64,000 nucleotides of DNA from Neoalteromonas arenosi. Lineage in GTDB: Bacteria > Pseudomonadota > Gammaproteobacteria > Enterobacterales > Alteromonadaceae. A program made the translations under genes and the position numbers. The notes below the pieces were generated by a model, which was not told where the DNA came from, made no database searches, and saw only the letters and a program-made list of their open reading frames with translations. Location of the stretch: assembly GCF_030362855.1 (NCBI RefSeq), contig NZ_JAUCBP010000006.1, forward strand, positions 158,892 through 222,891, written 5' to 3'. The first letter of the stretch is position 1; each line of letters begins with the position of its first letter. Shown one piece after another: positions 1 to 64,000 of this stretch.

Positions 1-503
1 TCTTACTTTTAAGTCTGATCACAATCGCCTATTCATTCACATTAATCGGTCATATTTCCAGCCAAGGTTACTTAGAAAAAGCCCTTTTGTTTACCCATGT
101 GCTTATAATGGCTTGGTGGATTGGTGCGCTCTACCCTTTGCAACAAGCGTGCTCCCGATTAAAGACCCGCGAGCTTCATTGCGTAATGGCTAAATTCGGT
201 CAACAAGCACGTTTTATGATGGGCACGCTCTTCATCGCGGGGCTTGGACTGGCATACTCATTATTAGGGTGTTTCGAGAGCCTTTTAAATTCTCGGTATG
301 GACAAATGCTTGTTGTGAAATTAATACTGGTTGCTTTCATCTTACTGTTGGCAGTGAAACATAAATATAGGCTTGTTCCGAATTTAAAAAGAGAGTTAGG
401 TAGCGCTAGGCTTAAGCATTCAATTTCAATTGAAATGGTTATCGCTTTATTGATACTGCTTCTTACAGCAGTGCTTAGCAGTGTTGTGGGTCCTGAATAC
501 TGA
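1..503 (+). CDS. CopD-family copper resistance/transport membrane protein (5' truncated)
   Basis: The reading frame is already open at the left edge (first whole codon at base 3), so the N-terminal part lies outside the window. The visible 166 or so residues contain four or so hydrophobic segments. The stretch HVLIMAWWIGALYPL, with its His, two Trp and Gly, is typical of the CopD domain, an inner-membrane family linked to copper uptake or periplasmic copper handling. It ends 20 bp before the next gene on the same strand, so the two may be cotranscribed. Family assignment is from motif recognition; the substrate is not provable from this fragment. Confidence 0.72.
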   Translation, partial: LLLSLITIAYSFTLIGHISSQGYLEKALLFTHVLIMAWWIGALYPLQQACSRLKTRELHCVMAKFGQQARFMMGTLFIAGLGLAYSLLGCFESLLNSRYGQMLVVKLILVAFILLLAVKHKYRLVPNLKRELGSARLKHSISIEMVIALLILLLTAVLSSVVGPEY

Positions 504-523
504 TACATGAAAGAGAGAAGAAA

Positions 524-988
524 ATGATAAAGGTAAAATTCATTCTAGCTTTGCTTGCGGCTTTGAGTCTTACAGCCTTGGCACACGAAAACAAAGATTC
601 TGAGCAAGGAGTTTTTATAGGCGTTGATACGCCACCGGGCAAAGTTGTGCAGGCGTTTCACATGGCATTAAATACTGGGAACGTTGATCAAGCCCGAGTG
701 TTATTGGCTGAGGACCTTACCGTTTACGAAGGCGGTGGTGTAGAACGCAGTGCTGATGAATATGCAAATCATCATATGTTGTCTGATATGAAATATCTTG
801 CGGCAGTTGAAACAAAAACGATTGAACAAAAAGTAATGGTATTTGGGAATGTAGCAATATCAATATCTCGTAGTCATATACAAGGAACGTTTAATGAGAA
901 AGCTCGTGACTACGAAGCAATGGAAACTATTGCTTTGGAAAACCAAAACGGACAATGGCTGATAAAACATATTCACTGGTCTCATTGA
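524..988 (+). CDS. Secreted NTF2-like/SnoaL-type small protein
   Basis: This 154-residue protein starts at an ATG behind a good ribosome site (AGAGAGAAG). Residues 1-20 form a signal peptide ending in ALA. The remainder reads as one NTF2-like cone: an early helix with KVVQAFHMALNTGNVDQA, a DLTVYEGGG strand, and a closing GQWLIKHIHWSH strand, as in DUF4440/SnoaL-like proteins. Such folds bind small ligands or act as enzymes with many substrates, so no function is claimed. The codon use looks more A+T-rich than the core genes to the right. It probably shares a transcript with the CopD-like gene upstream, which hints at a role in metal or envelope stress, but this is only context. Confidence 0.7.
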   Translation: MIKVKFILALLAALSLTALAHENKDSEQGVFIGVDTPPGKVVQAFHMALNTGNVDQARVLLAEDLTVYEGGGVERSADEYANHHMLSDMKYLAAVETKTIEQKVMVFGNVAISISRSHIQGTFNEKARDYEAMETIALENQNGQWLIKHIHWSH

Positions 989-1230
989 TATAACTCAAGA
1001 TAGTTAGACGTAAGGTTTTCGCCCAAGCTCGCACCATTGAGAACTCAGAATTTGTCATATACGTCAAGCCAAGCGAGTGTGTAGATATTAAATTCAAGGA
1101 AATAAGTCACTAAACGAAACCCAATATTATCAAACAGTGTCTATCAGGCTTCGCGCTAAAGCGCTCATTTCAAGTTGCTAAGCCGCAATTTGTCGAACCC
1201 TGCCTCGGATTCACGTCCGTCTGATTCCAA
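989..1230. other. Gene-poor stretch between the NTF2-like gene and tRNA-Ser
   Basis: No credible gene is seen here. The short open frames that run through the tRNA and terminator are artefacts. Around 1149-1185 there is an imperfect inverted repeat (GCTTCGCGC... to ...GTTGCTAAGC). On the minus strand, around 1190-1203, there is a GGGTTCGACA stretch that resembles the T-loop of a tRNA. This could be the remnant of an attachment site next to tRNA-Ser, but no exact repeat of the tRNA 3' end is present. Confidence 0.3.
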
Positions 1231-1272
1231 CAAATACAAAAAAGCCCGCATTCGCGGGCTTTTTTGTATTTG
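1231..1272 (-). terminator. Long symmetric terminator downstream of tRNA-Ser
   Basis: The G+C core GCCCGC-attc-GCGGGC is flanked by A6 on the left and T6 on the right. The pairing extends outwards through CAAATACA and TGTATTTG. It is placed directly after the tRNA-Ser 3' end (minus strand) and could also stop plus-strand transcription coming from the copD side. Confidence 0.85.
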
Positions 1273-1361
1273 GCGGAGAGAGAGGGATTCGAACCCTCGA
1301 TACGCTATTAACGTATACACACTTTCCAGGCGTGCGCCTTCAGCCACTCAGCCATCTCTCC
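1271..1361 (-). tRNA. tRNA-Ser (anticodon GGA)
   Basis: The reverse complement folds as a class II tRNA of 91 nt. The acceptor arms GGAGAGA and TCTCTCC pair, followed by a G discriminator and encoded CCA. The anticodon loop is CTGGAAA. There is a long variable arm (TGTATACG... CGTAT) and a T-loop GGTTCGAATCC. The GGA anticodon reads UCC/UCU serine codons. Confidence 0.96.
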
Positions 1362-1389
1362 AAATTCGGTGCTTTTACAAAGCGCGCGT

Positions 1390-1418
1390 ATAGTAGGTAA
1401 AAGTGCTTGGCTTATCAA
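1390..1418 (-). promoter_or_regulatory. Predicted sigma-70 promoter of tRNA-Ser
   Basis: On the minus strand, TTGATA (1413-1418) and TACTAT (1390-1395) are separated by 17 bp. A GCGCGC discriminator follows, as in stringently controlled stable-RNA promoters. The -35 box overlaps the stop codon of nadA and the hairpin at 1404-1421. Confidence 0.55.
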
Positions 1419-1421
1419 GCA
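1404..1421 (-). terminator. Possible nadA terminator overlapping its stop codon
   Basis: TGCTTG and CAAGCA pair around a 6-nt loop, followed on the minus strand by CTTTTA. The stem is short and the U-run weak, so termination is probably partial. Confidence 0.4.
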
Positions 1422-2476
1422 TTACCTTTGACTTTTAGCTTCAGCTCTGCGGCGAAATCCAGCATGCGATTCAGCGGTTTCATCGCGTCTACACGCAGTG
1501 CGTCATCTACATGAATTTCGTGTTCACTGTGATTGCCAGTTAAGGCGCTGTAGATAGCCTCTAAGCCGTTCATTGCCATCCACGGGCAGTGTGCGCAGCT
1601 TTTACAGGTTGCGCCGTTACCGCCGGTTGGCGCCTCTAAAAACGTCTTGTTTGGCGCCAGTTGCTGCATCTTGTAGAAAATACCGCGGTCAGTCGCCACG
1701 ATAAACTTCTTGTGTGGCAAGTTTTGTGACGCAGTAATCAATTGCGTAGTCGAACCTACCGCGTCAGCCATTTCAACCACGCTAGCCGGTGACTCTGGGT
1801 GAACAAGAATTGCAGCATCAGGGTGTAAGTGCTTCATATCGCGCAGTGCTTGTGATGAAAACTCATCGTGCACAATACATTCGCCCTGCCACATAAGCAT
1901 ATCAGCACCCGTTTCCTTCTGGATGTAATTGCCGAGGTGTCGGTCTGGTGCCCAAATGATCTTTTCACCTAAGCTGTCTAAATGCTCGACAATTTCTAGA
2001 GCGATACTTGATGTAACTACCCAATCAGCGCGGGCTTTTACCGCTGCTGAAGTATTGGCATAAACCACTACAGTGTGGTCTGGGTGAGCATCGCAAAATT
2101 CGGTAAATTTATCCGCTGGGCAGCCCAAATCCAGTGAACAGGTCGCATCCAGTGTTGGCATTAACACGCGCTTTTCTGGACTTAAGATCTTCGCCGTTTC
2201 CCCCATAAACTTAACGCCAGCAACGATTAATGTTTGTTCGTCAGCATCTCGGCCAAATCGCGCCATTTCCAGGGAATCAGAGATGCAGCCGTTGGTTTCT
2301 TCGGCAAGTGCCTGGATTTCAGGATCTGTATAGTAATGAGCAACTAATACCGCATTTTGTGCTTTTAACAGCTTTTTAATTTCAGCTTTTAAGAAGGCTT
2401 CACGATCCGCGCTTAAGGCTTTAGGTTTAGCCGGAAACGGATAGTTGATTTCGTCAATTCGAAGAGTTACTGCCAT
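1415..2476 (-). CDS. nadA: Quinolinate synthase A
   Basis: NadA condenses iminoaspartate with dihydroxyacetone phosphate to quinolinate in NAD synthesis, using an oxygen-sensitive [4Fe-4S] cluster. The 353-residue protein has three cysteines at 113 (TCSLDLGCP), 200 (WQGEC) and 297 (CKSCAHCPW), the same numbering as the cluster ligands of the E. coli enzyme. The N-terminal [14 protein letters not shown] motif is also typical. Length is normal. It is a single gene between tRNA-Ser and the tRNA-Lys pair, as in E. coli where nadA also follows the tol-pal/tRNA-Lys cluster. A TATAAT box lies at 2519-2524 on the minus strand ahead of the ATG, with a poor -35. The ribosome site is weak. Confidence 0.97.
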
Positions 2477-2601
2477 GCTCTGTAGTCGCTTTTATCACTG
2501 GTTGTAAATAACGCGCGAATTATACAGGCTTGTCATAAAAATTACACATTACTGAGTTAAGAAGTTCGAATAATGTATGCATGAGGAGAAGTCATTGTTA
2601 A

Positions 2602-2677
2602 TGGTGGGTCGTGCTGGATTCGAACCAGCGACCAATTGATTAAAAGTCAACTGCTCTACCAGCTGAGCTAACGACCC
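2602..2677 (-). tRNA. tRNA-Lys (anticodon UUU), copy 2
   Basis: The 76-nt reverse complement has acceptor GGGTCGT pairing with ACGACCC, encoded CCA, anticodon loop CTTTTAA and T-loop GGTTCGAATCC. It is identical to the copy 33 bp upstream, so the two probably come from one transcript. Confidence 0.97.
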
Positions 2678-2710
2678 TTAACAATGAGATACTTTCGAAA
2701 TGCGCTTGAG

Positions 2711-2786
2711 TGGTGGGTCGTGCTGGATTCGAACCAGCGACCAATTGATTAAAAGTCAACTGCTCTACCAGCTGAGCTAACGACCC
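2711..2786 (-). tRNA. tRNA-Lys (anticodon UUU), copy 1
   Basis: It has the same 76-nt sequence as 2602-2677, with CCA encoded. It is the promoter-proximal copy of the tandem pair. Confidence 0.97.
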
Positions 2787-2842
2787 AATCAAGCGATAAC
2801 GCCGTGCCAAATATGCGTGTACTTGGCAACGGCGGCATATAA

Positions 2843-2871
2843 TACTTATTTCACCGCGAGGTGCAAGTCAA
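2843..2871 (-). promoter_or_regulatory. Predicted promoter of the tRNA-Lys pair
   Basis: On the minus strand, TTGACT (2866-2871) and TAAGTA (2843-2848) are 17 bp apart. An alternative -10, TATTAT at 2839-2844, would have a spacer that is too long. Confidence 0.4.
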
Positions 2872-2945
2872 AAATCCTAAAATTTTCAACTATTCGACCC
2901 CAACCCACCTGCTTGCTCGTTATCTGAACAAATTAGTGTTAAATC

Positions 2946-3710
2946 TTAACCGCCGATTTGCGCTAAGCGCGAATCAGCCAACTTGCGCGCAGACGAATCT
3001 GGGTATTCTGCAACCACTTGATTGAAGCGCTGGCGGGCAAGCGCCACATTACCTTGACGCTCGGCGATGATGCCTAGTTTCAAGATTGAATCGGCGCGCT
3101 TGCTGCTATCAGCGAATCGATCAACCACAATACCAAACTGTTGCTGAGCAGTAACCCAATCCTGTTGATTAAACAATAACTGTCCCAGCCAGTAGTGTGC
3201 ATTTGCGGCATACTCGCTGTCTGGATATTGACTAATAAACTGTTGGAACGCGGGTACTGCTGCGGCGTAATCGCGATCTTTCAAGATCAAGTTAACCGCA
3301 TTTTCATAAGCTTCAGTTTCAGATATAGCAGTGGTCACAGGCTGTGTCACCGCTGGCGTTTGCGTGGTAGCATCAGGTGTTGTAACTGGCTGTTGTACGG
3401 TTGCCGTTTTCAGGGCTTCCACTCGCTTATCAATTTCAAGATACAATTCGCGCTGACGCTGAAGAATTTTCTCGAGTTGATTGGTGTGTACTTCAACAGC
3501 ACCGCGCAACTCATCGACTTCTGATTGCAATGAATCAAGTTGCGACTGTAACCGATGTTGGCTCTCGGTACGACTGTCGAGAATGCTCTCGATCGCCGCT
3601 AGCCGAGCTTCAAAGTCACCATTGTTAGCATCAACAACAGGCGCCTGTGCAGCAGCAGCTGCACAGGTTACTGTAAAGATGCTGGCTAAAACCAGAGGTG
3701 ATTTACGCAT
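2946..3710 (-). CDS. cpoB: Cell division coordinator CpoB (YbgF)
   Basis: CpoB is a periplasmic TPR protein that links the Tol machine with peptidoglycan synthesis by PBP1B during constriction. The 254 residues comprise a signal peptide (1-22, ending AAAAAQA), an N-terminal trimerising coiled coil (about 30-100, heptad Leu/Gln-rich) and a Thr/Pro/Gln-rich linker. A C-terminal TPR block follows (about 130-250), with repeats such as YPDSEYAANAHYWLGQLLF and FADSSKRADSILKLG. The start codon overlaps the pal stop by 1 bp, so translation is coupled. It is the last gene of the tol-pal operon. Confidence 0.95.
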   Translation of the reverse strand: MRKSPLVLASIFTVTCAAAAAQAPVVDANNGDFEARLAAIESILDSRTESQHRLQSQLDSLQSEVDELRGAVEVHTNQLEKILQRQRELYLEIDKRVEALKTATVQQPVTTPDATTQTPAVTQPVTTAISETEAYENAVNLILKDRDYAAAVPAFQQFISQYPDSEYAANAHYWLGQLLFNQQDWVTAQQQFGIVVDRFADSSKRADSILKLGIIAERQGNVALARQRFNQVVAEYPDSSARKLADSRLAQIGG

Positions 3711-4276
3711 TATTGATAAACAACTACCGCACGACGGTTTTGTGCGAATGCATATTCAGTTGCACCCATTACAGCAGGATCTTCTTCACCGTAAGAAACC
3801 ACTGAAATTTGCGAACCGCGCACACCGGCATTTAGGAAGTAAGTCTCAACGGCTTTCGCACGACGCTCACCTAGGGCGATGTTGTACTCAGGTGTACCAC
3901 GGCTATCAGTGTGACCATTGATCACAACATTTTGGTCGCGGTTAGCAATAAGGAAGTCTGCGTGGCGCTTCAGTACGTCGGTAAATTCGGCTTTAACCGT
4001 AGCACGGTCGAAATCGAACAATACTGTGTTAAGGTTTTTAAGCGCATCCAGTTCAGCGTTTTTAGCATCTTCAAGTTCTTGACGTCGCTTGGCCGCTTCA
4101 GCTTCAACGCGTTTCTGCTCAGCAATACGCGCTTGCTCTTCAGCTGCCGCTTGTTCTTGTGCAACGCGGTTGCGCTCTGCTTCAAGCTCAGCTTCAGACG
4201 GGCCTGATTGACAAGCGGCTAGCGTTGCTACTGATAAACCGAGGACCAACGTTCTCATTAGTTTGTTCGTTTGCAT
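3710..4276 (-). CDS. pal: Peptidoglycan-associated lipoprotein Pal
   Basis: Pal is the outer-membrane lipoprotein that binds meso-diaminopimelate in peptidoglycan and is moved to the septum by Tol. The 188-residue precursor has a lipobox LAAC at about 19-22. A Glu/Ala/Arg-rich helical linker follows (about 28-75), longer than in E. coli Pal (173 residues). The OmpA C-terminal domain is from about 80 to the end, with NGHTDSRGTPEYN and the GERRAKAVETYF helix typical of peptidoglycan binding. It lies 26 bp after tolB. Confidence 0.97.
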   Translation of the reverse strand: MQTNKLMRTLVLGLSVATLAACQSGPSEAELEAERNRVAQEQAAAEEQARIAEQKRVEAEAAKRRQELEDAKNAELDALKNLNTVLFDFDRATVKAEFTDVLKRHADFLIANRDQNVVINGHTDSRGTPEYNIALGERRAKAVETYFLNAGVRGSQISVVSYGEEDPAVMGATEYAFAQNRRAVVVYQ

Positions 4277-4302
4277 CTTCTTTTCCTTATTGTGTGTAAC
4301 AT

Positions 4303-5670
4303 TTAAAACAAAAATGGTGACCAGCTAGGCGACTTCACCTGGCCATCGGCTGCAGGCAAACGCGCTTTAAACCTTCCGTCTAGCGACACGAGAGATAATA
4401 CCTGTTTTCCCTCGTGTAGCGCACTGTATATGATCATACTTCCATTTGGGGCGATACTGGCCGACTCGTCTAAATAGGTTCTAGTCAACACTTGAATCGC
4501 TCCGTCCGTAATTCGCTGGCGAGCAATGTGGTAGTCACCGTTAGTGCGGTTGACCAGCACAAGGTCTTCTCCATTCGGAGTAACCGATGCACCTAAATTC
4601 ATTTCACCCTCATAGGTCAAACGGTGCACTCTCCCAGTTGCCAAATTTACGCGATAAATCTGAGGTTTACCACCCCGCTCTGAACTAAATATCAAGCTTT
4701 TTCCATCTGGCGTCCAAGATGGCTCAGTATCAACGCTCCGGTGACGGGTAATTCGACGCAAATCACGGGTGGCAATATCCATCACATAAATCTCTGGATT
4801 GCCATCCTTAGACAGAACCATCGCCAGTTGCTTGCCATCTGGAGAAAATACCGGCGCACCGTTAATCCCGGGGAAGTCGGTCATTCGCGTACGACTAGTC
4901 GTATAGATATCCTGAATAAAAATCTGCGGGCGCTTATTTTCAAAACTCACGTACGCTAACTGCTCGCCGTCAGGCGACCAAGACGGTGACATTAAAGGCT
5001 CTGGCGATGATAGGAGGCGGGTTTCATTGGCACCATCATAATCTGAAATAACCAGTTGAAACGGCAATTCATGCACTTCGCGATCACGCACTATCACGTA
5101 GGCCAATCGCGTTTGGAACGCGCCGCGCTCACCCGTCAACTGTTCGTAAATGGCGTCACTAATTTGATGGGCGTGTTGACGAAAGTCATCTTCACCGATA
5201 AACGAACTACCGCGCGCAATGATGTGGTCGTTGTTGTATTGCAACTGACCATCAACCAAAGTTTGCGCATTGCCACCGGTGATTTGCCCACGCAGTACGT
5301 CAATCAACTCATAGGTGACTTGATAGCGCCCATCGGCTTGCATTTCTACCGAGCCAACCAAGATGGTATCCACACCAGTAGCCGCCCAAGAAGCGTAATT
5401 CACATCAGCATCGGAGGCAGGAAACTGCGGCATAGTACTCATTGTAATTGGATTAAACTTGCCGCTGCGACGCATATTGTCGGTGATCACTCGGTCGATA
5501 TTTTCAGGCAATAAACCATCGCCACGCCACTTAAACGGTACGATAGCAATAGGACGAGCAGCATCTACGCCTTCGGTGATAACTAATTGCAATTTAGCCT
5601 GTACTGCGAAGGTCGAGCAAATAAGAGCTAACGCACCAATTAATAATTTAATTCTCACAAATTTACCCAT
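4303..5670 (-). CDS. tolB: Tol-Pal system periplasmic protein TolB
   Basis: TolB is the periplasmic beta-propeller that binds Pal and TolA. The 455 residues start with a signal peptide (1-25, ending VQA). An N-terminal alpha/beta domain (about 30-170) follows, then a six-bladed propeller with repeated SPDG/TPDG signatures such as [26 protein letters not shown] and [13 protein letters not shown]. Its ATG lies inside the end of tolA (16 bp overlap), giving tight coupling. Length is close to the usual 430-450. Confidence 0.97.
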
Positions 5671-6431
5671 AGTTCCATTTCTTTTAATTCTTGATATACA
5701 TCCAAATCATCCGTCATAGGAACCTTATCCGGCCTCAGCGCAGCCGCCCTAGACGCACGGCACAAGGCTGGATCGCCACGAATGATTTCGACTTGAGTCA
5801 CTAACCCGCTAAATGCGAATTTTAGATTTAGTAAACACGACTTACCGTTAAAACTTCCATCGTTATACAAATATTGATTTATCGTACTGTTTATCAGCGC
5901 TCTGTAACGCTCAGCTTCTGACAAAACCTGTCGCTGCCTTCTCTGCGCCTGTGCTGCCTGCTCGGCCGCTAATTGCTCATCCATTAACCGCTGCAGCTCT
6001 TCTTGCTCCCGGCGCTCAGCCTCTAAGCGCTCTTGCTCTTCAGCGCGACGTTTGGCTTCCTCTTCTTCTTGACGCTTGCGCTCCGCGGCTTCTTGCGCTT
6101 TGCGCTCCAGTTCGCGCTGCTCTCGCGCTTCGCGTTCACGCTTGGCTTTTTCTTCAGCTGCACGTTTTGCCTGCGCCTCTCGCTGACGTTGAGCTTCACG
6201 CTGCCGCTGAGCTTCGCGCTGGCGTTCTTGTTCAGCCGCTATTGCAGCTTGCTGCTTATCGTAAATCGCTTGGGCATCAATAAATTCGGCTTGGATCACC
6301 ACTGGCTGATCGGTACCAAGCTCGGGCAAAGGTTCATGACCAAAAGCAACACTGAGCATCAATACTGCAGCAATCCCGGCGTGTAAGCCCAAGGATTGGA
6401 GGATTGATTTATTTTCAGGATCGAGTTTCAT
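5655..6431 (-). CDS. tolA: TolA inner-membrane energy-transducing protein
   Basis: TolA spans the periplasm between the TolQR motor and TolB/Pal. The 258-residue protein has one N-terminal membrane segment (about 14-32, [17 protein letters not shown]). A long Glu/Arg/Lys/Ala/Gln-rich helix (about 60-165) contains tandem REAQRQ units. A compact C-terminal domain (about 170-258) contains [19 protein letters not shown] and two cysteines. It is much shorter than E. coli TolA (421 residues), mostly through a shorter helical domain, which is common outside the enterics. It follows tolR by 18 bp. Confidence 0.94.
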
Positions 6432-6449
6432 TGGCCAGGTACAATAAAA

Positions 6450-6872
6450 TTAGCTATCAACCGGATCAGTCATTAATCCTACAGACGGCACACCAGCACG
6501 CTGCAATAGCACCATCAACTGGATAACGTCGTTGTATGGTACCGAGCCGTCGGCTTTTACCACGACTGGGGTGTCCGGCTGCTTTTGCAAATGCGCAGCA
6601 ACTAACGTGGCTAAATCAGCAGCAGACATGGCTTGCTCTTCGTCTTCACCTTGATTGAGGTAATACAAACCATCAGCATCAATCGAAGCCACCAGCGGCG
6701 GATTATCTTCTTGCTCAATGGATTCAGCATTAGCTTTGGGCAAATCGACTTTGACGCCCTGGCTAACCAGTGGTGCAGTTACCATAAAGATAATTAACAA
6801 CACCAACATAACGTCAATGTAGGGGACTACATTGATTTCAGAGACCGGGCGGCGGCGCTTTCTTACATACAT
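6450..6872 (-). CDS. tolR: Tol-Pal motor subunit TolR
   Basis: TolR is an ExbD-family stator protein that couples proton flow to TolA. The 140 residues carry the usual single membrane helix near the N terminus (about 16-36), with the proton-path Asp in INVVPYIDVMLVLL and the GVKVDLPKA turn just after it. A periplasmic dimerisation domain follows. A GGAG ribosome site lies 8 nt before the ATG, and tolQ is 23 bp upstream. Confidence 0.97.
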   Translation of the reverse strand: MYVRKRRRPVSEINVVPYIDVMLVLLIIFMVTAPLVSQGVKVDLPKANAESIEQEDNPPLVASIDADGLYYLNQGEDEEQAMSAADLATLVAAHLQKQPDTPVVVKADGSVPYNDVIQLMVLLQRAGVPSVGLMTDPVDS

Positions 6873-6895
6873 TGTAAATGCTCCACTAGTCGCGG

Positions 6896-7570
6896 TTATT
6901 GGTTGGCCAGCGCTTGACGATGCAAGATCGCAGAAAACTCTTCCATAAAGATGCCGTAGTTATTCTCAATCTTTTCCACTTGATTAGAGAACCGGTTATA
7001 GGCAATCACCGCAGGGATTGCAGCAAATAGGCCAATTGCTGTCGCAATCAAGGCCTCGGCGATACCTGGTGCAACCATAGCTAATGTGGCTTGCTGAACT
7101 TGGCCTAGTGCAATAAAGGAATTCATGATCCCCCACACAGTGCCAAACAAGCCTATGTATGGGCTGATCGAGCCGGCCGTGGCTAAAAATGGTAGGTGAT
7201 GTTCAAGATTATCAATTTCACGTGACATGGCGATACGCATAGAGCGGTATGTACCATCGACGATTGACTGCGTGGCCGCACTGCTCTTGCGCAAACGCAC
7301 AAATTCTTTAAAACCGGCGCAAAATATGGTGCCCATACCATCAACGCTCTGGCGTGCAGAGAGTTCGGAATACAGCTTATTGAGATCAGCGCCAGACCAG
7401 AACTTATCTTCAAAAGCGATCATTTCTTTTTGTGCCCGCTTAAGAGCCGCATTGCGTTGGAAGATGAACGCCCAAGATACTACCGAGATGGTGATAAGCA
7501 GTAACATCACCAACTTTACTACTAGGCTCGCCTGCATAAACAGGCCGATAAACGTGAGATCAGTCGACAC
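6896..7570 (-). CDS. tolQ: Tol-Pal motor subunit TolQ
   Basis: TolQ is an ExbB/MotA-family proton channel with three membrane helices: about 13-35 ([19 protein letters not shown]), about 130-160 and about 165-190. Hallmarks are [20 protein letters not shown] and [21 protein letters not shown], which line the channel with TolR. At 224 residues it is of normal length. Its start overlaps the ybgC stop by 11 bp, so the two are translated together. Confidence 0.97.
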
Positions 7571-7979
7571 GTGTTAATTCCCCTAAAATTGCCCTTGGAA
7601 TTCGCACAGGTTTCATGCTGTCCAAATTGACACAAGCGACGAGTATTTCTGCTTCGGCCACCAGCTGTTGCTTTGGCCCTTTTATTATTTGTTTGAATGT
7701 CAAACTAGCGCCTTTGCAGTTTACTACCTCACTATAAATACTCAACAGTTGGTTAAACCGGCCTGGCGCATGGTTATGCATTTCAACTCGTTTGACGACA
7801 AAGCCTGTAGATTGTTCCATTAATTTGTCTTGCTCAAAGCCCAATTCACGCAGCCATTCTGTGCGGGCGCGCTCAAAAAACTTCAAATAGTTAGCGTAAT
7901 ACACAATGCCACCGGCGTCGGTGTCCTCGTAATACACGCGAATTTGCAGTTTATGCGGGTTGGATGAATAATTACTCAT
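7560..7979 (-). CDS. ybgC: Acyl-CoA thioesterase YbgC (Tol-Pal associated)
   Basis: YbgC is a hotdog-fold acyl-CoA thioesterase, the first gene of the tol-pal operon in most gammaproteobacteria. The 139 residues hold the signature [19 protein letters not shown] with the catalytic Asp, followed by the [13 protein letters not shown] helix. Its physiological substrate is still debated (short acyl-CoA or acyl-ACP in phospholipid metabolism). The operon promoter must lie in 7980-8100, but I could not fix its boxes. Confidence 0.95.
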
Positions 7980-8138
7980 AATTAGTTTTTCGCATCGTTC
8001 AACAAGACATGTTGTAATAAAAGCTTAATGTAACCAAACAGCAAAAGCCTACCGTGCATGACATACACAACTTATTAATAGAATAAACACTTTTTTAACA
8101 CATTATATTTTCTAATGATAAATTCAATTTATTCTCAA

Positions 8139-8166
8139 TTGTCAGCGGCGTTTTAGTCGATATAAT
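8139..8166 (+). promoter_or_regulatory. Strong sigma-70-like promoter of a candidate small RNA
   Basis: TTGTCA (8139-8144), a 16-bp spacer and a perfect TATAAT (8161-8166) are followed by GCGCGC. Transcription would begin near 8172 on the plus strand. No plus-strand gene follows. Confidence 0.7.
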
Positions 8167-8171
8167 GCGCG

Positions 8172-8278
8172 CATCTGTCACCAAGACATTCCGTTTTTTT
8201 GTTGACATGAGTTCCCTGGATTTATTTCCTTAAACACTAGTTGTTTACTTTGCCCGCTCACTAAGCGGGCTTTTTTTT
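8172..8278 (+). ncRNA. Candidate Hfq-type small RNA between ybgC and ruvB
   Basis: About 107 nt run from a predicted start six bases after a consensus -10 to a strong intrinsic terminator ending in eight T. Both neighbouring genes are on the minus strand, so the transcript has no coding target. A small stem TGTC-accaa-GACA lies near the 5' end, and a T-run and A/T-rich single-stranded segments lie in the middle. The long terminal U-run is what Hfq-bound RNAs use. An eight-codon frame (8207-8233) lacks a ribosome site and is not called. I do not recognise it as a known family. Confidence 0.6.
8252..8278 (+). terminator. Intrinsic terminator of the candidate small RNA
   Basis: GCCCGC, a 7-nt loop and GCGGGC are followed by TTTTTTTT. 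The T-run is only on the plus-strand side, so it is directional and does not serve ruvB. Confidence 0.85.
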
Positions 8279-8280
8279 GC

Positions 8281-9285
8281 CTATTGCTTAGGTTCAAAAC
8301 CAAAGTGTTGATAGGCTCGTTGAGACGCAACACGTCCTCGCGGTGTGCGCTGCAGGAAGCCTTGCTGGATCAAGAAAGGTTCCAACACATCTTCAATTGT
8401 GTCTTTTTCTTCACCGATAGCTGCGGCTAAATTATCCAGTCCAACCGGACCGCCATCAAACTTATCAATAATAGCCATCAGCAATTTGCGATCCATGTAG
8501 TCAAACCCTTGTTGGTCGACATCAAGCATATCCAGCGCCGCAGCAGATACCTGTTGGTCAATGGTGCCGCTGGCTTTAACCTCAGCATAGTCACGCACCC
8601 TGCGCAACAGGCGGTTTGCAATACGCGGTGTACCGCGAGAACGCGCGGCCACTTCGGCTGCGCCTTGTTCATTGAGATCCATATTTAAATATTTTGCGCT
8701 GCGCTTAACAATCTCGGTTAAATCGCGAATATTGTAGAATTCAAGCCGCTGCACGATGCCAAACCTGTCGCGTAATGGCGACGTTAAGCTCCCCGCGCGG
8801 GTCGTCGCACCCACTAAGGTAAACGGGGGTAAATCGAGCTTAATCGAACGCGCAGCGGGTCCCTCACCAATCATAATATCTAACTGATAATCTTCCATGG
8901 CTGGATAAAGTATTTCTTCAACCACCGGGCTCAAGCGGTGGATCTCGTCAATAAACAACACATCGTTTTCTTCTAAGTTGGTCAGTAGCGCGGCTAAGTC
9001 ACCGGCTTTTTCTAATACCGGACCCGAAGTGGTTTTGATATTAACGTCCATTTCATTGGCGACGATATTCGCAAGCGTAGTTTTACCCAACCCTGGCGGT
9101 CCAAAGATAAGCAGGTGATCGAGCGCATCTTGGCGCTTACGCGCGGCTTCGATGAATATTTCCATCTGCTCACATACATGTGGCTGCCCGGTATAATCAG
9201 CTAACAATTTGGGTCGAATAGCGCGGTCAACAGCTTCGTCGTCACCTTGACTTACAGCGTTTATAATTCGATCAGCTTCTATCAT
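8281..9285 (-). CDS. ruvB: Holliday junction branch migration ATPase RuvB
   Basis: RuvB is the AAA+ hexameric motor that drives branch migration with RuvA. The 334 residues contain Walker [12 protein letters not shown] (about 61-71), Walker B DEIHRLSP, the sensor [18 protein letters not shown] and a C-terminal winged helix ([12 protein letters not shown]). Normal length. It is the last gene of the aspS-nudB-ruvC-ruvA-ruvB run, 11 bp after ruvA. Confidence 0.98.
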
Positions 9286-9296
9286 GCACCTTCTCC

Positions 9297-9920
9297 CTAA
9301 ACCATCGAGCGCAGGGCTTCACGGATAAGCGCTTCACTCGACATATCGTCTTGATAGACCGCGTTAATCGCTTTGCTTGCCTGCGGTGGCTTATACCCTA
9401 GTGCAACCAGCGCACTCATGGCTTCTTCTTTGACATCACTAACGGGTATAATAGTTGAGCCAGTTTCTGTTGGCGTAACAAAGGCGTCACTGACATCAGC
9501 CCCCGTATTTAGGTTTAACTTAGCTAATTTATCACGCAGCTCAACGACTAAACGCTCTGCGGTCTTTTTCCCCACGCCAGGTAACTTCACTAAGCTGGTG
9601 ACATCTTCGAGCTTAACGCATTGCATAAATTGAGCGGCACTCATGCCTGAGAGTATAGTAAGGGCCATTTTTGGACCTACGCCATTGGCTTTAATTAGCT
9701 CACGAAATAAAGTGCGTTCATTCACATCAATAAAGCCATACAGCAATTGAGCGTCTTCGCGAACGACGAAATGGGTAAACACAGTGGCCGTTTCTCCGAC
9801 GCTAGGTAACTCGTAGAAGCACGTCATCGGAAGTTGCACTTCATAACCCACACCATTTACGTCGAGGAGGATTTCTGGCGGTTGTTTTGCCAGTAGTAAA
9901 CCTTGTAAGCGCCCTATCAT
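9297..9920 (-). CDS. ruvA: Holliday junction DNA-binding protein RuvA
   Basis: RuvA is the tetrameric junction-binding partner of RuvB. The 207 residues show the N-terminal OB fold ([10 protein letters not shown]), two helix-hairpin-helix motifs ([16 protein letters not shown] and [19 protein letters not shown]) and the C-terminal UBA-like domain that touches RuvB ([20 protein letters not shown]). Separated from ruvC by 25 bp. Confidence 0.98.
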
Positions 9921-9945
9921 TTAATTCTCTCTGATTTATTCTTAT

Positions 9946-10461
9946 TTAGCGTAATCTGCCGCGTACGGTCTTGGTTGCTTGCCCAGAAAGGCGGAGTAGA
10001 CTCTGCGTGGTATGAGTATGACAAATCGCCACCGCTAATGCATCCGCCGCATCACTTTGCGGCGTAGCACTTAACCCCAACATCTGTGTGACCATATGCT
10101 GCACTTGGGCTTTTTCAGCACTGCCTCGTCCCACAACAGACTGTTTAATCTGCCGTGCAGAATACTCTGCTACGGGCAATTCACGTTGGGTTGCAGCAAC
10201 GATAGCAGCGCCGCGGGCTTGTCCTAGCTTCAGCGCCGAATCAGGGTTTTTCGCCATAAATACTTGTTCAATCGCGAACATAGATGGCTGGAACTCTTCG
10301 ATAATTGCAGTCACGCCGTTAAAAATCTGATTGAGACGATTATCGAGCTCGCCACTGACGCGAATACATCCGCTGCCAACGTATTGCATTTTATTCGATT
10401 GGTAACGTAAAACGCCGTAACCGGTAACACGAGAGCCCGGGTCAATGCCCAAAATAATCAT
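9946..10461 (-). CDS. ruvC: Holliday junction resolvase RuvC
   Basis: RuvC is the RNase H-fold endonuclease that cuts four-way junctions. The 171 residues keep the acidic catalytic set: Asp7 in [14 protein letters not shown], the Glu in [11 protein letters not shown] and two Asp in [14 protein letters not shown]. Start and the nudB stop overlap by 4 bp (ATGA), so they are coupled. Placing a Nudix gene here rather than yebC differs from E. coli. Confidence 0.98.
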
Positions 10462-10901
10462 GCTCGCTCCGGGACAAATTGGGCGATAGCCAAGCGATTG
10501 GTCTCAGACCAGACGCGTTTGACTGCCGCGTCTTTACTAAGCCACTCGTAGGCCGTGTGCTCTGTTAAGCAGATCGGCAAATCACCGTCGACACACACAC
10601 TAAACACGTATTCAGTATTGACTGTTACGCCTGGAGGATAGCGATGCTGCCAACGTTTACGGATCTCAAACTGATTTACGGTATGACAATCTTGGATCGG
10701 CATATTAACCGGGTCTAATTTGATCCCCACTTCTTCCCAAACCTCGCGATACGCAGTTTGAATTGGCGCTTCACCAGCTTCAACAGTGCCAGTGACCGAC
10801 TGCCAGAACTGCGCATCATCGTCGCGTCGCAAAAGCAACACTCGGCATTGGTTGTCATAAATGACGACCAATGCCGATTCGGGCCGTTTAAATTGGGTCA
10901 A
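10458..10901 (-). CDS. nudB: Dihydroneopterin triphosphate diphosphatase NudB
   Basis: NudB is a Nudix hydrolase that removes pyrophosphate from dihydroneopterin triphosphate in folate synthesis. The 147-residue protein carries a perfect Nudix box from GTVEAGE to REVWEEVGI (about residues 38-60). The N-terminal [13 protein letters not shown] matches the NudB subfamily. The link with aspS is the usual arrangement; it begins 1 bp after the aspS stop. Confidence 0.93.
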
Positions 10902-10902
10902 A

Positions 10903-12672
10903 TTAGTCTGAACTTCCTTCGGTTTTAACGGCAGTAATCCCCAGCTCTTTCAACTGCTCGGGATTAGCTGCCCCTGGCGCATCAGTTAAAGGACAGGCCG
11001 CTGTTGTTGTTTTTGGGAATGCCATAACATCGCGAATAGATGTTGCACCTGTCATTAACATAACCATGCGATCCAAGCCAAACGCTAAGCCGGCATGTGG
11101 CGGCGTACCGTACTTTAATGCTTCAAGTAAGAAGCCAAACTTAAGCTCGGCCTCCTGCTCGTCAATACCTAACAACTCGAATACCGCTGCTTGCATATCT
11201 GCATGGTGAATACGCACCGAACCTCCGCCGAGCTCAACACCATTTAAAACCATGTCATAGGCATTAGAAAGCGCTCCCTTGGCGTTAGCGCGAAGCTCGT
11301 CTGGTGTCATATCGCGCGGGGCAGTAAATGGGTGATGCAGCGCATGGAATTGACCGTCGAACTCTTCAAACATTGGGAAGTCAACCACCCACAATGGCTT
11401 CCAATCACCACTGAGAAGTTCTAAATCTTCACCTAGCTTAAGTCGCAATGCGCCCATGGCTTCAGTTACTACCATTGCCGTGTCAGCACCGAACAACAGC
11501 AAGTCGCCATCAGCGGCACCCGCGCGCTCAACGATATTGGCAGCGACTTCGCCACCAAGGAACTTAAGAACTGGCGATTGCAAGCCTGCTTCGCCCGCAG
11601 CTAGATCATTAACTTTTAACCACGCCAAGCCCTTTGCACCGTAAATACCTACAAACTTTGCGTAATCATCCAACTGCTTGCGCGATAACGTAGCACCGCC
11701 TGGTACACGAATAACGGCAACGCGACCATCTGGATTGTTAGCAGGACCGCTAAATACTTTAAATTCAACGTCTTTAACTAAATCCGCAACGTCGACCAAC
11801 TCTAGCGGGTTACGCAAATCTGGCTTATCACTGCCGTAACGTTGCATCGCTTCGGCGTAGCTCATACGCGGGAAGTCGCCCAAATCAACATTCAGCAAGC
11901 TTTGGAATAACTTACGGATCATATCTTCGGTGATAGCCATTACACCGTCGGCATCAAGGAATGTGGTCTCGATATCGATTTGGGTAAATTCGGGCTGACG
12001 GTCAGCACGTAAATCTTCGTCACGGAAGCACTTAACGATCTGATAGTACTTGTCCATACCCGACATCATTAGCAACTGCTTAAACAACTGCGGTGATTGC
12101 GGTAGCGCGAAGAACTCACCTTTGTGGGTGCGACTTGGCACCAAGTAATCACGTGCACCTTCAGGTGTTGCTTTGGTTAGGATTGGCGTTTCAATATCTA
12201 AAAAGCCGTTATCTTCCAAGTAGCGACGAACAAAAGCCGTCACTTTCGCGCGGAACATCAATCGTTCAGCCATCAATGGACGACGAAGATCCAAGTAACG
12301 GTAGCGCAAGCGCTGCTCTTCACTGTTTTCTTGATTCGAGTCTAGCGGTAGTGGTGCCGAAGCGTTGATGATAGTGATTGACTTACCTAGGATCTCAATT
12401 TCACCAGTGCGCATATCCTTATTAATTTGATTATCTGGACGTGCGCGAACGCGGCCAGTGATTTCTACACAGAATTCGTTACGCACTTTATTGGCTGTGG
12501 TAAAAGCCGCTTCCACATCAGGGTCAAACACAACTTGCATGATACCCTCTCGGTCGCGTAAATCGAGGAAAATAACGCCGCCTAAGTCGCGTCGTTTATT
12601 CACCCAACCGTTAAGTGTAACTGTTTGATCCATGTATTCTGCGGTGATATTACCGCAATAATCAGTGCGCAT
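10903..12672 (-). CDS. aspS: Aspartyl-tRNA synthetase
   Basis: AspRS charges tRNA-Asp. The 589-residue class II enzyme has an N-terminal OB anticodon-binding domain ([23 protein letters not shown]), motif 2 ([18 protein letters not shown]), a bacterial GAD insertion and motif 3 ([13 protein letters not shown]). I place the start at the ATG at 12672, with GAGG just upstream. A TTG four codons earlier has no ribosome site and would add residues absent from the family. First gene of the nudB-ruvCAB run. A minus-strand TATACT at 12757-12762 may be its -10, but no good -35 is seen. Confidence 0.97.
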
Positions 12673-12782
12673 TGAGAACCTCAAAAGTAACCTTGCTTAA
12701 GCGCGCTAGGGAATGGGCGCTTAAGTCGTAAAATAGCGTGAATTAATAGGCCGGCAAGTATAACGAAGTGACCGGCGGAACA

Positions 12783-14756
12783 CTAGAGCGTGTTAATGTT
12801 TGCGAGCTGATTTATTTCCAATCGATTGCGACCTTTTGATTTAGCGGTATAAACCAACTTATCCGCCTGTGAAAGCATATTGTCAACATTGGCGAAATTG
12901 TCCAATGATGAAACGGCTCCCATCGAAAAGGTTAATTCGTGTTCTGGCACCGGTACTTCTTGACCAAGCTCCTGATAAGCACTGCGCAATCGCTCAAAAA
13001 TGGTATCGACATGCATCAAATCCGCACGTGGAAATATCAGTAACCACTCTTCGCCGCCCAATCGACCAAAGGTATCTTGCTCACGTAAAACTGAACGCAC
13101 AGCGTTTGCAAATAAAACTAACACCCGATCGCCAACATCGTGACCAAAGCGATCATTGATGGATTTGAAACGATCGAGATCGATTGCCGCGACAACTAAC
13201 GAATAGTGACCGGCTGCTGCTTGATTAAAAGCTAGCTTGGCTGCACGCATACAGGCTCTGCGGTTAGGAGCTCCCGTCAATTCATCAGTAAGCGCTAATT
13301 CACGCATATTGTTGGCTTTGCGCCACTGCAAGACGATAAGCGTTGAAATAGCCAAAACGATCAAAACAGCCAAGGCAAATAACAAATAGAAAATAGTCTG
13401 CTGTTGTTTTTGTTTTTCTATCGTAGCTTGATTCAACGCATTTTGCTGGATCAAGTAACGGTTGTCGGTTTGCTGAGCGTCGTCGGAGATTTCAGACATC
13501 AATTGCGACACTACATTGGTTTGAGCCTCTTCCTTATAGTCAATTACCGCTTGGTAGTACTGCTTATATAAGGCAATGGCTTGTTGAAAATCACCGCGCT
13601 TTTCAGCGAATAACGCACGCAATTCTATGATATCGGCGATTAGGCTAGCATTTGTTTGTTGCTCGTTTAACTGTGTGATTTTCAACCATTGTTGTTGAGC
13701 AATTGCTGTATTACCCAAATGCAGTTCGGCAGAAGCGTAAGTGATAAGAGAACTTAACAGTCGCTCAGTATTATCAAGAGAAGCAAAAGTTTCAGCTGCC
13801 CCACTCGCTAATGCACTCGCCATCGCAAACTTTTGCTCTTGCAGCGCAATCCGTGCCAGTAAATCATTTGCATAAGCGACGCCCGACGGATCATCAAATT
13901 CTTGCGCTATGTCGCGGGAGCTAAGTAAATAAAGGCTAGCCGCCTGATTTTCACCCAACGACAAATAGGCTTTACCGATATTGAAGTCAATAATTGACCA
14001 ATTGAGACTTTTTTCACCTAAACGCATTCGATCAGCAATTTCGAGTTGAATATCTATAGCACGCTGTTTGTTACCTAACCGACTATTGGCAATAGCCAAA
14101 ATACTAAGCACTCGGTCTTTGTCATTGAGTAACTCATGTCGAGCGAACACATCTTGGGCTCTGCGAAGGTGCTGCAAAGATGAAAAATACTGTCGCGCAA
14201 AAAAGTCACTTGTTCCCAATGACAGTAAAATCAGCCCCTCATCCCGCGCGGGCAGACCTTTCTCAAGCAACCCCAACAACTGTCGCTTAATGACGACACG
14301 TCGTTTCTCATTGCCTTCTAGCAGAGCTACTCGCAACAAGCCCCGATAAATTCTCGACGCAGGGACAGGTAAATCTCTATTGATGGCTTGTGGTAAATAT
14401 GTGTTGACCAGTCGGTTGATGTGCTCGACTTCATTAAGGCGAGCCAATATTATGACCGCAGCAGAAGCAGCATCAATTTCGAGTTCTATCTGATTGCCTT
14501 GCGCTGCGTAATCGCGAATAGCAAGCGTATCGGCCAATGCGTCTCGAGCGGGTAGTTTGGGCGTTTCAATTAACCGAGCAAGATGCGCGCTTAGCTGGTC
14601 ATTGCCGTATTGACTAATAATTTCAGGCGACAAGGGGCTGGGCAACTGCAGTCGAAAGATGGGGTCGTCCGTTACCTGTGAGTGGACTCGGCAGGATATC
14701 AACAATAGCCAGAATGCACTTAATATCAACGCTATTAGACGTCGCGAAATAGCCAT
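12783..14756 (-). CDS. TPR-containing membrane diguanylate cyclase
   Basis: This 657-residue protein likely makes c-di-GMP in response to a periplasmic signal. It has a signal peptide or anchor (1-27), a long helical TPR-like periplasmic region (about 60-430), a single membrane helix (about 452-475, YLLFALAVLIVLAISTLIVL) and a C-terminal GGDEF domain (about 485-650). The active-site motif reads GGEEW; the last residue is Trp instead of Phe, a substitution I regard as tolerated. The inhibitory site RxxD (REQD) lies five residues before it, so product feedback is expected. It lies 91 bp below glrR on the same strand and may be partly cotranscribed. Confidence 0.88.
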   Translation of the reverse strand: MAISRRLIALILSAFWLLLISCRVHSQVTDDPIFRLQLPSPLSPEIISQYGNDQLSAHLARLIETPKLPARDALADTLAIRDYAAQGNQIELEIDAASAAVIILARLNEVEHINRLVNTYLPQAINRDLPVPASRIYRGLLRVALLEGNEKRRVVIKRQLLGLLEKGLPARDEGLILLSLGTSDFFARQYFSSLQHLRRAQDVFARHELLNDKDRVLSILAIANSRLGNKQRAIDIQLEIADRMRLGEKSLNWSIIDFNIGKAYLSLGENQAASLYLLSSRDIAQEFDDPSGVAYANDLLARIALQEQKFAMASALASGAAETFASLDNTERLLSSLITYASAELHLGNTAIAQQQWLKITQLNEQQTNASLIADIIELRALFAEKRGDFQQAIALYKQYYQAVIDYKEEAQTNVVSQLMSEISDDAQQTDNRYLIQQNALNQATIEKQKQQQTIFYLLFALAVLIVLAISTLIVLQWRKANNMRELALTDELTGAPNRRACMRAAKLAFNQAAAGHYSLVVAAIDLDRFKSINDRFGHDVGDRVLVLFANAVRSVLREQDTFGRLGGEEWLLIFPRADLMHVDTIFERLRSAYQELGQEVPVPEHELTFSMGAVSSLDNFANVDNMLSQADKLVYTAKSKGRNRLEINQLANINTL

Positions 14757-14847
14757 GTTCTGCAGAGACTTTAGGTTTTAAGACTTAAGCCATTGTATCA
14801 GAGGCTACCATTTGCACAACAGCCAGCCTTGAGCAACAACCTTTCAA

Positions 14848-16194
14848 TCAGTGCCTAAAGTTAGCGGCCTCAAGAGCATGCTTTTTCATCAGCTTGTGCA
14901 TATCAGTGCGATTTCTGCCGGCCATTTCAGCGGCGCGCGTAACATTACCGTCAGTGAGTTTGAGTAGTTTGAATAGATAACGCTGTTCGAAGGCATCCCG
15001 GGCTTCTGTCAACGTCGGCCAGTTCTGAGACGATGAAGATAACGCTTGTTCAACTAAGTGCGCCGCTATAACTGGTGTTTGCGTGAGAGCAACACACTGC
15101 TCTACAACGTTAACTAATTGCCTGACATTGCCGGGCCAATTCGAAGTTGCTAGCAACTGCATAGCATCATCAGAAAAACGGCTAACTTTGACTTGATGCC
15201 GAGTGGCGCTTTTTTGCAACAGTGTCCGTGCAAGTAATGGAATATCCTCAGCTCGTTCCTTCAATGTCGGCAACTTCAAATTAACCACGTTGAGACGATA
15301 ATAGAGGTCTTCCCTAAACGTCCCCTCGCGCATCTCCCACTCGAGATCTTTGTGCGTCGCAGAGATGATTCGCACATCGATATCGACCATCTTACTGCTG
15401 CCAACGGGTCGAATTTTTTGCTCTTGCAACGCGCGTAATAATTTTACTTGCAGTGGTGTTGGCATATCGCCTATCTCATCGAGAAACAAGGTACCACCGT
15501 CGGCTTCACGAAATAATCCAAGGCTTGCTTGTACTGCACCGGTGAAAGCACCTTTGGTATGACCAAACAATTCTGATTCTAAAAGGTTCTCTGGTAAGGC
15601 ACCGCAATTAATTGCGACAAATGGTTTGTCAGCACGCTTGCTGGCTTTGTGAATCGCATTAGCCAATAACTCTTTACCCGTGCCACTGGCGCCTGATATC
15701 AATACGCTGACATCGCGCTTGGCGATGCGGTGTGCTTGGTCAAGCACCTGCTGCAATTCTGATGACCGGGTAATGATCTCGGCATCCCAGTCTCCTGACT
15801 GACCGGTGCGCTTTTGGCTTAAAGCCTTATCGAGGATCTGGCGTAACTGCTTGTGATCCACTGGTTTTGTTAAAAAGCCAAAGACTCCCCGCTCTGTAGC
15901 AGCAACGGCATCGGCGATAGTCCCGTGGGCGGTCATCAATACCACCGGCAGGTCTTTGCGCAGTGCAACCAATTGCTCAAACAGCGATAATCCATCAAGC
16001 CCCGGCATGCGTAAATCACTCAGAACAACGTCAATTTCATGCGCATTAACTTGTCTGAGAGCATCTTTACCATCTTCAGCACATACCACCCTAAAACCTT
16101 CTCCCTCGAGACGAATGGTCATTAATCGCAACAAACTTTGATCATCGTCTACAAGTAGGATAGTCGGGAGAAATGGCTCGCTGTGTTTGGTCAT
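14848..16194 (-). CDS. glrR: Sigma-54-dependent response regulator GlrR (QseF)
   Basis: GlrR is an NtrC-family activator, partner of GlrK. The 448 residues contain a receiver domain with phospho-acceptor Asp60 (VLSDLRMPG), a sigma-54 AAA+ domain (GASGTGKE Walker A, ELFGHTKGAFTGA loop that contacts sigma-54, DEIGDMP Walker B) and a Fis-type helix-turn-helix at the end (GNVTRAAEMAGRNRTDMHKL). The tail matches GlrR rather than other NtrC relatives. In enterics GlrR activates the small RNA glmY and rpoE; targets here are unknown. Starts 3 bp after the lipoprotein gene. Confidence 0.93.
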   Translation of the reverse strand: MTKHSEPFLPTILLVDDDQSLLRLMTIRLEGEGFRVVCAEDGKDALRQVNAHEIDVVLSDLRMPGLDGLSLFEQLVALRKDLPVVLMTAHGTIADAVAATERGVFGFLTKPVDHKQLRQILDKALSQKRTGQSGDWDAEIITRSSELQQVLDQAHRIAKRDVSVLISGASGTGKELLANAIHKASKRADKPFVAINCGALPENLLESELFGHTKGAFTGAVQASLGLFREADGGTLFLDEIGDMPTPLQVKLLRALQEQKIRPVGSSKMVDIDVRIISATHKDLEWEMREGTFREDLYYRLNVVNLKLPTLKERAEDIPLLARTLLQKSATRHQVKVSRFSDDAMQLLATSNWPGNVRQLVNVVEQCVALTQTPVIAAHLVEQALSSSSQNWPTLTEARDAFEQRYLFKLLKLTDGNVTRAAEMAGRNRTDMHKLMKKHALEAANFRH

Positions 16195-16197
16195 TAA

Positions 16198-16788
16198 TTA
16201 CTGCTCCAAGGTATTTTCAAGAATTTTCGCTTCAATCGATAAAAGTTGATTGAGCTTTTCTTCTTGCTCTTGCAATAACTGCGCCTGCTCTTCAATTCGC
16301 TTCGTTTGCCTTGTGTTTACTTCACTTAAAATGCTTATTGCTGATTCGTATTCGAGTAGTTGTTGGCTGGGCTCATAAGCTAGCTCGCGCAGTAATTGCG
16401 CGAAGTCAGCGGATAATAGTGATTGCAATGACTCAAACTGCAACTGCGCTCGTAATCTATTTTGATAAGGAGTATCGGTGGGCTGTGCGAGTAAAAATCC
16501 ACGCAGTTGATCAGTACGGCTATTTGTGAGTTTAGCTAGTTCAACTTTGCGTTCTCGCCATGACTGTTGTGCTTTTGTCTGCCAATAGCTTAGCCACATA
16601 TGCATCGAACACTCTTTAAGTGAGGGGTCCGACTCTGGAATCGACGTCGGCTTAGTGACAAACACACAATCGCGCGAAACATCTTGGGCTGACTCTGGGA
16701 GCGTAGTTGGTTGCCACAAACTCTGACAACCGCCGAGCGTCATACAGCACAGTAACAGCATTAGTCGATGTTTACAGATTTTAATCAC
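16198..16788 (-). CDS. qseG: QseG-like outer-membrane lipoprotein of the Glr system
   Basis: This 196-residue lipoprotein has lipobox LGGC at about 18-21, then a helical body with a Gln/Glu-rich coiled coil towards the C terminus (about 145-190). Sequence conservation of QseG/YfhG is low, so the name rests on position: it lies between glrK and glrR exactly as qseG does in E. coli, where it binds the sensor kinase in the periplasm. GTG start, overlapping the glrK stop by 4 bp. Confidence 0.78.
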   Translation of the reverse strand: MIKICKHRLMLLLCCMTLGGCQSLWQPTTLPESAQDVSRDCVFVTKPTSIPESDPSLKECSMHMWLSYWQTKAQQSWRERKVELAKLTNSRTDQLRGFLLAQPTDTPYQNRLRAQLQFESLQSLLSADFAQLLRELAYEPSQQLLEYESAISILSEVNTRQTKRIEEQAQLLQEQEEKLNQLLSIEAKILENTLEQ

Positions 16789-18194
16789 GCTGTGGACTTC
16801 TCCTTATTGGGTAGCTCAACTCGAAAACATACATCGGCAATAGCATGATCGACGATGGAAACTCTCCCCTGCATTAAGCGAGCGCAGTCTGCCACAATAG
16901 ACAAACCAAGGCCAGCACCCACAACTTGATCATTACGCTGTGTATTACCGCGACTAAAAGGTTCGAACAACCGCTCGCGATCCTCGAGTGCGATAGGCTT
17001 GCCAAAATTAGCCACATCCATAACATAGTAGTTTGCAGAACTATAGATATGCAAAAATATCGTTTTATCCGATGCCCCATGGGCAATTGCGTTAGAGAGT
17101 AAATTATCCAAAATACGGCGGAGTAAATCCGGGTCAACAACTATTGACTCTATGTCTAATCGTATATCCACACGACGTTCGTTGTGATTTAGCGCCAAAG
17201 CGTTTTCTTGCAAGCAAGCCTCGATCAAAGCAGCTAAATTCGTCGCTACCATGACTGGCTCTGCTTGTTGCAATAGCAAATTGTAGTCCAGTAACTGCTC
17301 CACAAGAGTGTTAAGTCTATCAGTACTAGCGTTGAGTAAGCACAGTACCTCGCGTTGTGATTGGTTGAGTTCACCGACCACCTGTTCGTTGAGCAGCGAA
17401 CACCCCTCTTTGATACTCGCTAACGGCGTTTTTAGCTCGTGGGAAGCATGGCGTAATAGTGCGGTGCGCAAATGTTCGAGTTGCTGAAGTCGGTCGGCCA
17501 ACCAATGTAAATCTCGTTCGATACTAAGCAGCTCGATTGGCCCCTTGTTACTAATAGGAGGTAGTTCGCCGTTCTGTTGAGCGATGCTAGCAATCAGTTT
17601 TTTGAGCTGCTCAAATGGCTGTGCAATAAGTTGACTACCTTTAATAATTAAAACCAGCGAAAGAAGCGCTAGAATAGCAGTCGACCACACTTGCTTTTGG
17701 CGCTGTGAAGCCATCATTTGTTGCTGCTCAACAATTCTCTGACTAATAACTGTGCCTACTGCTCTGCGCAGTTCCGCAACGTAATCACGAAACTCGCTTA
17801 GTTGCGCGTCGAGCTGAACTTGTTGTTCAATTTCGGCAAAATTAGCGAGGCGATGGGTTCGACGTTGCAGTTTTGAGCACGCTACTCCCTGCTGCAATGA
17901 CTCACAGAGATTATCTAAGTCCAGGGTGAATGTGCGCAATCGCTCTTTGATTAACAGCTTGAGTCGATCGTCGCGAACAATAAGGTGTTGACGAATCAAT
18001 CGTTCAATATCAATGGCATCACTATCGATATTGCGCGATGCACCAACGATTGCAACAAAAAACGTATTATCTTGCGCGGTTGTACTAGCGATATTCGCCA
18101 AATCAGATTGACTCTGCCACAACAATGCAATCAGGGGGATTAGCGCAATTGCAAAGCTGACTAACGTCAACTGACGCAATGAACGTATCTGCAA
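16785..18194 (-). CDS. glrK: Membrane sensor histidine kinase GlrK (QseE)
   Basis: This 469-residue kinase has two membrane helices (about 9-27 and 172-192) around a helical periplasmic domain. A HAMP-like linker, a dimerisation domain with phospho-acceptor His in LRHASHELKTPLASIKEG, and an ATPase domain follow: N box LLDNLLSNAIAHG-like, G1 around PIALEDRERLFEPFSRG and G2 GAGLGLSI. The start is a TTG with a weak GAAG upstream; no ATG fits as well. First gene of glrK-qseG-glrR, with overlaps throughout. Confidence 0.92.
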   Translation of the reverse strand: MQIRSLRQLTLVSFAIALIPLIALLWQSQSDLANIASTTAQDNTFFVAIVGASRNIDSDAIDIERLIRQHLIVRDDRLKLLIKERLRTFTLDLDNLCESLQQGVACSKLQRRTHRLANFAEIEQQVQLDAQLSEFRDYVAELRRAVGTVISQRIVEQQQMMASQRQKQVWSTAILALLSLVLIIKGSQLIAQPFEQLKKLIASIAQQNGELPPISNKGPIELLSIERDLHWLADRLQQLEHLRTALLRHASHELKTPLASIKEGCSLLNEQVVGELNQSQREVLCLLNASTDRLNTLVEQLLDYNLLLQQAEPVMVATNLAALIEACLQENALALNHNERRVDIRLDIESIVVDPDLLRRILDNLLSNAIAHGASDKTIFLHIYSSANYYVMDVANFGKPIALEDRERLFEPFSRGNTQRNDQVVGAGLGLSIVADCARLMQGRVSIVDHAIADVCFRVELPNKEKSTA

Positions 18195-18311
18195 ATCTTC
18201 ACTCTCTTTGCTATTAATGCGTGAAGGATTGCATAGTCACGACTGAGCAGCAAACAAAATGCGCCGTACTTAGCCATATACGACGCTCATTAAAACGTAA
18301 ATGCAGCTTAA

Positions 18312-18578
18312 CTAGCCTTGAGTATCTTCTCGGTCCAATGCGCTCGCCGCCAGCAACTCTTCTTGGCTAATTTTACCGTCTTCATTGGTATCAATTAGAC
18401 CAAAGTTTTTTAACAGCAGTGAATCACCAACGGCTTCCTTGAGACTGATAAACCCATCTTGATCAGTATCCAACAAGGCCATTAGCTCGGCCTGCCCGTG
18501 AACAGGAGTCATTGTCGCCATTTGAACTGCTGCTGCAGTAACTGCTAACGCAGTGAATTTTTGAGTTTTAGTCATCAT
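18312..18578 (-). CDS. Small exported EF-hand protein
   Basis: From the ATG at 18578 (GAGGAAAGG just upstream) this encodes 88 residues. A signal peptide (about 1-28, ending VHG) is followed by two EF-hand loops, DTDQDGFISLKE and DTNEDGKISQEE. Both have Asp at loop positions 1, 3 and 5 or equivalents and Glu at 12, so both should bind calcium. A longer frame begins 20 codons upstream but lacks a ribosome site. Divided from glrK by 117 bp. It may buffer or sense Ca2+ in the periplasm; a link to the neighbouring kinase is only positional. Confidence 0.8.
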   Translation of the reverse strand: MMTKTQKFTALAVTAAAVQMATMTPVHGQAELMALLDTDQDGFISLKEAVGDSLLLKNFGLIDTNEDGKISQEELLAASALDREDTQG

Positions 18579-18780
18579 CCTTTCCTCTTTATAAATGTTG
18601 CTTAACGCGTGCGCTGTAGAACAAACACAAAGCGTCATGCTGGGTTCAGGATAATAAGAGCAGGACTGATGCCAAAACGTTAAAACATTTAAAATACAAC
18701 AAGTTGCGATAAACCAGATGAACTGTTAATGCATTTTGTGTTGCCCATATCAGACAAAAGGCAGTACACGTAAAAAAAGT

Positions 18781-18800
18781 CCGCACCTTTAGGTAGCAGG
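18781..18800 (-). terminator. Possible terminator of the GGDEF-EAL gene
   Basis: On the minus strand CCTGCTACCT pairs with AGGTGCGG with two bulges, then ACTTTTTTT follows (18772-18780). The rest of 18639-18914 holds a perfect inverted repeat TTGCCAA-tgtg-TTGGCAA (18882-18899) just after the gene, and no gene. Confidence 0.35.
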
Positions 18801-18914
18801 CACGTGAAATGAATAGTCTTTACCGCCCGCGAGAAAATTTAACCTGCTGTTTTAAATAGTTTTTTGTATTTCTCGTGCATTTTGCCAATGTGTTGGCAAT
18901 TCGCTTCAATACGC

Positions 18915-21044
18915 TCACGAGCCCATGCGTGTGTCGTAACTGATGTTTAATTGTGGAGACTCATTCTGACCGGGGATTTCAAAACGGCGAGGTAAATTAG
19001 CCAGTTCCTCCAACGGCAATGGCCGGCTAAAATAGAAGCCTTGCATATGGTCGCACCCTTGTGATGCCAAATAGGCAATTTGGCCTTCTTGTTCGATACC
19101 TTCTGCGCATATTGTTAGGTTTAATCGTTTGGCCAAATCAATTATGGTGCCAGTAACCATTCGGCTCCGCTCAGAGGTATCTAATTCGCGAATGAACTGG
19201 CGGTCTATCTTGAGTGTATCGATACTAATTTGTGTGAGGTAGCCCAACGATGAATAACCGGTGCCAAAATCATCTAGCGAAATCGCACACCCCATATTAC
19301 TCACTCGACGGAAGAATTTATCGCTGGCCGCAAAGCTTTCCAAGTAGGCCGACTCTGTTACTTCTAATTCAAAAAAGCGCGGATCCACGTTATGGCGGTC
19401 GAAGGTATTGGTAATAAAATCAAATAACGCTGGATTGCGCAGGTCAAACGCCGACAAATTTACCGAAACCCGAAAACGCTGTGGGAATATTGCTTTGATT
19501 TTGTCTAAGTCGCGACACGCTTGCTCTAATACCCAAGATGTTATTGCTGGTATCTTACCGCCTTGTTCGGCTATCGGGATAAATTCTGCCGGTGATACCA
19601 TACCGAGGATAGGGTGAGCCCAACGCAGTAAGGTTTCAAACCCCACTATCTCACCATTTTGATTCACTTTAGGTTGGTAATGCACCCGATATTCATTATT
19701 GCTGATTGCTGAATTGATGCTGTTTGCGATCATGAGTTTGCGTTTGTGGTCTTCAATCATCGAACTATCGAAGATAGTGTAAGTCCCCTTACCGGCCTCC
19801 TTAGAGCGGTACATCGCAATATCAGCATTACCCACCAATTCATTTAGCTCAAAATTGGCATCCGTTGCGCGCGATACGCCGATACTTACACCAACAAACA
19901 AATCGAGACCGTTGTAACAAAACGGCTCTTGAAAGGCATCGATTAGGCGATTCGCCATTCGATGTATATTGGTTTCTGTGGTTTCACGCGCGGGAATGAC
20001 CAAAAACTCATCCCCCCCTAAACGCGCGACTAAATCCCCGTCACGCATCAGCGAGCTCACGCGACCGGCAACATCAATAAGTACCTTGTCACCTGTTTCA
20101 TGGCCTAACGAATCATTGATGCTTTTAAATCCATCAAGATCGAAAAACATAAGCACCAAATCTTCCTCTGCGCGCAATGCTCGCGCTAATTCCAACTTGA
20201 GAGTATCCATTACAAACTGACGGTTAGGCAAACCAGTCAAACTGTCATAATTAGCTAATCGAGTCATGGTACGCTGCTGATCAATGAGCTGGGCCGTCTG
20301 TTCGCGGTTAATTCTTAACTCACTTTCAATGGTCGCAATCATGCCGTTTATATTTTTGCCTAATCGCGATACTTCGTTGTTACCTTGCACCTCAAAGCGT
20401 TGCCCGTAATCTTTCGTGAATTGCAATTTTTGCGTAAAGTCGGACAACATGACTAATGGGCGCATGCGGTTACGCAATGACCACGAATACAAGATTGCTA
20501 AACAGACAAAGACAATAACAACGAATGGCAATGTAGCCAGTACTAACTGTTGCTTGCTCGTCGACAAGGTTGTTTCGATATCGTAGATAACCACAAGATA
20601 CCCCTGCGGATACTTACTTTCACCGATGCGGTTTACGCTGTATAAGTAATCGCCACTGCGGTACGTGCCCAGCGCTGGTTCGACAATAGCATTGGATAAT
20701 TTATCCACAGTGTCTAGCCGGTCCCTCCCCGCTTGGCCAATATATTGTTGAATGATTTGTAAATCACGATCATAAACGTTGGCAAAAACGATATCTGGGT
20801 AGGAATCGAATCGCAGGAGTGTTGCCGTCAATGAAACAATATCCAAATCGGCGCCTACCACTAACAACAAGTCATTACTGATATTGGTCGTCAATGATTG
20901 AAGATTGGCCGTTGTGGTTTTGAGATACAACGTCTCATGTTCGTTGACAGTCAGTGCCATTATTGCTGCAGACAAAGCTAGCGTAAAGCTCAGTGCAGAA
21001 AACAATAAAGTTGCTTTAATACTGGAAAATAGGCGGTCGAACAT
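18915..21044 (-). CDS. Membrane GGDEF-EAL c-di-GMP turnover protein
   Basis: The 709 residues run as follows: membrane helix (about 11-32), periplasmic sensor of about 120 residues resembling CHASE8, second helix (about 165-185), HAMP (about 188-240), GGDEF (about 255-420) and EAL (about 435-690). The cyclase motif RLGGDEF is intact. The phosphodiesterase keeps DDFGTGYSSL, the EVTES Glu, LKIDRQFI and AEGIEQEGQ, but the name motif reads ETL instead of EAL (GFETLLRW); the metal-binding Glu is kept. It may therefore make, break or switch between the two. It lies 4 bp after the TerB-like gene and is surely cotranscribed with it. Confidence 0.93.
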   Translation of the reverse strand: MFDRLFSSIKATLLFSALSFTLALSAAIMALTVNEHETLYLKTTTANLQSLTTNISNDLLLVVGADLDIVSLTATLLRFDSYPDIVFANVYDRDLQIIQQYIGQAGRDRLDTVDKLSNAIVEPALGTYRSGDYLYSVNRIGESKYPQGYLVVIYDIETTLSTSKQQLVLATLPFVVIVFVCLAILYSWSLRNRMRPLVMLSDFTQKLQFTKDYGQRFEVQGNNEVSRLGKNINGMIATIESELRINREQTAQLIDQQRTMTRLANYDSLTGLPNRQFVMDTLKLELARALRAEEDLVLMFFDLDGFKSINDSLGHETGDKVLIDVAGRVSSLMRDGDLVARLGGDEFLVIPARETTETNIHRMANRLIDAFQEPFCYNGLDLFVGVSIGVSRATDANFELNELVGNADIAMYRSKEAGKGTYTIFDSSMIEDHKRKLMIANSINSAISNNEYRVHYQPKVNQNGEIVGFETLLRWAHPILGMVSPAEFIPIAEQGGKIPAITSWVLEQACRDLDKIKAIFPQRFRVSVNLSAFDLRNPALFDFITNTFDRHNVDPRFFELEVTESAYLESFAASDKFFRRVSNMGCAISLDDFGTGYSSLGYLTQISIDTLKIDRQFIRELDTSERSRMVTGTIIDLAKRLNLTICAEGIEQEGQIAYLASQGCDHMQGFYFSRPLPLEELANLPRRFEIPGQNESPQLNISYDTRMGS

Positions 21045-21048
21045 GCGG

Positions 21049-21486
21049 CTATTGTTTCACTTTCAACTTTGCTTGCATATATAAACTGTGAGGTACATGC
21101 ATCAAATCAGCGATACGTCGAATCACGTGTTCTTCGTGCATATCGAGCTCGTTATCGGCGTAGGCAACAGTCCATAAGTGTTGAATAAACGCAGCTCGCT
21201 GCGGCAGGTCATAATGTTGGTTTAGAATACGCGTAAATTGAACTAAATCCACTGCATTTTCAGCATGCTCCTCAGCATCGCTCAGTAATGCCTTAAGTTC
21301 GGGACCGCTTAAGTTAAACTCGCGGGTTACAATTTGACTAACCTGTTCTCGCTCCGCCGCGGCAAACTCTCGGTCAGCCCTTACGACCTCAAACAACAAT
21401 GCTGCACTAGCGAGTTCTAGTGTGTGTTGGTCATTTGGTTGATCGGCCACTTGGCGTTCGAAGAGCGCGAGAAAAGACTTAATCAT
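21049..21486 (-). CDS. TerB-family (TerB-like) helical protein
   Basis: The 145-residue all-helical protein matches the TerB/DjlA N-terminal domain family: LELASAALLFEVVRADREFAAAEREQV, then a second half with YADNELDMHEEHVIRRIADLM, whose acidic D.E pairs can bind metal. This is the stand-alone type found in many proteobacteria, not the ter operon TerB, so tellurite resistance should not be inferred. Upstream partner of the GGDEF-EAL gene (4-bp gap), suggesting a role in the same envelope signal. Confidence 0.83.
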   Translation of the reverse strand: MIKSFLALFERQVADQPNDQHTLELASAALLFEVVRADREFAAAEREQVSQIVTREFNLSGPELKALLSDAEEHAENAVDLVQFTRILNQHYDLPQRAAFIQHLWTVAYADNELDMHEEHVIRRIADLMHVPHSLYMQAKLKVKQ

Positions 21487-21549
21487 TACTACTTCACCAT
21501 AGATAATCCTATCAGTTTATACTAGCCCAGACTCAACGTCTATGCAGGC

Positions 21550-22620
21550 CTATTGCGGAAACAGTATTAGATGATCCATGTCTAATCGAATGCCAAAGGA
21601 CTCCCCAACTTGATGATCGTGATGGCTCGGCGCTAGACATAACAGCGGGTGACACTGATCATCATCTGACTCTGATATCGTTAAGTAGTACAAAATACTC
21701 GCTCCGCGAAAATGGCGATTAACGACGATCGCTTTGAAACGACTCGAATCATCGTGGACAATATCGTCAGGTCGCACCAATAGTTGCAATGTCTGTCCTT
21801 TTGCTGCTTGCGCTCCATCACAGTAAGTCGCATGTTCGGCATCAAAATCGCCAATGACTGTTTCAAGGCGACCACTTGCATTCAACTTAGCTTCCAACAT
21901 CACGCCTTCACCTATAAAACCAGCGACAAATGTTGTTTGCGGTTGATGATACAGCTCATAAGGAGTGCCTACTTGTTGCATTTTAGCATCTTGAAGGACA
22001 GCGACTTGATCGGCCATAGCAAATGCTTCGTGTTGATCATGAGTAACCATAATCGCCGTCGCCCCTGCCGCTTTGAGCATACCGCGAACATCTTGAGCCA
22101 GCTGTTCGCGTAAGGCAGAGTCCAGATTAGAAAAAGGCTCGTCTAGCAGCACCAATTTAGGCTTGGGCGCTAGTGCTCGCGCTAGAGCCACTCGCTGCTG
22201 TTGCCCTCCTGAAAGTGCATGAGGGTATACATCTTTATAGGTAGAGAGCTCGACCAATGCTAATAGCTCATCGACTCGAGCCGCAGATTCAGAATGATTC
22301 ATTGCTCGTAAACCAAATGCGATATTTTCGGCCACCGTCATGTGTGGGAAAAGCGCAAAATCCTGAAATACCATACCAATGTTACGTTGGTTAGGAGGTA
22401 GCATTGCATTCGACGAAGATACAACTTTACCATCTAATTCAATCTCACCTGCAAGGGGCTGAATGAATCCAGCAATAGCTCTGAGTAAGGTTGTTTTTCC
22501 GCAACCAGATGGGCCTAAAATACAGCCGATCTGCCCAGGTTCAAGATGAAAAGTGACGTTCTGCAACACCTTGTCATTTCGCGTTGCATAACTAATGGCT
22601 AAATCCCTGACTGTTAACAT
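21550..22620 (-). CDS. fbpC: Iron(III) ABC transporter ATP-binding protein
   Basis: The 356-residue ATPase energises ferric-ion import. Walker A is GPSGCGKTTLLRA, the signature is LSGGQQQRVALARAL, and Walker B is LVLLDEPFSNLD followed by the H-loop MVTHDQHEAFAMAD. The C-terminal regulatory/TOBE portion (about 240-356) is of FbpC type. Start overlaps the permease stop by 1 bp. Confidence 0.93.
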   Translation of the reverse strand: MLTVRDLAISYATRNDKVLQNVTFHLEPGQIGCILGPSGCGKTTLLRAIAGFIQPLAGEIELDGKVVSSSNAMLPPNQRNIGMVFQDFALFPHMTVAENIAFGLRAMNHSESAARVDELLALVELSTYKDVYPHALSGGQQQRVALARALAPKPKLVLLDEPFSNLDSALREQLAQDVRGMLKAAGATAIMVTHDQHEAFAMADQVAVLQDAKMQQVGTPYELYHQPQTTFVAGFIGEGVMLEAKLNASGRLETVIGDFDAEHATYCDGAQAAKGQTLQLLVRPDDIVHDDSSRFKAIVVNRHFRGASILYYLTISESDDDQCHPLLCLAPSHHDHQVGESFGIRLDMDHLILFPQ

Positions 22621-24263
22621 CAGCCCTCACTCGTATTATCAATGGTTTTAGTGATCAAGAAAATTGGCACGAGGCTCACGGCGACTATGGTCAATGCTGG
22701 CATTGCAGCCTCAAACAAGCGCTCATCTGAGGCCATTTCATAGGCCCTTACTGCCAATGTATTAAAGTTAAATGGCCTGAGAACAAGCGTAGCCGGAAGC
22801 TCCTTGAGCACATCGACAAATACCAACAATCCAGCGCTAAACAATGAGGCGCGTAATAAGGGTAAATGAATGCGCGATAATACCTCTGACCGCGTGGCTC
22901 CCATCGTCAGTGCCGCCTCATCCAGAGAGGGCTTAATGCGTAGTATACCTGCTTCAGTATTTTGTAGTGCGACACTCATAAACCGAACACAGTAACAGAA
23001 AACCAAAGCGAACACTGTTCCAGACAGTATAAGCCCTGCATATCGACCGGTTACTGCGTGTAATAGGTTGTTAATGTTGCCATCTAACCAACCGAGCACC
23101 ATTAAAGCGCCAACCGCAATGACCATACCCGGCAGAGCATACCCTAAGCTCAATAGGCGAATTTGCCAGCGACTGAGGGCCGAACCTGACCAGCGATTTT
23201 GATAGGTATATAAAGCAGCTATGAGTACTACGATAAAAGCAGTAACCAATGCCAAGCCAAACGTCGCGCTGACCAATTGCCAGTAATCGCTCCAAACTAT
23301 ATGTTCGAATGTCATTGATGCCCAAACCAACAATTGCACAGAGGGGATGACAAAACCCAACAAAAAAGGCAAAAAACAACAAGCACAGACAACCGAATTA
23401 CGCCAACCAGATAAAACGATTAGCGGTGAAGATCTTACTGAGGTTTGTTGAAAATATTTGATCCGGCGCCGACTATGCTGCTCGAATACCAACACAAGTA
23501 ATACAAATAAACTTAGAATCCCCGCCAGCTGAATGGCTGTTGTTCTAGAGCCCATGGCATACCAAGAGCGAAAAATCCCCGTGGTAAACGTATTGATACC
23601 AAAAAACTGAACAGTACCATAATCGGCTAACGCTTCCATCATAGCGAGTGCGGCACCGGTAAATAGCGCAGGCCTGGCTAGCGGGATGCTGACCCGAATA
23701 AAGTACTGAGCACTACTATAACCGTGGATTTTTGCCACTTCGCGCATGCTCGCGCTTTGCTCACTGAAGGCAGTACGCGCCAATATATAAACGTAAGGGT
23801 ACAAGACTAACGACATCAGAATGATCGCCGAAGGCAATGAACGAACTTGTGGGAACCAATAGTCGCCGACTCTCCACTCAAATGTTTCTCGTAACACCTG
23901 TTGCAACGGACCTGACACATCCAATAGGCCTGTGTAACTATACGCAATAATATACGCGGGCATAGCCAGTGGCAGCAGTAAAGCCACACGTAAAACGCGC
24001 CTCCCCGTGAAACTGTAATGACTCATTAACCAAGCTGTCAAAGTCCCTAACAGTAAAGTACCAACGGCTACGCCCAAGGCTAAAATAGTACTATTAATGA
24101 CATAGCTTGCTAAAACCGTATCGATCAGATGTTGCCAAATAGACACATCAGGAATCGCAAAATGCGCGATCACAACAGCAAGCGGCGCTAACAGCGCCGC
24201 CGTAAGTAAGACTGGTATATTGGGTCTTATTTTTGTCGCGAGAATCGACTTAATCACTGACAA
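22620..24263 (-). CDS. fbpB: Iron(III) ABC transporter permease (fused two-half type)
   Basis: This 547-residue inner-membrane protein has about 12 helices in two homologous halves, each with the EAA loop that contacts the ATPase (MREVAKIHGYSSAQYFIRVSIP in the first; LDEAALTMGATRSEVLSRIHLP in the second). This is the FbpB/SfuB architecture. Gap of 6 bp to fbpA. Confidence 0.93.
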   Translation of the reverse strand: MSVIKSILATKIRPNIPVLLTAALLAPLAVVIAHFAIPDVSIWQHLIDTVLASYVINSTILALGVAVGTLLLGTLTAWLMSHYSFTGRRVLRVALLLPLAMPAYIIAYSYTGLLDVSGPLQQVLRETFEWRVGDYWFPQVRSLPSAIILMSLVLYPYVYILARTAFSEQSASMREVAKIHGYSSAQYFIRVSIPLARPALFTGAALAMMEALADYGTVQFFGINTFTTGIFRSWYAMGSRTTAIQLAGILSLFVLLVLVFEQHSRRRIKYFQQTSVRSSPLIVLSGWRNSVVCACCFLPFLLGFVIPSVQLLVWASMTFEHIVWSDYWQLVSATFGLALVTAFIVVLIAALYTYQNRWSGSALSRWQIRLLSLGYALPGMVIAVGALMVLGWLDGNINNLLHAVTGRYAGLILSGTVFALVFCYCVRFMSVALQNTEAGILRIKPSLDEAALTMGATRSEVLSRIHLPLLRASLFSAGLLVFVDVLKELPATLVLRPFNFNTLAVRAYEMASDERLFEAAMPALTIVAVSLVPIFLITKTIDNTSEG

Positions 24264-24269
24264 AGCATT

Positions 24270-25313
24270 CTATTGCCAACCGGCTCTGTCCATGAGTTGC
24301 AGAGCCGCAGCATTACCTGCACCTACCTTATCCAAGTCGACACTGAGCGCTTTAAATTGTCCCATGTCTTGCATCAGTGGGCTCCATTCAACACCTTCCA
24401 AAACGGGATATTCATGGTTCTCTTGGGCATACCATTGCTGGCTTTCAGCTTCCAACATAAAGGCGATTAACTGGTTAGCCGCCTCAGCATTAGGCGCGTA
24501 TTTAGCAACTGCGATCCCAGAAATATTTACATGAGTGCCAAAACTATTCTGATCCGTCCACAAAACATCAACAGCCTGCGCTTGTTGACGTTGCTCTGGA
24601 TCATCTGAAGCTAGCATTCCGGCAAGATAATACGTATTTGCCACTGCAATATCACATTCGCCGGCAGCTACGCCTTTAATTTGGTCGCGATCACCACCGA
24701 CAGGAGGTCTGGCCATGTTGGCTACAATGCCTTTCGCCCATTCTTCCACCTGCTCTTCACCCAATTCCAGAGTTAACGCAGCAATCATCGATTGATTGTA
24801 GATATTACTTGATGAGCGTATACAGATACGCCCTTGCCATTCGGGTTTAGTTAAATCCAGCATACTCGTGATTTGGCTCGGATCTACTCGGTCAGGCGCA
24901 TACATCACTGGTCGTGCCCGCATAGTTAGCGCAGCCCAATGCTGCTGTTCATCACGTAAGTAATCCGGTAGCAATTGCGCCAGATTTTCTACCTGGATTG
25001 GTTGGGTTAAGTCAGCGGTTTTTGCCCGTACTAAGCGACCTGCATCGGTCGTTATTAAAATATCTGCTGGGCTGAATTGCCCTTCTGTTTGCATTCGCGT
25101 AATGAGTGCATCGGCGCTTCCCGTAACTAAATTGACGGTAACGCCCGTCGCCGCTGAAAACTTATCAAGTAAAGGCTTAATTAACGCCTCTTTTCTCGCC
25201 GAATAAACGTTTAACTCGCTCGACTCTGTCTCAGATGGTTGACCAATCAAAAACCAACCTACAATGCCTACTAAGACGATAAACGCAATGACAATTTTCA
25301 ACGGTGACTTCAC
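24270..25313 (-). CDS. fbpA: Periplasmic iron(III)-binding protein
   Basis: The 347-residue substrate-binding protein is preceded by an uncleaved-looking or late-cleaved signal (about 1-25). The mature part begins LNVYSARKE, as in FbpA/FutA, and carries the two adjacent tyrosines of the ferric-ion site (ANTYYLAGML). GTG start with AGGAG 7 nt upstream. First gene of fbpABC and directly below a Fur box (25342-25360), so iron repression is expected. Confidence 0.93.
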   Translation of the reverse strand: MKSPLKIVIAFIVLVGIVGWFLIGQPSETESSELNVYSARKEALIKPLLDKFSAATGVTVNLVTGSADALITRMQTEGQFSPADILITTDAGRLVRAKTADLTQPIQVENLAQLLPDYLRDEQQHWAALTMRARPVMYAPDRVDPSQITSMLDLTKPEWQGRICIRSSSNIYNQSMIAALTLELGEEQVEEWAKGIVANMARPPVGGDRDQIKGVAAGECDIAVANTYYLAGMLASDDPEQRQQAQAVDVLWTDQNSFGTHVNISGIAVAKYAPNAEAANQLIAFMLEAESQQWYAQENHEYPVLEGVEWSPLMQDMGQFKALSVDLDKVGAGNAAALQLMDRAGWQ

Positions 25314-25341
25314 AAATAGCTCCTGTAAACTTGACGTTGTT

Positions 25342-25360
25342 GATAATAATTCTCAATAAC
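25342..25360 (-). promoter_or_regulatory. Fur box upstream of fbpABC
   Basis: GATAATAATTCTCAATAAC agrees with the 19-bp Fur consensus GATAATGATAATCATTATC at 14 of 19 positions. It lies 29 bp before the fbpA start codon, a position that would block the promoter. Confidence 0.75.
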
Positions 25361-25416
25361 GTCTTACACAAGCGGATTATTTGAATTAGCTGATATAATT
25401 GCGTTAAAGCTACTTT

Positions 25417-27060
25417 TTACAGCGCTAAAGTGACTTTTGCAGTGGTGCCTTTGTTGAAAAATTCTACAGTCTCACAAAGTGTATTAAGCATCGCAATACC
25501 ACGCCCAAAACTTTGCTCTGGATCAGGCTCTGGCATATTGTCGATATCAAATCCCTTGCCGCTATCAGTTACTAACAACTGCAATCGCCGTTGACTGGGG
25601 TCAAAGCTTGCTTCGAGTTTAACAAAACCTTCAGTAAGCTGTTCTAATCGCTCAGAGCGCAAAGTGTAGTATTCGATAAAACCTTCACTGGTGCGCTTCA
25701 TGCTGGAAGAAATACCCAAGACGCCATGCTCTAGTGCGTTGCTGTATAACTCAGTTAGGATCGTGAATAAATCCGAGCGAATCCACGACAGACCCAATTG
25801 ACTGCAAATCAGATCGATAAAATGTTGAATAGATTCACCGGATCTCAGCAATGTGGGCCCTAAATCGACGTTGACGCGAAATGGTAATGGTGTAACTACA
25901 TTGTCTTTACGCAATGACGATAAATCCTGACACTGGTAAAGTGTCAGTGTGACATCATCATGAGCCTCAGTTTCCCCCATGAAATCGCGCATGTGCGCCG
26001 TCAAGTCTTCAACTGAAATATGTGGGTTACCGATAAATAGCTTTTCAAGCCCTACCTCACCAAACATTTCACCGCTTTCGTTGGTCAACTCAATCAAGCC
26101 ATCTGTATACGCCAGTATCCTTGAGCCCGGCGCAGCTTCAAATACCTCATCGTCATCTTCGAACTCGTGATTATCAAGGATGCCTAATGCCATGTGTTGA
26201 GAGGAAAACCGCTTTTCCAATTGACCATCAGGCCCCTGTAGCAAGAGGTCTGGCATTCCGCCATTCCAAACACTAAAGCGCCGACCATTTTCATTCACTT
26301 CAACAATAGCTGCGGCGAAAAACATGTGAATTGGTAATAAGTTTTCAAGAGTTCGATTCAGTGTCGAAGCGATTTCTGACACTGATAACCCTTTTGATGC
26401 CATGGCTTGAAACGCCCGGGTGACCGGCAGTGCACCGATTGCTGATGCTAATCCGTGACCGGTAAAATCACCGATTAAAAAGTAAAGTCCACCATTTGGG
26501 CTCGATTCACATAAAAATACATCACCACTAAACTCAGTGGCAGGGATATTGCGGTAATCAAAAAAGGGCGTCACCGCAGGGTTGTTTATGATTGCTTTGG
26601 AAAAAATATGCTCAATAATTTCGTGCTCGCGCTCAACCGTGTGACGAAAATATTTCAGCTCTTGGTTTTGAGCGTTGATGTTAGTGCTGAGTTCGCGGGT
26701 CCGTAAATGTGCTTTTACTTTCGCTAACACTACTGTTTTATCAAAGGGTTTGGAAACGAAGTCGTCGCCACCAACATCGAGACAACGAACAACTGTGTCT
26801 TTCTCATCTAACGAAGTAATGAAGATAATCGGCAAATAAACCACATCATTGGTCGACTTCAATCGCGTTGCCACTTCTAATCCGTCCATTCCCGGCATAA
26901 CGACATCGAGCAGTATTAAGTCGGGCTTAATTTTTTCAGCCAGTAGCAAAGCTTCATGACCGGATCGGGCTTCATAGATATCCAGATAGCCCTGCTCTTC
27001 CAGCATGTGTACTAATAAAAAACGATTGATAGACTCATCGTCTACGACCAATACCCGCAT
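25417..27060 (-). CDS. Response regulator with PP2C phosphatase and anti-sigma kinase domains (CrsR/HsbR type)
   Basis: The 547 residues form three modules. A receiver (1-120) has acceptor Asp in LILLDVVMPGMDG. A SpoIIE/PP2C phosphatase (about 160-375) has metal ligands in GDFTGHG, YTDGLIE and DDVTL. A HATPase like RsbW/SpoIIAB (about 405-545) has ELYSNALEHG, DSGKGFD and GRGIAMLNT. This order is that of HsbR of Pseudomonas and CrsR of Shewanella, which phosphorylate and dephosphorylate a STAS partner to free or trap sigma factors or anti-sigma proteins. The STAS gene is 2 bp upstream. Confidence 0.9.
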   Translation of the reverse strand: MRVLVVDDESINRFLLVHMLEEQGYLDIYEARSGHEALLLAEKIKPDLILLDVVMPGMDGLEVATRLKSTNDVVYLPIIFITSLDEKDTVVRCLDVGGDDFVSKPFDKTVVLAKVKAHLRTRELSTNINAQNQELKYFRHTVEREHEIIEHIFSKAIINNPAVTPFFDYRNIPATEFSGDVFLCESSPNGGLYFLIGDFTGHGLASAIGALPVTRAFQAMASKGLSVSEIASTLNRTLENLLPIHMFFAAAIVEVNENGRRFSVWNGGMPDLLLQGPDGQLEKRFSSQHMALGILDNHEFEDDDEVFEAAPGSRILAYTDGLIELTNESGEMFGEVGLEKLFIGNPHISVEDLTAHMRDFMGETEAHDDVTLTLYQCQDLSSLRKDNVVTPLPFRVNVDLGPTLLRSGESIQHFIDLICSQLGLSWIRSDLFTILTELYSNALEHGVLGISSSMKRTSEGFIEYYTLRSERLEQLTEGFVKLEASFDPSQRRLQLLVTDSGKGFDIDNMPEPDPEQSFGRGIAMLNTLCETVEFFNKGTTAKVTLAL

Positions 27061-27062
27061 GG

Positions 27063-27368
27063 TTATTCGATTTCGAATTTCTTATCAAAGCGAGATATAG
27101 TCAATATTTTTAAGACTTGCGGGCGTGAATGGGTGATGCGATAGAGACTCACTTTACCTTTTAGTACTTTTTGCATATTGAGTAACATGCCCAAGGCCGA
27201 GCTATCCATGTACTCTGTTTCAGTTAAATCGACTTCAATGGTGTTGACTGAATCGGGAATCCCTGAGTAAGCAGCGCGAAAGTCCTGAACTTTGCCAAAA
27301 TCAAATTTATCGTCCATGCGGATAATAAGGGTTTTTTCATCTGCTGATAACTGCGCTTCCAAGGCCAT
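27063..27368 (-). CDS. STAS-domain anti-sigma factor antagonist (CrsA/HsbA type)
   Basis: The 101-residue single STAS domain has the switch motif EYMDSSALGMLL, in which Ser56 or Ser57 would be phosphorylated by the HATPase module of the neighbour and dephosphorylated by its PP2C module. Length and motif match SpoIIAA/RsbV and HsbA/CrsA. It is the first gene of the two-gene unit (2-bp gap). Confidence 0.92.
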   Translation of the reverse strand: MALEAQLSADEKTLIIRMDDKFDFGKVQDFRAAYSGIPDSVNTIEVDLTETEYMDSSALGMLLNMQKVLKGKVSLYRITHSRPQVLKILTISRFDKKFEIE

Positions 27369-27493
27369 AATTACACGTACTCGTTGTTAAAGTTAGACAA
27401 TTAAGATGTAATAGTAGTGTAGCACTGCTTTTCATGCTTTGTGCTAATTAAATCATTGAAAAATATCAAGTCTAGACTAAGGGAAACATCGTT

Positions 27494-27814
27494 ATGTCTG
27501 ACAATCGACTGGTGTATTCAACCGAGCAAGGGCGAATAAAACCTCAAGCCAATGCCGTCGCAACTGCAAAGGGAGATGGTATTGTTCGGATCCACCGAGA
27601 GACAAAAGGACGCAAAGGCAAAGGTGCCTCAATCATTCGCGGTTTACCATTGACTGAAACAGAACTTAAAGCGCTATGCAAAGAGCTTAAGAAAAAGTGT
27701 GCATGTGGCGGTTCCGTGAAAGACGCAAGTATCGAAATTCAAGGCGATGTCCGAGACAAATTAAAAGCTCTGTTAGAGCAGAAAGGCTATCAAGTGAAAC
27801 TTGCCGGTGGTTAG
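27494..27814 (+). CDS. yciH: SUI1/eIF1-family translation factor YciH
   Basis: The 106-residue protein has the eIF1 fold. It contains a basic loop (RIHRETKGRKGKGASIIRG), the LCKELKKKCACGGSVKD strand-turn and the closing GYQVKLAGG. Bacterial YciH can influence start-site selection by the ribosome, but its in vivo role is unsettled. It is divergent from the STAS gene, sharing the 125-bp region 27369-27493, where I see no clear promoter. Confidence 0.93.
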   Translation: MSDNRLVYSTEQGRIKPQANAVATAKGDGIVRIHRETKGRKGKGASIIRGLPLTETELKALCKELKKKCACGGSVKDASIEIQGDVRDKLKALLEQKGYQVKLAGG

Positions 27815-27907
27815 CAACTAAAAGCCGTTGTTAGAGACTGTCACAATGAACTACACTTACAAGCAATAATTAACGCCGAGTAGTACTCGCCAGTATTTTG
27901 AGCATTT

Positions 27908-28708
27908 ATGGAAAAACTATCAATTTCAGACCTTAACCTTTTGTTAGTTGAGCCTTCCGATACCCAACGCAAAATTATTACAGCGATGCTGTTAAAGGAA
28001 AATGTCAAGGAAATCGATGCCGTTTCGACAGTTGCTGAAGCCACTGCGGCACTTAAAAATCACGCTGCAGATTTAGTAGTCAGTGCGATGTACTTTGAAG
28101 ACGGAACTGGCCTAGATTTGATCAAGTCAATTAAAGAAAATGAGGCGTTGTCGGCGACTCCGTTTATGTTGGTATCGAGTGAAAACCGGCTCAGTAAACT
28201 CGAAGAGTTTAAGCAAGCTGGCGTGGCGGCGATTCTCCCCAAACCCTTCGAACCCGTGCACTTATCGCGAGCATTGAACGCCAGTTTAGACCTCATCAAT
28301 ACCGATGAACTCGATCTTGAGTTGTTTGACATTCACGAAGTGCGAGTATTGCTTGTCGACGACAGCCGCTTAGCGCGTAATCATATTCGTCGAGTCCTTG
28401 AAGGTATGGGCTTGAGGAAGATCCGCGAAGCTGAAAACGGCGCGCTTGCACTGACATTTTTAAAGGACGAAGAGTTTGATTTGGTTGTCACTGATTACAA
28501 TATGCCTGAAATGGATGGTCGCGAACTGTCAGAATTTATTCGTTTTAATCCGGAAACAACCCATATTCCAATTATCATGGTCACTTCAGAAGCTGCAGAC
28601 AGTGCGCACATGACCAATATCCAACAAACGGGGGTTAATGCATTGTGCGACAAACCTTTCGAAGCGACAGAAGTGCGAGCCATGTTGGCAGCGCTGTTAA
28701 GTGAATAA
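27908..28708 (+). CDS. Tandem receiver protein with a degenerate first receiver
   Basis: The 266 residues form two CheY-like domains and nothing else. The second (about 143-266) is complete: acid pair in LLVDDSRLARN, acceptor Asp in LVVTDYNMPEMDG, switch Thr/Ser in MVTSE and Lys in CDKPF. The first (about 8-125) has lost the acid pair (LLVEPSDTQ) and the acceptor (LVVSAMYFEDG, Ala where Asp is expected) but keeps the PKPF lysine turn. It probably acts as a phosphorylation-independent interaction surface. No output domain is present, so signalling must go through a partner. Placed 93 bp after yciH, same strand. Confidence 0.88.
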   Translation: MEKLSISDLNLLLVEPSDTQRKIITAMLLKENVKEIDAVSTVAEATAALKNHAADLVVSAMYFEDGTGLDLIKSIKENEALSATPFMLVSSENRLSKLEEFKQAGVAAILPKPFEPVHLSRALNASLDLINTDELDLELFDIHEVRVLLVDDSRLARNHIRRVLEGMGLRKIREAENGALALTFLKDEEFDLVVTDYNMPEMDGRELSEFIRFNPETTHIPIIMVTSEAADSAHMTNIQQTGVNALCDKPFEATEVRAMLAALLSE

Positions 28709-28724
28709 TCGTGCTACATTGGCG

Positions 28725-28753
28725 TTGACAACGGTAACGCTTCAACATAGAGT
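28725..28753 (+). promoter_or_regulatory. Predicted pheL-pheA promoter
   Basis: A perfect TTGACA (28725-28730) and TAGAGT (28748-28753) are 17 bp apart. The predicted start falls at about 28760, on the first base of the leader peptide. If correct, the leader would be translated from a leaderless or nearly leaderless message. Confidence 0.45.
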
Positions 28754-28759
28754 CTAGGA

Positions 28760-28816
28760 ATGAAATTTATTGCACTTATCGCTCGTTTTTTTACGTTTAC
28801 CTTTACCTTCGGGTGA
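28760..28816 (+). CDS. pheL: pheA leader peptide
   Basis: The 18-codon frame encodes MKFIALIARFFTFTFTFG: six phenylalanines, five of them in the last nine residues, as in the attenuation leader of E. coli pheA. A terminator hairpin follows 30 bp later, then pheA. When charged tRNA-Phe is scarce the ribosome would stall on the Phe codons and prevent terminator formation. AGGA sits immediately before the ATG, too close for a normal ribosome site. Confidence 0.88.
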   Translation: MKFIALIARFFTFTFTFG

Positions 28817-28846
28817 CGGCGGGCGGTAGTGTGTGTATCAACAAAA

Positions 28847-28870
28847 ACCTCCCACTGGGAGGTTTTTTTT
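28847..28870 (+). terminator. pheA attenuator terminator
   Basis: AACCTCCC, a short loop ACT and GGGAGGTT are followed by T-rich sequence (eight T in a row). It lies between the leader peptide and pheA, the position of a transcription attenuator. Confidence 0.88.
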
Positions 28871-28885
28871 TAATTGGGAATAATT

Positions 28886-30067
28886 ATGGCCACTGATGCG
28901 CTAGAGGCACTTCGAAAATCTATTACCGCCGTTGACTCCGAGTTACTTGAGTTACTAGCGAAGCGCCGCGGTCTCACTAACCAGGTTGCGGAAACGAAGA
29001 TCAAGCACCACATACCCGTGCGCGATCAAAAACGCGAAGAACAATTGTTAATACGGCTTATCAAGCAAGGTAAAACAGTTGGTCTAGATCCGCATTACGT
29101 CACCCAGCTATTTCACGTGATTATTGAAGATTCTGTTTTAAACCAACAAGCCATGCTAGCCTCTCGCGCAAACCCAGATAGCGAACTGCCGCTAAACCGC
29201 GTTGCGTTCTTGGGCGATAAAGGCTCTTACAGTTATCTAGCAACGCAAAAGTATTTCTCCCGGCGCGCCGGTGAGCTAATGGAAATTGGTTGTCAAAGCT
29301 TTGCTGAGATCATTTCTAAGGTGGAAAAAAACGAAGCCGACTACGCGGTATTACCCATCGAAAACACCTCATCCGGCAGTATCAATGAAGTGTATGATCA
29401 GCTCCAACATACCTCGCTAAGCATTGTTGGTGAACTCACCCACCCGATTAAGCACAGCCTGTTGGTCAAAGGGGAGACGTCCATCTCTGCAATCAAAGTA
29501 TTGTATGCACACCCTCAAGTATTTGCCCAGTGCAGCCATTTCCTGGCAGAACTGGGTAGCGTCGAAGTTAAACCCTGTGACAGTACGTCTGCTGCAATGA
29601 TTACCGTCAGTGAAACCGACGACCCCAGTGTTGCTGCAATTGGTAGTGAAGCAGGCGGTGCGCTGTATGGCTTACACGCAATAAAATCAAATTTGGCGAA
29701 TCAAAAAGAGAATCACTCACGCTTTATTGTGGTCTCGCGAAAAGCCGTGAGCGTGCCATTGCAGGTACCGGCTAAAACGACCTTAGTGATGTCGACTGTC
29801 CAAAAGCCGGGCGCGCTGGTTGAATCGTTATTGGTGCTGAAGGACAACAATATCAATATGACGAAGTTAGAGTCTCGTCCTATCACGGGTAACCCTTGGG
29901 AAGAGATGTTTTACTTGGACGTCGATGGCAATATCGAAGACGGGCCAATGCAAAATGCTTTAGAGCAGTTAGCGGCCATAACCCGTTACTTCAAAGTGTT
30001 GGGATGTTATCCGAGTGAAGAGATAAGCCCCACTCGAGTAGCCGCAGTAAATGCGCTTGCGGAATAG
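28886..30067 (+). CDS. pheA: Bifunctional chorismate mutase/prephenate dehydratase
   Basis: PheA converts chorismate to prephenate and then phenylpyruvate. From the ATG at 28886 (GGGA upstream) it has 393 residues. An AroQ chorismate mutase (1-85, LRKSITAVDSELLELLAKRR), a prephenate dehydratase domain (about 100-280, RVAFLGDKGSYSYLA to NHSRFIVVS) and an ACT regulatory domain (about 295-385) follow in order. The GALVESL and ESRPI motifs that bind phenylalanine are kept, so feedback inhibition is expected. A TTG four codons earlier is rejected. Converges with the chemoreceptor gene, 15 bp apart. Confidence 0.97.
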   Translation: MATDALEALRKSITAVDSELLELLAKRRGLTNQVAETKIKHHIPVRDQKREEQLLIRLIKQGKTVGLDPHYVTQLFHVIIEDSVLNQQAMLASRANPDSELPLNRVAFLGDKGSYSYLATQKYFSRRAGELMEIGCQSFAEIISKVEKNEADYAVLPIENTSSGSINEVYDQLQHTSLSIVGELTHPIKHSLLVKGETSISAIKVLYAHPQVFAQCSHFLAELGSVEVKPCDSTSAAMITVSETDDPSVAAIGSEAGGALYGLHAIKSNLANQKENHSRFIVVSRKAVSVPLQVPAKTTLVMSTVQKPGALVESLLVLKDNNINMTKLESRPITGNPWEEMFYLDVDGNIEDGPMQNALEQLAAITRYFKVLGCYPSEEISPTRVAAVNALAE

Positions 30068-30082
30068 CAAGCGTACATAAAG

Positions 30083-32404
30083 CTATACTTTGAAGCGTCT
30101 CACTAACTCGTTGGTATGAGCTGCTATGCTGGCCAACTCCTTGGCTGACTTACTGGTCTGAGTGGCACCATTTTCAACGTCAGCGGCCATATCAGAAATC
30201 TGCGTAACATTTTGTGTGACCGAATCTGACGTAGAGTCTTGTTCAGTTGTAGCTGTGGCCACTGTATTGGCCATATCTTGCACTTTATCAATGGTCTGAG
30301 ACAACTCATTCATAGCGGTAGTCACCAGATCGACTAAATGAATTCCACCATCAGCAGCAGCAGCGGCGCGCTCCATTGCATGGACGGATTTATCCGACGA
30401 GATATTCATTTTTTCGACTGTTTTTGAAATCTCTACCACGTTCTCTTGCGACCGAGTTGCTAGAGCGCGAACTTCATCGGCAACCACCGAAAAGCCTCGC
30501 CCAGCTTCGCCAGCACGCGCGGCTTCTATCGCTGCATTGAGCGCCAACAAATTGGTCTGATCAGCGATACTGGTGATAACATTAAGCACTGCGGTAATTT
30601 GATTGACTTCGGCTTTTAAGGAAGTGATAACCTCGCTGGAGTCACGAATTAACTCTACCAACAACTTAATATTGTCGGCAGCCATATCGGCGCGTTCCAT
30701 ATTTTCGCCTAAACTATTTTTCGCTCTAACACTAAAATCGCGGGTCGATACCGTGCTATGCGACACCTCAGCGATCGAGGCCGAGAGCTCTTGCATTGCG
30801 GTAGCGACCATATGTGTTTGATCGCGTTGCTGCTTCGACGTAGCCTCACTTTGATTCGTGATAGCACTCAGTTGCTCTGATGCAGCAGCGAGCGTTTCAG
30901 CATCATCCTTAACCTGCGAAATAATATCGCGAATTTGACCGATAAATGTATTGAAAGATTCGACAATTCGGTTGATCTCAGGAATACGACTGCGACTTAA
31001 GCGCATAGTTAAATCCCCTTCTCCGGTAGTAAGCCCTTCACAGGCGTCTCCCAAGCGAACTAACGGAATAACTAACCGCGAAGCAATCCACAAACCAATA
31101 ATGGATGCTACACCGATAAGAATAGCGGCAGAAATCGTTACTGAAATCAGCAGTGAATCGCCTAATGCTTTGGCCGGACGCAGAGCTTCTTCGACATCAA
31201 TTTCCGCCAATAGCGCATAAGTACGTCCGCCGATCACCACCGGTGAGTATGAGGAGAACACCTCAACATCGCGGTAATCAAGCACTGCCGAAAATCCGGA
31301 TTCACCGCGCAGGGCTGCTTGTGAAGCCGCTGTGTTAACCGGTTGGTTACCAACTGAAGTACCACTGGTGCGGATTGTTTGTGCGACATCAGGGTATTTG
31401 TCAGATATGACCTCTAAATAAGGTTCTGGTGTTTCCAGAAAAAAGCGGCTCTCTGTAACAAGCTTACCTTGGGGACTGACTAAATAGGTTTCACCGGATT
31501 CACCAAAACCTTTTTCCAACCACTTCTGATCATGGGTTAGAAGGTTAGAAATAGTGTCTAGCGGGATCTGAAAAATGAGAATTGCAATCGCTCGGCCGTC
31601 TTTATAGATCGGTGTAGAAATAAACCCAGCCATTGCATCGTAGGACGGTAAATATGTGGTTAATTCGCTGAAAAATACATCATCTTCATTAGACGCATTA
31701 ACGGCTAACTGAAACGCTTCTGAAATGCCGGTGCCGGCATAGGGGCCAGTGGTAACACTAGTGGCATAATCCAACTCTTTAAACACGCTGTAAACAATAT
31801 TACCCGTGTCGATATCAGCAATAAAAATATCGTAATAGCCAAATTCTTGCAGAAACTTGCGGATTGCAGGGTGATACTGAGCATGCAAGCTCGCATAGTT
31901 TGAGTCATTCTCCAATCGGACTAAACCGTCTTTCTCACCAATCGCAAAACGCGAGCCAGCAATAAAGTCGTATTGCAACGCTTTGGCATTATTACTCAAC
32001 CCCTCAACTAAGCCGGTTGGATTGCTGAGCATGTCATTATTCCGCTCAGCGTATAAATTAGCAAAATCGTTACTGTAATAACTCTCTAATGTGGCTCTTT
32101 CAGACGCACTCAGCGGTTGGCGCTGACTAGAGTAGCGGTTAAACGCCGGCACAAATGCCGCTGCTGCGTCTACTATGGCAGGCTCAAATGACTTAGTTCG
32201 GATTTGCGATTCAATAAATTGAAAGTATTGTTTAAGCGCTTCAGACGTCTGTGTGTTCTCGACTGTGAGCTTTTCTTGTGCGGACTTTTGCAAGGCTTCT
32301 GTTGAGTTACTGACGGCAATATAGTAAGCCAGAATAGTACTGACTAATATCGCGCCGAAAACCAATGAAAGCACAGTTAACAGCAGCCGAGATTTAAGCG
32401 TCAT
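30083..32404 (-). CDS. Methyl-accepting chemotaxis protein with a dCache-like sensor
   Basis: The 773-residue receptor has membrane helices at about 8-28 and 413-438. Between them lies a large periplasmic domain (about 35-405) with a dCache-type pattern ([34 protein letters not shown]). HAMP (about 439-492) and a long signalling coil follow; the CheA/CheW-binding tip [19 protein letters not shown] is at about 610-630. No C-terminal CheR pentapeptide is seen. It sits between pheA and tyrA, which are near neighbours in E. coli, so it looks inserted. Ligand unknown. Confidence 0.94.
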
Positions 32405-32497
32405 ATTGTTCCCTTGTATTGAGGCGAGCTCGTAGAGTTATAGCATTAAGTTATTGGACTGGACCACTCCAACAGGTATGACCAGTAACAGTCAGCA

Positions 32498-33634
32498 TTA
32501 TCTGAGCATTTGATCGTCATCCGCTTTGAGTAATAAGCGTTTACTGTCGACCAAACACTTCTTGGCATAATCGCCAAACCAGCGACCAATCTGTAGAAAC
32601 TGTTTGATAAACTCAGCTTTGTTACCCGCTTCAAATAGTGTAACGACTTCGTTAAAGCGTTGATTGAAGCGTTTTAGCAACGCTACATTTTCTGGGTCAT
32701 TGAAGATGATATCGGCATATAATTCAGGGGCTTGAGCAAATAATCGGCCAACCATCGCAAGCTCGAGCCGGTAGATCGGGGAGCTAAAGTTAGTCAGTAG
32801 TTCAAGGTCGGGATTTTCATGCCGTAAATGCGCCCCGTATACAAAGGTATTAAAGTGGCGCATGACTTGAATGAACGCCATTGCTCTATCGTGCTCGGCG
32901 GCATCCGTTTCCTCAATTTTGGCTCCCCACACCCGAAATTGCTCAATTAGCCATTGATATTTGTCGGCCATACGGCCGTGACAAACAACCACCACCTGTT
33001 TGACCATACCCGCTGAGTCGGGGCCAAACATCGGGTGTAAACCTAAAACAGGCCCAGAGTGTTGTTGCATCATCGCGTTAAGTGGTTTTGCTTTAACACT
33101 GGTGATGTCAGCTAAAATACAATCATCAGGCAAACGCGGCAGCTGCTCAATAACGAGCTCTGTTAGCGTTATAGGCACACAAACTAAGACCAATTTAGCA
33201 TTTGCCAAAAGCGAATCAGCGTTAGGCCAGTCGTCTTTCTCAATTACTGTTACAGGGTAATGGCTGCGTTTAAACAGCTCGACAAAGATTCGCCCTAAAG
33301 AACCATTACCGCCGACGATTACTACTTTATTTATCGCTGGATTAGTTTGCAAAAATTCACCGTCTTGAGTGGCGTAAGATTCACGCATAATCCGTCGCAA
33401 CAAATCCTCTACCAACACAGGTGAGACCCCCTGCTGCTCGGCTTGTTTTCGACGTTTTGCTATGAGTTGGGACTCACGTTCAGGTACGTATATCGGCATG
33501 CCTGTCTGACTCTTCACTTGGCCGACTTTTGCCGTTACAGCAGCGCGCCGTTTAAGTAAATCGACCAACTGAGAATCGAGCTGGTCGATTTCTTCGCGTA
33601 AACTGCTAAGTACCTGTTCTGGTGAATCCGCCAT
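32498..33634 (-). CDS. tyrA: Bifunctional chorismate mutase/prephenate dehydrogenase
   Basis: TyrA makes 4-hydroxyphenylpyruvate for tyrosine. The 378 residues contain an AroQ mutase (about 1-90, [21 protein letters not shown]) fused to a dehydrogenase with an NAD-binding GGNGSLG (about 109-115) and catalytic-site [10 protein letters not shown]. This is the T-protein layout of gammaproteobacteria. It starts 1 bp after the aroF stop, so they form one operon under the TyrR box. Confidence 0.97.
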
Positions 33635-33635
33635 G

Positions 33636-34727
33636 CTATTGTTGACTCGTGTATTTACTTTGTCGCAGTGGTAATACGGTTATCAAACGCTCGCGTGCTT
33701 GTGAGATGACGCTCTCAGTGGTTGCCCAATCGATGCAACCATCGGTAATCGAAACGCCATGTGCAAGTTGTTCACGCGCGATACCATCGCTCGCCTGATT
33801 CCCTGCATTAATGTGACTTTCCAACATAATACCAATAATAGACTGGTTTCCCTCTAAAATCTGGTTAACAACATTCTGAGCGACCAGAGGTTGGCGTCGA
33901 TAATCCTTAGACGAATTAGCATGGCTACAATCGACCACTAAACTGGCGGTTGTGCCCGCTTCACGCAATTCTCGTTCACACTCCGATACACATACGCTAT
34001 CGTAGTTCGGCTGTTTACCACCGCGCAGAATAATATGTCCATCGGGATTACCCTGCGTTTTTATGATACTTACCTGGCCTTGCTTATTGATCCCCATAAA
34101 TCGGTGGCCAGAAGCCGCTGACTTGAGCGCATTAATCGCTATTTGCAGACTACCATCAGTACCATTTTTAAAACCGACAGGCATAGACAGGCCACTCGCC
34201 ATTTCGCGGTGGGTCTGCGACTCGCTGGTTCTCGCGCCTATGGCTGCCCAACTAAAGAGCTCAGCTAAATATTGAGGGCTGATGGGATCTAATGCCTCAG
34301 TCGCCATTGGCATTCCTAATTCAGCTAACCATATCAGCAGCTCTCGCGCTGTACGCAACCCGGCCTCAATATCAAATGAACCATCGATATGTGGATCATT
34401 AATCAGCCCCTTCCAGCCGGTGGTTGTCCGCGGTTTTTCAAAATAAACGCGCATGACAATATAGAGACTGTCCTTGCACGTTTCGTGCAGCTCTTTCAAC
34501 TTCAGCGCGTACTCTTTAGCAGCCTCTGTATCGTGAATTGAGCATGGCCCACATACAACTAATAAGCGGTGATCTTTACGGTGTATGATGTCGGCAATCG
34601 TTTTTCGCGATTCGGCGATCGCCTTTAGCGCTTTTTCACTCACTGGCAGTTCTTGCGCCAAAGCTTCCGGGGTCAGCAAAACCTCTTCAGAGCTAACGTG
34701 AATATTGTTTATCGTGTCCTTTAACAT
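33636..34727 (-). CDS. aroF: 3-deoxy-7-phosphoheptulonate synthase, class I (AroF type)
   Basis: DAHP synthase catalyses the first step of the shikimate pathway. From the ATG at 34727 it encodes 363 residues with [10 protein letters not shown] (metal Cys), [31 protein letters not shown] and [12 protein letters not shown]. The tie to tyrA and the TyrR box indicate the tyrosine-regulated isoenzyme. A TTG seven codons upstream in frame is less likely, since GAGAGA precedes the ATG. Length fits AroF/AroG. Confidence 0.94.
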
Positions 34728-34800
34728 GGATCTCTCAGTAACGTTCAATGAAAAAAATGAAATAAAAAGTGAATGCGGTAAAACGAGGGCGTTCTGTCTT

Positions 34801-34818
34801 TGTATAATTATGTTTACA
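34801..34818 (-). promoter_or_regulatory. TyrR box upstream of aroF-tyrA
   Basis: TGTATAATTATGTTTACA, read on the minus strand as TGTAAA-N6-TATACA, matches the TyrR consensus TGTAAA-N6-TTTACA at 11 of 12 fixed positions. It lies 74 bp before the aroF start, a place that would overlap the promoter. Confidence 0.75.
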
Positions 34819-34940
34819 GCCTACCTAAACACACTTGCATGTAGCACTTGACTTTTTAGCAGGGACTAAAGCTTAACGCAAGCCATATGCGAGAATCAAT
34901 CGAAGTTATTGGTTTTGAGGAACAAAAAGGTTGATAACAA

Positions 34941-34966
34941 CGCTAGCCGATTGACCTCGGCTAGCG
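34941..34966 (-). terminator. Strong hairpin after the AbgT gene
   Basis: CGCTAGCCGA and TCGGCTAGCG pair perfectly (10 bp) around a 6-nt loop, 15 bp beyond the abgT-like stop codon. The following bases on the minus strand are only moderately T-rich, so it may act as terminator or as an mRNA end-protecting stem. Confidence 0.6.
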
Positions 34967-34981
34967 CGTATAGAATAGCGA

Positions 34982-36523
34982 TTATCCCGCAGCTGGATAC
35001 ACATAACTCGCTTGGATACCCAACGGCAGGCCAAGGCCCCAATAGGCGAGTAAAAATACCGTCCACAGCAACAGAATCGCGATACTAAATGGCAGCATCA
35101 GCGACAACAACGTGCCGATCCCGGTAGACTTAACATAGCGTTGGCAATACACCACCACTAACGGGAAGTAAGGCATCAGTGGTGTAATGATATTCGACGA
35201 GGAATCTCCTAAACGATACGCTGCTTGGGTAAGGTCAGGAGAAATGTTTAACTGCATCAGCATGGGAACAAAAATAGGTCCTAACAGTGCCCATTTCGCT
35301 GATGATGAACCAATAAACAAGTTTACGAAAGCCGTCAAAAAGATGATACCCACAATGGTTACCATACTGGGCAATGCCAGTGACTTAAGCACTTGTGCAC
35401 CTTCAATTGCCAATAAAGCACCTAAATTTGACTTGCCAAAAGCATCTATAAACAGCGCGCAGAAAAACGCCATAACGATGTAGTAACTCATCCCCTGCAT
35501 GGCTTTAGTCATACTATCAATCATGTCTTTGGTTGTTGTGTAAGTGCCCGACATAAAGCCATAAACAACACCCGGTAATAGGAATAACAAAAAGATTAAC
35601 GGCACGATGGACTGCATTACCGGTGCAGCAAACGAGGTTAATTGCCCCTCACTATCACGCATAGGTGACGTCTCTGGAACCAAAATAGCAATAAGCGCAG
35701 CGATACCCAGCAGCATAGTAATTGTTGCTGCTCGTAGTGCTTTCGTTTGTTTCGGTGACAAATCTTCGAACTTTGGAATATCTGCTGGATCACCATCAAC
35801 TTCAACGTCTTTGAGGCGCGGCTCAATCACTTTGTCGGTTAGATACCACGCGATACTAACAATCAACAAGGTTGATGCTGAATTAAAGAACCAGTTGTTA
35901 AGTGGATTGACTTGGATATCAGGGTCGATGATCTGCGCCGCGCTTTGCGTAAAACTCTGCAGCAAAGGGTCGATAGCCGAAGGAATAAAGTTGGCACAAA
36001 ACCCGCCACTTACTCCGGCAAATGCCGCAGCAATACCCGCAAGCGGATGACGCCCCATGGCATAGAAAATTACACCCGCCAGTGGGATCACCAATACGTA
36101 ACCCGCGTCAGTAGCCGTGTGACTTATGATTGCAACTAATACTACCATCGGTGTTAACAGGCTCTTCGGTGTAGCATCTAGCATGCGCTTAAGGCCAGCA
36201 CTGATAAAGCCGGAGTGTTCAGCCACACCCACACCTAACATTGCAACTAGAACAACGCCTAAGGGTGCAAAACCGGTAAAGATAGTCACCATGCGGCTTA
36301 AAAAGTCAGCCAGGGAATCGCCCGTCAAGAGGTTATTGACCACCACCGCCTCGCCAGTGCGAGGATCGATACTGTCAAAGCTTATGCCCGATAGCGCCGC
36401 GGATAAACCCCAGACGATTACGAGACAGATAAAAAATATAATTGCTGGATCTGGTAACTTGTTTCCGACCACTTCGACTTTGTCGAGTGCGCGGGTTACC
36501 CAAGTAGAATTTGTTGTTGTCAT
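34982..36523 (-). CDS. AbgT-family transporter
   Basis: This 513-residue inner-membrane carrier has about 11-13 helices. The family signature is clear: an N-terminal VEVVGNKLPDPAIIFF, then HTATDAGYVLVIPLAG, GGFCANFIPSAIDP, FIGSSSAKWALLGPIFVPML and RLGDSSSNIITPLMPYFPL. AbgT carries p-aminobenzoyl-glutamate in E. coli; relatives export sulphonamides, so the substrate here is open. Single gene, ending in a strong hairpin at 34941-34966. It and the acetyltransferase gene interrupt the aroF to rplS order. Confidence 0.94.
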   Translation of the reverse strand: MTTTNSTWVTRALDKVEVVGNKLPDPAIIFFICLVIVWGLSAALSGISFDSIDPRTGEAVVVNNLLTGDSLADFLSRMVTIFTGFAPLGVVLVAMLGVGVAEHSGFISAGLKRMLDATPKSLLTPMVVLVAIISHTATDAGYVLVIPLAGVIFYAMGRHPLAGIAAAFAGVSGGFCANFIPSAIDPLLQSFTQSAAQIIDPDIQVNPLNNWFFNSASTLLIVSIAWYLTDKVIEPRLKDVEVDGDPADIPKFEDLSPKQTKALRAATITMLLGIAALIAILVPETSPMRDSEGQLTSFAAPVMQSIVPLIFLLFLLPGVVYGFMSGTYTTTKDMIDSMTKAMQGMSYYIVMAFFCALFIDAFGKSNLGALLAIEGAQVLKSLALPSMVTIVGIIFLTAFVNLFIGSSSAKWALLGPIFVPMLMQLNISPDLTQAAYRLGDSSSNIITPLMPYFPLVVVYCQRYVKSTGIGTLLSLMLPFSIAILLLWTVFLLAYWGLGLPLGIQASYVYPAAG

Positions 36524-36618
36524 TGAGTTGCCTTGAGCTGTTTATTCTAGTTTTTAAAAGCCCCAATATTTAACCACAGCCAACGCAAAGTGGCTAACAT
36601 TACCTGCCCTTAAAATGG

Positions 36619-37122
36619 TCATTTTATGAAGGTAGTCTTCGCGGCAACATCTTTACTCACAACGGCACCTGCCGCAATAATTGCTTCGGCGCCAATAGTT
36701 ACTCCGGGTAATATCGTCGCATTCGCACCAATCCAAACATTGTCACCAATACTTATTGGTGCGACCCACTCCTCGCCACTCTGACGCAATGCCGTATCTT
36801 TAGGGTGCGTTGTCGCAGTAATAACTACGCCTGGCCCCACGAGCACAGAACGACCAAACACAACCTCTGCACCATCTAGGATGGTTACATTGTGATTGAG
36901 GTAAACGCCGTGTGGCGCAATGATATTTGCGCCAAAATCACAAGCAAAATTAGGTTCAATTTGCGGATTCACTGCTCGCGGTAAGAGTTTTTTTAAAATA
37001 TTTTTACGCTCTGACTTTTGGTCAGGCGATAACTGATTGTATTTATGACAGAGCTGCTTAGCGCGATGTAATTGCGTTTTAAAAGGCTCTTGCTGGGGGA
37101 AAATTTGTGCGTACTGGGTCAT
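36619..37122 (-). CDS. Maltose/galactoside O-acetyltransferase family protein (hexapeptide repeat)
   Basis: From the ATG at 37122 (AAGG 7 nt upstream) it has 167 residues. A short MAT N-terminal helix region (about 30-75) is followed by a left-handed beta-helix with hexapeptide repeats ([48 protein letters not shown]). Such enzymes move acetyl from acetyl-CoA to a sugar or related acceptor. The same frame remains open upstream into the rplS terminator and gene, but that extension is clearly not protein-coding. Conserved His in TTHPKD. The acceptor cannot be named. Confidence 0.85.
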
Positions 37123-37195
37123 TGCTGTGCCTTGATCCTGTGTCAGCCGAACACGATAAATAAGGCTAACCTTTAATTCAATGGCTACTGGATAC

Positions 37196-37222
37196 AAAAA
37201 AGCCCGCGGAAGCGGGCTTTTT
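37196..37222 (-). terminator. Terminator of the rpsP-rimM-trmD-rplS operon
   Basis: AGCCCGC-ggaa-GCGGGCT is flanked by A5 on the left and T4 on the right, 34 bp after the rplS stop. On the minus strand it is followed by a T-run, so it is a good intrinsic terminator; it could work in both directions. Confidence 0.88.
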
Positions 37223-37255
37223 GAATTAGTTAACGGTAACGCAAAAATTAGTAAA

Positions 37256-37615
37256 TTAGTTAAGCTTCTCTTTGATACGTGCAGACTTACCTGAACGCTC
37301 ACGGAGATAGTAAAGCTTAGCACGACGCACGTCACCACGACGCTTGACTTCAATCGCTGAAATAGCTGGGCTGTGTGTTTGGAACACACGCTCAACACCT
37401 TCACCGCTAGAGATTTTACGTACTGTGAAAGACGAGTGCAGGCCACGGTTACGCTTCGCAATAACAACACCTTCATACGCCTGAAGACGCTCTTTATCGC
37501 CTTCTTTTACACGCACTTTAACAACTACTGTGTCACCTGGACCAAACGCAGGAACGTCAGTTTTGAGCTGTGCTTGCTCAATTTTCTTGATGATATCTTG
37601 ACTAACTTTGCTCAT
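37256..37615 (-). CDS. rplS: 50S ribosomal protein L19
   Basis: L19 sits at the 30S-50S interface. It has 119 residues with [29 protein letters not shown] and the C-terminal [16 protein letters not shown]. Two ATG codons stand in tandem; the second (37615) is preferred because GAGG lies 5 nt before it, against 2 nt for the first. Last gene of the rpsP operon. Confidence 0.98.
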
Positions 37616-37633
37616 CATATCCTCACATTCGAG

Positions 37634-38398
37634 TTAACTGTCATCTTGCTGCTTCTGCATTTGTTGAAACTCTTCAAGCAAACGCTTCTGCTCCTCAGTC
37701 AGAGCTCGATAATTAATTAATTCAGGGCGTCGCAACCATGTTCGACCAAGCGATTGTTGCAAGCGCCACTGCCTGATTTTTTCGTGATCGCCACTCAGCA
37801 AAACGCTGGGTACGGCTTTATCACCTAACACTTCCGGTCGCGTATAATGCGGACAATCTAATAAACCATCACTAAACGAATCTTGCTGTGCCGAATGTTG
37901 ATGCCCTAATACACCCGGTTTTAACCGCGCGACCGTATCCATCAACACCATGGCAGCCAATTCGCCGCCACTTAGCACGTAATCACCAATCGACCATTCT
38001 TCGTCAATGTGGGCTTCGATTACTCGCTCATCAATGCCTTCATAGCGTCCGCAAACCAAAACCAAGTTGTCTACTGCTGCCAATTCAGCTGCGCCAGCTT
38101 GGTCTAACTTGCGACCTTGCGGTGATAAATAAATCACCTTAGTGTTTTTTCCTGCCGCCTGTTTAGCAGCAAGAATTGCGTCCGTAAGCGGTTGAACCAT
38201 CATCAACATACCGGGACCGCCACCGTATGGCCGCTCATCAACTGTGCGATGTCGGTCATGGGTGTAATCACGCGGGTTAAAATGAGCGATTTCAAGCAGG
38301 CCATTTTTAACAGCTCTGCCAAACACCCCTTCCTCACTTATGCCATTAAACATATCGGGGAATAGGCTAACCAACCCAAACCAACCTGCGGCTGGCAT
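37634..38398 (-). CDS. trmD: tRNA (guanine-37 N1) methyltransferase
   Basis: TrmD methylates G37 of tRNAs to prevent frameshifts. It has 254 residues with a SPOUT trefoil knot ([40 protein letters not shown]) and a C-terminal domain that ends in a Gln-rich tail. Starts 1 bp after rimM. Confidence 0.98.
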
Positions 38399-38399
38399 T

Positions 38400-38921
38400 T
38401 TAAAACCCTGGATCCCAATCGACGATGATTGTTTTCGCTTCCATGTCGACCGATTTAATCACGCTTTCGCGGATAAACGGCAACATGCGTTCTTTTTGAC
38501 CAAAAGCGTCATTGCTCTGCGCTTTGACTAACATCACATCGTTAGCCCCAGTTTCAAACAATTCTTTGACTACACCTAATCCATATCCATCAAGTGTTTC
38601 CACCTGCATACCGATCAGGTCACGCCAATAGTAATCATCACTTTCAAGCGTCGGTAACTGACTCGCAGTAATCGAAATATCCAAGTTTTTGATGCGTTCA
38701 GCATCATCTCGGGTTTCGATACTACTCAATTTAGCCACTAACGCTTTGCCGCTTAGACGCCAATGCTCAACCTGTATTTCTTGCTTATCACCGATAAACC
38801 ACGGCGAATAATCAAAAATGCCAGTTGCTTGATCGGTATAGCTATTGATTTTGACCCAACCTTTAACGCCGTATGGCGCGCCGATCTTGCCTACTACCAA
38901 TGTGTCAGACGCTTGACTCAT
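38400..38921 (-). CDS. rimM: 16S rRNA processing protein RimM
   Basis: RimM helps mature the 30S head and binds S19. The 173 residues contain an N-terminal [20 protein letters not shown] domain and a PRC barrel with [18 protein letters not shown]. The C terminus is normal (VDWDPGF). It lies 42 bp after rpsP. Confidence 0.97.
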
Positions 38922-38963
38922 CTATACCTCAATTAAGCATTGCTTGTTTGCGAACAAAACTGC

Positions 38964-39215
38964 TTATGCAGCTGCTTTTTTCGCGTCTTTTACCAAGCGT
39001 GCAACGCGGTCAGATAAACCAGCGCCTTGACCAACCCAGTGCTCAACACGATCAAGATCTAAGCGTAAACGCTCTGCTTGACCCTGCGCTGTTGGATTGA
39101 AAAAGCCGATGTTTTCAATAAAACGACCGTTGCGCGCACGGCGGCTGTCTGCCACCACAACTTGATAAAATGGGCGCTTTTTAGCACCACCACGCTGTAA
39201 ACGAATAATAACCAT
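38964..39215 (-). CDS. rpsP: 30S ribosomal protein S16
   Basis: S16 comprises 83 residues from the ATG at 39215, which has GAGG 5 nt upstream ([19 protein letters not shown]). The frame stays open 11 codons further upstream, but S16 always begins at MVxIRLxRGG. First gene of the operon. Confidence 0.98.
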
Positions 39216-39302
39216 AAATGCCTCAACTCGTTGTAGCGTTATCGTCAACTAATTACCTTAATCACGGCTGCCCGTAAGACACACCAAAATTAAGGTCGCG
39301 AG

Positions 39303-39330
39303 ATTATACGGCAAACGATTGTTAAATCAA
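39303..39330 (-). promoter_or_regulatory. Predicted promoter of the rpsP operon
   Basis: On the minus strand TTGATT (39325-39330), a 16-bp spacer and TATAAT (39303-39308) are followed by CTCGCG. It lies 88 bp upstream of rpsP. Confidence 0.7.
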
Positions 39331-39352
39331 GCGCTTTAGAGAGATAAATCGC

Positions 39353-40090
39353 TTAGCAAGTAGCTTTATTGGTAGTCGTCTGTGCGGTGTTTAACCGCCG
39401 TAGAAGCTGCTGATTGAATTCCGTCACCCAATCAACAGAAACAGTGGCGCGATTAAACATAAAATGTACATCAGCGGTGTGTAAAATTCGTTGGGAAACC
39501 ACAAAAGTATTAAAGCCCTCGGCACGATGCGATTTACACAATGCATGATAGTCATCAATAACCGCAGTTACGCTAGCGTCGCGCAACAATTGCAATCGAC
39601 CGTTCAAGTCAAACATATGAATAAATTGTTGGGGGTATTGATTGAGTAGCTGGGCCACAGTATCACCAAAGAAACCTTCTAGATTCATCGCGACGAAATG
39701 CCCATCCGCTAACAGTTGCTCTAGCGATTCAGTATCTCGCTGGTTAGAGGCTAACATAATAAACCCAACGTGTTCCTGTCGATACGGAATAGAAAAGTGA
39801 TAATCTTGATTGCGCTCGTCGGTATAGCTAGCCCCCAACGAAACATCAAACATTCCTTTGGCAAGTTCACGACTTACTCTACGCTCAGTCATGGGTAAAA
39901 CATTCAGATAACAAGACATTGACGTAAGCACCTGCTCAAGCAGTTCAAAGTCATCGCCGCTGTAGGTCGAATCTTGGATGCGATAAAAATAAGGCTGCCA
40001 GTCACCAGAAAATGACAACACTACCGCTTTTTCACATGCGCTGACATTCGAAGCAAGCAACATACACACTAGCCAACCAGCCGTTACCAC
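39353..40090 (-). CDS. Periplasmic solute-binding-like protein (SBP family 3)
   Basis: The 245-residue protein has a signal peptide (about 1-18). The body has the family 3 solute-binding pattern: FSGDWQPYFYRIQDSTYSGDDFELLEQVL, a GMFDVSLGASYTDERNQDYHFS substrate-cleft strand and a RDASVTAVIDDYHALC-type second lobe. No transporter genes are adjacent, and many such orphan proteins act in signalling or have no transport role, so no ligand is named. GTG start with no visible ribosome site; an in-frame stop precludes a much longer form. It sits between rpsP and ffh, where E. coli has none. Confidence 0.75.
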   Translation of the reverse strand: MVTAGWLVCMLLASNVSACEKAVVLSFSGDWQPYFYRIQDSTYSGDDFELLEQVLTSMSCYLNVLPMTERRVSRELAKGMFDVSLGASYTDERNQDYHFSIPYRQEHVGFIMLASNQRDTESLEQLLADGHFVAMNLEGFFGDTVAQLLNQYPQQFIHMFDLNGRLQLLRDASVTAVIDDYHALCKSHRAEGFNTFVVSQRILHTADVHFMFNRATVSVDWVTEFNQQLLRRLNTAQTTTNKATC

Positions 40091-40129
40091 AAATCTGTAA
40101 ATAGCGTTACTCCGTATCCATTCAGACTA

Positions 40130-41533
40130 TTATCGACGCGGTGGAAACATACCTCCTGGTCCACCCATACCACCCATTCCACCCCCACCGGGTGGCATCA
40201 TACCCTGCATGTTGCGCATCATTTTCTTCATGCCGCCACCCGACATCTTTTTCATCATTTTCTGCATTTGCGTAAATTGTTTCAGCAAACGGTTGACGTC
40301 TTGGATCTGCGTACCGGAACCTGCGGCGATGCGCTTTTTACGCGAGCCTTTAATCACATCCGGCCGAGCGCGCTCAGCCGGTGTCATTGAGTTAATAATA
40401 GCTTCCATTTGGACAAACTGCTTGTCGTTGGCCTTATCCTTCATTTGCGCCGTCATATTGCCCATGCCCGGCAATTTATCCATCAGTGACATCATGCCAC
40501 CCATATTGCGCATTTGCTCAAGCTGCTCTTTGAAATCTTGAAGGTCAAAGCCCTTGCCTTTCTGAACTTTCTTGGCGAGCTGTTGAGCTTTCTTTTTATC
40601 GACCTTGCGCTCAACTTCTTCGATTAACGAAAGGACATCGCCCATACCCAGAATACGTGATGCTAGCCGCTCAGGGTGGAAAGGCTCTAAGGCATCTAGC
40701 TTCTCGCCCATCCCCAAGAACTTAATCGGCTTACCCGTTATGTGTCTTACCGACAGTGCTGCACCGCCACGAGCATCACCATCCGCCTTAGTTAAAATAA
40801 CACCAGTCAGTGGCAGTGCATCATTAAATGCCTTGGCGGTATTTGCGGCATCTTGACCAGTCATTGCATCAACAACGAATAGCGTTTCGACGGGCTTGAC
40901 CGCTGCATGCAGCGCCTTGATCTCGTCCATCATTTCGCCGTCGACGTGTAAACGACCCGCGGTATCAACTAGCAATACATCAAAGAATTTGAGTTTGGCA
41001 TGCGCTATAGCGCTATTTACGATATCAATAGGCTTTTGCAAAATCGTTGAAGGAAAGCACTCTACTCCCACTTCCGACGCCAAGGTTTCCAGCTGTTTGA
41101 TCGCTGCAGGTCGATAAATGTCTGCACTGACAACCAAGACCTTTTTCTTCTCGCGCTCGGTCAAGTGCTTAGCTAGTTTCCCCACACTGGTGGTTTTACC
41201 CGCCCCTTGCAAACCGGCCATCAACACGACCGCAGGTGGTTGAGCAGAAAGGTTTAGCTGCTCATTCGCGCTGCCCATAACCGCTTCAAGTTCTGATTGT
41301 ACGACCTTGATAAACATCTGCCCCGGTTGCAGACTTTTACTCACTTCAGTGCCAAGCGCTCGCTCTTTTACTTGATTCACAAAAGCTTTAACAACGGGAA
41401 GCGCTACGTCAGCTTCTAACAGAGCCATGCGAACTTCGCGTAATGTGTCTTTGATATTATCTTCGGTCAGTCGCCCCTTCCCACTGACATTTTTCAGCGT
41501 ACGACTGAGGCGGTCGGTTAAATTCTCAAACAT
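40130..41533 (-). CDS. ffh: Signal recognition particle GTPase Ffh
   Basis: Ffh binds 4.5S RNA and signal peptides to target membrane proteins. It has 467 residues: an N domain (1-85), a GTPase G domain with GLQGAGKTTSVGKLA, DTAGRLHVDGE and TKADGDARGG, and a Met-rich M domain with a Gly/Met-rich tail (GGGMGGMGGPGGMFPP) slightly longer than in E. coli (453). Promoter at 41566-41594. Confidence 0.98.
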   Translation of the reverse strand: MFENLTDRLSRTLKNVSGKGRLTEDNIKDTLREVRMALLEADVALPVVKAFVNQVKERALGTEVSKSLQPGQMFIKVVQSELEAVMGSANEQLNLSAQPPAVVLMAGLQGAGKTTSVGKLAKHLTEREKKKVLVVSADIYRPAAIKQLETLASEVGVECFPSTILQKPIDIVNSAIAHAKLKFFDVLLVDTAGRLHVDGEMMDEIKALHAAVKPVETLFVVDAMTGQDAANTAKAFNDALPLTGVILTKADGDARGGAALSVRHITGKPIKFLGMGEKLDALEPFHPERLASRILGMGDVLSLIEEVERKVDKKKAQQLAKKVQKGKGFDLQDFKEQLEQMRNMGGMMSLMDKLPGMGNMTAQMKDKANDKQFVQMEAIINSMTPAERARPDVIKGSRKKRIAAGSGTQIQDVNRLLKQFTQMQKMMKKMSGGGMKKMMRNMQGMMPPGGGGMGGMGGPGGMFPPRR

Positions 41534-41565
41534 AAGTGACTTTTTCTAAACAGTTAATGCTGCCT

Positions 41566-41594
41566 ATTATACGCAAAATGTATGGCAGGGTTAA
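41566..41594 (-). promoter_or_regulatory. Predicted ffh promoter
   Basis: On the minus strand TTAACC (41589-41594), a 17-bp spacer and TATAAT (41566-41571) are seen, 33 bp before the ffh start. Confidence 0.65.
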
Positions 41595-41713
41595 ATGGCT
41601 GTGCACAATTCAATTTGCTAGCACGCTGAATATTCAACAAAAGCATAGTAATTCCCGAACTGGTTGATTACTATTTGCGGACATTTAGTCAAAAACCAAT
41701 ATATGTTTCTTTT

Positions 41714-42517
41714 ATGGTCGACTCAGCAACAATACTATTCGCATTACTAGCATGTGCCCTTTACATTGCTGCTAGTGCAGTATTAATGCGGCGCTTTTTT
41801 CACCGCGAAGGACCTCGCGATGGAATCAACCGGCTCCTTGCGATTGGCGCAATTGCTGGACACGCTGCGGCTTTGTTTTTGGCTATAAATGGCGGCGACA
41901 ACCAGAATATGACAATGGCGAATGTGCTTTCTTTGGTCGCCTGGTTAATGACGATATCAATGTTGATCAGCAGCCTTTATTTTCAGAACGTCATTTTACT
42001 GCCCGTTGTGTTTGGCCTTTCTGCTGTGGCTATTTTGCTCAGTGTATTTGTGCCAGATGCATATGCGATAAATATTGCCTTGAAACCGGGCCTGGTTATC
42101 CACATCACCTTGTCATTGTTTGCCTACGGCACTCTTATCATAGCGCTTTTATACGCCCTGCAAGTAAACTATATAGGCGGTAAACTAAAGCAAAAAGACA
42201 GTACAATTTTACACTCTTCGCTGCCGCCTTTAATGATGCTCGACCGTATTTTAATTAAACTTTTATACGTTGGCACGGGGTTGTTATTCATTGCAATTGT
42301 CAGTGGCGGGGTGTTCTTGGATGACATGCTAGACAAACAGCATATTCACAAGACCGTTCTGTCTGTTATCGCTTTAGCAGTTTATGCCACAGCACTTATT
42401 GGCAACGCAATCTGGGGATGGCGCGGCAGAACACTGATGATGTTGGTCTCGGTTAGCAGTGTTGTGCTAACACTTGCTTATTTTGGAAGTCGGTTTGTGC
42501 GTGAAGTATTGCTTTAA
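41714..42517 (+). CDS. ypjD: CcsA-like membrane protein YpjD
   Basis: The 267-residue protein (from the ATG at 41714) has eight hydrophobic helices and matches the cytochrome c assembly/CcsA superfamily with the YpjD pattern: GHAAALFL with His, VIHITLSLFAYGTLIIALLYA and HIHKTVLSVIALAVYA. E. coli YpjD (also called CorE) lies beside ffh and yfjD and is linked with YfjD function. The true start may be a few residues different; a TTG 13 codons upstream keeps the frame open but no ribosome site supports it. Confidence 0.88.
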   Translation: MVDSATILFALLACALYIAASAVLMRRFFHREGPRDGINRLLAIGAIAGHAAALFLAINGGDNQNMTMANVLSLVAWLMTISMLISSLYFQNVILLPVVFGLSAVAILLSVFVPDAYAINIALKPGLVIHITLSLFAYGTLIIALLYALQVNYIGGKLKQKDSTILHSSLPPLMMLDRILIKLLYVGTGLLFIAIVSGGVFLDDMLDKQHIHKTVLSVIALAVYATALIGNAIWGWRGRTLMMLVSVSSVVLTLAYFGSRFVREVLL

Positions 42518-42599
42518 GTACCATTCAAGCCACATAGCCCTTGCAACCAAAACTAATGCGCACTACATTGTCAATTCCAAGGCAAACAAGGAAACTTAG

Positions 42600-43895
42600 T
42601 TGGACGCAATAACCACCAGCACTCTATTTATCATGTTGGGAGTGCTCATTCTGTGCTCAGCCTATTTCTCAAGCTCAGAAACGGGGATGATGTCTTTAAA
42701 CCGCTATCGTCTCAAACATCTTATAAGCGAAAAAAACAGCGCAGCGATGCGTGTCGAGAAATTACTCAACCGCCCCGACAGACTCATTGGCCTCATTTTA
42801 ATCGGCAACAATTTAGTTAATATCGCAGCAACAGTGGTAGCGACAGAAATTTGCGAGCGTCTATTCGGCCCGATATGGGGCCCAATAATTGTAACCGTTG
42901 CGCTCACGCTCATTATTTTGGTTTTTGCTGAAGTTACCCCCAAGACGCTTGCTGCTATATATCCGGAACGAATAGCCTTCCCCAGCTCGCTAGTCCTTTT
43001 ACCGCTGATGACTGTAATGAAGCCCTTCGTATATGCGATTAACGGCATTACGAATGGTTTGCTAGCGCTTCTGCGTATTAGTCCTGCGGACGGCAACAAC
43101 GATTCACTCAGCAGAGAAGAGCTACGTACAGTGGTATATGAAGCCGGTGCCATGATACCCAAGCGCCACCAAGATATGCTGGTGAGCATACTTGACCTGG
43201 AGAATGTCACCGCAGAAGACATCATGGTCCCTCGCAATGAAATCTTCGCAATTGATGTCAATGACGATTGGAAAGATATTCAACGTCAGCTAGTCAATTC
43301 GCAACATACTCGGGTGCTGTTATACCGCGATACCATTGATGACGCTGTTGGTTTTGTGCACGTTCGCGATGCATTGCGATTACTGTCTAAAGACCAATTT
43401 TCCAAAGCGACCCTGCTGCGCGCCGTTAAAGAAATCTACTACACACCAGAGTCGACTAAACTGCATACCTTGATGTACAAGTTTCAGACTGAAAAAGAGC
43501 GCATAGGCCTAGTCGTTGATGAGTATGGAGATATTCAAGGTCTAGTGACACTTGAGGATATCTTAGAAGAGATCATTGGTGATTTCACAACCAGTATGCT
43601 GCCCGCTCACAGTAAAGAAGTAACGGTCCAGCAAGATGGTAGTGTCTTAGTTGATGGGAGCGCAAACGTGCGTGAACTCAACAAAGAAATGGACTGGGAG
43701 TTACCGACAGAAGGGCCGAAAACACTTAGCGGTTTAGTCGTTGAATATTTGGAAGAAATCCCAGAGAACAATGTAAGTTTGCGACTTGCAGGCTATCCAA
43801 TGGAAATTGTTGATATGAGCGAAAACAAGGTCAAGACGCTGCGTATCATGCCTGCTCTGTACAAACCGACAACCCCGTCAGGTGAGGACAATTAA
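42600..43895 (+). CDS. yfjD: CNNM/CorC-family membrane protein YfjD (DUF21-CBS-CorC)
   Basis: The 431 residues have a DUF21 transmembrane domain (about 1-190, four helices; SAYFSSSETGMMSLNRYRLKHL), a tandem CBS pair (about 200-335, EDIMVPRNEIFAID and VVDEYGDIQGLVTLEDILEEIIGD) and a C-terminal CorC_HlyC domain (about 350-420). CNNM-type proteins are divalent-cation (Mg2+) transporters. TTG start with AAGGAA 7 nt before it. In E. coli YfjD and YpjD are together with ffh, as here. Its stop overlaps by 3 bp the stop of a short opposite-strand gene. Confidence 0.93.
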   Translation: MDAITTSTLFIMLGVLILCSAYFSSSETGMMSLNRYRLKHLISEKNSAAMRVEKLLNRPDRLIGLILIGNNLVNIAATVVATEICERLFGPIWGPIIVTVALTLIILVFAEVTPKTLAAIYPERIAFPSSLVLLPLMTVMKPFVYAINGITNGLLALLRISPADGNNDSLSREELRTVVYEAGAMIPKRHQDMLVSILDLENVTAEDIMVPRNEIFAIDVNDDWKDIQRQLVNSQHTRVLLYRDTIDDAVGFVHVRDALRLLSKDQFSKATLLRAVKEIYYTPESTKLHTLMYKFQTEKERIGLVVDEYGDIQGLVTLEDILEEIIGDFTTSMLPAHSKEVTVQQDGSVLVDGSANVRELNKEMDWELPTEGPKTLSGLVVEYLEEIPENNVSLRLAGYPMEIVDMSENKVKTLRIMPALYKPTTPSGEDN

Positions 43896-44068
43896 GCGTT
43901 TTTTTTACGCAATTTTGCTTTATAAAAACTCACTTTGTCATTCAGCACATCCAGTTTGCTTATTAGTGACTCAAGCTCTTCATCATCGGCAACGTCTGCT
44001 TGTATTCGATGTTGCTCAAGAGCTTTTTTAAGTTGCGCAGGCAACGCCATTACCGGTCGAGTCGTCAT
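43892..44068 (-). CDS. Short conserved-looking helical protein downstream of sixA
   Basis: A 59-codon frame encodes 58 residues: MTTRPVMALPAQLKKALEQ at the start, an acidic helix (DEELESLISKLDVLNDKV) and a Lys-rich end (KAKLRKKNA). This is a plausible two-helix or coiled-coil protein. A GAGAC lies before the ATG. It starts 70 bp after sixA on the same strand, so it is probably the second gene of that transcript, and it fills nearly all of the space before yfjD, whose stop it overlaps. I do not know its family. Confidence 0.62.
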   Translation of the reverse strand: MTTRPVMALPAQLKKALEQHRIQADVADDEELESLISKLDVLNDKVSFYKAKLRKKNA

Positions 44069-44138
44069 GTCTCTGAGAGTGAAATTATTTGCTTAATGAT
44101 GTTTAAGTGTATCGGTTGAAATTCGGTTTTCTAAACCT

Positions 44139-44642
44139 TTAATCGTGCTGATGATGCAAACAAATTAATTCTCCACTTCCTGCTTCGGCAACAATGTCAA
44201 TAACCGCAAAGGCACTGGTTGAAAAAATCGGTGGCAATTCCAGATGAGCGAGTTCAGCGGTTAAAAAACTGACCAATGGCATGTGACTTACAACCAACAC
44301 ATTGTTGATTGGCTGCTGTTCAAGGCTATATCCTAGTAATAAATCGGCGGCATCCCGAGCGGAACTATTCGGGGTTACGTCATTAGTATCGATGCGCTTT
44401 TCTACACCATATTGCATTGCGACCAGGTCGAACGTTTGCTGAGTGCGAACATAGGGACTGACAAGCGCTAATTGAAACCCGTGAAGGTTTTGCATAAATG
44501 GTTGCATATCAACACTGGCTTGTTTAACTTGATTCCGGCCGCGCTTAGTCAGCTGTCGCTTTTTATCATTCGACAGGGAGGCCTCAGCTTCCCCATGACG
44601 AAGAATAAATATGCGCGTTAATGACTGACCAACACCATTCAT
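44139..44642 (-). CDS. sixA: Phosphohistidine phosphatase SixA
   Basis: SixA removes phosphate from His, best known on the HPt domain of ArcB and on the nitrogen-related PTS protein NPr. It has 167 residues, with the histidine-phosphatase motif RIFILRHGEAE at the N terminus and the second His in VVSHMPLVSFLTAEL. In E. coli it neighbours fadJ; here 8 kb lies between. The start may be the ATG at 44642 or a downstream codon nearer RIFILRHG. Confidence 0.92.
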   Translation of the reverse strand: MNGVGQSLTRIFILRHGEAEASLSNDKKRQLTKRGRNQVKQASVDMQPFMQNLHGFQLALVSPYVRTQQTFDLVAMQYGVEKRIDTNDVTPNSSARDAADLLLGYSLEQQPINNVLVVSHMPLVSFLTAELAHLELPPIFSTSAFAVIDIVAEAGSGELICLHHQHD

Positions 44643-44760
44643 ATTTTATAAATAAGGTTTTATTCGCTACGCTACTCTGTAATATGGATTTACGCACAAA
44701 CTGAGCGCTTAGGCAAAGTGTTTTGGCGATAAAATTATTCAACCGCGCGAGCAATTAGCT

Positions 44761-47547
44761 TTGAACAAACAAACGCACCTGACTTTTGATAATGAAAAAT
44801 ATGCGACGACCCATACGTCAAGCGGGTTGGAGTTGTTGCACATCAACTGCGAAGATAAACACTCCTGTGCGATTGCTATTACGTTTGGATGTGGTCACTT
44901 TGACGATCCCAGTGACTGTCACGGCTTGGCTCATTTGCTCGAGCATTGCTTATTCATGGGTAATACACTCCTCCCTGAGCCTAATCAAGTCGTCAGTACA
45001 ATTGAACAGCTCGGTGGACAAATAAATGCAATGACGGCTGGTGAAACGATGACATTTTTATGTCGATACCCACTAGACCAGCAAAGCCAAGTGCTTACTT
45101 ATCTGGCGGCATTAGTAACGTCGCCACTCCTATTAGAGAGTAGTATCGCGCAAGAAGTTGAGACCATAGAAGCCGAATTTGTTTTCAAACGCAAAGACGA
45201 TTTGCGCCGGCTTTATCAAGTACACAAAGAAACGTGCAACCCTGAACACCCCTTCAGTCAATTTTCGGTCGGCAATAAAGAAATTTTCAATCGGCATTCG
45301 ACATGCGCATTACAATCAAAGCTGAGAGCTTTTCACCGCCGGGAATTTGTCGCACAACACTGTAAAATCGCATTGATTTCATCACTGCCACACAGCCAAG
45401 CACTAGATGCGCTAATGAGCAGTTTTTCTGCGCTCCCCCAAGCGCCTAAACGCATATGTAAGCAATACCCTGAGCTGTACTTGCCCAAGCACAAACAGTT
45501 GTTAATTGAGGTGCAATCAATGAGTGAAGCTCGACGCCTCATTGCAACCTTTACACTCGGTAGAATGACACCCAAAGATATCGAAACCTTAAGTTTTATC
45601 AGTCATTTACTTGGCGACGAGGGTCCAGGTAGTGTGCTGTCTATACTCAAGGAAAACAATTGGATTGTCTCGTTAAGTGCTGGCGGTGGTATAGAGGGGT
45701 CGAACTTCAAAGATTTCAATATCAATATGCAATTGACGCCGGCTGCAGAGGGTCACATCTTCGACATTATTCACTGTATATTAGCGTACATCGAAAAAAT
45801 CCGGGCATCGGAAACGCTTACATGGCGCATCGATGAAAAAGTGCAACTCAACACTTTGTTCAAGCAACAACATCGGATAGTGCCCGATCCTGAATTGGCT
45901 AGTCACTTCAGTGAAGGCCTATTGCAGTATGACTTAGCCGAAATGCTTGAGCTACAAACCAATCAAGTGAAGTTTAATAGCCATGATGTCAAAGCATTAT
46001 TGGCGCACTTTTGCACCGCAAATCTACGCATAAAGTCAATTGCTAAGACCATTGACACCGATACAGTGGCACAGTGGTACGATACTCCTTTTCGTCAACA
46101 ACCCTTTTCTGATGTGCAAGTAGCGGCTTGGTCTTCATCGACTAATTCACATGTGGATTTAGCTGCACTGCAGTTGCCAGCTCCAAACCCCTATATCAGT
46201 AAACGCCAAGAACGGCGCAAAAGTCTACCGCGAACCCCTTTACCTGAGCGTTTTTGGCATTCAGCCAATGCCGAGATTTGGAGAGCAACCGATTTACACC
46301 ATGAGACGACAAAAGCCGATGCTTACTTGTCATTAGATTGCCCCTTTAACACAACTGGTCCACGCGTTCACATGGCCAAAAAATTGTGGCTTGCATGTCT
46401 CAACGACCGTTTACAGCAAGGTTATTATGCAGCCGAAGTTGCAGGCCTAAACTATCGTATATACGGTCATCAAGGAGGTTTGAGCATACATACTTCTGGT
46501 TTCGGATTTAAGCAAAAACACTTGTTACTTGACCTAATGCACGAGGTATTTACTCAGACAGATTTCGCCGAGCATTATTCTCGATTGCAGAGTTTACAAA
46601 TTAACAGTTTGAAAAATCACTTGTTGAATAAACCCGTAAACCGTTTGTTCACGCGATTAGGGGTAATTATCCAACGTTACAGTTATGCTCCCCAAACCTT
46701 ATTAGAACACGCCCAAACACTCTCATTTGACGAGGTGATGAGTACTCGGAAAAAATTACTCGAATCACAGTTTATACAGGCTTTTTTGCATGGCGAATGG
46801 CGATCTAATGACGCAGAGACCATTATTGAAAGCATTCAGTGCCAACAACCTTCCGGTCAAAAAGTAGAGCCAATCAATCGAGATGTATTAACACTGCCGG
46901 CCAATACCACTTACTTTCAACACGTTGACAGCGTGCACAGTGACGCTGCAGCTTTGATATTTTTGCAAGCACCTTCGACCAGTGAACTCGACACAGCGTT
47001 GACTATTGTATTGGAGCAACTACTTGCTACACCATTTTTCGAACAGCTAAGAACTAAAAAGCAATTAGGCTATGTAGTTGGGAGTGGTTACGTTACGCAT
47101 AATGCACATCCCGGTATGGCCTTTTACATCCAATCCCCCACTCACAGTGCCAATGAATTGATCAATGAAATGACCAGCTTTTTAATGGGACAACTAGAAC
47201 ACATCGATTACTACGAAAAATTCTGGCCGCAAATCCAAGCAAACATCATTCGTCAACTCATGGCACCGGATGTTAACTCAGGGGCGCGCGCTCAACGTCT
47301 TTGGATAAGTATTGGCTTAGGCGACTTTTCATTTGACCGCAACCAGCGGATTGCCACAGCAGTGCACAACCTATCGTTTGAACAACTTGTTTCGCACGCC
47401 ACCAAACTACTAGAGCGAAACTCGTTTGGAGAATTGGTGCTTTACAGCTTTGGCAACCTCGACTCCTCTCGGGATTTTGCTGCGCGCAGCAACACCTTTC
47501 ATATTAATGATCTTAGTGATTTTAAAAGCACTATGCCATATGCGTAA
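44761..47547 (+). CDS. M16 family zinc metalloprotease (insulinase/protease III type)
   Basis: The 928 residues form four repeated M16 domains. The inverted zinc motif HLLEH is at 58-62 with a third ligand Glu about 77 residues on (EVETIEAEFVFKRKDD). The C-terminal half has the substrate-closing RTKKQLGYVVGSGYVTH of insulysins. Without a visible signal peptide it may be cytoplasmic, unlike PtrA. The start is a TTG without an obvious ribosome site; an ATG at 44790 in another frame is not used. Divergent from sixA. Confidence 0.9.
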   Translation: MNKQTHLTFDNEKYATTHTSSGLELLHINCEDKHSCAIAITFGCGHFDDPSDCHGLAHLLEHCLFMGNTLLPEPNQVVSTIEQLGGQINAMTAGETMTFLCRYPLDQQSQVLTYLAALVTSPLLLESSIAQEVETIEAEFVFKRKDDLRRLYQVHKETCNPEHPFSQFSVGNKEIFNRHSTCALQSKLRAFHRREFVAQHCKIALISSLPHSQALDALMSSFSALPQAPKRICKQYPELYLPKHKQLLIEVQSMSEARRLIATFTLGRMTPKDIETLSFISHLLGDEGPGSVLSILKENNWIVSLSAGGGIEGSNFKDFNINMQLTPAAEGHIFDIIHCILAYIEKIRASETLTWRIDEKVQLNTLFKQQHRIVPDPELASHFSEGLLQYDLAEMLELQTNQVKFNSHDVKALLAHFCTANLRIKSIAKTIDTDTVAQWYDTPFRQQPFSDVQVAAWSSSTNSHVDLAALQLPAPNPYISKRQERRKSLPRTPLPERFWHSANAEIWRATDLHHETTKADAYLSLDCPFNTTGPRVHMAKKLWLACLNDRLQQGYYAAEVAGLNYRIYGHQGGLSIHTSGFGFKQKHLLLDLMHEVFTQTDFAEHYSRLQSLQINSLKNHLLNKPVNRLFTRLGVIIQRYSYAPQTLLEHAQTLSFDEVMSTRKKLLESQFIQAFLHGEWRSNDAETIIESIQCQQPSGQKVEPINRDVLTLPANTTYFQHVDSVHSDAAALIFLQAPSTSELDTALTIVLEQLLATPFFEQLRTKKQLGYVVGSGYVTHNAHPGMAFYIQSPTHSANELINEMTSFLMGQLEHIDYYEKFWPQIQANIIRQLMAPDVNSGARAQRLWISIGLGDFSFDRNQRIATAVHNLSFEQLVSHATKLLERNSFGELVLYSFGNLDSSRDFAARSNTFHINDLSDFKSTMPYA

Positions 47548-47700
47548 GAAGCAGTTGTCGATGATTTAATCAAGCTCGAACAACACGCAAGAAATTACTT
47601 GTAGATAACGGCTCAAATTGGCATATTTAGACCTTCGTGCAAGGAATGCAAAATCAACACACAATTATTAGAAGGCAAGCAACATTGCCCAAGAGTTTAA

Positions 47701-50700
47701 GTGCGAATAAGTAGAGCCACAGGTTATTCTTTTTACTTGTGTTTTGTAACCATCCTAGGTTGGATGGTGAGCACGCCTGTCTTCGCGCAAAATGACTTCC
47801 GCCCAGCATTCACAAACACGGACCTAGAAGATGCTCAGATTTACGCAATCGTCGAGGATAGCCACGGCTTTATATGGACAGACTCCTCGGAGGAGGGGGT
47901 AAGTCGTTTCGATGGTTACAAGGTCGTTAAATACAAGCACGTTAAAGGTGATGGCACCAGTTTAGTCAGTGGTAAAGTAACCGATATTATCGCTGATCAA
48001 TTAGGTCGTGTGTGGATTGCCACGGATGCAGGCCTTTCTCGCTATGACGATAGCAAAAATCATTTTATTAATTATACCGCTGAAAATAGTGCGCTGGTGA
48101 GCGGCGAAGTCACTGCTATCGCGCAAGGCAGCAATGGCAAGCTCATCATTGCAGACACAGACGGTTTATATGAGTTTGTATTGAGCGAAAACCGGTTACA
48201 AAGGCTCAACTCGCAAGGGTTACCTACAACCGGGATCAGTTTTATCTATGACGATACCGATAAGATATGGCTAGGTGCACAGGAGCAAGGGATTTATGCG
48301 TTAGACAAAGAAACGCAACAAATCTTCGACTTACAAGATACCAATCCTTGGTCTATTCAGTTGCCATTTACGCAAATTTACGCAATGCAGAAATTCGCTG
48401 GCAGTCTTTGGATTGGAGGCCTGCACGGGATATATGAAATAACGCCAAGTCGTACCGTTCGGCCAGTATCTGTATTAAATGACAACCAAATAGAAGTGCG
48501 TGATATTCAAGTTCACGACAGCAAAGTCTGGTTCATATCTTCCAGCGGCATTTTCACCATGGGAACCAATCGACTGATCAGCCAACAACTCATTAATCCC
48601 ATCGATACCAATCACAATAGTAATTATCTCGAAAAAATGCTGGTCGATCGCAATAATGTTATTTGGGTCGGCACAGAAGACGGTGCGTACCGACGTCTAC
48701 CCTACTCTCCTTTTGCGCCGCGATTGATTGACTCTGTAAATCAACAAGGTGAAACCAAAGACGTGAGCGGCGTTTGGTCTATCAAACAGGCCAACAATGG
48801 CGATTTGTGGTTTACCACCGAATCCAACACGATCACTAGAATGCCGTTTAATGATCAATCGAGCACAGAGTTTAGTAATCCCACAGACTATCCCCTTTGG
48901 GACATTGTAGTTGGTAATGACCAGAGTATCTGGTTGGCGACATCAGGTGGTGTATACAATTTTTCTGTGACTGCTGACGACACACTGGAAGTTGTAGAGC
49001 AATACTTCACTGGCGATTTGATTGACAAACTTTACGCCACAAACGACTCCATTTGGCTCTGGCACGATACCCAAGGACTCGTCCAGATCAATCAAAGCAC
49101 GCGAGCTATCACCCGGTTTGCAGCGCCTAGTTTGATTAACCTTCTTCTACCGATTGGCGAGGACCCTCTGGGGCGTCTTTGGTTTAACTCAAATATGGGC
49201 GCTATTACATTTGAGCCCAATAGCGCACTGTTTGACGCCCCGTTTCAAGCCAACGCGAACCACCCTTTACACGGTGAACAGCTGATTTATTTCTACCCTT
49301 ACGCAGGACATTATTACGCCGTTACCTTATCAGCAGGCACTTACAAATTAGACAAAAGCTCGCTTGCTGTGGTTGATCATCTTGAAAGTAGAGTTGATGA
49401 AGTTATGTCTGCTATGGGTATCGACGACGCATTATGGTACGCAGGGACCCGCGCCATCTATCAAGTGAATTTGCCTCAGATGCAAACGGGGAGTTACGTT
49501 GCCTCACAACGCTTCGGTGACAACGAACACTGGGACGGTTCAATTGCCAAAGGTGAGGATGGTGCACTGTTTTTCGGGGGAGAAAAAGGTATCACTATGA
49601 TTTACCCTGATTACGTCGATCAACCCAATATTTTGAGTAACGGAACACGTGCTCCTGAGCTCCTCCAGTTACGTGTTTTCAATACCATCGTTGAGCCTAG
49701 TGATGAACCGGATGCAACGTTAACATCGAGTATTTATCTTACCGACTCTGTAACACTGGATAACAAATCTTCTTTCACGATTGAATACGGTGTGATCAAT
49801 CCTGTAGATAGTCGTTATACCGAGTATCGAATTCGCGGAATAGACGGCACTTGGGTAGAACAAACTAGTCGCTCAGCATCGTTCAGCAGTGTTGACTTTG
49901 GTCAATATCGCATCGAAATTCAATCGCGCTTATACAGCGGCGAATGGTCACCCAGTCGAGTGTTCAATGTAGAGGTACTTCCACCGGTTTGGCTGCATCG
50001 CCACGCACTTATCTTATACGCGTTCTTTATTGTGGTCATTGCATTTTATTTGGTCCGACAATATCAAGTTCGCAAAGCTTCACAGCTAGCAATACGTGAA
50101 AGTGAAGAACGCCTGAAGTTGACTTTATGGAGCAGTGGCGACGAATTGTGGGATTGGGACATTTATGGCGGTCAAGTGCATCGATCGAACATATGGGGCA
50201 CGTTAGACTTTCCTCAAGATACCATACGCACAACGGGCTCTTATGATGCCAATATCCATGAAAATGATATTGAGCGAGTTAAAACAGCGCTTAACCAGCA
50301 TTTAGATGGTCAGTCCGAGTTTTATGAAACGGCCTATCGGGCTAAAACATTCAAAGGCGAGTGGATTTGGATTCTAGACCGAGGCAAAGTCGTAAAGCGC
50401 GACCAAAACAACCACCCTCTTCGTATGACCGGTACTCTGAAAAATATTCAGCATCTAAAGCAAGCCGAAGAGCAGTTGTATTTGTTTAAGCGCTCAATCG
50501 AAAACATCTCCGAAGGCGTGTTTATAACCAACACTGATTTCAAGTTTGTCTCGGTGAATAATGCGTACTGTAATTATACGGGGGAAACACGGGAAAAAGC
50601 GCTGGCTAGTTACCTGTTTTTCCATCAGTACCCCGATGCATTTACTGATGAAATCAAAAAATCATTGCGACAACGTGGCAATTGGTCAGGAGAAGTCGAA

Positions 50701-52149
50701 TCGCTGCGCACTAACGGTGAGCGTTTTGAAATGGAGCTCAACATTGATGCGGTCTATGGCGATGATAATAGCATTAGTCACTATGTTGGCGTTTTCTCCG
50801 ATATAACGTCACGAAAAAAGACCGAAAAAGAGTTATTAAAGTTAGCTAATGTAGACCCGCTGACAGATCTACCTAATCGCTCTTTCTTCCAAGCAAGCCA
50901 CCAAAATTTAGTGCGCAAAGATATTCCGCATACGCTCATATGCTTGGATATGGACAACTTTAAAAAGATTAATGACTCACTCGGCCATCAGACGGGTGAC
51001 ATATTGATCAAGCAAATTGCCCGTCGCGTGCAGCGTACAACGGGCTCCGCTGCAACCTGTTACCGCTTAGGGGGTGACGAATTTAGCTTGCTTATCGAAC
51101 ACAAAGAAGAAGTCCATACCATTACCCACTTTGCACAAAGTGTATTGGATACCTTATCGCGCCCCTTCGTCATCAATAAACAAGAGTTTGTGCTCAGTGC
51201 GAGTTTGGGCATTGCGTTTTACCCTGAGGATGGTAAATCGCCTCAGGAATTACTCAAGAATGCTGACACAGCCATGTACTTCGCGAAAAACGGTGGTGGC
51301 AATAGCTACCAATTCTTCAGTGGTGAAATGAACCAAAATGCCGTTCGCCAGCTTCAAATTGAAAACCTTATAAGGCAAGGGATCCGAGATAATTTGTTTA
51401 CCGTCTTTTATCAGCCTAAGGTCGATATTGCCTCTGGTAAGCTAGTCAGCATGGAAGCGCTAGTGCGGTTTGAGCATCCGCAAAAAGGTATTGTATCCCC
51501 CAATCAATTCATCCCCTTGGCTGAACAAACTGGACAAATTATCGATATCGGTGAACAAGTACTGCGCAAAGCCTGTGAAGACACAAAGCGTTGGGTTAAC
51601 GAAGGATTGTTTACCGGGCGCGTAGCGGTAAACATTTCAGCTCGTCAGTTTGAGTTACCCGATTTAGATGACCGAATCGATAGGATCCTTCGCCAAGTAG
51701 GTTTATCCCCCTTGCATCTCGAATGTGAGCTTACTGAAGGGACCTTAATGGAAAATCCTGAACAGGGATTGAAATTAATGCAGCGTCTGCGTGAACGGGG
51801 TATTCATCTAGCGCTGGATGATTTCGGGACGGGATACTCGTCGCTCGCATATCTCAAGCGCTTCCCGTTAAATACGCTTAAGATAGATAAAGCCTTCATC
51901 GATGACATTGCAGAAAGTAGCGTTGACCGTCACATGGCTGCCGCAATTATCAACATTGCGCACAACTTAGGCCTGAAGGTTGTTGCTGAAGGCGTAGAAG
52001 AAGAAAAACAACTGTCAATATTACGACGCTACGATTGTGAGATGTTACAAGGCTATCTCTATAGTAAGCCGCTCAGTGCAGATAAATTCGAAAAATTGCT
52101 GCGTGAGAACCAAAAACTTCACCAACTCATCGGCGAAACTAAAGTTTAA
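47701..52149 (+). CDS. Giant beta-propeller/PAS/GGDEF/EAL membrane sensor
   Basis: The 1482 residues have this order: signal peptide (1-29, ending VFAQ); a two-component-regulator-type propeller (about 35-640, many repeats such as DQLGRVWIATDAGLSRYD and DRNNVIWVGTEDGAYR); Y_Y_Y domain (about 690-760); one membrane helix (about 768-788); PAS (about 810-925) and PAS-PAC (about 935-1045); GGDEF (about 1050-1205, RLGGDEF intact); and EAL (about 1225-1475, SMEALVRFEHP with DDFGTGYSSL, LKIDKAFID and AEGVEEE). Both c-di-GMP activities look possible. GTG start. Related hybrids are known in Alteromonadales; ligand unknown. Stands alone between the protease and a small-protein gene. Confidence 0.94.
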   Translation: MRISRATGYSFYLCFVTILGWMVSTPVFAQNDFRPAFTNTDLEDAQIYAIVEDSHGFIWTDSSEEGVSRFDGYKVVKYKHVKGDGTSLVSGKVTDIIADQLGRVWIATDAGLSRYDDSKNHFINYTAENSALVSGEVTAIAQGSNGKLIIADTDGLYEFVLSENRLQRLNSQGLPTTGISFIYDDTDKIWLGAQEQGIYALDKETQQIFDLQDTNPWSIQLPFTQIYAMQKFAGSLWIGGLHGIYEITPSRTVRPVSVLNDNQIEVRDIQVHDSKVWFISSSGIFTMGTNRLISQQLINPIDTNHNSNYLEKMLVDRNNVIWVGTEDGAYRRLPYSPFAPRLIDSVNQQGETKDVSGVWSIKQANNGDLWFTTESNTITRMPFNDQSSTEFSNPTDYPLWDIVVGNDQSIWLATSGGVYNFSVTADDTLEVVEQYFTGDLIDKLYATNDSIWLWHDTQGLVQINQSTRAITRFAAPSLINLLLPIGEDPLGRLWFNSNMGAITFEPNSALFDAPFQANANHPLHGEQLIYFYPYAGHYYAVTLSAGTYKLDKSSLAVVDHLESRVDEVMSAMGIDDALWYAGTRAIYQVNLPQMQTGSYVASQRFGDNEHWDGSIAKGEDGALFFGGEKGITMIYPDYVDQPNILSNGTRAPELLQLRVFNTIVEPSDEPDATLTSSIYLTDSVTLDNKSSFTIEYGVINPVDSRYTEYRIRGIDGTWVEQTSRSASFSSVDFGQYRIEIQSRLYSGEWSPSRVFNVEVLPPVWLHRHALILYAFFIVVIAFYLVRQYQVRKASQLAIRESEERLKLTLWSSGDELWDWDIYGGQVHRSNIWGTLDFPQDTIRTTGSYDANIHENDIERVKTALNQHLDGQSEFYETAYRAKTFKGEWIWILDRGKVVKRDQNNHPLRMTGTLKNIQHLKQAEEQLYLFKRSIENISEGVFITNTDFKFVSVNNAYCNYTGETREKALASYLFFHQYPDAFTDEIKKSLRQRGNWSGEVESLRTNGERFEMELNIDAVYGDDNSISHYVGVFSDITSRKKTEKELLKLANVDPLTDLPNRSFFQASHQNLVRKDIPHTLICLDMDNFKKINDSLGHQTGDILIKQIARRVQRTTGSAATCYRLGGDEFSLLIEHKEEVHTITHFAQSVLDTLSRPFVINKQEFVLSASLGIAFYPEDGKSPQELLKNADTAMYFAKNGGGNSYQFFSGEMNQNAVRQLQIENLIRQGIRDNLFTVFYQPKVDIASGKLVSMEALVRFEHPQKGIVSPNQFIPLAEQTGQIIDIGEQVLRKACEDTKRWVNEGLFTGRVAVNISARQFELPDLDDRIDRILRQVGLSPLHLECELTEGTLMENPEQGLKLMQRLRERGIHLALDDFGTGYSSLAYLKRFPLNTLKIDKAFIDDIAESSVDRHMAAAIINIAHNLGLKVVAEGVEEEKQLSILRRYDCEMLQGYLYSKPLSADKFEKLLRENQKLHQLIGETKV

Positions 52150-52345
52150 CTGAGAAAATCACTGGACTTTGACAGTCTAGGCTCCACTAAACCCCTATCC
52201 CTAAACCCCCAAAAAAAACAAATAAACCATTGTTTTAATATAACTTTTTTGGTCATTAAAAGTTGGCATGCATATCGCAGAGTACATGGAGCGCGTCACA
52301 AAAATGGCGGGTATACCATTTAATAACAGACTAGAGGAGTCAACC

Positions 52346-52498
52346 ATGTTGAAAGCGTTTGCAATAGCACTAGTGATGAGCACTGCTCAACCGGCAGTGG
52401 CAACAGAAGAGGGTGCTAAAGCGCCAACTGTTAGTGAGTCGATTGTGGTAGTAGAAAAGCCAATGGGCAAGAAACGCCCTAGAAACAGACGTTTCTAA
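52346..52498 (+). CDS. Very short exported basic peptide
   Basis: A 50-codon gene has a strong ribosome site (AGAGGAG, 7 nt before ATG). Residues 1-20 form a signal peptide (ending VATEE). The mature part is about 30 residues with a hydrophobic SIVVVEK and a highly basic tail GKKRPRNRRF. A plus-strand terminator follows 46 bp after the stop. A longer frame begins at 52268, but no ribosome site supports it. No family recognised. Confidence 0.6.
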   Translation: MLKAFAIALVMSTAQPAVATEEGAKAPTVSESIVVVEKPMGKKRPRNRRF

Positions 52499-52544
52499 TT
52501 AATTGGTGATGAAGGACGAAGTTACTCTAGGAATGGAACATTCA

Positions 52545-52568
52545 AAGAGAGGCCTAGCCTCTCTTTTT
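52545..52568 (+). terminator. Terminator after the short exported peptide gene
   Basis: AAGAGAGGC, a CTA loop and GCCTCTCTT are followed by a T-run. Downstream of 52346-52498 on the same strand. Confidence 0.82.
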
Positions 52569-52585
52569 TAATTCTTGTCGCTCGA

Positions 52586-52783
52586 TTAAGCCGATAATTG
52601 AGCGTTGCCAAAGCCCACCGATTTACGCCACGCCACGTGCTTTGAAATACCAAACATCGGCAGTGCTAGAGGGCCCAACATCAGACCCACGACAGCCCAA
52701 GGTTTAGGCGGCAATCCCGACTTAAACGCATCGACGTAGTAGTACATAGAAAAAACCAGCGATAGGGCAATAAGTAACAACAT
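52586..52783 (-). CDS. Small two-helix inner-membrane protein
   Basis: A 65-residue protein has two hydrophobic segments (about 2-18, LLLIALSLVFSMYYYVDAF, and about 29-46, WAVVGLMLGPLALPMFG) joined by a short turn KSGLPPKP. This small arrangement occurs in many gammaproteobacteria as an uncharacterised protein. A GAGAG lies before the ATG. Opposite strand to the upstream peptide gene and terminator. Confidence 0.68.
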   Translation of the reverse strand: MLLLIALSLVFSMYYYVDAFKSGLPPKPWAVVGLMLGPLALPMFGISKHVAWRKSVGFGNAQLSA

Positions 52784-52865
52784 ATTTCTCTCGGGCGCCT
52801 AAATTTAAGTGGCGACATTTTACCCTATTTGCGCAACTTAAGTACCATTTTTATCGATTATAATG

Positions 52866-52892
52866 AAAAAAACCGAGAAAACCCCGGTTTTT
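52866..52892 (-). terminator. Terminator of the fadIJ operon
   Basis: On the minus strand AAAACCG and CGGTTTT pair around a loop, followed by a run of T. It lies 50 bp beyond the fadJ stop. Confidence 0.7.
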
Positions 52893-52942
52893 AACTATTA
52901 TTTAACATTTTGCTAACGCAGTGCTAGCACATTGCGAAAGAC

Positions 52943-55063
52943 CTAGTAAAAAGTCTCGCCACTTTCTGCCATCTTAACCAGAATGTCAGCAGGGGCGAAC
53001 TTTGTATCAACTGTCTCACTGTAGTGCTTTAAACGACTAACGACGTGTTGCAAGCCCAAGGTATCCATGTAATTGAATGGCCCACCCAAAAATGGCGGGA
53101 AACCGATCCCAAAGATAGCCCCGATATCGCCATCACGCGCATTGCGAATAACGCCTTCGTCAAGGCAACGCGCTGCTTCGTTTAGCATCATGAATACGGT
53201 TCGCTCGGCAATGGTATCGCCACTCATGCTCTTTTGTGGCGTGATACCGAGTAATTCGTATAACGACTCGTCAACTTCTTTACCCGGTTTCTTGCCCTCA
53301 TAAGAGTAGAATCCACGACCGTTTTTCTTACCTTTGCGATCATCGTCCAAAACCTTGTCAAACGCACTTGGTGCCACAAAACGATCGCCAAATTGCTCAA
53401 CCAAGAAAGGAATGATTTTGGTACCTACATCGATACCGACTTCATCCAGTAATTTCACAGGCCCTACCGGGAAGCCAAATTTCACTAAGGACTTGTCGAT
53501 ATGATCAATCGGCTCCCCAGCTAACAGTACGCAAGCCGCTTCGTTCATGTAAGGAGCCAAGATACGGTTTACATAAAAGCCTGCACCATCTTTTACGACA
53601 ACGGGGGTTTTACCCTGACGTTTTGCAAATTCAACGGTGGTAGAGATAGTCTCATCAGACGTTTTCTCGTGAGCGATAACCTCTGCTAATGGCATTTTAT
53701 CTACCGGAGAAAAGTAGTGCAGACCTATCACATTTTCTGGCCGTGCTGCTTTTTCTGCAATCTGCGTAATTGGAATAGATGACGTATTCGACGCAAAAAT
53801 AGTTGTTTCTTTACAATTCGCTTCAACATCCGCAACCATTTGTTGCTTAAGTGCTAGGTCTTCGAATACTGCTTCGATAACCATATCAGCACTGCCGAAA
53901 CCACTGTAATCAGTTGCCCCAGTCAACAATGCCAATTGTTGCTGCATCTTTGACTTGAGCATGATTTTGCGCTTAACGCGCTTATTGAGGATGTCATAGC
54001 TATAGCGAATAGCATTAGCGATACCTTCGGAACGTATATCTTTAATACGCGCTGGTACTTTTGCTTTTGTTGCCGTTACATAGGCGATACCACCGCCCAT
54101 AAGACCGCCACCTAAAACACCCACTTTTTTAACTTTTGCCGGCGCTACACCTTCAACGCCCTGCTCTTTTTTCATATCTGTAGTAGCAAAGAAGATCCCG
54201 CGTAACTGCTTGGACTCTGGTGTCATGACCAATTCACCAAAATGACGAGCTTCAACGCGCAAACCATCACGCATTCCATCACTCATACCAGTCTCGATAC
54301 AATCGATAATGCGCTCAGGAGCTGGGTAATTACCCTTTGTTTTCGCAATCGTCTGTTTACGCGCTTGCTTGAATAAGGTGTTACGTCCAAATGCAGTTTC
54401 TTCGAGCAAACGGTTCACTAGGCTCAACTTTGGTTTGCTTCGATTCGGCTTGCTTTTCTTCGCAAACTCTACCGCCACGTCAAAAAGTATGGACTCTGGT
54501 ACCATGTCATCGACGATGCCATACTTCTTCGCCTGCTTTGCGCGCGCAGGAGAGCCTGTCAACATCATTTTCATGGCTTGCTGAATACCGATCAAACGCG
54601 GTAAACGCTGAGTACCACCACTGCCTGGTAACAGACCGAGTTGAACCTCAGGTAGCCCTAACTGGGTAATGTCGGCGTCTGTACAAACGCGATAATGACA
54701 GGCCAAAGCCAACTCTAAACCACCGCCTAATGCGGGGCCATGAATCGCTGCGACAAAGGTCTTTGCCATATTCTCGATACGATTGAATACGTCTTGACCA
54801 CCTTTAGATAAGGCTTCTGCGTCTTCAGCCGTTGTGCACGCTGCGAGCATTGAAATGTCGGCACCTGCGACAAAAGAACCTTTTTTGCCACTTTGCAACA
54901 CTACGCCTTTGATACTGTTGTCTTGCTCAATTTCATCGAGCATTGCTGTTATCTCGTCACCAAATGCCTGCTTCAGGGTGTTCATCGTTTCCCCGGGCAC
55001 ATCCATGGTTAATACGGCAACACCGTCATCGCGTTTTTCTAACGTAAATGCGCTATTTGTCAT
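52943..55063 (-). CDS. fadJ: Fatty acid oxidation complex alpha subunit FadJ
   Basis: FadJ is a multifunctional enoyl-CoA hydratase/3-hydroxyacyl-CoA dehydrogenase of the anaerobic-type beta-oxidation complex. It has 706 residues: a crotonase domain (about 1-190, GGGLELALACHYRV, LPEVQLGLLPGSGGTQRLPR) and the NAD-binding dehydrogenase (GVLGGGLMGGGIAYVTATKA, ASNTSSIPI, GLHYFSPVDKMPLAEV). Its start overlaps the fadI stop by 1 bp. FadJ rather than FadB is preferred because of the fadI partner and order. Confidence 0.93.
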   Translation of the reverse strand: MTNSAFTLEKRDDGVAVLTMDVPGETMNTLKQAFGDEITAMLDEIEQDNSIKGVVLQSGKKGSFVAGADISMLAACTTAEDAEALSKGGQDVFNRIENMAKTFVAAIHGPALGGGLELALACHYRVCTDADITQLGLPEVQLGLLPGSGGTQRLPRLIGIQQAMKMMLTGSPARAKQAKKYGIVDDMVPESILFDVAVEFAKKSKPNRSKPKLSLVNRLLEETAFGRNTLFKQARKQTIAKTKGNYPAPERIIDCIETGMSDGMRDGLRVEARHFGELVMTPESKQLRGIFFATTDMKKEQGVEGVAPAKVKKVGVLGGGLMGGGIAYVTATKAKVPARIKDIRSEGIANAIRYSYDILNKRVKRKIMLKSKMQQQLALLTGATDYSGFGSADMVIEAVFEDLALKQQMVADVEANCKETTIFASNTSSIPITQIAEKAARPENVIGLHYFSPVDKMPLAEVIAHEKTSDETISTTVEFAKRQGKTPVVVKDGAGFYVNRILAPYMNEAACVLLAGEPIDHIDKSLVKFGFPVGPVKLLDEVGIDVGTKIIPFLVEQFGDRFVAPSAFDKVLDDDRKGKKNGRGFYSYEGKKPGKEVDESLYELLGITPQKSMSGDTIAERTVFMMLNEAARCLDEGVIRNARDGDIGAIFGIGFPPFLGGPFNYMDTLGLQHVVSRLKHYSETVDTKFAPADILVKMAESGETFY

Positions 55064-56373
55064 TATTCAGTCTCCACAATCATGGCTGCTGCCAAACCAC
55101 CAGCGGCACATGCAGTCAAAAGACCAGTACCACCGCCTCGGCGATGTAATTCATTCAACATTTGCGTAATCATTCGTGTACCGGTAGCCGCAAATGGATG
55201 ACCATAGGCAATCGAGCTACCCATGACGTTAAATTTATCCATATCAATTTCACCCGTTGCTTTGCTGCGCCCTAACTTCTCTTGGGCAAACTTGTCGCTA
55301 GCGAACATTTTCACATTGGCCAACGCTTGTGCTGCAAATGCCTCGTGCATTTCAATGAGCGTCAGATCGCCCAATGTCATCCCCGCGCGCTCGAGTGCCA
55401 TAGGTGTTGCGTATGAGGGCCCCATTAACATATCTTCCCATACGTCAATTGCGGCAAAGGCATAACTCTTTAAGTAACCTAGCGGGGTATAACCCAATTC
55501 TTTGGCGCGGCTTTCAGTCATCATCAAGATTGCTGACGCACCGTCAGTCAGCGGCGTTGCGTTAGCAGCTGTTACAGTACCGTGCTTGCGATCAAACACT
55601 GGCTTAGGCTTGGCGTAACCTTCAATGCTAGAGTCAAAGCGTATGTTGTTATCGCGCTCAAGTGCACCTTTGAAGGGTTCGGCATAGGCTGTCATTACTT
55701 CATTGGCCAACTTACCTTCTTCCCAGCTTTGCGCTGCAAGCGTATGGCTTCGATGCGCCAACGCATCTTGTTCAGCGCGTGTTATTCCGTGAGTTTTAGC
55801 CATTTGTTCGGCTGTTTGCCCCATTGACAAGCCAGTCGAATACTCTGCAACGGCGGGCGGTACTGGCGCTAAGTCACGGATCGAAAGGCGCTTAAAAATA
55901 GCGAACTTCTGCCCCATGGTTTTAGCTTTTTGCAAATCGACCAGAGCTCGGGCTAATTTCTTTGAAACCCCGATAGGCGATACTGATGTTGAATCTGCCC
56001 CCCCAGCAACACCGACGGTGATGTTACCCGCCAACATCGACTCAGCAATATTGACTGTCGATTGGAAGCTAGTAGCACAGGCGCGCGATACACTGTAAGC
56101 ATCGGTAGAAACCGGCATGTTTGTCCCAAGTACAATTTCTCGTGCAATATTCGGCGCCTCTGGCATCTGCACAACTTGTCCATAAACCACTTGCTCAACC
56201 CACTGCGGATCGACATTGTTGCGGATCAACATTTCATTGACCACCATTTTGCCCAAATCAACCGCAGGAACACCGTGAAAATAAGTCGCCATCTTTGCAA
56301 ATGGTGTACGGAGTCCGGCAACTATTGCTATACGCTCGCCATTGCGGGTCGTTAGATTTTGTTTCGTAGCCAT
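55063..56373 (-). CDS. fadI: 3-ketoacyl-CoA thiolase FadI
   Basis: FadI cleaves 3-ketoacyl-CoA to acetyl-CoA. It has 436 residues, longer than FadA (about 390). Nucleophile Cys in [13 protein letters not shown], then [11 protein letters not shown] and the CAAGG second Cys near the C terminus. AAAGGA stands 8 nt before the ATG. A FadR-like operator lies at 56400-56416, so induction by long-chain acyl-CoA is expected. Confidence 0.94.
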
Positions 56374-56399
56374 AAAGAGGTCCTTTGATAATTCAAACC

Positions 56400-56416
56400 A
56401 AGTGGTCTGACCTGTA
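56400..56416 (-). promoter_or_regulatory. FadR-type operator upstream of fadIJ
   Basis: AAGTGGTCTGACCTGTA contains the FadR core TGGTCTGACC and matches the 17-bp consensus (AACTGGTCNGACCAGTT) at most positions. It lies 27 bp before the fadI start, which would give repression. Confidence 0.65.
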
Positions 56417-56544
56417 AAGTGGGCTGATTCTTACAAAGTGTAGAGAGAATTTCAATGTTTTATCCCGTTTTGTTGCTTTTTTGTGCAATCAAGACAGTAA
56501 AAACGTCACGTACAGAGCATAGTGGGTAATTGAGCTTTTTGCCG

Positions 56545-56572
56545 TTGAGATTTGTAACAATATCCCTATATT
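56545..56572 (+). promoter_or_regulatory. Possible promoter of the MoxR-Bat operon
   Basis: TTGAGA (56545-56550), a 16-bp spacer and TATATT (56567-56572) are seen. A further TTGACA at 56572-56577 lacks a matching -10. The rest of 56417-56702 contains inverted repeats but no gene. Confidence 0.4.
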
Positions 56573-56596
56573 TGACAGCGATTAAGTGAGATAAGC

Positions 56597-56619
56597 TTAC
56601 CTTTGTGTAGTAAAGGTAA
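56597..56619. repeat. Perfect inverted repeat ahead of moxR
   Basis: TTACCTTT and AAAGGTAA form an 8-bp perfect inverted repeat with a 7-bp spacer (gtgtagt), 83 bp before the moxR ATG and just below the predicted promoter. It could be a dimeric-repressor operator or a 5' leader hairpin. Confidence 0.55.
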
Positions 56620-56702
56620 AATTCGCTGGAACCAAACCCTGTGTTTTACACACAAATACAGCGTCAGGTTAAAGGGTCAGCATTAGCTATAAGGAAAACT
56701 GA

Positions 56703-57659
56703 ATGGCAGTCGCGCAGTTTCAACAACTACAAGAATATTTAAACAGCCAGATCATTGGGCAATCGGCATTGACACAAAACATCTTAATCGCTTTATTGGC
56801 AGATGGACACTTGTTAGTCGAAGGTCCTCCAGGGTTAGCAAAAACCCGAGCGATTAACGCATTAGCCGACGGTATTGACGCCGACTTTCATCGCGTTCAG
56901 TTTACACCGGACCTGTTGCCAGCAGACTTAACCGGAACCGATATCTATCGTCCAGAAACAGGGGAGTTTATATTCCAGCCTGGTCCTCTTTTCCACAATT
57001 TAGTATTAGCTGATGAAATCAACCGCGCGCCTGCCAAGGTGCAGTCAGCCCTACTTGAGGCTATGGCAGAGCGACAAATTACGGTCGGCAATAAAACCTA
57101 CAAATTATCGGATTTGTTTTTAGTCATGGCGACCCAGAACCCGCTCGAGCAGGAAGGTACATACCCCCTTCCAGAAGCTCAGCTCGATCGATTTTTGATG
57201 CACGTAGAAATCACTTATCCCAATGCTGAAAGCGAACTTGAAATATTGCGCTTGACTCGAAATGAAGCAAAACAGACGGCCAACGTTACGCCGCCCACTA
57301 TTACACAAAGCACGATTTTTGCCGCTCGTCAGGAAGTGTTATCGCTGCACTTAGCGCCCTCGCTAGAAGAATATATTGTGCAATTGATCATGGCAACGCG
57401 CTCACCGGCAACCTATGCCGCAGAACTAGGCACTGCTATCGAATTTGGCGCAAGTCCGCGAGCGACCATATCGCTAGAGCGCTGCGCACGTGCTCATGCA
57501 TGGCTAGCTGGCCGCGACTTCGTTGGGCCAGATGATATTCAAGCGGTCTATCACAATGTCATGCGTCACCGAATTATCCTGAGTTATGAAGCACTGGCAG
57601 AGGGCAAAAGTGCCAATCAAGTTTTAACTCAAATCCTCACCGCCGTGCCGGTACCCTAG
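56703..57659 (+). CDS. MoxR-family AAA+ ATPase
   Basis: MoxR ATPases act as chaperones that help assemble or activate partner complexes containing vWA proteins. It has 318 residues with Walker A GPPGLAKTRA (about 41-50), Walker B LVLADEINRAPAKVQSALLE and ATQNPLEQEGTYPLPEAQLDRF, the MoxR signature. AAGGA stands 6 nt before the ATG. It leads a six-gene run (DUF58, DUF4381, two vWA, BatD) known as the aerotolerance-type Bat cluster. Confidence 0.94.
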   Translation: MAVAQFQQLQEYLNSQIIGQSALTQNILIALLADGHLLVEGPPGLAKTRAINALADGIDADFHRVQFTPDLLPADLTGTDIYRPETGEFIFQPGPLFHNLVLADEINRAPAKVQSALLEAMAERQITVGNKTYKLSDLFLVMATQNPLEQEGTYPLPEAQLDRFLMHVEITYPNAESELEILRLTRNEAKQTANVTPPTITQSTIFAARQEVLSLHLAPSLEEYIVQLIMATRSPATYAAELGTAIEFGASPRATISLERCARAHAWLAGRDFVGPDDIQAVYHNVMRHRIILSYEALAEGKSANQVLTQILTAVPVP

Positions 57660-57667
57660 GCACACGT

Positions 57668-58675
57668 ATGGTAAGTCAGACTATGCTGGCAGCAAACCTA
57701 GCCGCCTACCAGACCAATGGCGTTGAGCTGTGTGTTGCTGAGCTCGTGCGATATCGGCATCACACCAAGGCTTTGGATTTGTCGCCTAGCGCTAATCCAC
57801 AGGCGCAATTATCCGGCAGCTACATATCACGGATTAAAGGCCGAGGCATGGAGTTTGACGAGTCACGTCATTATCAGCCCGGGGATGATATTCGCGCTAT
57901 CGATTGGCGAGTTACTGCTCGTACGGGTAAAACCCATACCAAAGTGTTTCGCGAAGAACGCGAACGTCCGGTTTATGTACTTACCGATATGTCTAAGACC
58001 ATGCAATTTGGCAGTGAGTTTGTCCTTAAATCAGTGCAAGCGGCGCATTTAGCCGCGCTCATCGCGTGGTCTGCAATTGAGCGTGGGGATAAACTGGGTA
58101 GTATTGGTTTCAATGATGAGTATCACTTAGAGACTAAGCCGCGCAATCGTCAAGCGGCTGTATTAGCTGTACTCCACCATTTACTGGAGTTGCAAAACCG
58201 ACCCTCAAACCACGCGTTGAAAAGACCATTAACGGGATCATCATCCTCAACTTCAGCAAACAGTTTTTATGACGCATGTGCTCGCCTGGTTCGATTGGCA
58301 AAACCCGGCAGTTTAGTATGGTTAGTTAGCGACTTTCAGCAGCTGGATACTGCGACAACTCGATTGTTGACCAATCTGTCGCGGCACTGTGAAGTGCGCG
58401 CTGCAGTCATCAATGATCCGCTCGAGTTGCACCTTCCCGATAGTGTTGAACGTCAATCCTTGACTGTTACTGATGGTGTAAACAATCAATCACTCGTCCT
58501 AGGTGATAAGCAAAGCAGTCAGGAATATCATCATTGGGCGAGTAGCCGACAAGCGCATATCATAGACAGCTTAGAAAGTGCTAAGGTGCATGGATTTGCT
58601 GTTAGTGCAGGAACACCACTGCTCGACCACAGTTTACAACCATTGCGCACAATAGTGCAGCAGAGGATCGCGTAG
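57668..58675 (+). CDS. DUF58 protein, vWA-like partner of MoxR
   Basis: The 335 residues hold the DUF58 motif GRGMEFDESRHYQPGDD followed by IRAIDWRVTARTG, and a vWA-like fold with YVLTDMSKTMQFGSE. The metal-site pattern here is DxSxT rather than DxSxS. Starts 8 bp after moxR; the partner function is known for the family, the substrate is not. Confidence 0.9.
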   Translation: MVSQTMLAANLAAYQTNGVELCVAELVRYRHHTKALDLSPSANPQAQLSGSYISRIKGRGMEFDESRHYQPGDDIRAIDWRVTARTGKTHTKVFREERERPVYVLTDMSKTMQFGSEFVLKSVQAAHLAALIAWSAIERGDKLGSIGFNDEYHLETKPRNRQAAVLAVLHHLLELQNRPSNHALKRPLTGSSSSTSANSFYDACARLVRLAKPGSLVWLVSDFQQLDTATTRLLTNLSRHCEVRAAVINDPLELHLPDSVERQSLTVTDGVNNQSLVLGDKQSSQEYHHWASSRQAHIIDSLESAKVHGFAVSAGTPLLDHSLQPLRTIVQQRIA

Positions 58676-58676
58676 T

Positions 58677-59165
58677 ATGGATCCACTTGCACAGCTACAT
58701 GATATCGCTTTGGCTGAACCCACCGGTTGGTGGCCGCTTGCGTGGGGTTGGTGGGTTCTGATAGCGGCTAGCATCGCATTGTTGATTTTGACCGCCAGCA
58801 TCCTAATGCGCCGCTTTCGAATGCGCAAACCTTTGCGGCAAGCGCAACGCAACCTCACACTTATTATCGAGCAAGCACAGCCCGCACGGCAGCAAATTGA
58901 ACAAATTAATCAGTTGCTGAAAGCCTGCAGTATTCACTATTTTGCGGCGTCTAATCCGGGCAAGCTCTACGGCCAACCTTGGGTTGACTTTCTAAGCGCA
59001 CAACTGCCCCAACGCCAACGCTCAATATTTCTCGAAGTTGCACAAGAACCATTAGTACAACTTTTTCAGACTCAACAATTCAGTGCTTCTCAAGCGCGTG
59101 CAGTCGCAACAGCCGCAGATCTATGGCTGAACCACGTAAATCTCGGAGGTGCTAAGCATGTTTGA
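58677..59165 (+). CDS. DUF4381 membrane protein
   Basis: The 162-residue protein starts DPLAQLHDIALAEPTGWWPLAWGWWVL, a hallmark of the family, and has one membrane helix (about 24-47). The C-terminal cytoplasmic part is helical. It is always found with the MoxR-DUF58-vWA genes. Overlaps the vWA gene that follows by 8 bp. Confidence 0.9.
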   Translation: MDPLAQLHDIALAEPTGWWPLAWGWWVLIAASIALLILTASILMRRFRMRKPLRQAQRNLTLIIEQAQPARQQIEQINQLLKACSIHYFAASNPGKLYGQPWVDFLSAQLPQRQRSIFLEVAQEPLVQLFQTQQFSASQARAVATAADLWLNHVNLGGAKHV

Positions 59166-60180
59166 ATTTACGTGGTGGCCTATCCTCTTCGCTTTACCAC
59201 TCCCCCTGCTGGTTCGTTTGATACCCGCACAAGAGTCGCCACAACTACAAGCATTAAAAATGCCTAACGTACCCAACACAGCAGTTACAAGCCAAGTTGT
59301 TAAACGCGCGCCATGGTACGTAAAAATATGCGCCATTCTAGCGTGGTGTTTGTTGGTCATTGCTGCCGCTCGACCACAATGGCTTGGGGAACCGGTAAGC
59401 ATTCCCAATGAAGCTCGTGAAATGATGTTAGCGGTTGATCTTTCCGGCTCAATGGAAACCAAAGACATGCTTGTAAACGGTCGACAGGTCGATCGTTTGG
59501 TGATGATTAAAAGCGTATTAGCCGACTTTATTGAGCGCCGCGTTGGCGACCGTTTAGGTCTAATTCTGTTTGCCGATACCGCCTACTTACAGGCTCCCCT
59601 TACGTTTGATCGCGAAACAGTGAGGACCTTACTGAATGAATCCGTGATTGGGTTAGTGGGTGAGCAAACAGCGATTGGCGACGCGATAGGCTTAGCGGTC
59701 AAACGTTTTCAGACCAAAGAAGAGTCTAATCGTGTCGTTGTGTTGCTTACCGATGGACAAAATACGGCGGGAAATATTTCGCCAGACCAAGCGCTCGAGC
59801 TAGCAAAACTTGAGGGGGTAACCATCTACACGATCGGTGTTGCAGCCGATAGCATGGTTGTGCAAAGTATATTTGGTAGTCGCCGAATAAATCCGGCACG
59901 AGAGCTCGACGAAGCCATGCTAAGTCGATTGGCGACAGAGACCGGTGGCCAATACTTTCGAGCGAGAGATCGCGACAGCTTACTGCAAATTTATCAGATG
60001 CTAGATCAGCTTCAGCCTGTAGCCGGAGAAGCCCGCAAGATGCGACCGCAAACCAGTCTGTTTATGTACCCTTTGTCATTCAGCGTATTGTTATCAATGT
60101 TTATCGTATTGAGTAAAATCATACCGTTATTACTGACTAAAGTGCGTCAATCTCGGCCAGTGATGGAGCGGCAAGTGTGA
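59158..60180 (+). CDS. BatA-like vWA membrane protein
   Basis: From the ATG at 59158 (GGAGG 8 nt before) it has 340 residues. Two membrane helices near the N terminus (about 3-20 and 51-70) and one near the end flank a vWA domain with an intact MIDAS: DLSGSMETKD, TAIGD and LTDGQNTAG. A GTG at 59149 is in frame but too near the ribosome site. Name from cluster order (BatA of Bacteroides). Confidence 0.9.
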   Translation: MFEFTWWPILFALPLPLLVRLIPAQESPQLQALKMPNVPNTAVTSQVVKRAPWYVKICAILAWCLLVIAAARPQWLGEPVSIPNEAREMMLAVDLSGSMETKDMLVNGRQVDRLVMIKSVLADFIERRVGDRLGLILFADTAYLQAPLTFDRETVRTLLNESVIGLVGEQTAIGDAIGLAVKRFQTKEESNRVVVLLTDGQNTAGNISPDQALELAKLEGVTIYTIGVAADSMVVQSIFGSRRINPARELDEAMLSRLATETGGQYFRARDRDSLLQIYQMLDQLQPVAGEARKMRPQTSLFMYPLSFSVLLSMFIVLSKIIPLLLTKVRQSRPVMERQV

Positions 60181-62135
60181 ACGAGATTTTTAGTGGTTTT
60201 GATTGGCAGAATTTACACTTTATTCGCCCCTACTGGTTATGGGGAGTGCCAGTTGTATTAATTTTAGTTTTCGCACTCAAACAACTGCAAGCGAAGCACA
60301 GCGGCTGGCAGCAGATCTTACCTCAGCATTTACAGTCGACCCTGTTGAGCACCCCAAAAGGGAGCACGAAACAACGCACTGCACCGCTTTGGTTAGTCAC
60401 CTTAACCGGGATCCTAGCGATGTTGTTCTTGGCAGGCCCCAGTTGGGAGAAGTTGCCACAACCCGTATTCAATTTAAAACAAGGCAATGTCATTGTTATG
60501 GACATGTCTTTGTCCATGCGAGCCACTGATGTAACGCCAGACCGCGTCACTCGAGCGCGTTTTAAGGCCATGGATTTGGTCCAAAAGCTAACAGACGGAG
60601 AAGTAGGCCTGGTAGCTTATGCGGGCGATGCGTTCGTAATCAGTCCGCTTACAGAGGATGCCAGTAACCTTTTGGCATTGTTGCCAAGTGTCAGCCCGGA
60701 AATTATGCCGATTCCGGGTAGCGAGCCAATCCGTGGCTTTGAAGTAGCAGCTGAATTATTAAGCAACGCCGGATATCAACAAGGCAATATATTTTGGTTC
60801 ACTGATGGATTTGACCGCGAGCAATTTGCCCAGATCACAGATTTCGTTGAATCTATTCCGTTTACAGTACACACGCTCGCATTTGGCACTCAAGATGGTG
60901 CTCCAATCCAACAAGTGAATGGCGAATTGCTGAAAGATTCTCGCGGCGCGATCGTAATACCCAAGTTAGACCCTAGCCATGTTCGAGCCGTTTCGCAACG
61001 CACTGGTGGCGGATTTTCACGCCTGAGTGCAGATGATACCGATTTAACTGAATTGGTAACATTCGCTAGTTCAATGCAGCAACGAATCGATCAAGCTGAG
61101 CAAACTGAGGAGTTGTTGGAAGGTGATGTATGGCGCGATATGGGCGCGTATTTTGTCGTGTTACTCTTACCAATGGCGGCCTACGCATTTCGTCGAGGCT
61201 TAGTATTGTGTGTGCCTGTGTTTGCGTTATCACTGTTACTACAAACGCAACCAGTGTTTGCCGCCGACATAGACAATGAATCTATTTCAGTCCTCGACAA
61301 GATATTTAAAACTCCCCAACAACGCGGAGAGCAAGCCTTTCAAGCAGAACAATATGATCTCGCAGCAAGTCTATTAGAAGATCCTCTGTGGCGAGGTTCC
61401 GCGCACTATCGCGACGGCAATTATGAAGCAGCATTGGAGTCGTTTAGTCAGTCACCGGGTATCGATGGTGCGTATAATCGCGGCAATGCGCTGGCTCGCT
61501 TAGGTCAATTAAAACAAGCAATAAGCGCCTATGATGAAGTGTTGAGTATTGACCCTACGCATCAGCGGGCTCTTGAAAACAAAGCACTGGTAGAGTCACT
61601 ATTAGAACAACAGGGAGATCAACAATCGGAACAGCAAGATCAACAACAAGATTCACCGAACGATGAAACTGAGTCACAACAACAAAATGGCAGCGAAAAC
61701 AGTGACGAAAGCCAAGGGAGTGATGAGAGCCAGTCGAGCGAAGGCCAACAAGAGCAAAGTGATAAGACAGACGAGCAGGATCGCGATTCACAATCTGACG
61801 AGTCAGATGAGCAGGGTACCGAATCTGACGATCAGAGCAGTGCTGAGGACGATGCTAACATGCGGGAAAATCAATCGCCCCCAGAATCGCCAGAGCAAGG
61901 GATGAGCGAATCGACTGATGAATCAGAGTTAGCGGACACTCAATCAGAAGAAGCTCTCGGCAATACCGATGATGCTCCGTTAACCGACGAAGAGCGCGAG
62001 CGTCAGCAGCGCTTGCAAAACCTTTTACGCAAGGTCCCAGATGATCCTGCGTATTTATTACAACGCAAAATGCTACTCGAAAGCCAACAGCGTTCACGAG
62101 AGCGTGCGCCACCACGAGCGCAACAAGATTGGTAA
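60177..62135 (+). CDS. BatB/BatC-like vWA-TPR membrane protein with acidic low-complexity tail
   Basis: The 652 residues fuse a BatB part with a BatC-like TPR part. Membrane helices are at about 18-36, 64-82 and about 324-360. The vWA domain (about 95-310) has an intact MIDAS DMSLSMRATD. Then come two TPRs (about 400-470, AHYRDGNYEAALESFSQ and ALARLGQLKQAISAYDEV) and a Gln/Ser/Asp/Glu-rich region (about 480-600). The basic end has LQNLLRKVPDDPAYLLQRK. GTG start overlapping the previous stop by 4 bp (GTGA). Confidence 0.9.
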   Translation: MNEIFSGFDWQNLHFIRPYWLWGVPVVLILVFALKQLQAKHSGWQQILPQHLQSTLLSTPKGSTKQRTAPLWLVTLTGILAMLFLAGPSWEKLPQPVFNLKQGNVIVMDMSLSMRATDVTPDRVTRARFKAMDLVQKLTDGEVGLVAYAGDAFVISPLTEDASNLLALLPSVSPEIMPIPGSEPIRGFEVAAELLSNAGYQQGNIFWFTDGFDREQFAQITDFVESIPFTVHTLAFGTQDGAPIQQVNGELLKDSRGAIVIPKLDPSHVRAVSQRTGGGFSRLSADDTDLTELVTFASSMQQRIDQAEQTEELLEGDVWRDMGAYFVVLLLPMAAYAFRRGLVLCVPVFALSLLLQTQPVFAADIDNESISVLDKIFKTPQQRGEQAFQAEQYDLAASLLEDPLWRGSAHYRDGNYEAALESFSQSPGIDGAYNRGNALARLGQLKQAISAYDEVLSIDPTHQRALENKALVESLLEQQGDQQSEQQDQQQDSPNDETESQQQNGSENSDESQGSDESQSSEGQQEQSDKTDEQDRDSQSDESDEQGTESDDQSSAEDDANMRENQSPPESPEQGMSESTDESELADTQSEEALGNTDDAPLTDEERERQQRLQNLLRKVPDDPAYLLQRKMLLESQQRSRERAPPRAQQDW

Positions 62136-62150
62136 ACAGAAAGGTAAGTG

Positions 62151-63938
62151 ATGCAAACTAACACAATGACTCGATTGAAAAGACTTCAACGGATGAAAAA
62201 CGCCTTTGCAGAAACGGCTCATACAGCGGCGTTTGTCATGTTACTTGCGTTTTGCTATTCGTATAGTGCGCACGCAACGGTAGAATCAGTAACCACCGCC
62301 GTTGATCGTAACCCGGTAATGCTTGACGAGTCTTTTACGCTTACCGTAGTCGCAAATGGCGATGTGGATCGCGAAGCCTTTGAGCCTTCCGCGCTATTAA
62401 GCGATTTTGTCGTTGGTCAAACTTCGGTAAGTAGCCAAACACGGATGATCAATTTTGAAACATCCCGTTCAACGACGTGGTCAGTCATTTTGTTTCCTCG
62501 CCAGGTCGGTACATTTACAATCCCGCCGATTACAATTGATGGTCAATCTAGCCAGCCTATCAGTCTCCAAGTAATTCCAGTTAGCACTAGTGCAACCGGT
62601 GAAATGCGAGATATTTTTGTCGATACGGCGCTTGAACACGACGAAGTTTACGTGCATCAACAAGTTCGCTATACGGTAAAACTGTACCTCGCCAAAGATA
62701 TTGAGCGTGGAAGCTTGCAAGCACCAACACTAGAGCAGGCCGAAATTCAGCAAATTGGCAATGATTCGGAATACAGCGAAGTCGTTAATGGCAAGCGTTA
62801 CCGCGTTATTGAGCGAACGTTTATTATTATTCCGCAGAAATCGGGGGATTACACGATCAATGGGCCAATGTTTCAGGGCGAGGTTTACACCGACAACCGA
62901 CAGAGTTTCGGCTTCTTTAACCGCACTCAAACGGTAAATCGCGTGGGTCAAGCGCAGCAGCTGACAGTTTTACCTATCCCGGCTGAGGTTAATGGCACTT
63001 TTTTACCTAGCGAGTTTGTTGACATTAGCGAAGAGTGGAGTAGTGATTTATCCGAGTGGCGGGTGGGCGAGCCCATTACCCGAACAATAACTGTCACTGC
63101 AGTCGGACTAACAGAGTCACTGCTACCAGATATCAATGACCGCTATCCACCGGATATTAAAACCTATCCTGACCAAGCCAATACCGCAAGTGCAGAGAAT
63201 CAACAAAGCCTTGTAGCACAGCGTATTGAAAGTGTTGCACTAATCCCGTCGAAGCCTGGGAACTTCGTATTATTACCTGTCGAAGTTGAATGGTTTAACG
63301 TGCTGACTGAGCAACGTGAATTTGCCAAGCTACCGGCGCGTACGATCCGCGTATTACCCGCTCAGAATTCAACGCCAGATATGACAGCCCCCCCCGCTGC
63401 TTTCGCCCCTCCCCAGCAACAACAGACACCGGATAATTTGGTCACACCACCAGCACTAACAACCGTGCCACTGCCAGCGAATCAGCCGGTTTTTGAATGG
63501 CGTATGTCTAATGGCTGGATGTGGACAACTTTATTAGCGTTGATTGCGTGTGTAGTCGTTCTTATTCGACGCAGCGCGGTATCTCCATCAGTTCCGATGC
63601 GTCAATCATCCACAGTGGATGCCAATGAAGCCCAATTATGGACTGAATTACAGCGCGCTTTAAAACAAGCCAATATTGATGCTGTGACAGCGCACTTGAT
63701 CCAATGGTTAGGTGCACTAACTAACAATTCATCTCAGGATCTAGCATGGTTAATTGAACGCGTTGACGATCATCAGCTTAAGCAGTTTGTTGAGCAAATG
63801 ATCGCGAGTCGCTACAGTCGAACAGCGCAACAATGGAAACCGGCAGCGCTAATCGCCGCCCTACAACGAGTAAGACGTGAGGTTCTTGGACAGCAAAAAA
63901 ACAATGCTCTCAAAGGCCTCTACCCCGCAGTAAATTAA
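62151..63938 (+). CDS. BatD-family (oxygen-tolerance) protein
   Basis: The 595 residues start at the ATG at 62151, which has AAGG 6 nt before it; a GTG one codon earlier is less well placed. A signal/anchor segment is at about 20-40 (AFVMLLAFCYSYSAHA). A large Ig-like periplasmic region (about 45-430) includes PRQVGTFTIPPITIDG and PQKSGDYTI, typical of BatD. A Pro/Gln-rich spacer, a membrane helix (about 458-480) and a helical cytoplasmic tail follow. Confidence 0.9.
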   Translation: MQTNTMTRLKRLQRMKNAFAETAHTAAFVMLLAFCYSYSAHATVESVTTAVDRNPVMLDESFTLTVVANGDVDREAFEPSALLSDFVVGQTSVSSQTRMINFETSRSTTWSVILFPRQVGTFTIPPITIDGQSSQPISLQVIPVSTSATGEMRDIFVDTALEHDEVYVHQQVRYTVKLYLAKDIERGSLQAPTLEQAEIQQIGNDSEYSEVVNGKRYRVIERTFIIIPQKSGDYTINGPMFQGEVYTDNRQSFGFFNRTQTVNRVGQAQQLTVLPIPAEVNGTFLPSEFVDISEEWSSDLSEWRVGEPITRTITVTAVGLTESLLPDINDRYPPDIKTYPDQANTASAENQQSLVAQRIESVALIPSKPGNFVLLPVEVEWFNVLTEQREFAKLPARTIRVLPAQNSTPDMTAPPAAFAPPQQQQTPDNLVTPPALTTVPLPANQPVFEWRMSNGWMWTTLLALIACVVVLIRRSAVSPSVPMRQSSTVDANEAQLWTELQRALKQANIDAVTAHLIQWLGALTNNSSQDLAWLIERVDDHQLKQFVEQMIASRYSRTAQQWKPAALIAALQRVRREVLGQQKNNALKGLYPAVN

Positions 63939-63956
63939 TAATTCTAAGAGGCACTC

Positions 63957-64000
63957 ATGAAATCAATGGTTAAACTATCGGTGATTGCTAGCGTCACAGC
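63957..64000 (+). CDS. Start of an exported protein (3' end outside the window)
   Basis: An ATG behind AGAGG, 18 bp after the BatD gene, begins MKSMVKLSVIASVTA, which looks like a signal peptide. Only 14 codons are visible, so no family can be named. It is possibly the next gene of the same operon. Confidence 0.5.
   Translation, partial: MKSMVKLSVIASVT

Follow-up and report, generated by a model that had tools for sequence, protein, structure and literature searches.

A conserved small RNA gene between ruvB and ybgC in Alteromonas-type bacteria, with a predicted GcvA operator and a probable GcvB-like role

A predicted small RNA gene between ybgC and ruvB

In the window, the 64,000-nucleotide stretch of DNA analysed here, ybgC (7560-7979) and ruvB (8281-9285) both lie on the minus strand, as the earlier note had read them and as NCBIfam confirmed. 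On the plus strand between them stand a −35 box, TTGTCA (8139-8144), and a −10 box, TATAAT (8161-8166); the whole promoter, TTGTCA-N16-TATAAT (8139-8166), agrees with the consensus at 11 of 12 positions, and relatives keep the −10 box together with TTGT or TTGA at −35. Downstream follows an intrinsic terminator (8252-8278, plus strand) with a 7-bp GC stem and a 5-nt loop (GCCCGCT-CACTA-AGCGGGC, 8252-8270) that runs into eight T (8271-8278), a T-run found beside the stem solely on the plus strand. Both signals are present as first described. With the transcript start assumed at 8173, 7 nt past the −10 box, and the end set by the terminator, the predicted small RNA (8173-8278, plus strand) would measure ~106 nt, in keeping with the ~107 nt originally estimated. 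A predicted 5′ stem-loop (UGUCA ... UGACA; 8174-8210, plus strand) would sit directly 5′ of the conserved core, and arms resembling it, which may likewise pair, are visible by alignment in several relatives. Elsewhere in the window, three tRNA genes lie near its start on the minus strand (1274-2786).

These signals carry little weight by themselves. A consensus scan of 2.5 kb returned 7 promoter-like sites (shuffles: mean 4.0, s.d. 2.6) and 2 terminator-like sites (mean 2.6, s.d. 1.9), counts within the shuffled expectation, so consensus matches alone prove nothing. None of 200 shuffles folded as well as the RNA (z = −3.9), whose main predicted stem is the terminator. We accept the gene as real because it is conserved, not because it matches consensus boxes.

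The RNA is conserved across Alteromonas-type bacteria

Of 98 relatives compared at the DNA level, 27 gave matches. RuvB and/or YbgC/TolQ were encoded within the 3 kb retrieved at 22 of 29 loci, on both sides in 20 of those. We aligned 23 loci and built covariance model R1 from 22 of them (alignment A1), leaving out one weak locus (L025). This core model matched 237 of 295 genomes of the window's family, mostly once per genome, and gave no match in the other 58. At the level of the order it matched 24 of 197 genomes, 13 within the family and 11 outside it, in families f15 (5), f20 (4) and f6 (2). One of the two f6 matches, L104, resembles by eye a terminator-only chance match. Across 84,980 named species genomes, a separate scan by pattern yielded 116 stretches, of which 97 resemble real copies and 19 seem to be chance. 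In 95 of the 97 copies, ruvA/B or tolQ/ybgC lies within 3 kb, and the RNA is antisense to these neighbours in all 95; the terminator is present in 94 of these 95 and in the 2 further copies, for which no such neighbour was found. Among the matches listed (80 of 116), carriers include Alteromonas, Pseudoalteromonas, Bowmanella, Salinimonas, Alkalimonas and Aestuariibacter. Boxes and stem proved to be conserved in the alignment as well, where the earlier note had named their lack of conservation as grounds for giving the idea up. One genome has an additional, weaker version of the core, GTTCCCTGC...TTTCCTTC followed by a terminator, which lacks the GcvA repeat described below (L106; G139, contig C1, 229438-229538) and is possibly a paralogue or a chance match.

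The genomic setting varies at the edges of this distribution. Copies in f20 lie at ruvB-ybgC as in the window. At all five f15 loci, no ruvB, ybgC or tolQ match was found within ~1.5 kb on each side, and Pfam, applied to one of the five (L098), identified its neighbour as tamB. The remaining f6 locus, L105, has a motY-like neighbour and a YbgC homologue ~1.1 kb upstream of the RNA.

Three sequence blocks are conserved in the core: block A, GUUCCCUGGA (8211-8220), nearly invariant and a probable pairing seed; block B, UUUCCUU (8225-8231; CUUCCUUC in many relatives), which is complementary to purine-rich ribosome-binding sites and may act through them; and the GU-rich block C, CACUAGUUGUUU (8235-8246; ACUUGUUGUUU or ACUUGUUGCUUU in many relatives), all on the plus strand. 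Across copies, GUUCCCUGGA, CUUCCUUC, (CA)ACUUGUUG(U/C)UU and the terminator are kept. RNAalifold supported the terminator both on alignment A1 and on 20 transcripts; beyond it, only a weak GGA/UCC pairing emerged on the former and short weak stems on the latter. In 8 of 22 sequences, both partners of the innermost terminator pair are changed. One candidate hairpin, CAACACUUGUUG, is frequent yet lost in Pseudoalteromonas (CAACUUGUUG), and we therefore make no claim for it.

Could the transcript instead be a leader or attenuator, or encode a short peptide? A sub-threshold match to the Trp_leader model (31.7 bits, gathering score 41) would suit the former, but that match is mainly terminator-based, and what follows the terminator on the plus strand is antisense of ruvB. 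As for coding, the last ATG within 60 nt 5′ of the core falls in different frames among 93 copies (49, 32 and 3 copies; 9 without an ATG), so the core seems non-coding. We regard either version as scarcely credible. The locus has what is expected of an independent intergenic small RNA (sRNA) gene: its own promoter, its own terminator and a conserved non-coding core. The earlier proposal of an independent plus-strand gene has thus gained strong support from conservation, with the transcript itself standing as a prediction, and we take the gene to be real and conserved across marine Alteromonas-type bacteria.

The covariance search that the earlier note had called for placed no Rfam family above threshold in this stretch, and likewise none at the loci of nine relatives, in line with the earlier note, which could not match the RNA to Spot 42, SdsR, CyaR, Qrr or similar RNAs. 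The best lax matches in the window stretch were Trp_leader (RF00513, 31.7 bits) and MicA (RF00078, 30.8 bits), both below their cut-offs of 41; the likeness consists of the terminator and a few 5′ letters. The sRNA family is absent from Rfam 15 and, as defined here, could enter it. Among the titles and abstract openings listed in our literature search, none names the RNA, and the papers covered include none in which 'small RNA', 'ruvB' and 'ybgC', or 'GcvB' and 'Alteromonadales', occur together; PMC11882849, in the part available, deals with the Csr sRNAs of Pseudoalteromonas.

A GcvA-type operator accompanies the RNA

Alignment of the loci revealed a repeat, ATTAGTTTTTCTAAT, 5′ of the promoter. 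In the window this is a predicted GcvA site, IR1 (ATTATATTTTCTAAT, 8102-8116), which agrees with ATTAG-N5-CTAAT at 9 of 10 arm positions and is centred at 8109, about −64 relative to the assumed start at 8173. A weaker second site (IR2-like, 8123-8138, ~−43) is tentatively suggested by its conserved right half, CTCAAT; the consensus of this region in relatives is AATTTT.CTCAATTG. Over the 50 copies with a 44-nt spacing, the shortened consensus reads ATTAACACATTAGTTTTTCTAAT...AATTTT.CTCAATTGTG...TATAATGCGC. Excerpts of PMC5002191 give ATTAG-n5-CTAAT as the GcvA inverted repeat, place the repeats of Escherichia coli gcvB at −65 (IR1) and −43 (IR2), and describe activation of gcvB by GcvA with glycine.

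The spacing is fixed across the family of copies. Among the 94 of 97 copies that could be scored (3 had too little upstream sequence), 91 carry IR1 at 8 or more of 10 positions, 43-48 nt before a −10 box; the same arrangement occurred at 0 of 19 chance-pattern loci and in 155 of 1,880 shuffles. Outside the window's family, IR1 is present upstream at 8-10 of 10 positions in 10 of 11 loci, all except L104, including all five in f15. That the f15 copies, away from ruvB, ybgC and tolQ, still keep IR1 indicates that the repeat belongs to the RNA. The same observation bears on the idea that the divergent ybgC-tol operon is what the repeat and boxes control, the plus-strand RNA being a by-product. 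In most copies the region does lie upstream of ybgC or tolQ, and even L105 in f6 has its YbgC homologue ~1.1 kb away; however, the five f15 loci keep the repeat upstream of the RNA with no ruvB, ybgC or tolQ match, and the RNA core is nearly invariant, which together make this account highly improbable.

The same repeat recurs at gcvA. We searched ten genomes, nine of them picked as sRNA carriers, for ATTAGTTTTNCTAAT with at most one mismatch and obtained 49 sites, compared with 53 for the reversed control; one-mismatch sites being no commoner than the control, we place weight only on exact sites and on fixed spacing. Of 13 exact sites, 6 lie at the sRNA, 6 upstream of gcvA and 1 near an sdaA-like gene. 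Because the search pattern was taken from the sRNA sites, matches there were expected and the gcvA sites are the finding; the window's own IR1, at 9 of 10, is not among the matches of this search. The six gcvA sites precede a LysR-type gene adjoining kdsA (the latter named by eye), and NCBIfam identifies the LysR-type protein of the window's own genome as GcvA (432.9 bits, cut-off 288). Close GcvA homologues occur in all 30 genomes examined. A start could be parsed for gcvA in 26 of them (the other 4 were left out), and the repeat is present at 8 or more of 10 positions upstream of the gene in 24 of these 26, with none found at that threshold in the other 2. In the window's own genome (G000), gcvA lies on contig C7 and the sRNA on contig C6.

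LysR-type sites have T-N11-A in common, and excerpts of PMC3658693 give T-N11-A for GcvA. A conserved trans-acting sRNA might accordingly use the repeat under another LysR-type protein of similar specificity, a reading that the shared T-N11-A and the control-level frequency of one-mismatch sites would allow. Against it, the sRNA and gcvA account for 12 of 13 exact sites across ten genomes, and the geometry equals that published for E. coli gcvB (PMC5002191, in excerpt); we give it a small chance. Since the regulator site and its position match those of gcvB, we infer that activation by GcvA under high glycine is the likeliest control of the sRNA.

The region on the other side of gcvA shows some resemblance to the sRNA promoter. 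Ungapped comparison of the promoter divergent from gcvA with that of the sRNA gave 40-48 of 72 identical positions in the window's genus and 32-38 of 72 in five other genomes, all figures without a shuffle control. On contig C7, a gene divergent from gcvA (L302:1681-1974, plus strand) encodes a secreted-looking protein of ~98 amino acids with no Pfam match, and its promoter has IR1, the spacing and the −10 box in common with that of the sRNA. Open reading frames of similar size occupy this place, which is that of gcvB elsewhere, in other genomes.

No GcvB over cut-off in 59 genomes of the window's family

In enteric bacteria, GcvB acts as a hub in controlling amino-acid uptake, with repression of amino-acid and peptide transporters that depends on Hfq. 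Part of this picture comes from PMC3658693, excerpts of which describe how GcvA with glycine activates gcvB and how GcvB downregulates transporter genes. The GcvB model (RF00022) was not among the window's matches at E ≤ 10, and under stricter filters it exceeded its cut-off in 0 of 59 genomes of the window's family; sub-threshold matches in 9 of the 59 (27-38 bits, cut-off 42) are taken as chance. Three overlapping matches of this kind (31-38 bits, cut-off 42) lie in G039 (contig C6, 1589707-1590338), ~8 kb from the sRNA locus, and are probably repetitive DNA. Among the 98 relatives, 10 have GcvB over cut-off. All 11 GcvB loci scoring at least 41.7 bits adjoin gcvA; a weaker match in f15 (L041, 38.2 bits) is not beside it. 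A lax Rfam scan of 17 of the 30 gcvA loci found GcvB only in the control, L342. In the samples, the families with GcvB over cut-off (f5, f8, f9, f10, f12, f18 and f21) and those with the sRNA (f1, f15, f20 and f6) do not overlap.

The window RNA and GcvB are alike in design. In both, a GcvA inverted repeat stands ~65 nt upstream of the start of a sigma-70-type promoter, and both are free-standing sRNAs with a U-rich terminator and with pyrimidine-rich and GU-rich blocks. Of the 11 GcvB control loci, 5 have the repeat at −65 to −67 relative to the model start and the others have it at different positions; the model start may differ from the transcript start. The window RNA nevertheless goes unmatched by the GcvB model, lies away from gcvA, has another block order and is ~106 nt long, compared with 149-212 nt for the model matches at the 11 GcvB loci. 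The conserved GU-rich element AUGUUGUGUUUGCA, R1 of GcvB, occurs in 11 of 11 control sequences, whereas the window has only CACUAGUUGUUU; another GcvB element, UGUUGUGUUUGC, bears a weak likeness by eye to block C. Kinship in sequence was considered and dropped. At 9 of the 11 GcvB loci, the 3′ end drew 13-26 bits from covariance model R1, whose best non-self match in the 64-kb window reached 15 bits, but a terminator-free core model, R2, found no similarity at the GcvB genes of the 11 loci, so we attribute the R1 scores to a common terminator type and claim no homology.

Targets and proposed mechanism

The earlier note had suggested, as guesswork, envelope genes as targets, given the adjoining Tol-Pal operon. 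This suggestion found no support beyond position: the f15 copies have none of ruvB, ybgC and tolQ nearby, and it is the predicted GcvA operator, not the Tol-Pal neighbours, that stays with the RNA, which points to glycine and amino-acid physiology. Nearly invariant pyrimidine- and GU-rich blocks 5′ of a U-rich terminator would suit an RNA that depends on Hfq and pairs with ribosome-binding regions, and an Hfq-dependent regulator, suggested by the U tail and the conserved blocks, is plausible. Exact copies of CCAGGGAAC, the complement of block A, numbered 30 in four congeners, compared with 19 for the reversed control; four of the 30 are the sRNA itself or the places of its orthologues where present, and among these sites none was both convincing and common to gene starts. 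Duplex energies for genes of an SDF-type symporter and of peptide-binding (SBP_bac_5) proteins, for rpoS and for gcvA were not consistently above those of 42 background starts; this comparison is weak, as a heuristic picked the gene starts and the background was computed with the own-genome sRNA alone. The strongest duplexes were with rpoS in G001 and G002 (equalled by 0 of 42 background starts) and with one SDF gene in G026 (1 of 42); in the window's own genome, rpoS and the SDF gene were ordinary (18 and 13 of 42 background starts, respectively, at least as strong).

A rival reading is an ArcZ-like sRNA. ArcZ activates rpoS and answers to oxygen, and an RNA of this kind would do the same instead of responding to glycine. 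The conserved core contains UUCCCUGG, which also stands in ArcZ as its seed, followed as there by a terminator hairpin; two matches to the ArcZ model, L050 and L051, contain TTTCCCTGGTG; and the rpoS leaders of two congeners stood above the whole background. The ArcZ model (RF00081), however, found nothing in the own genome at E ≤ 0.001 and is absent from the window's lax matches, own-genome rpoS is ordinary, and the neighbours, location and promoter architecture differ. Among the relatives, RF00081 matched 3 of 98, none over cut-off, and the L050 match (60.9 bits) adjoins an ArcB-like gene by eye. We judge an ArcZ-like role improbable.

The RNA at ruvB-ybgC is probably a GcvA-controlled, trans-acting sRNA that acts like GcvB, without detectable kinship to it in sequence. 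In this best explanation, GcvA, the LysR-type product of a gene elsewhere in the genome, would bind the predicted ATTAG-N5-CTAAT site at −64 and, when glycine is abundant, switch on transcription of the sRNA, as it does for gcvB in E. coli. The U-rich terminator tail of the ~106-nt RNA could load Hfq, and blocks GUUCCCUGGA, CUUCCUU(C) and CUUGUUGUUU may pair with ribosome-binding regions of mRNAs, lowering translation, most likely of genes for the uptake or metabolism of amino acids and peptides. For several families on the Alteromonas side of the order, the balance tilts towards a loss of GcvB, with a non-homologous sRNA of the same operator geometry in its place at another locus. On this reading, the regulator would have been conserved while the hub sRNA under it was replaced by a non-orthologous one. 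If the RNA is a GcvB counterpart, it offers a handle on the tuning of amino-acid and peptide uptake in Alteromonas, Pseudoalteromonas and their relatives, and a testable case in which an sRNA is replaced while regulator and operator geometry persist.

The single exact site away from both the sRNA and gcvA (L301; G026, contig C4, near 1094233) places a GcvA-type repeat just 5′ of a gene that by eye resembles L-serine dehydratase, possibly a further GcvA target.
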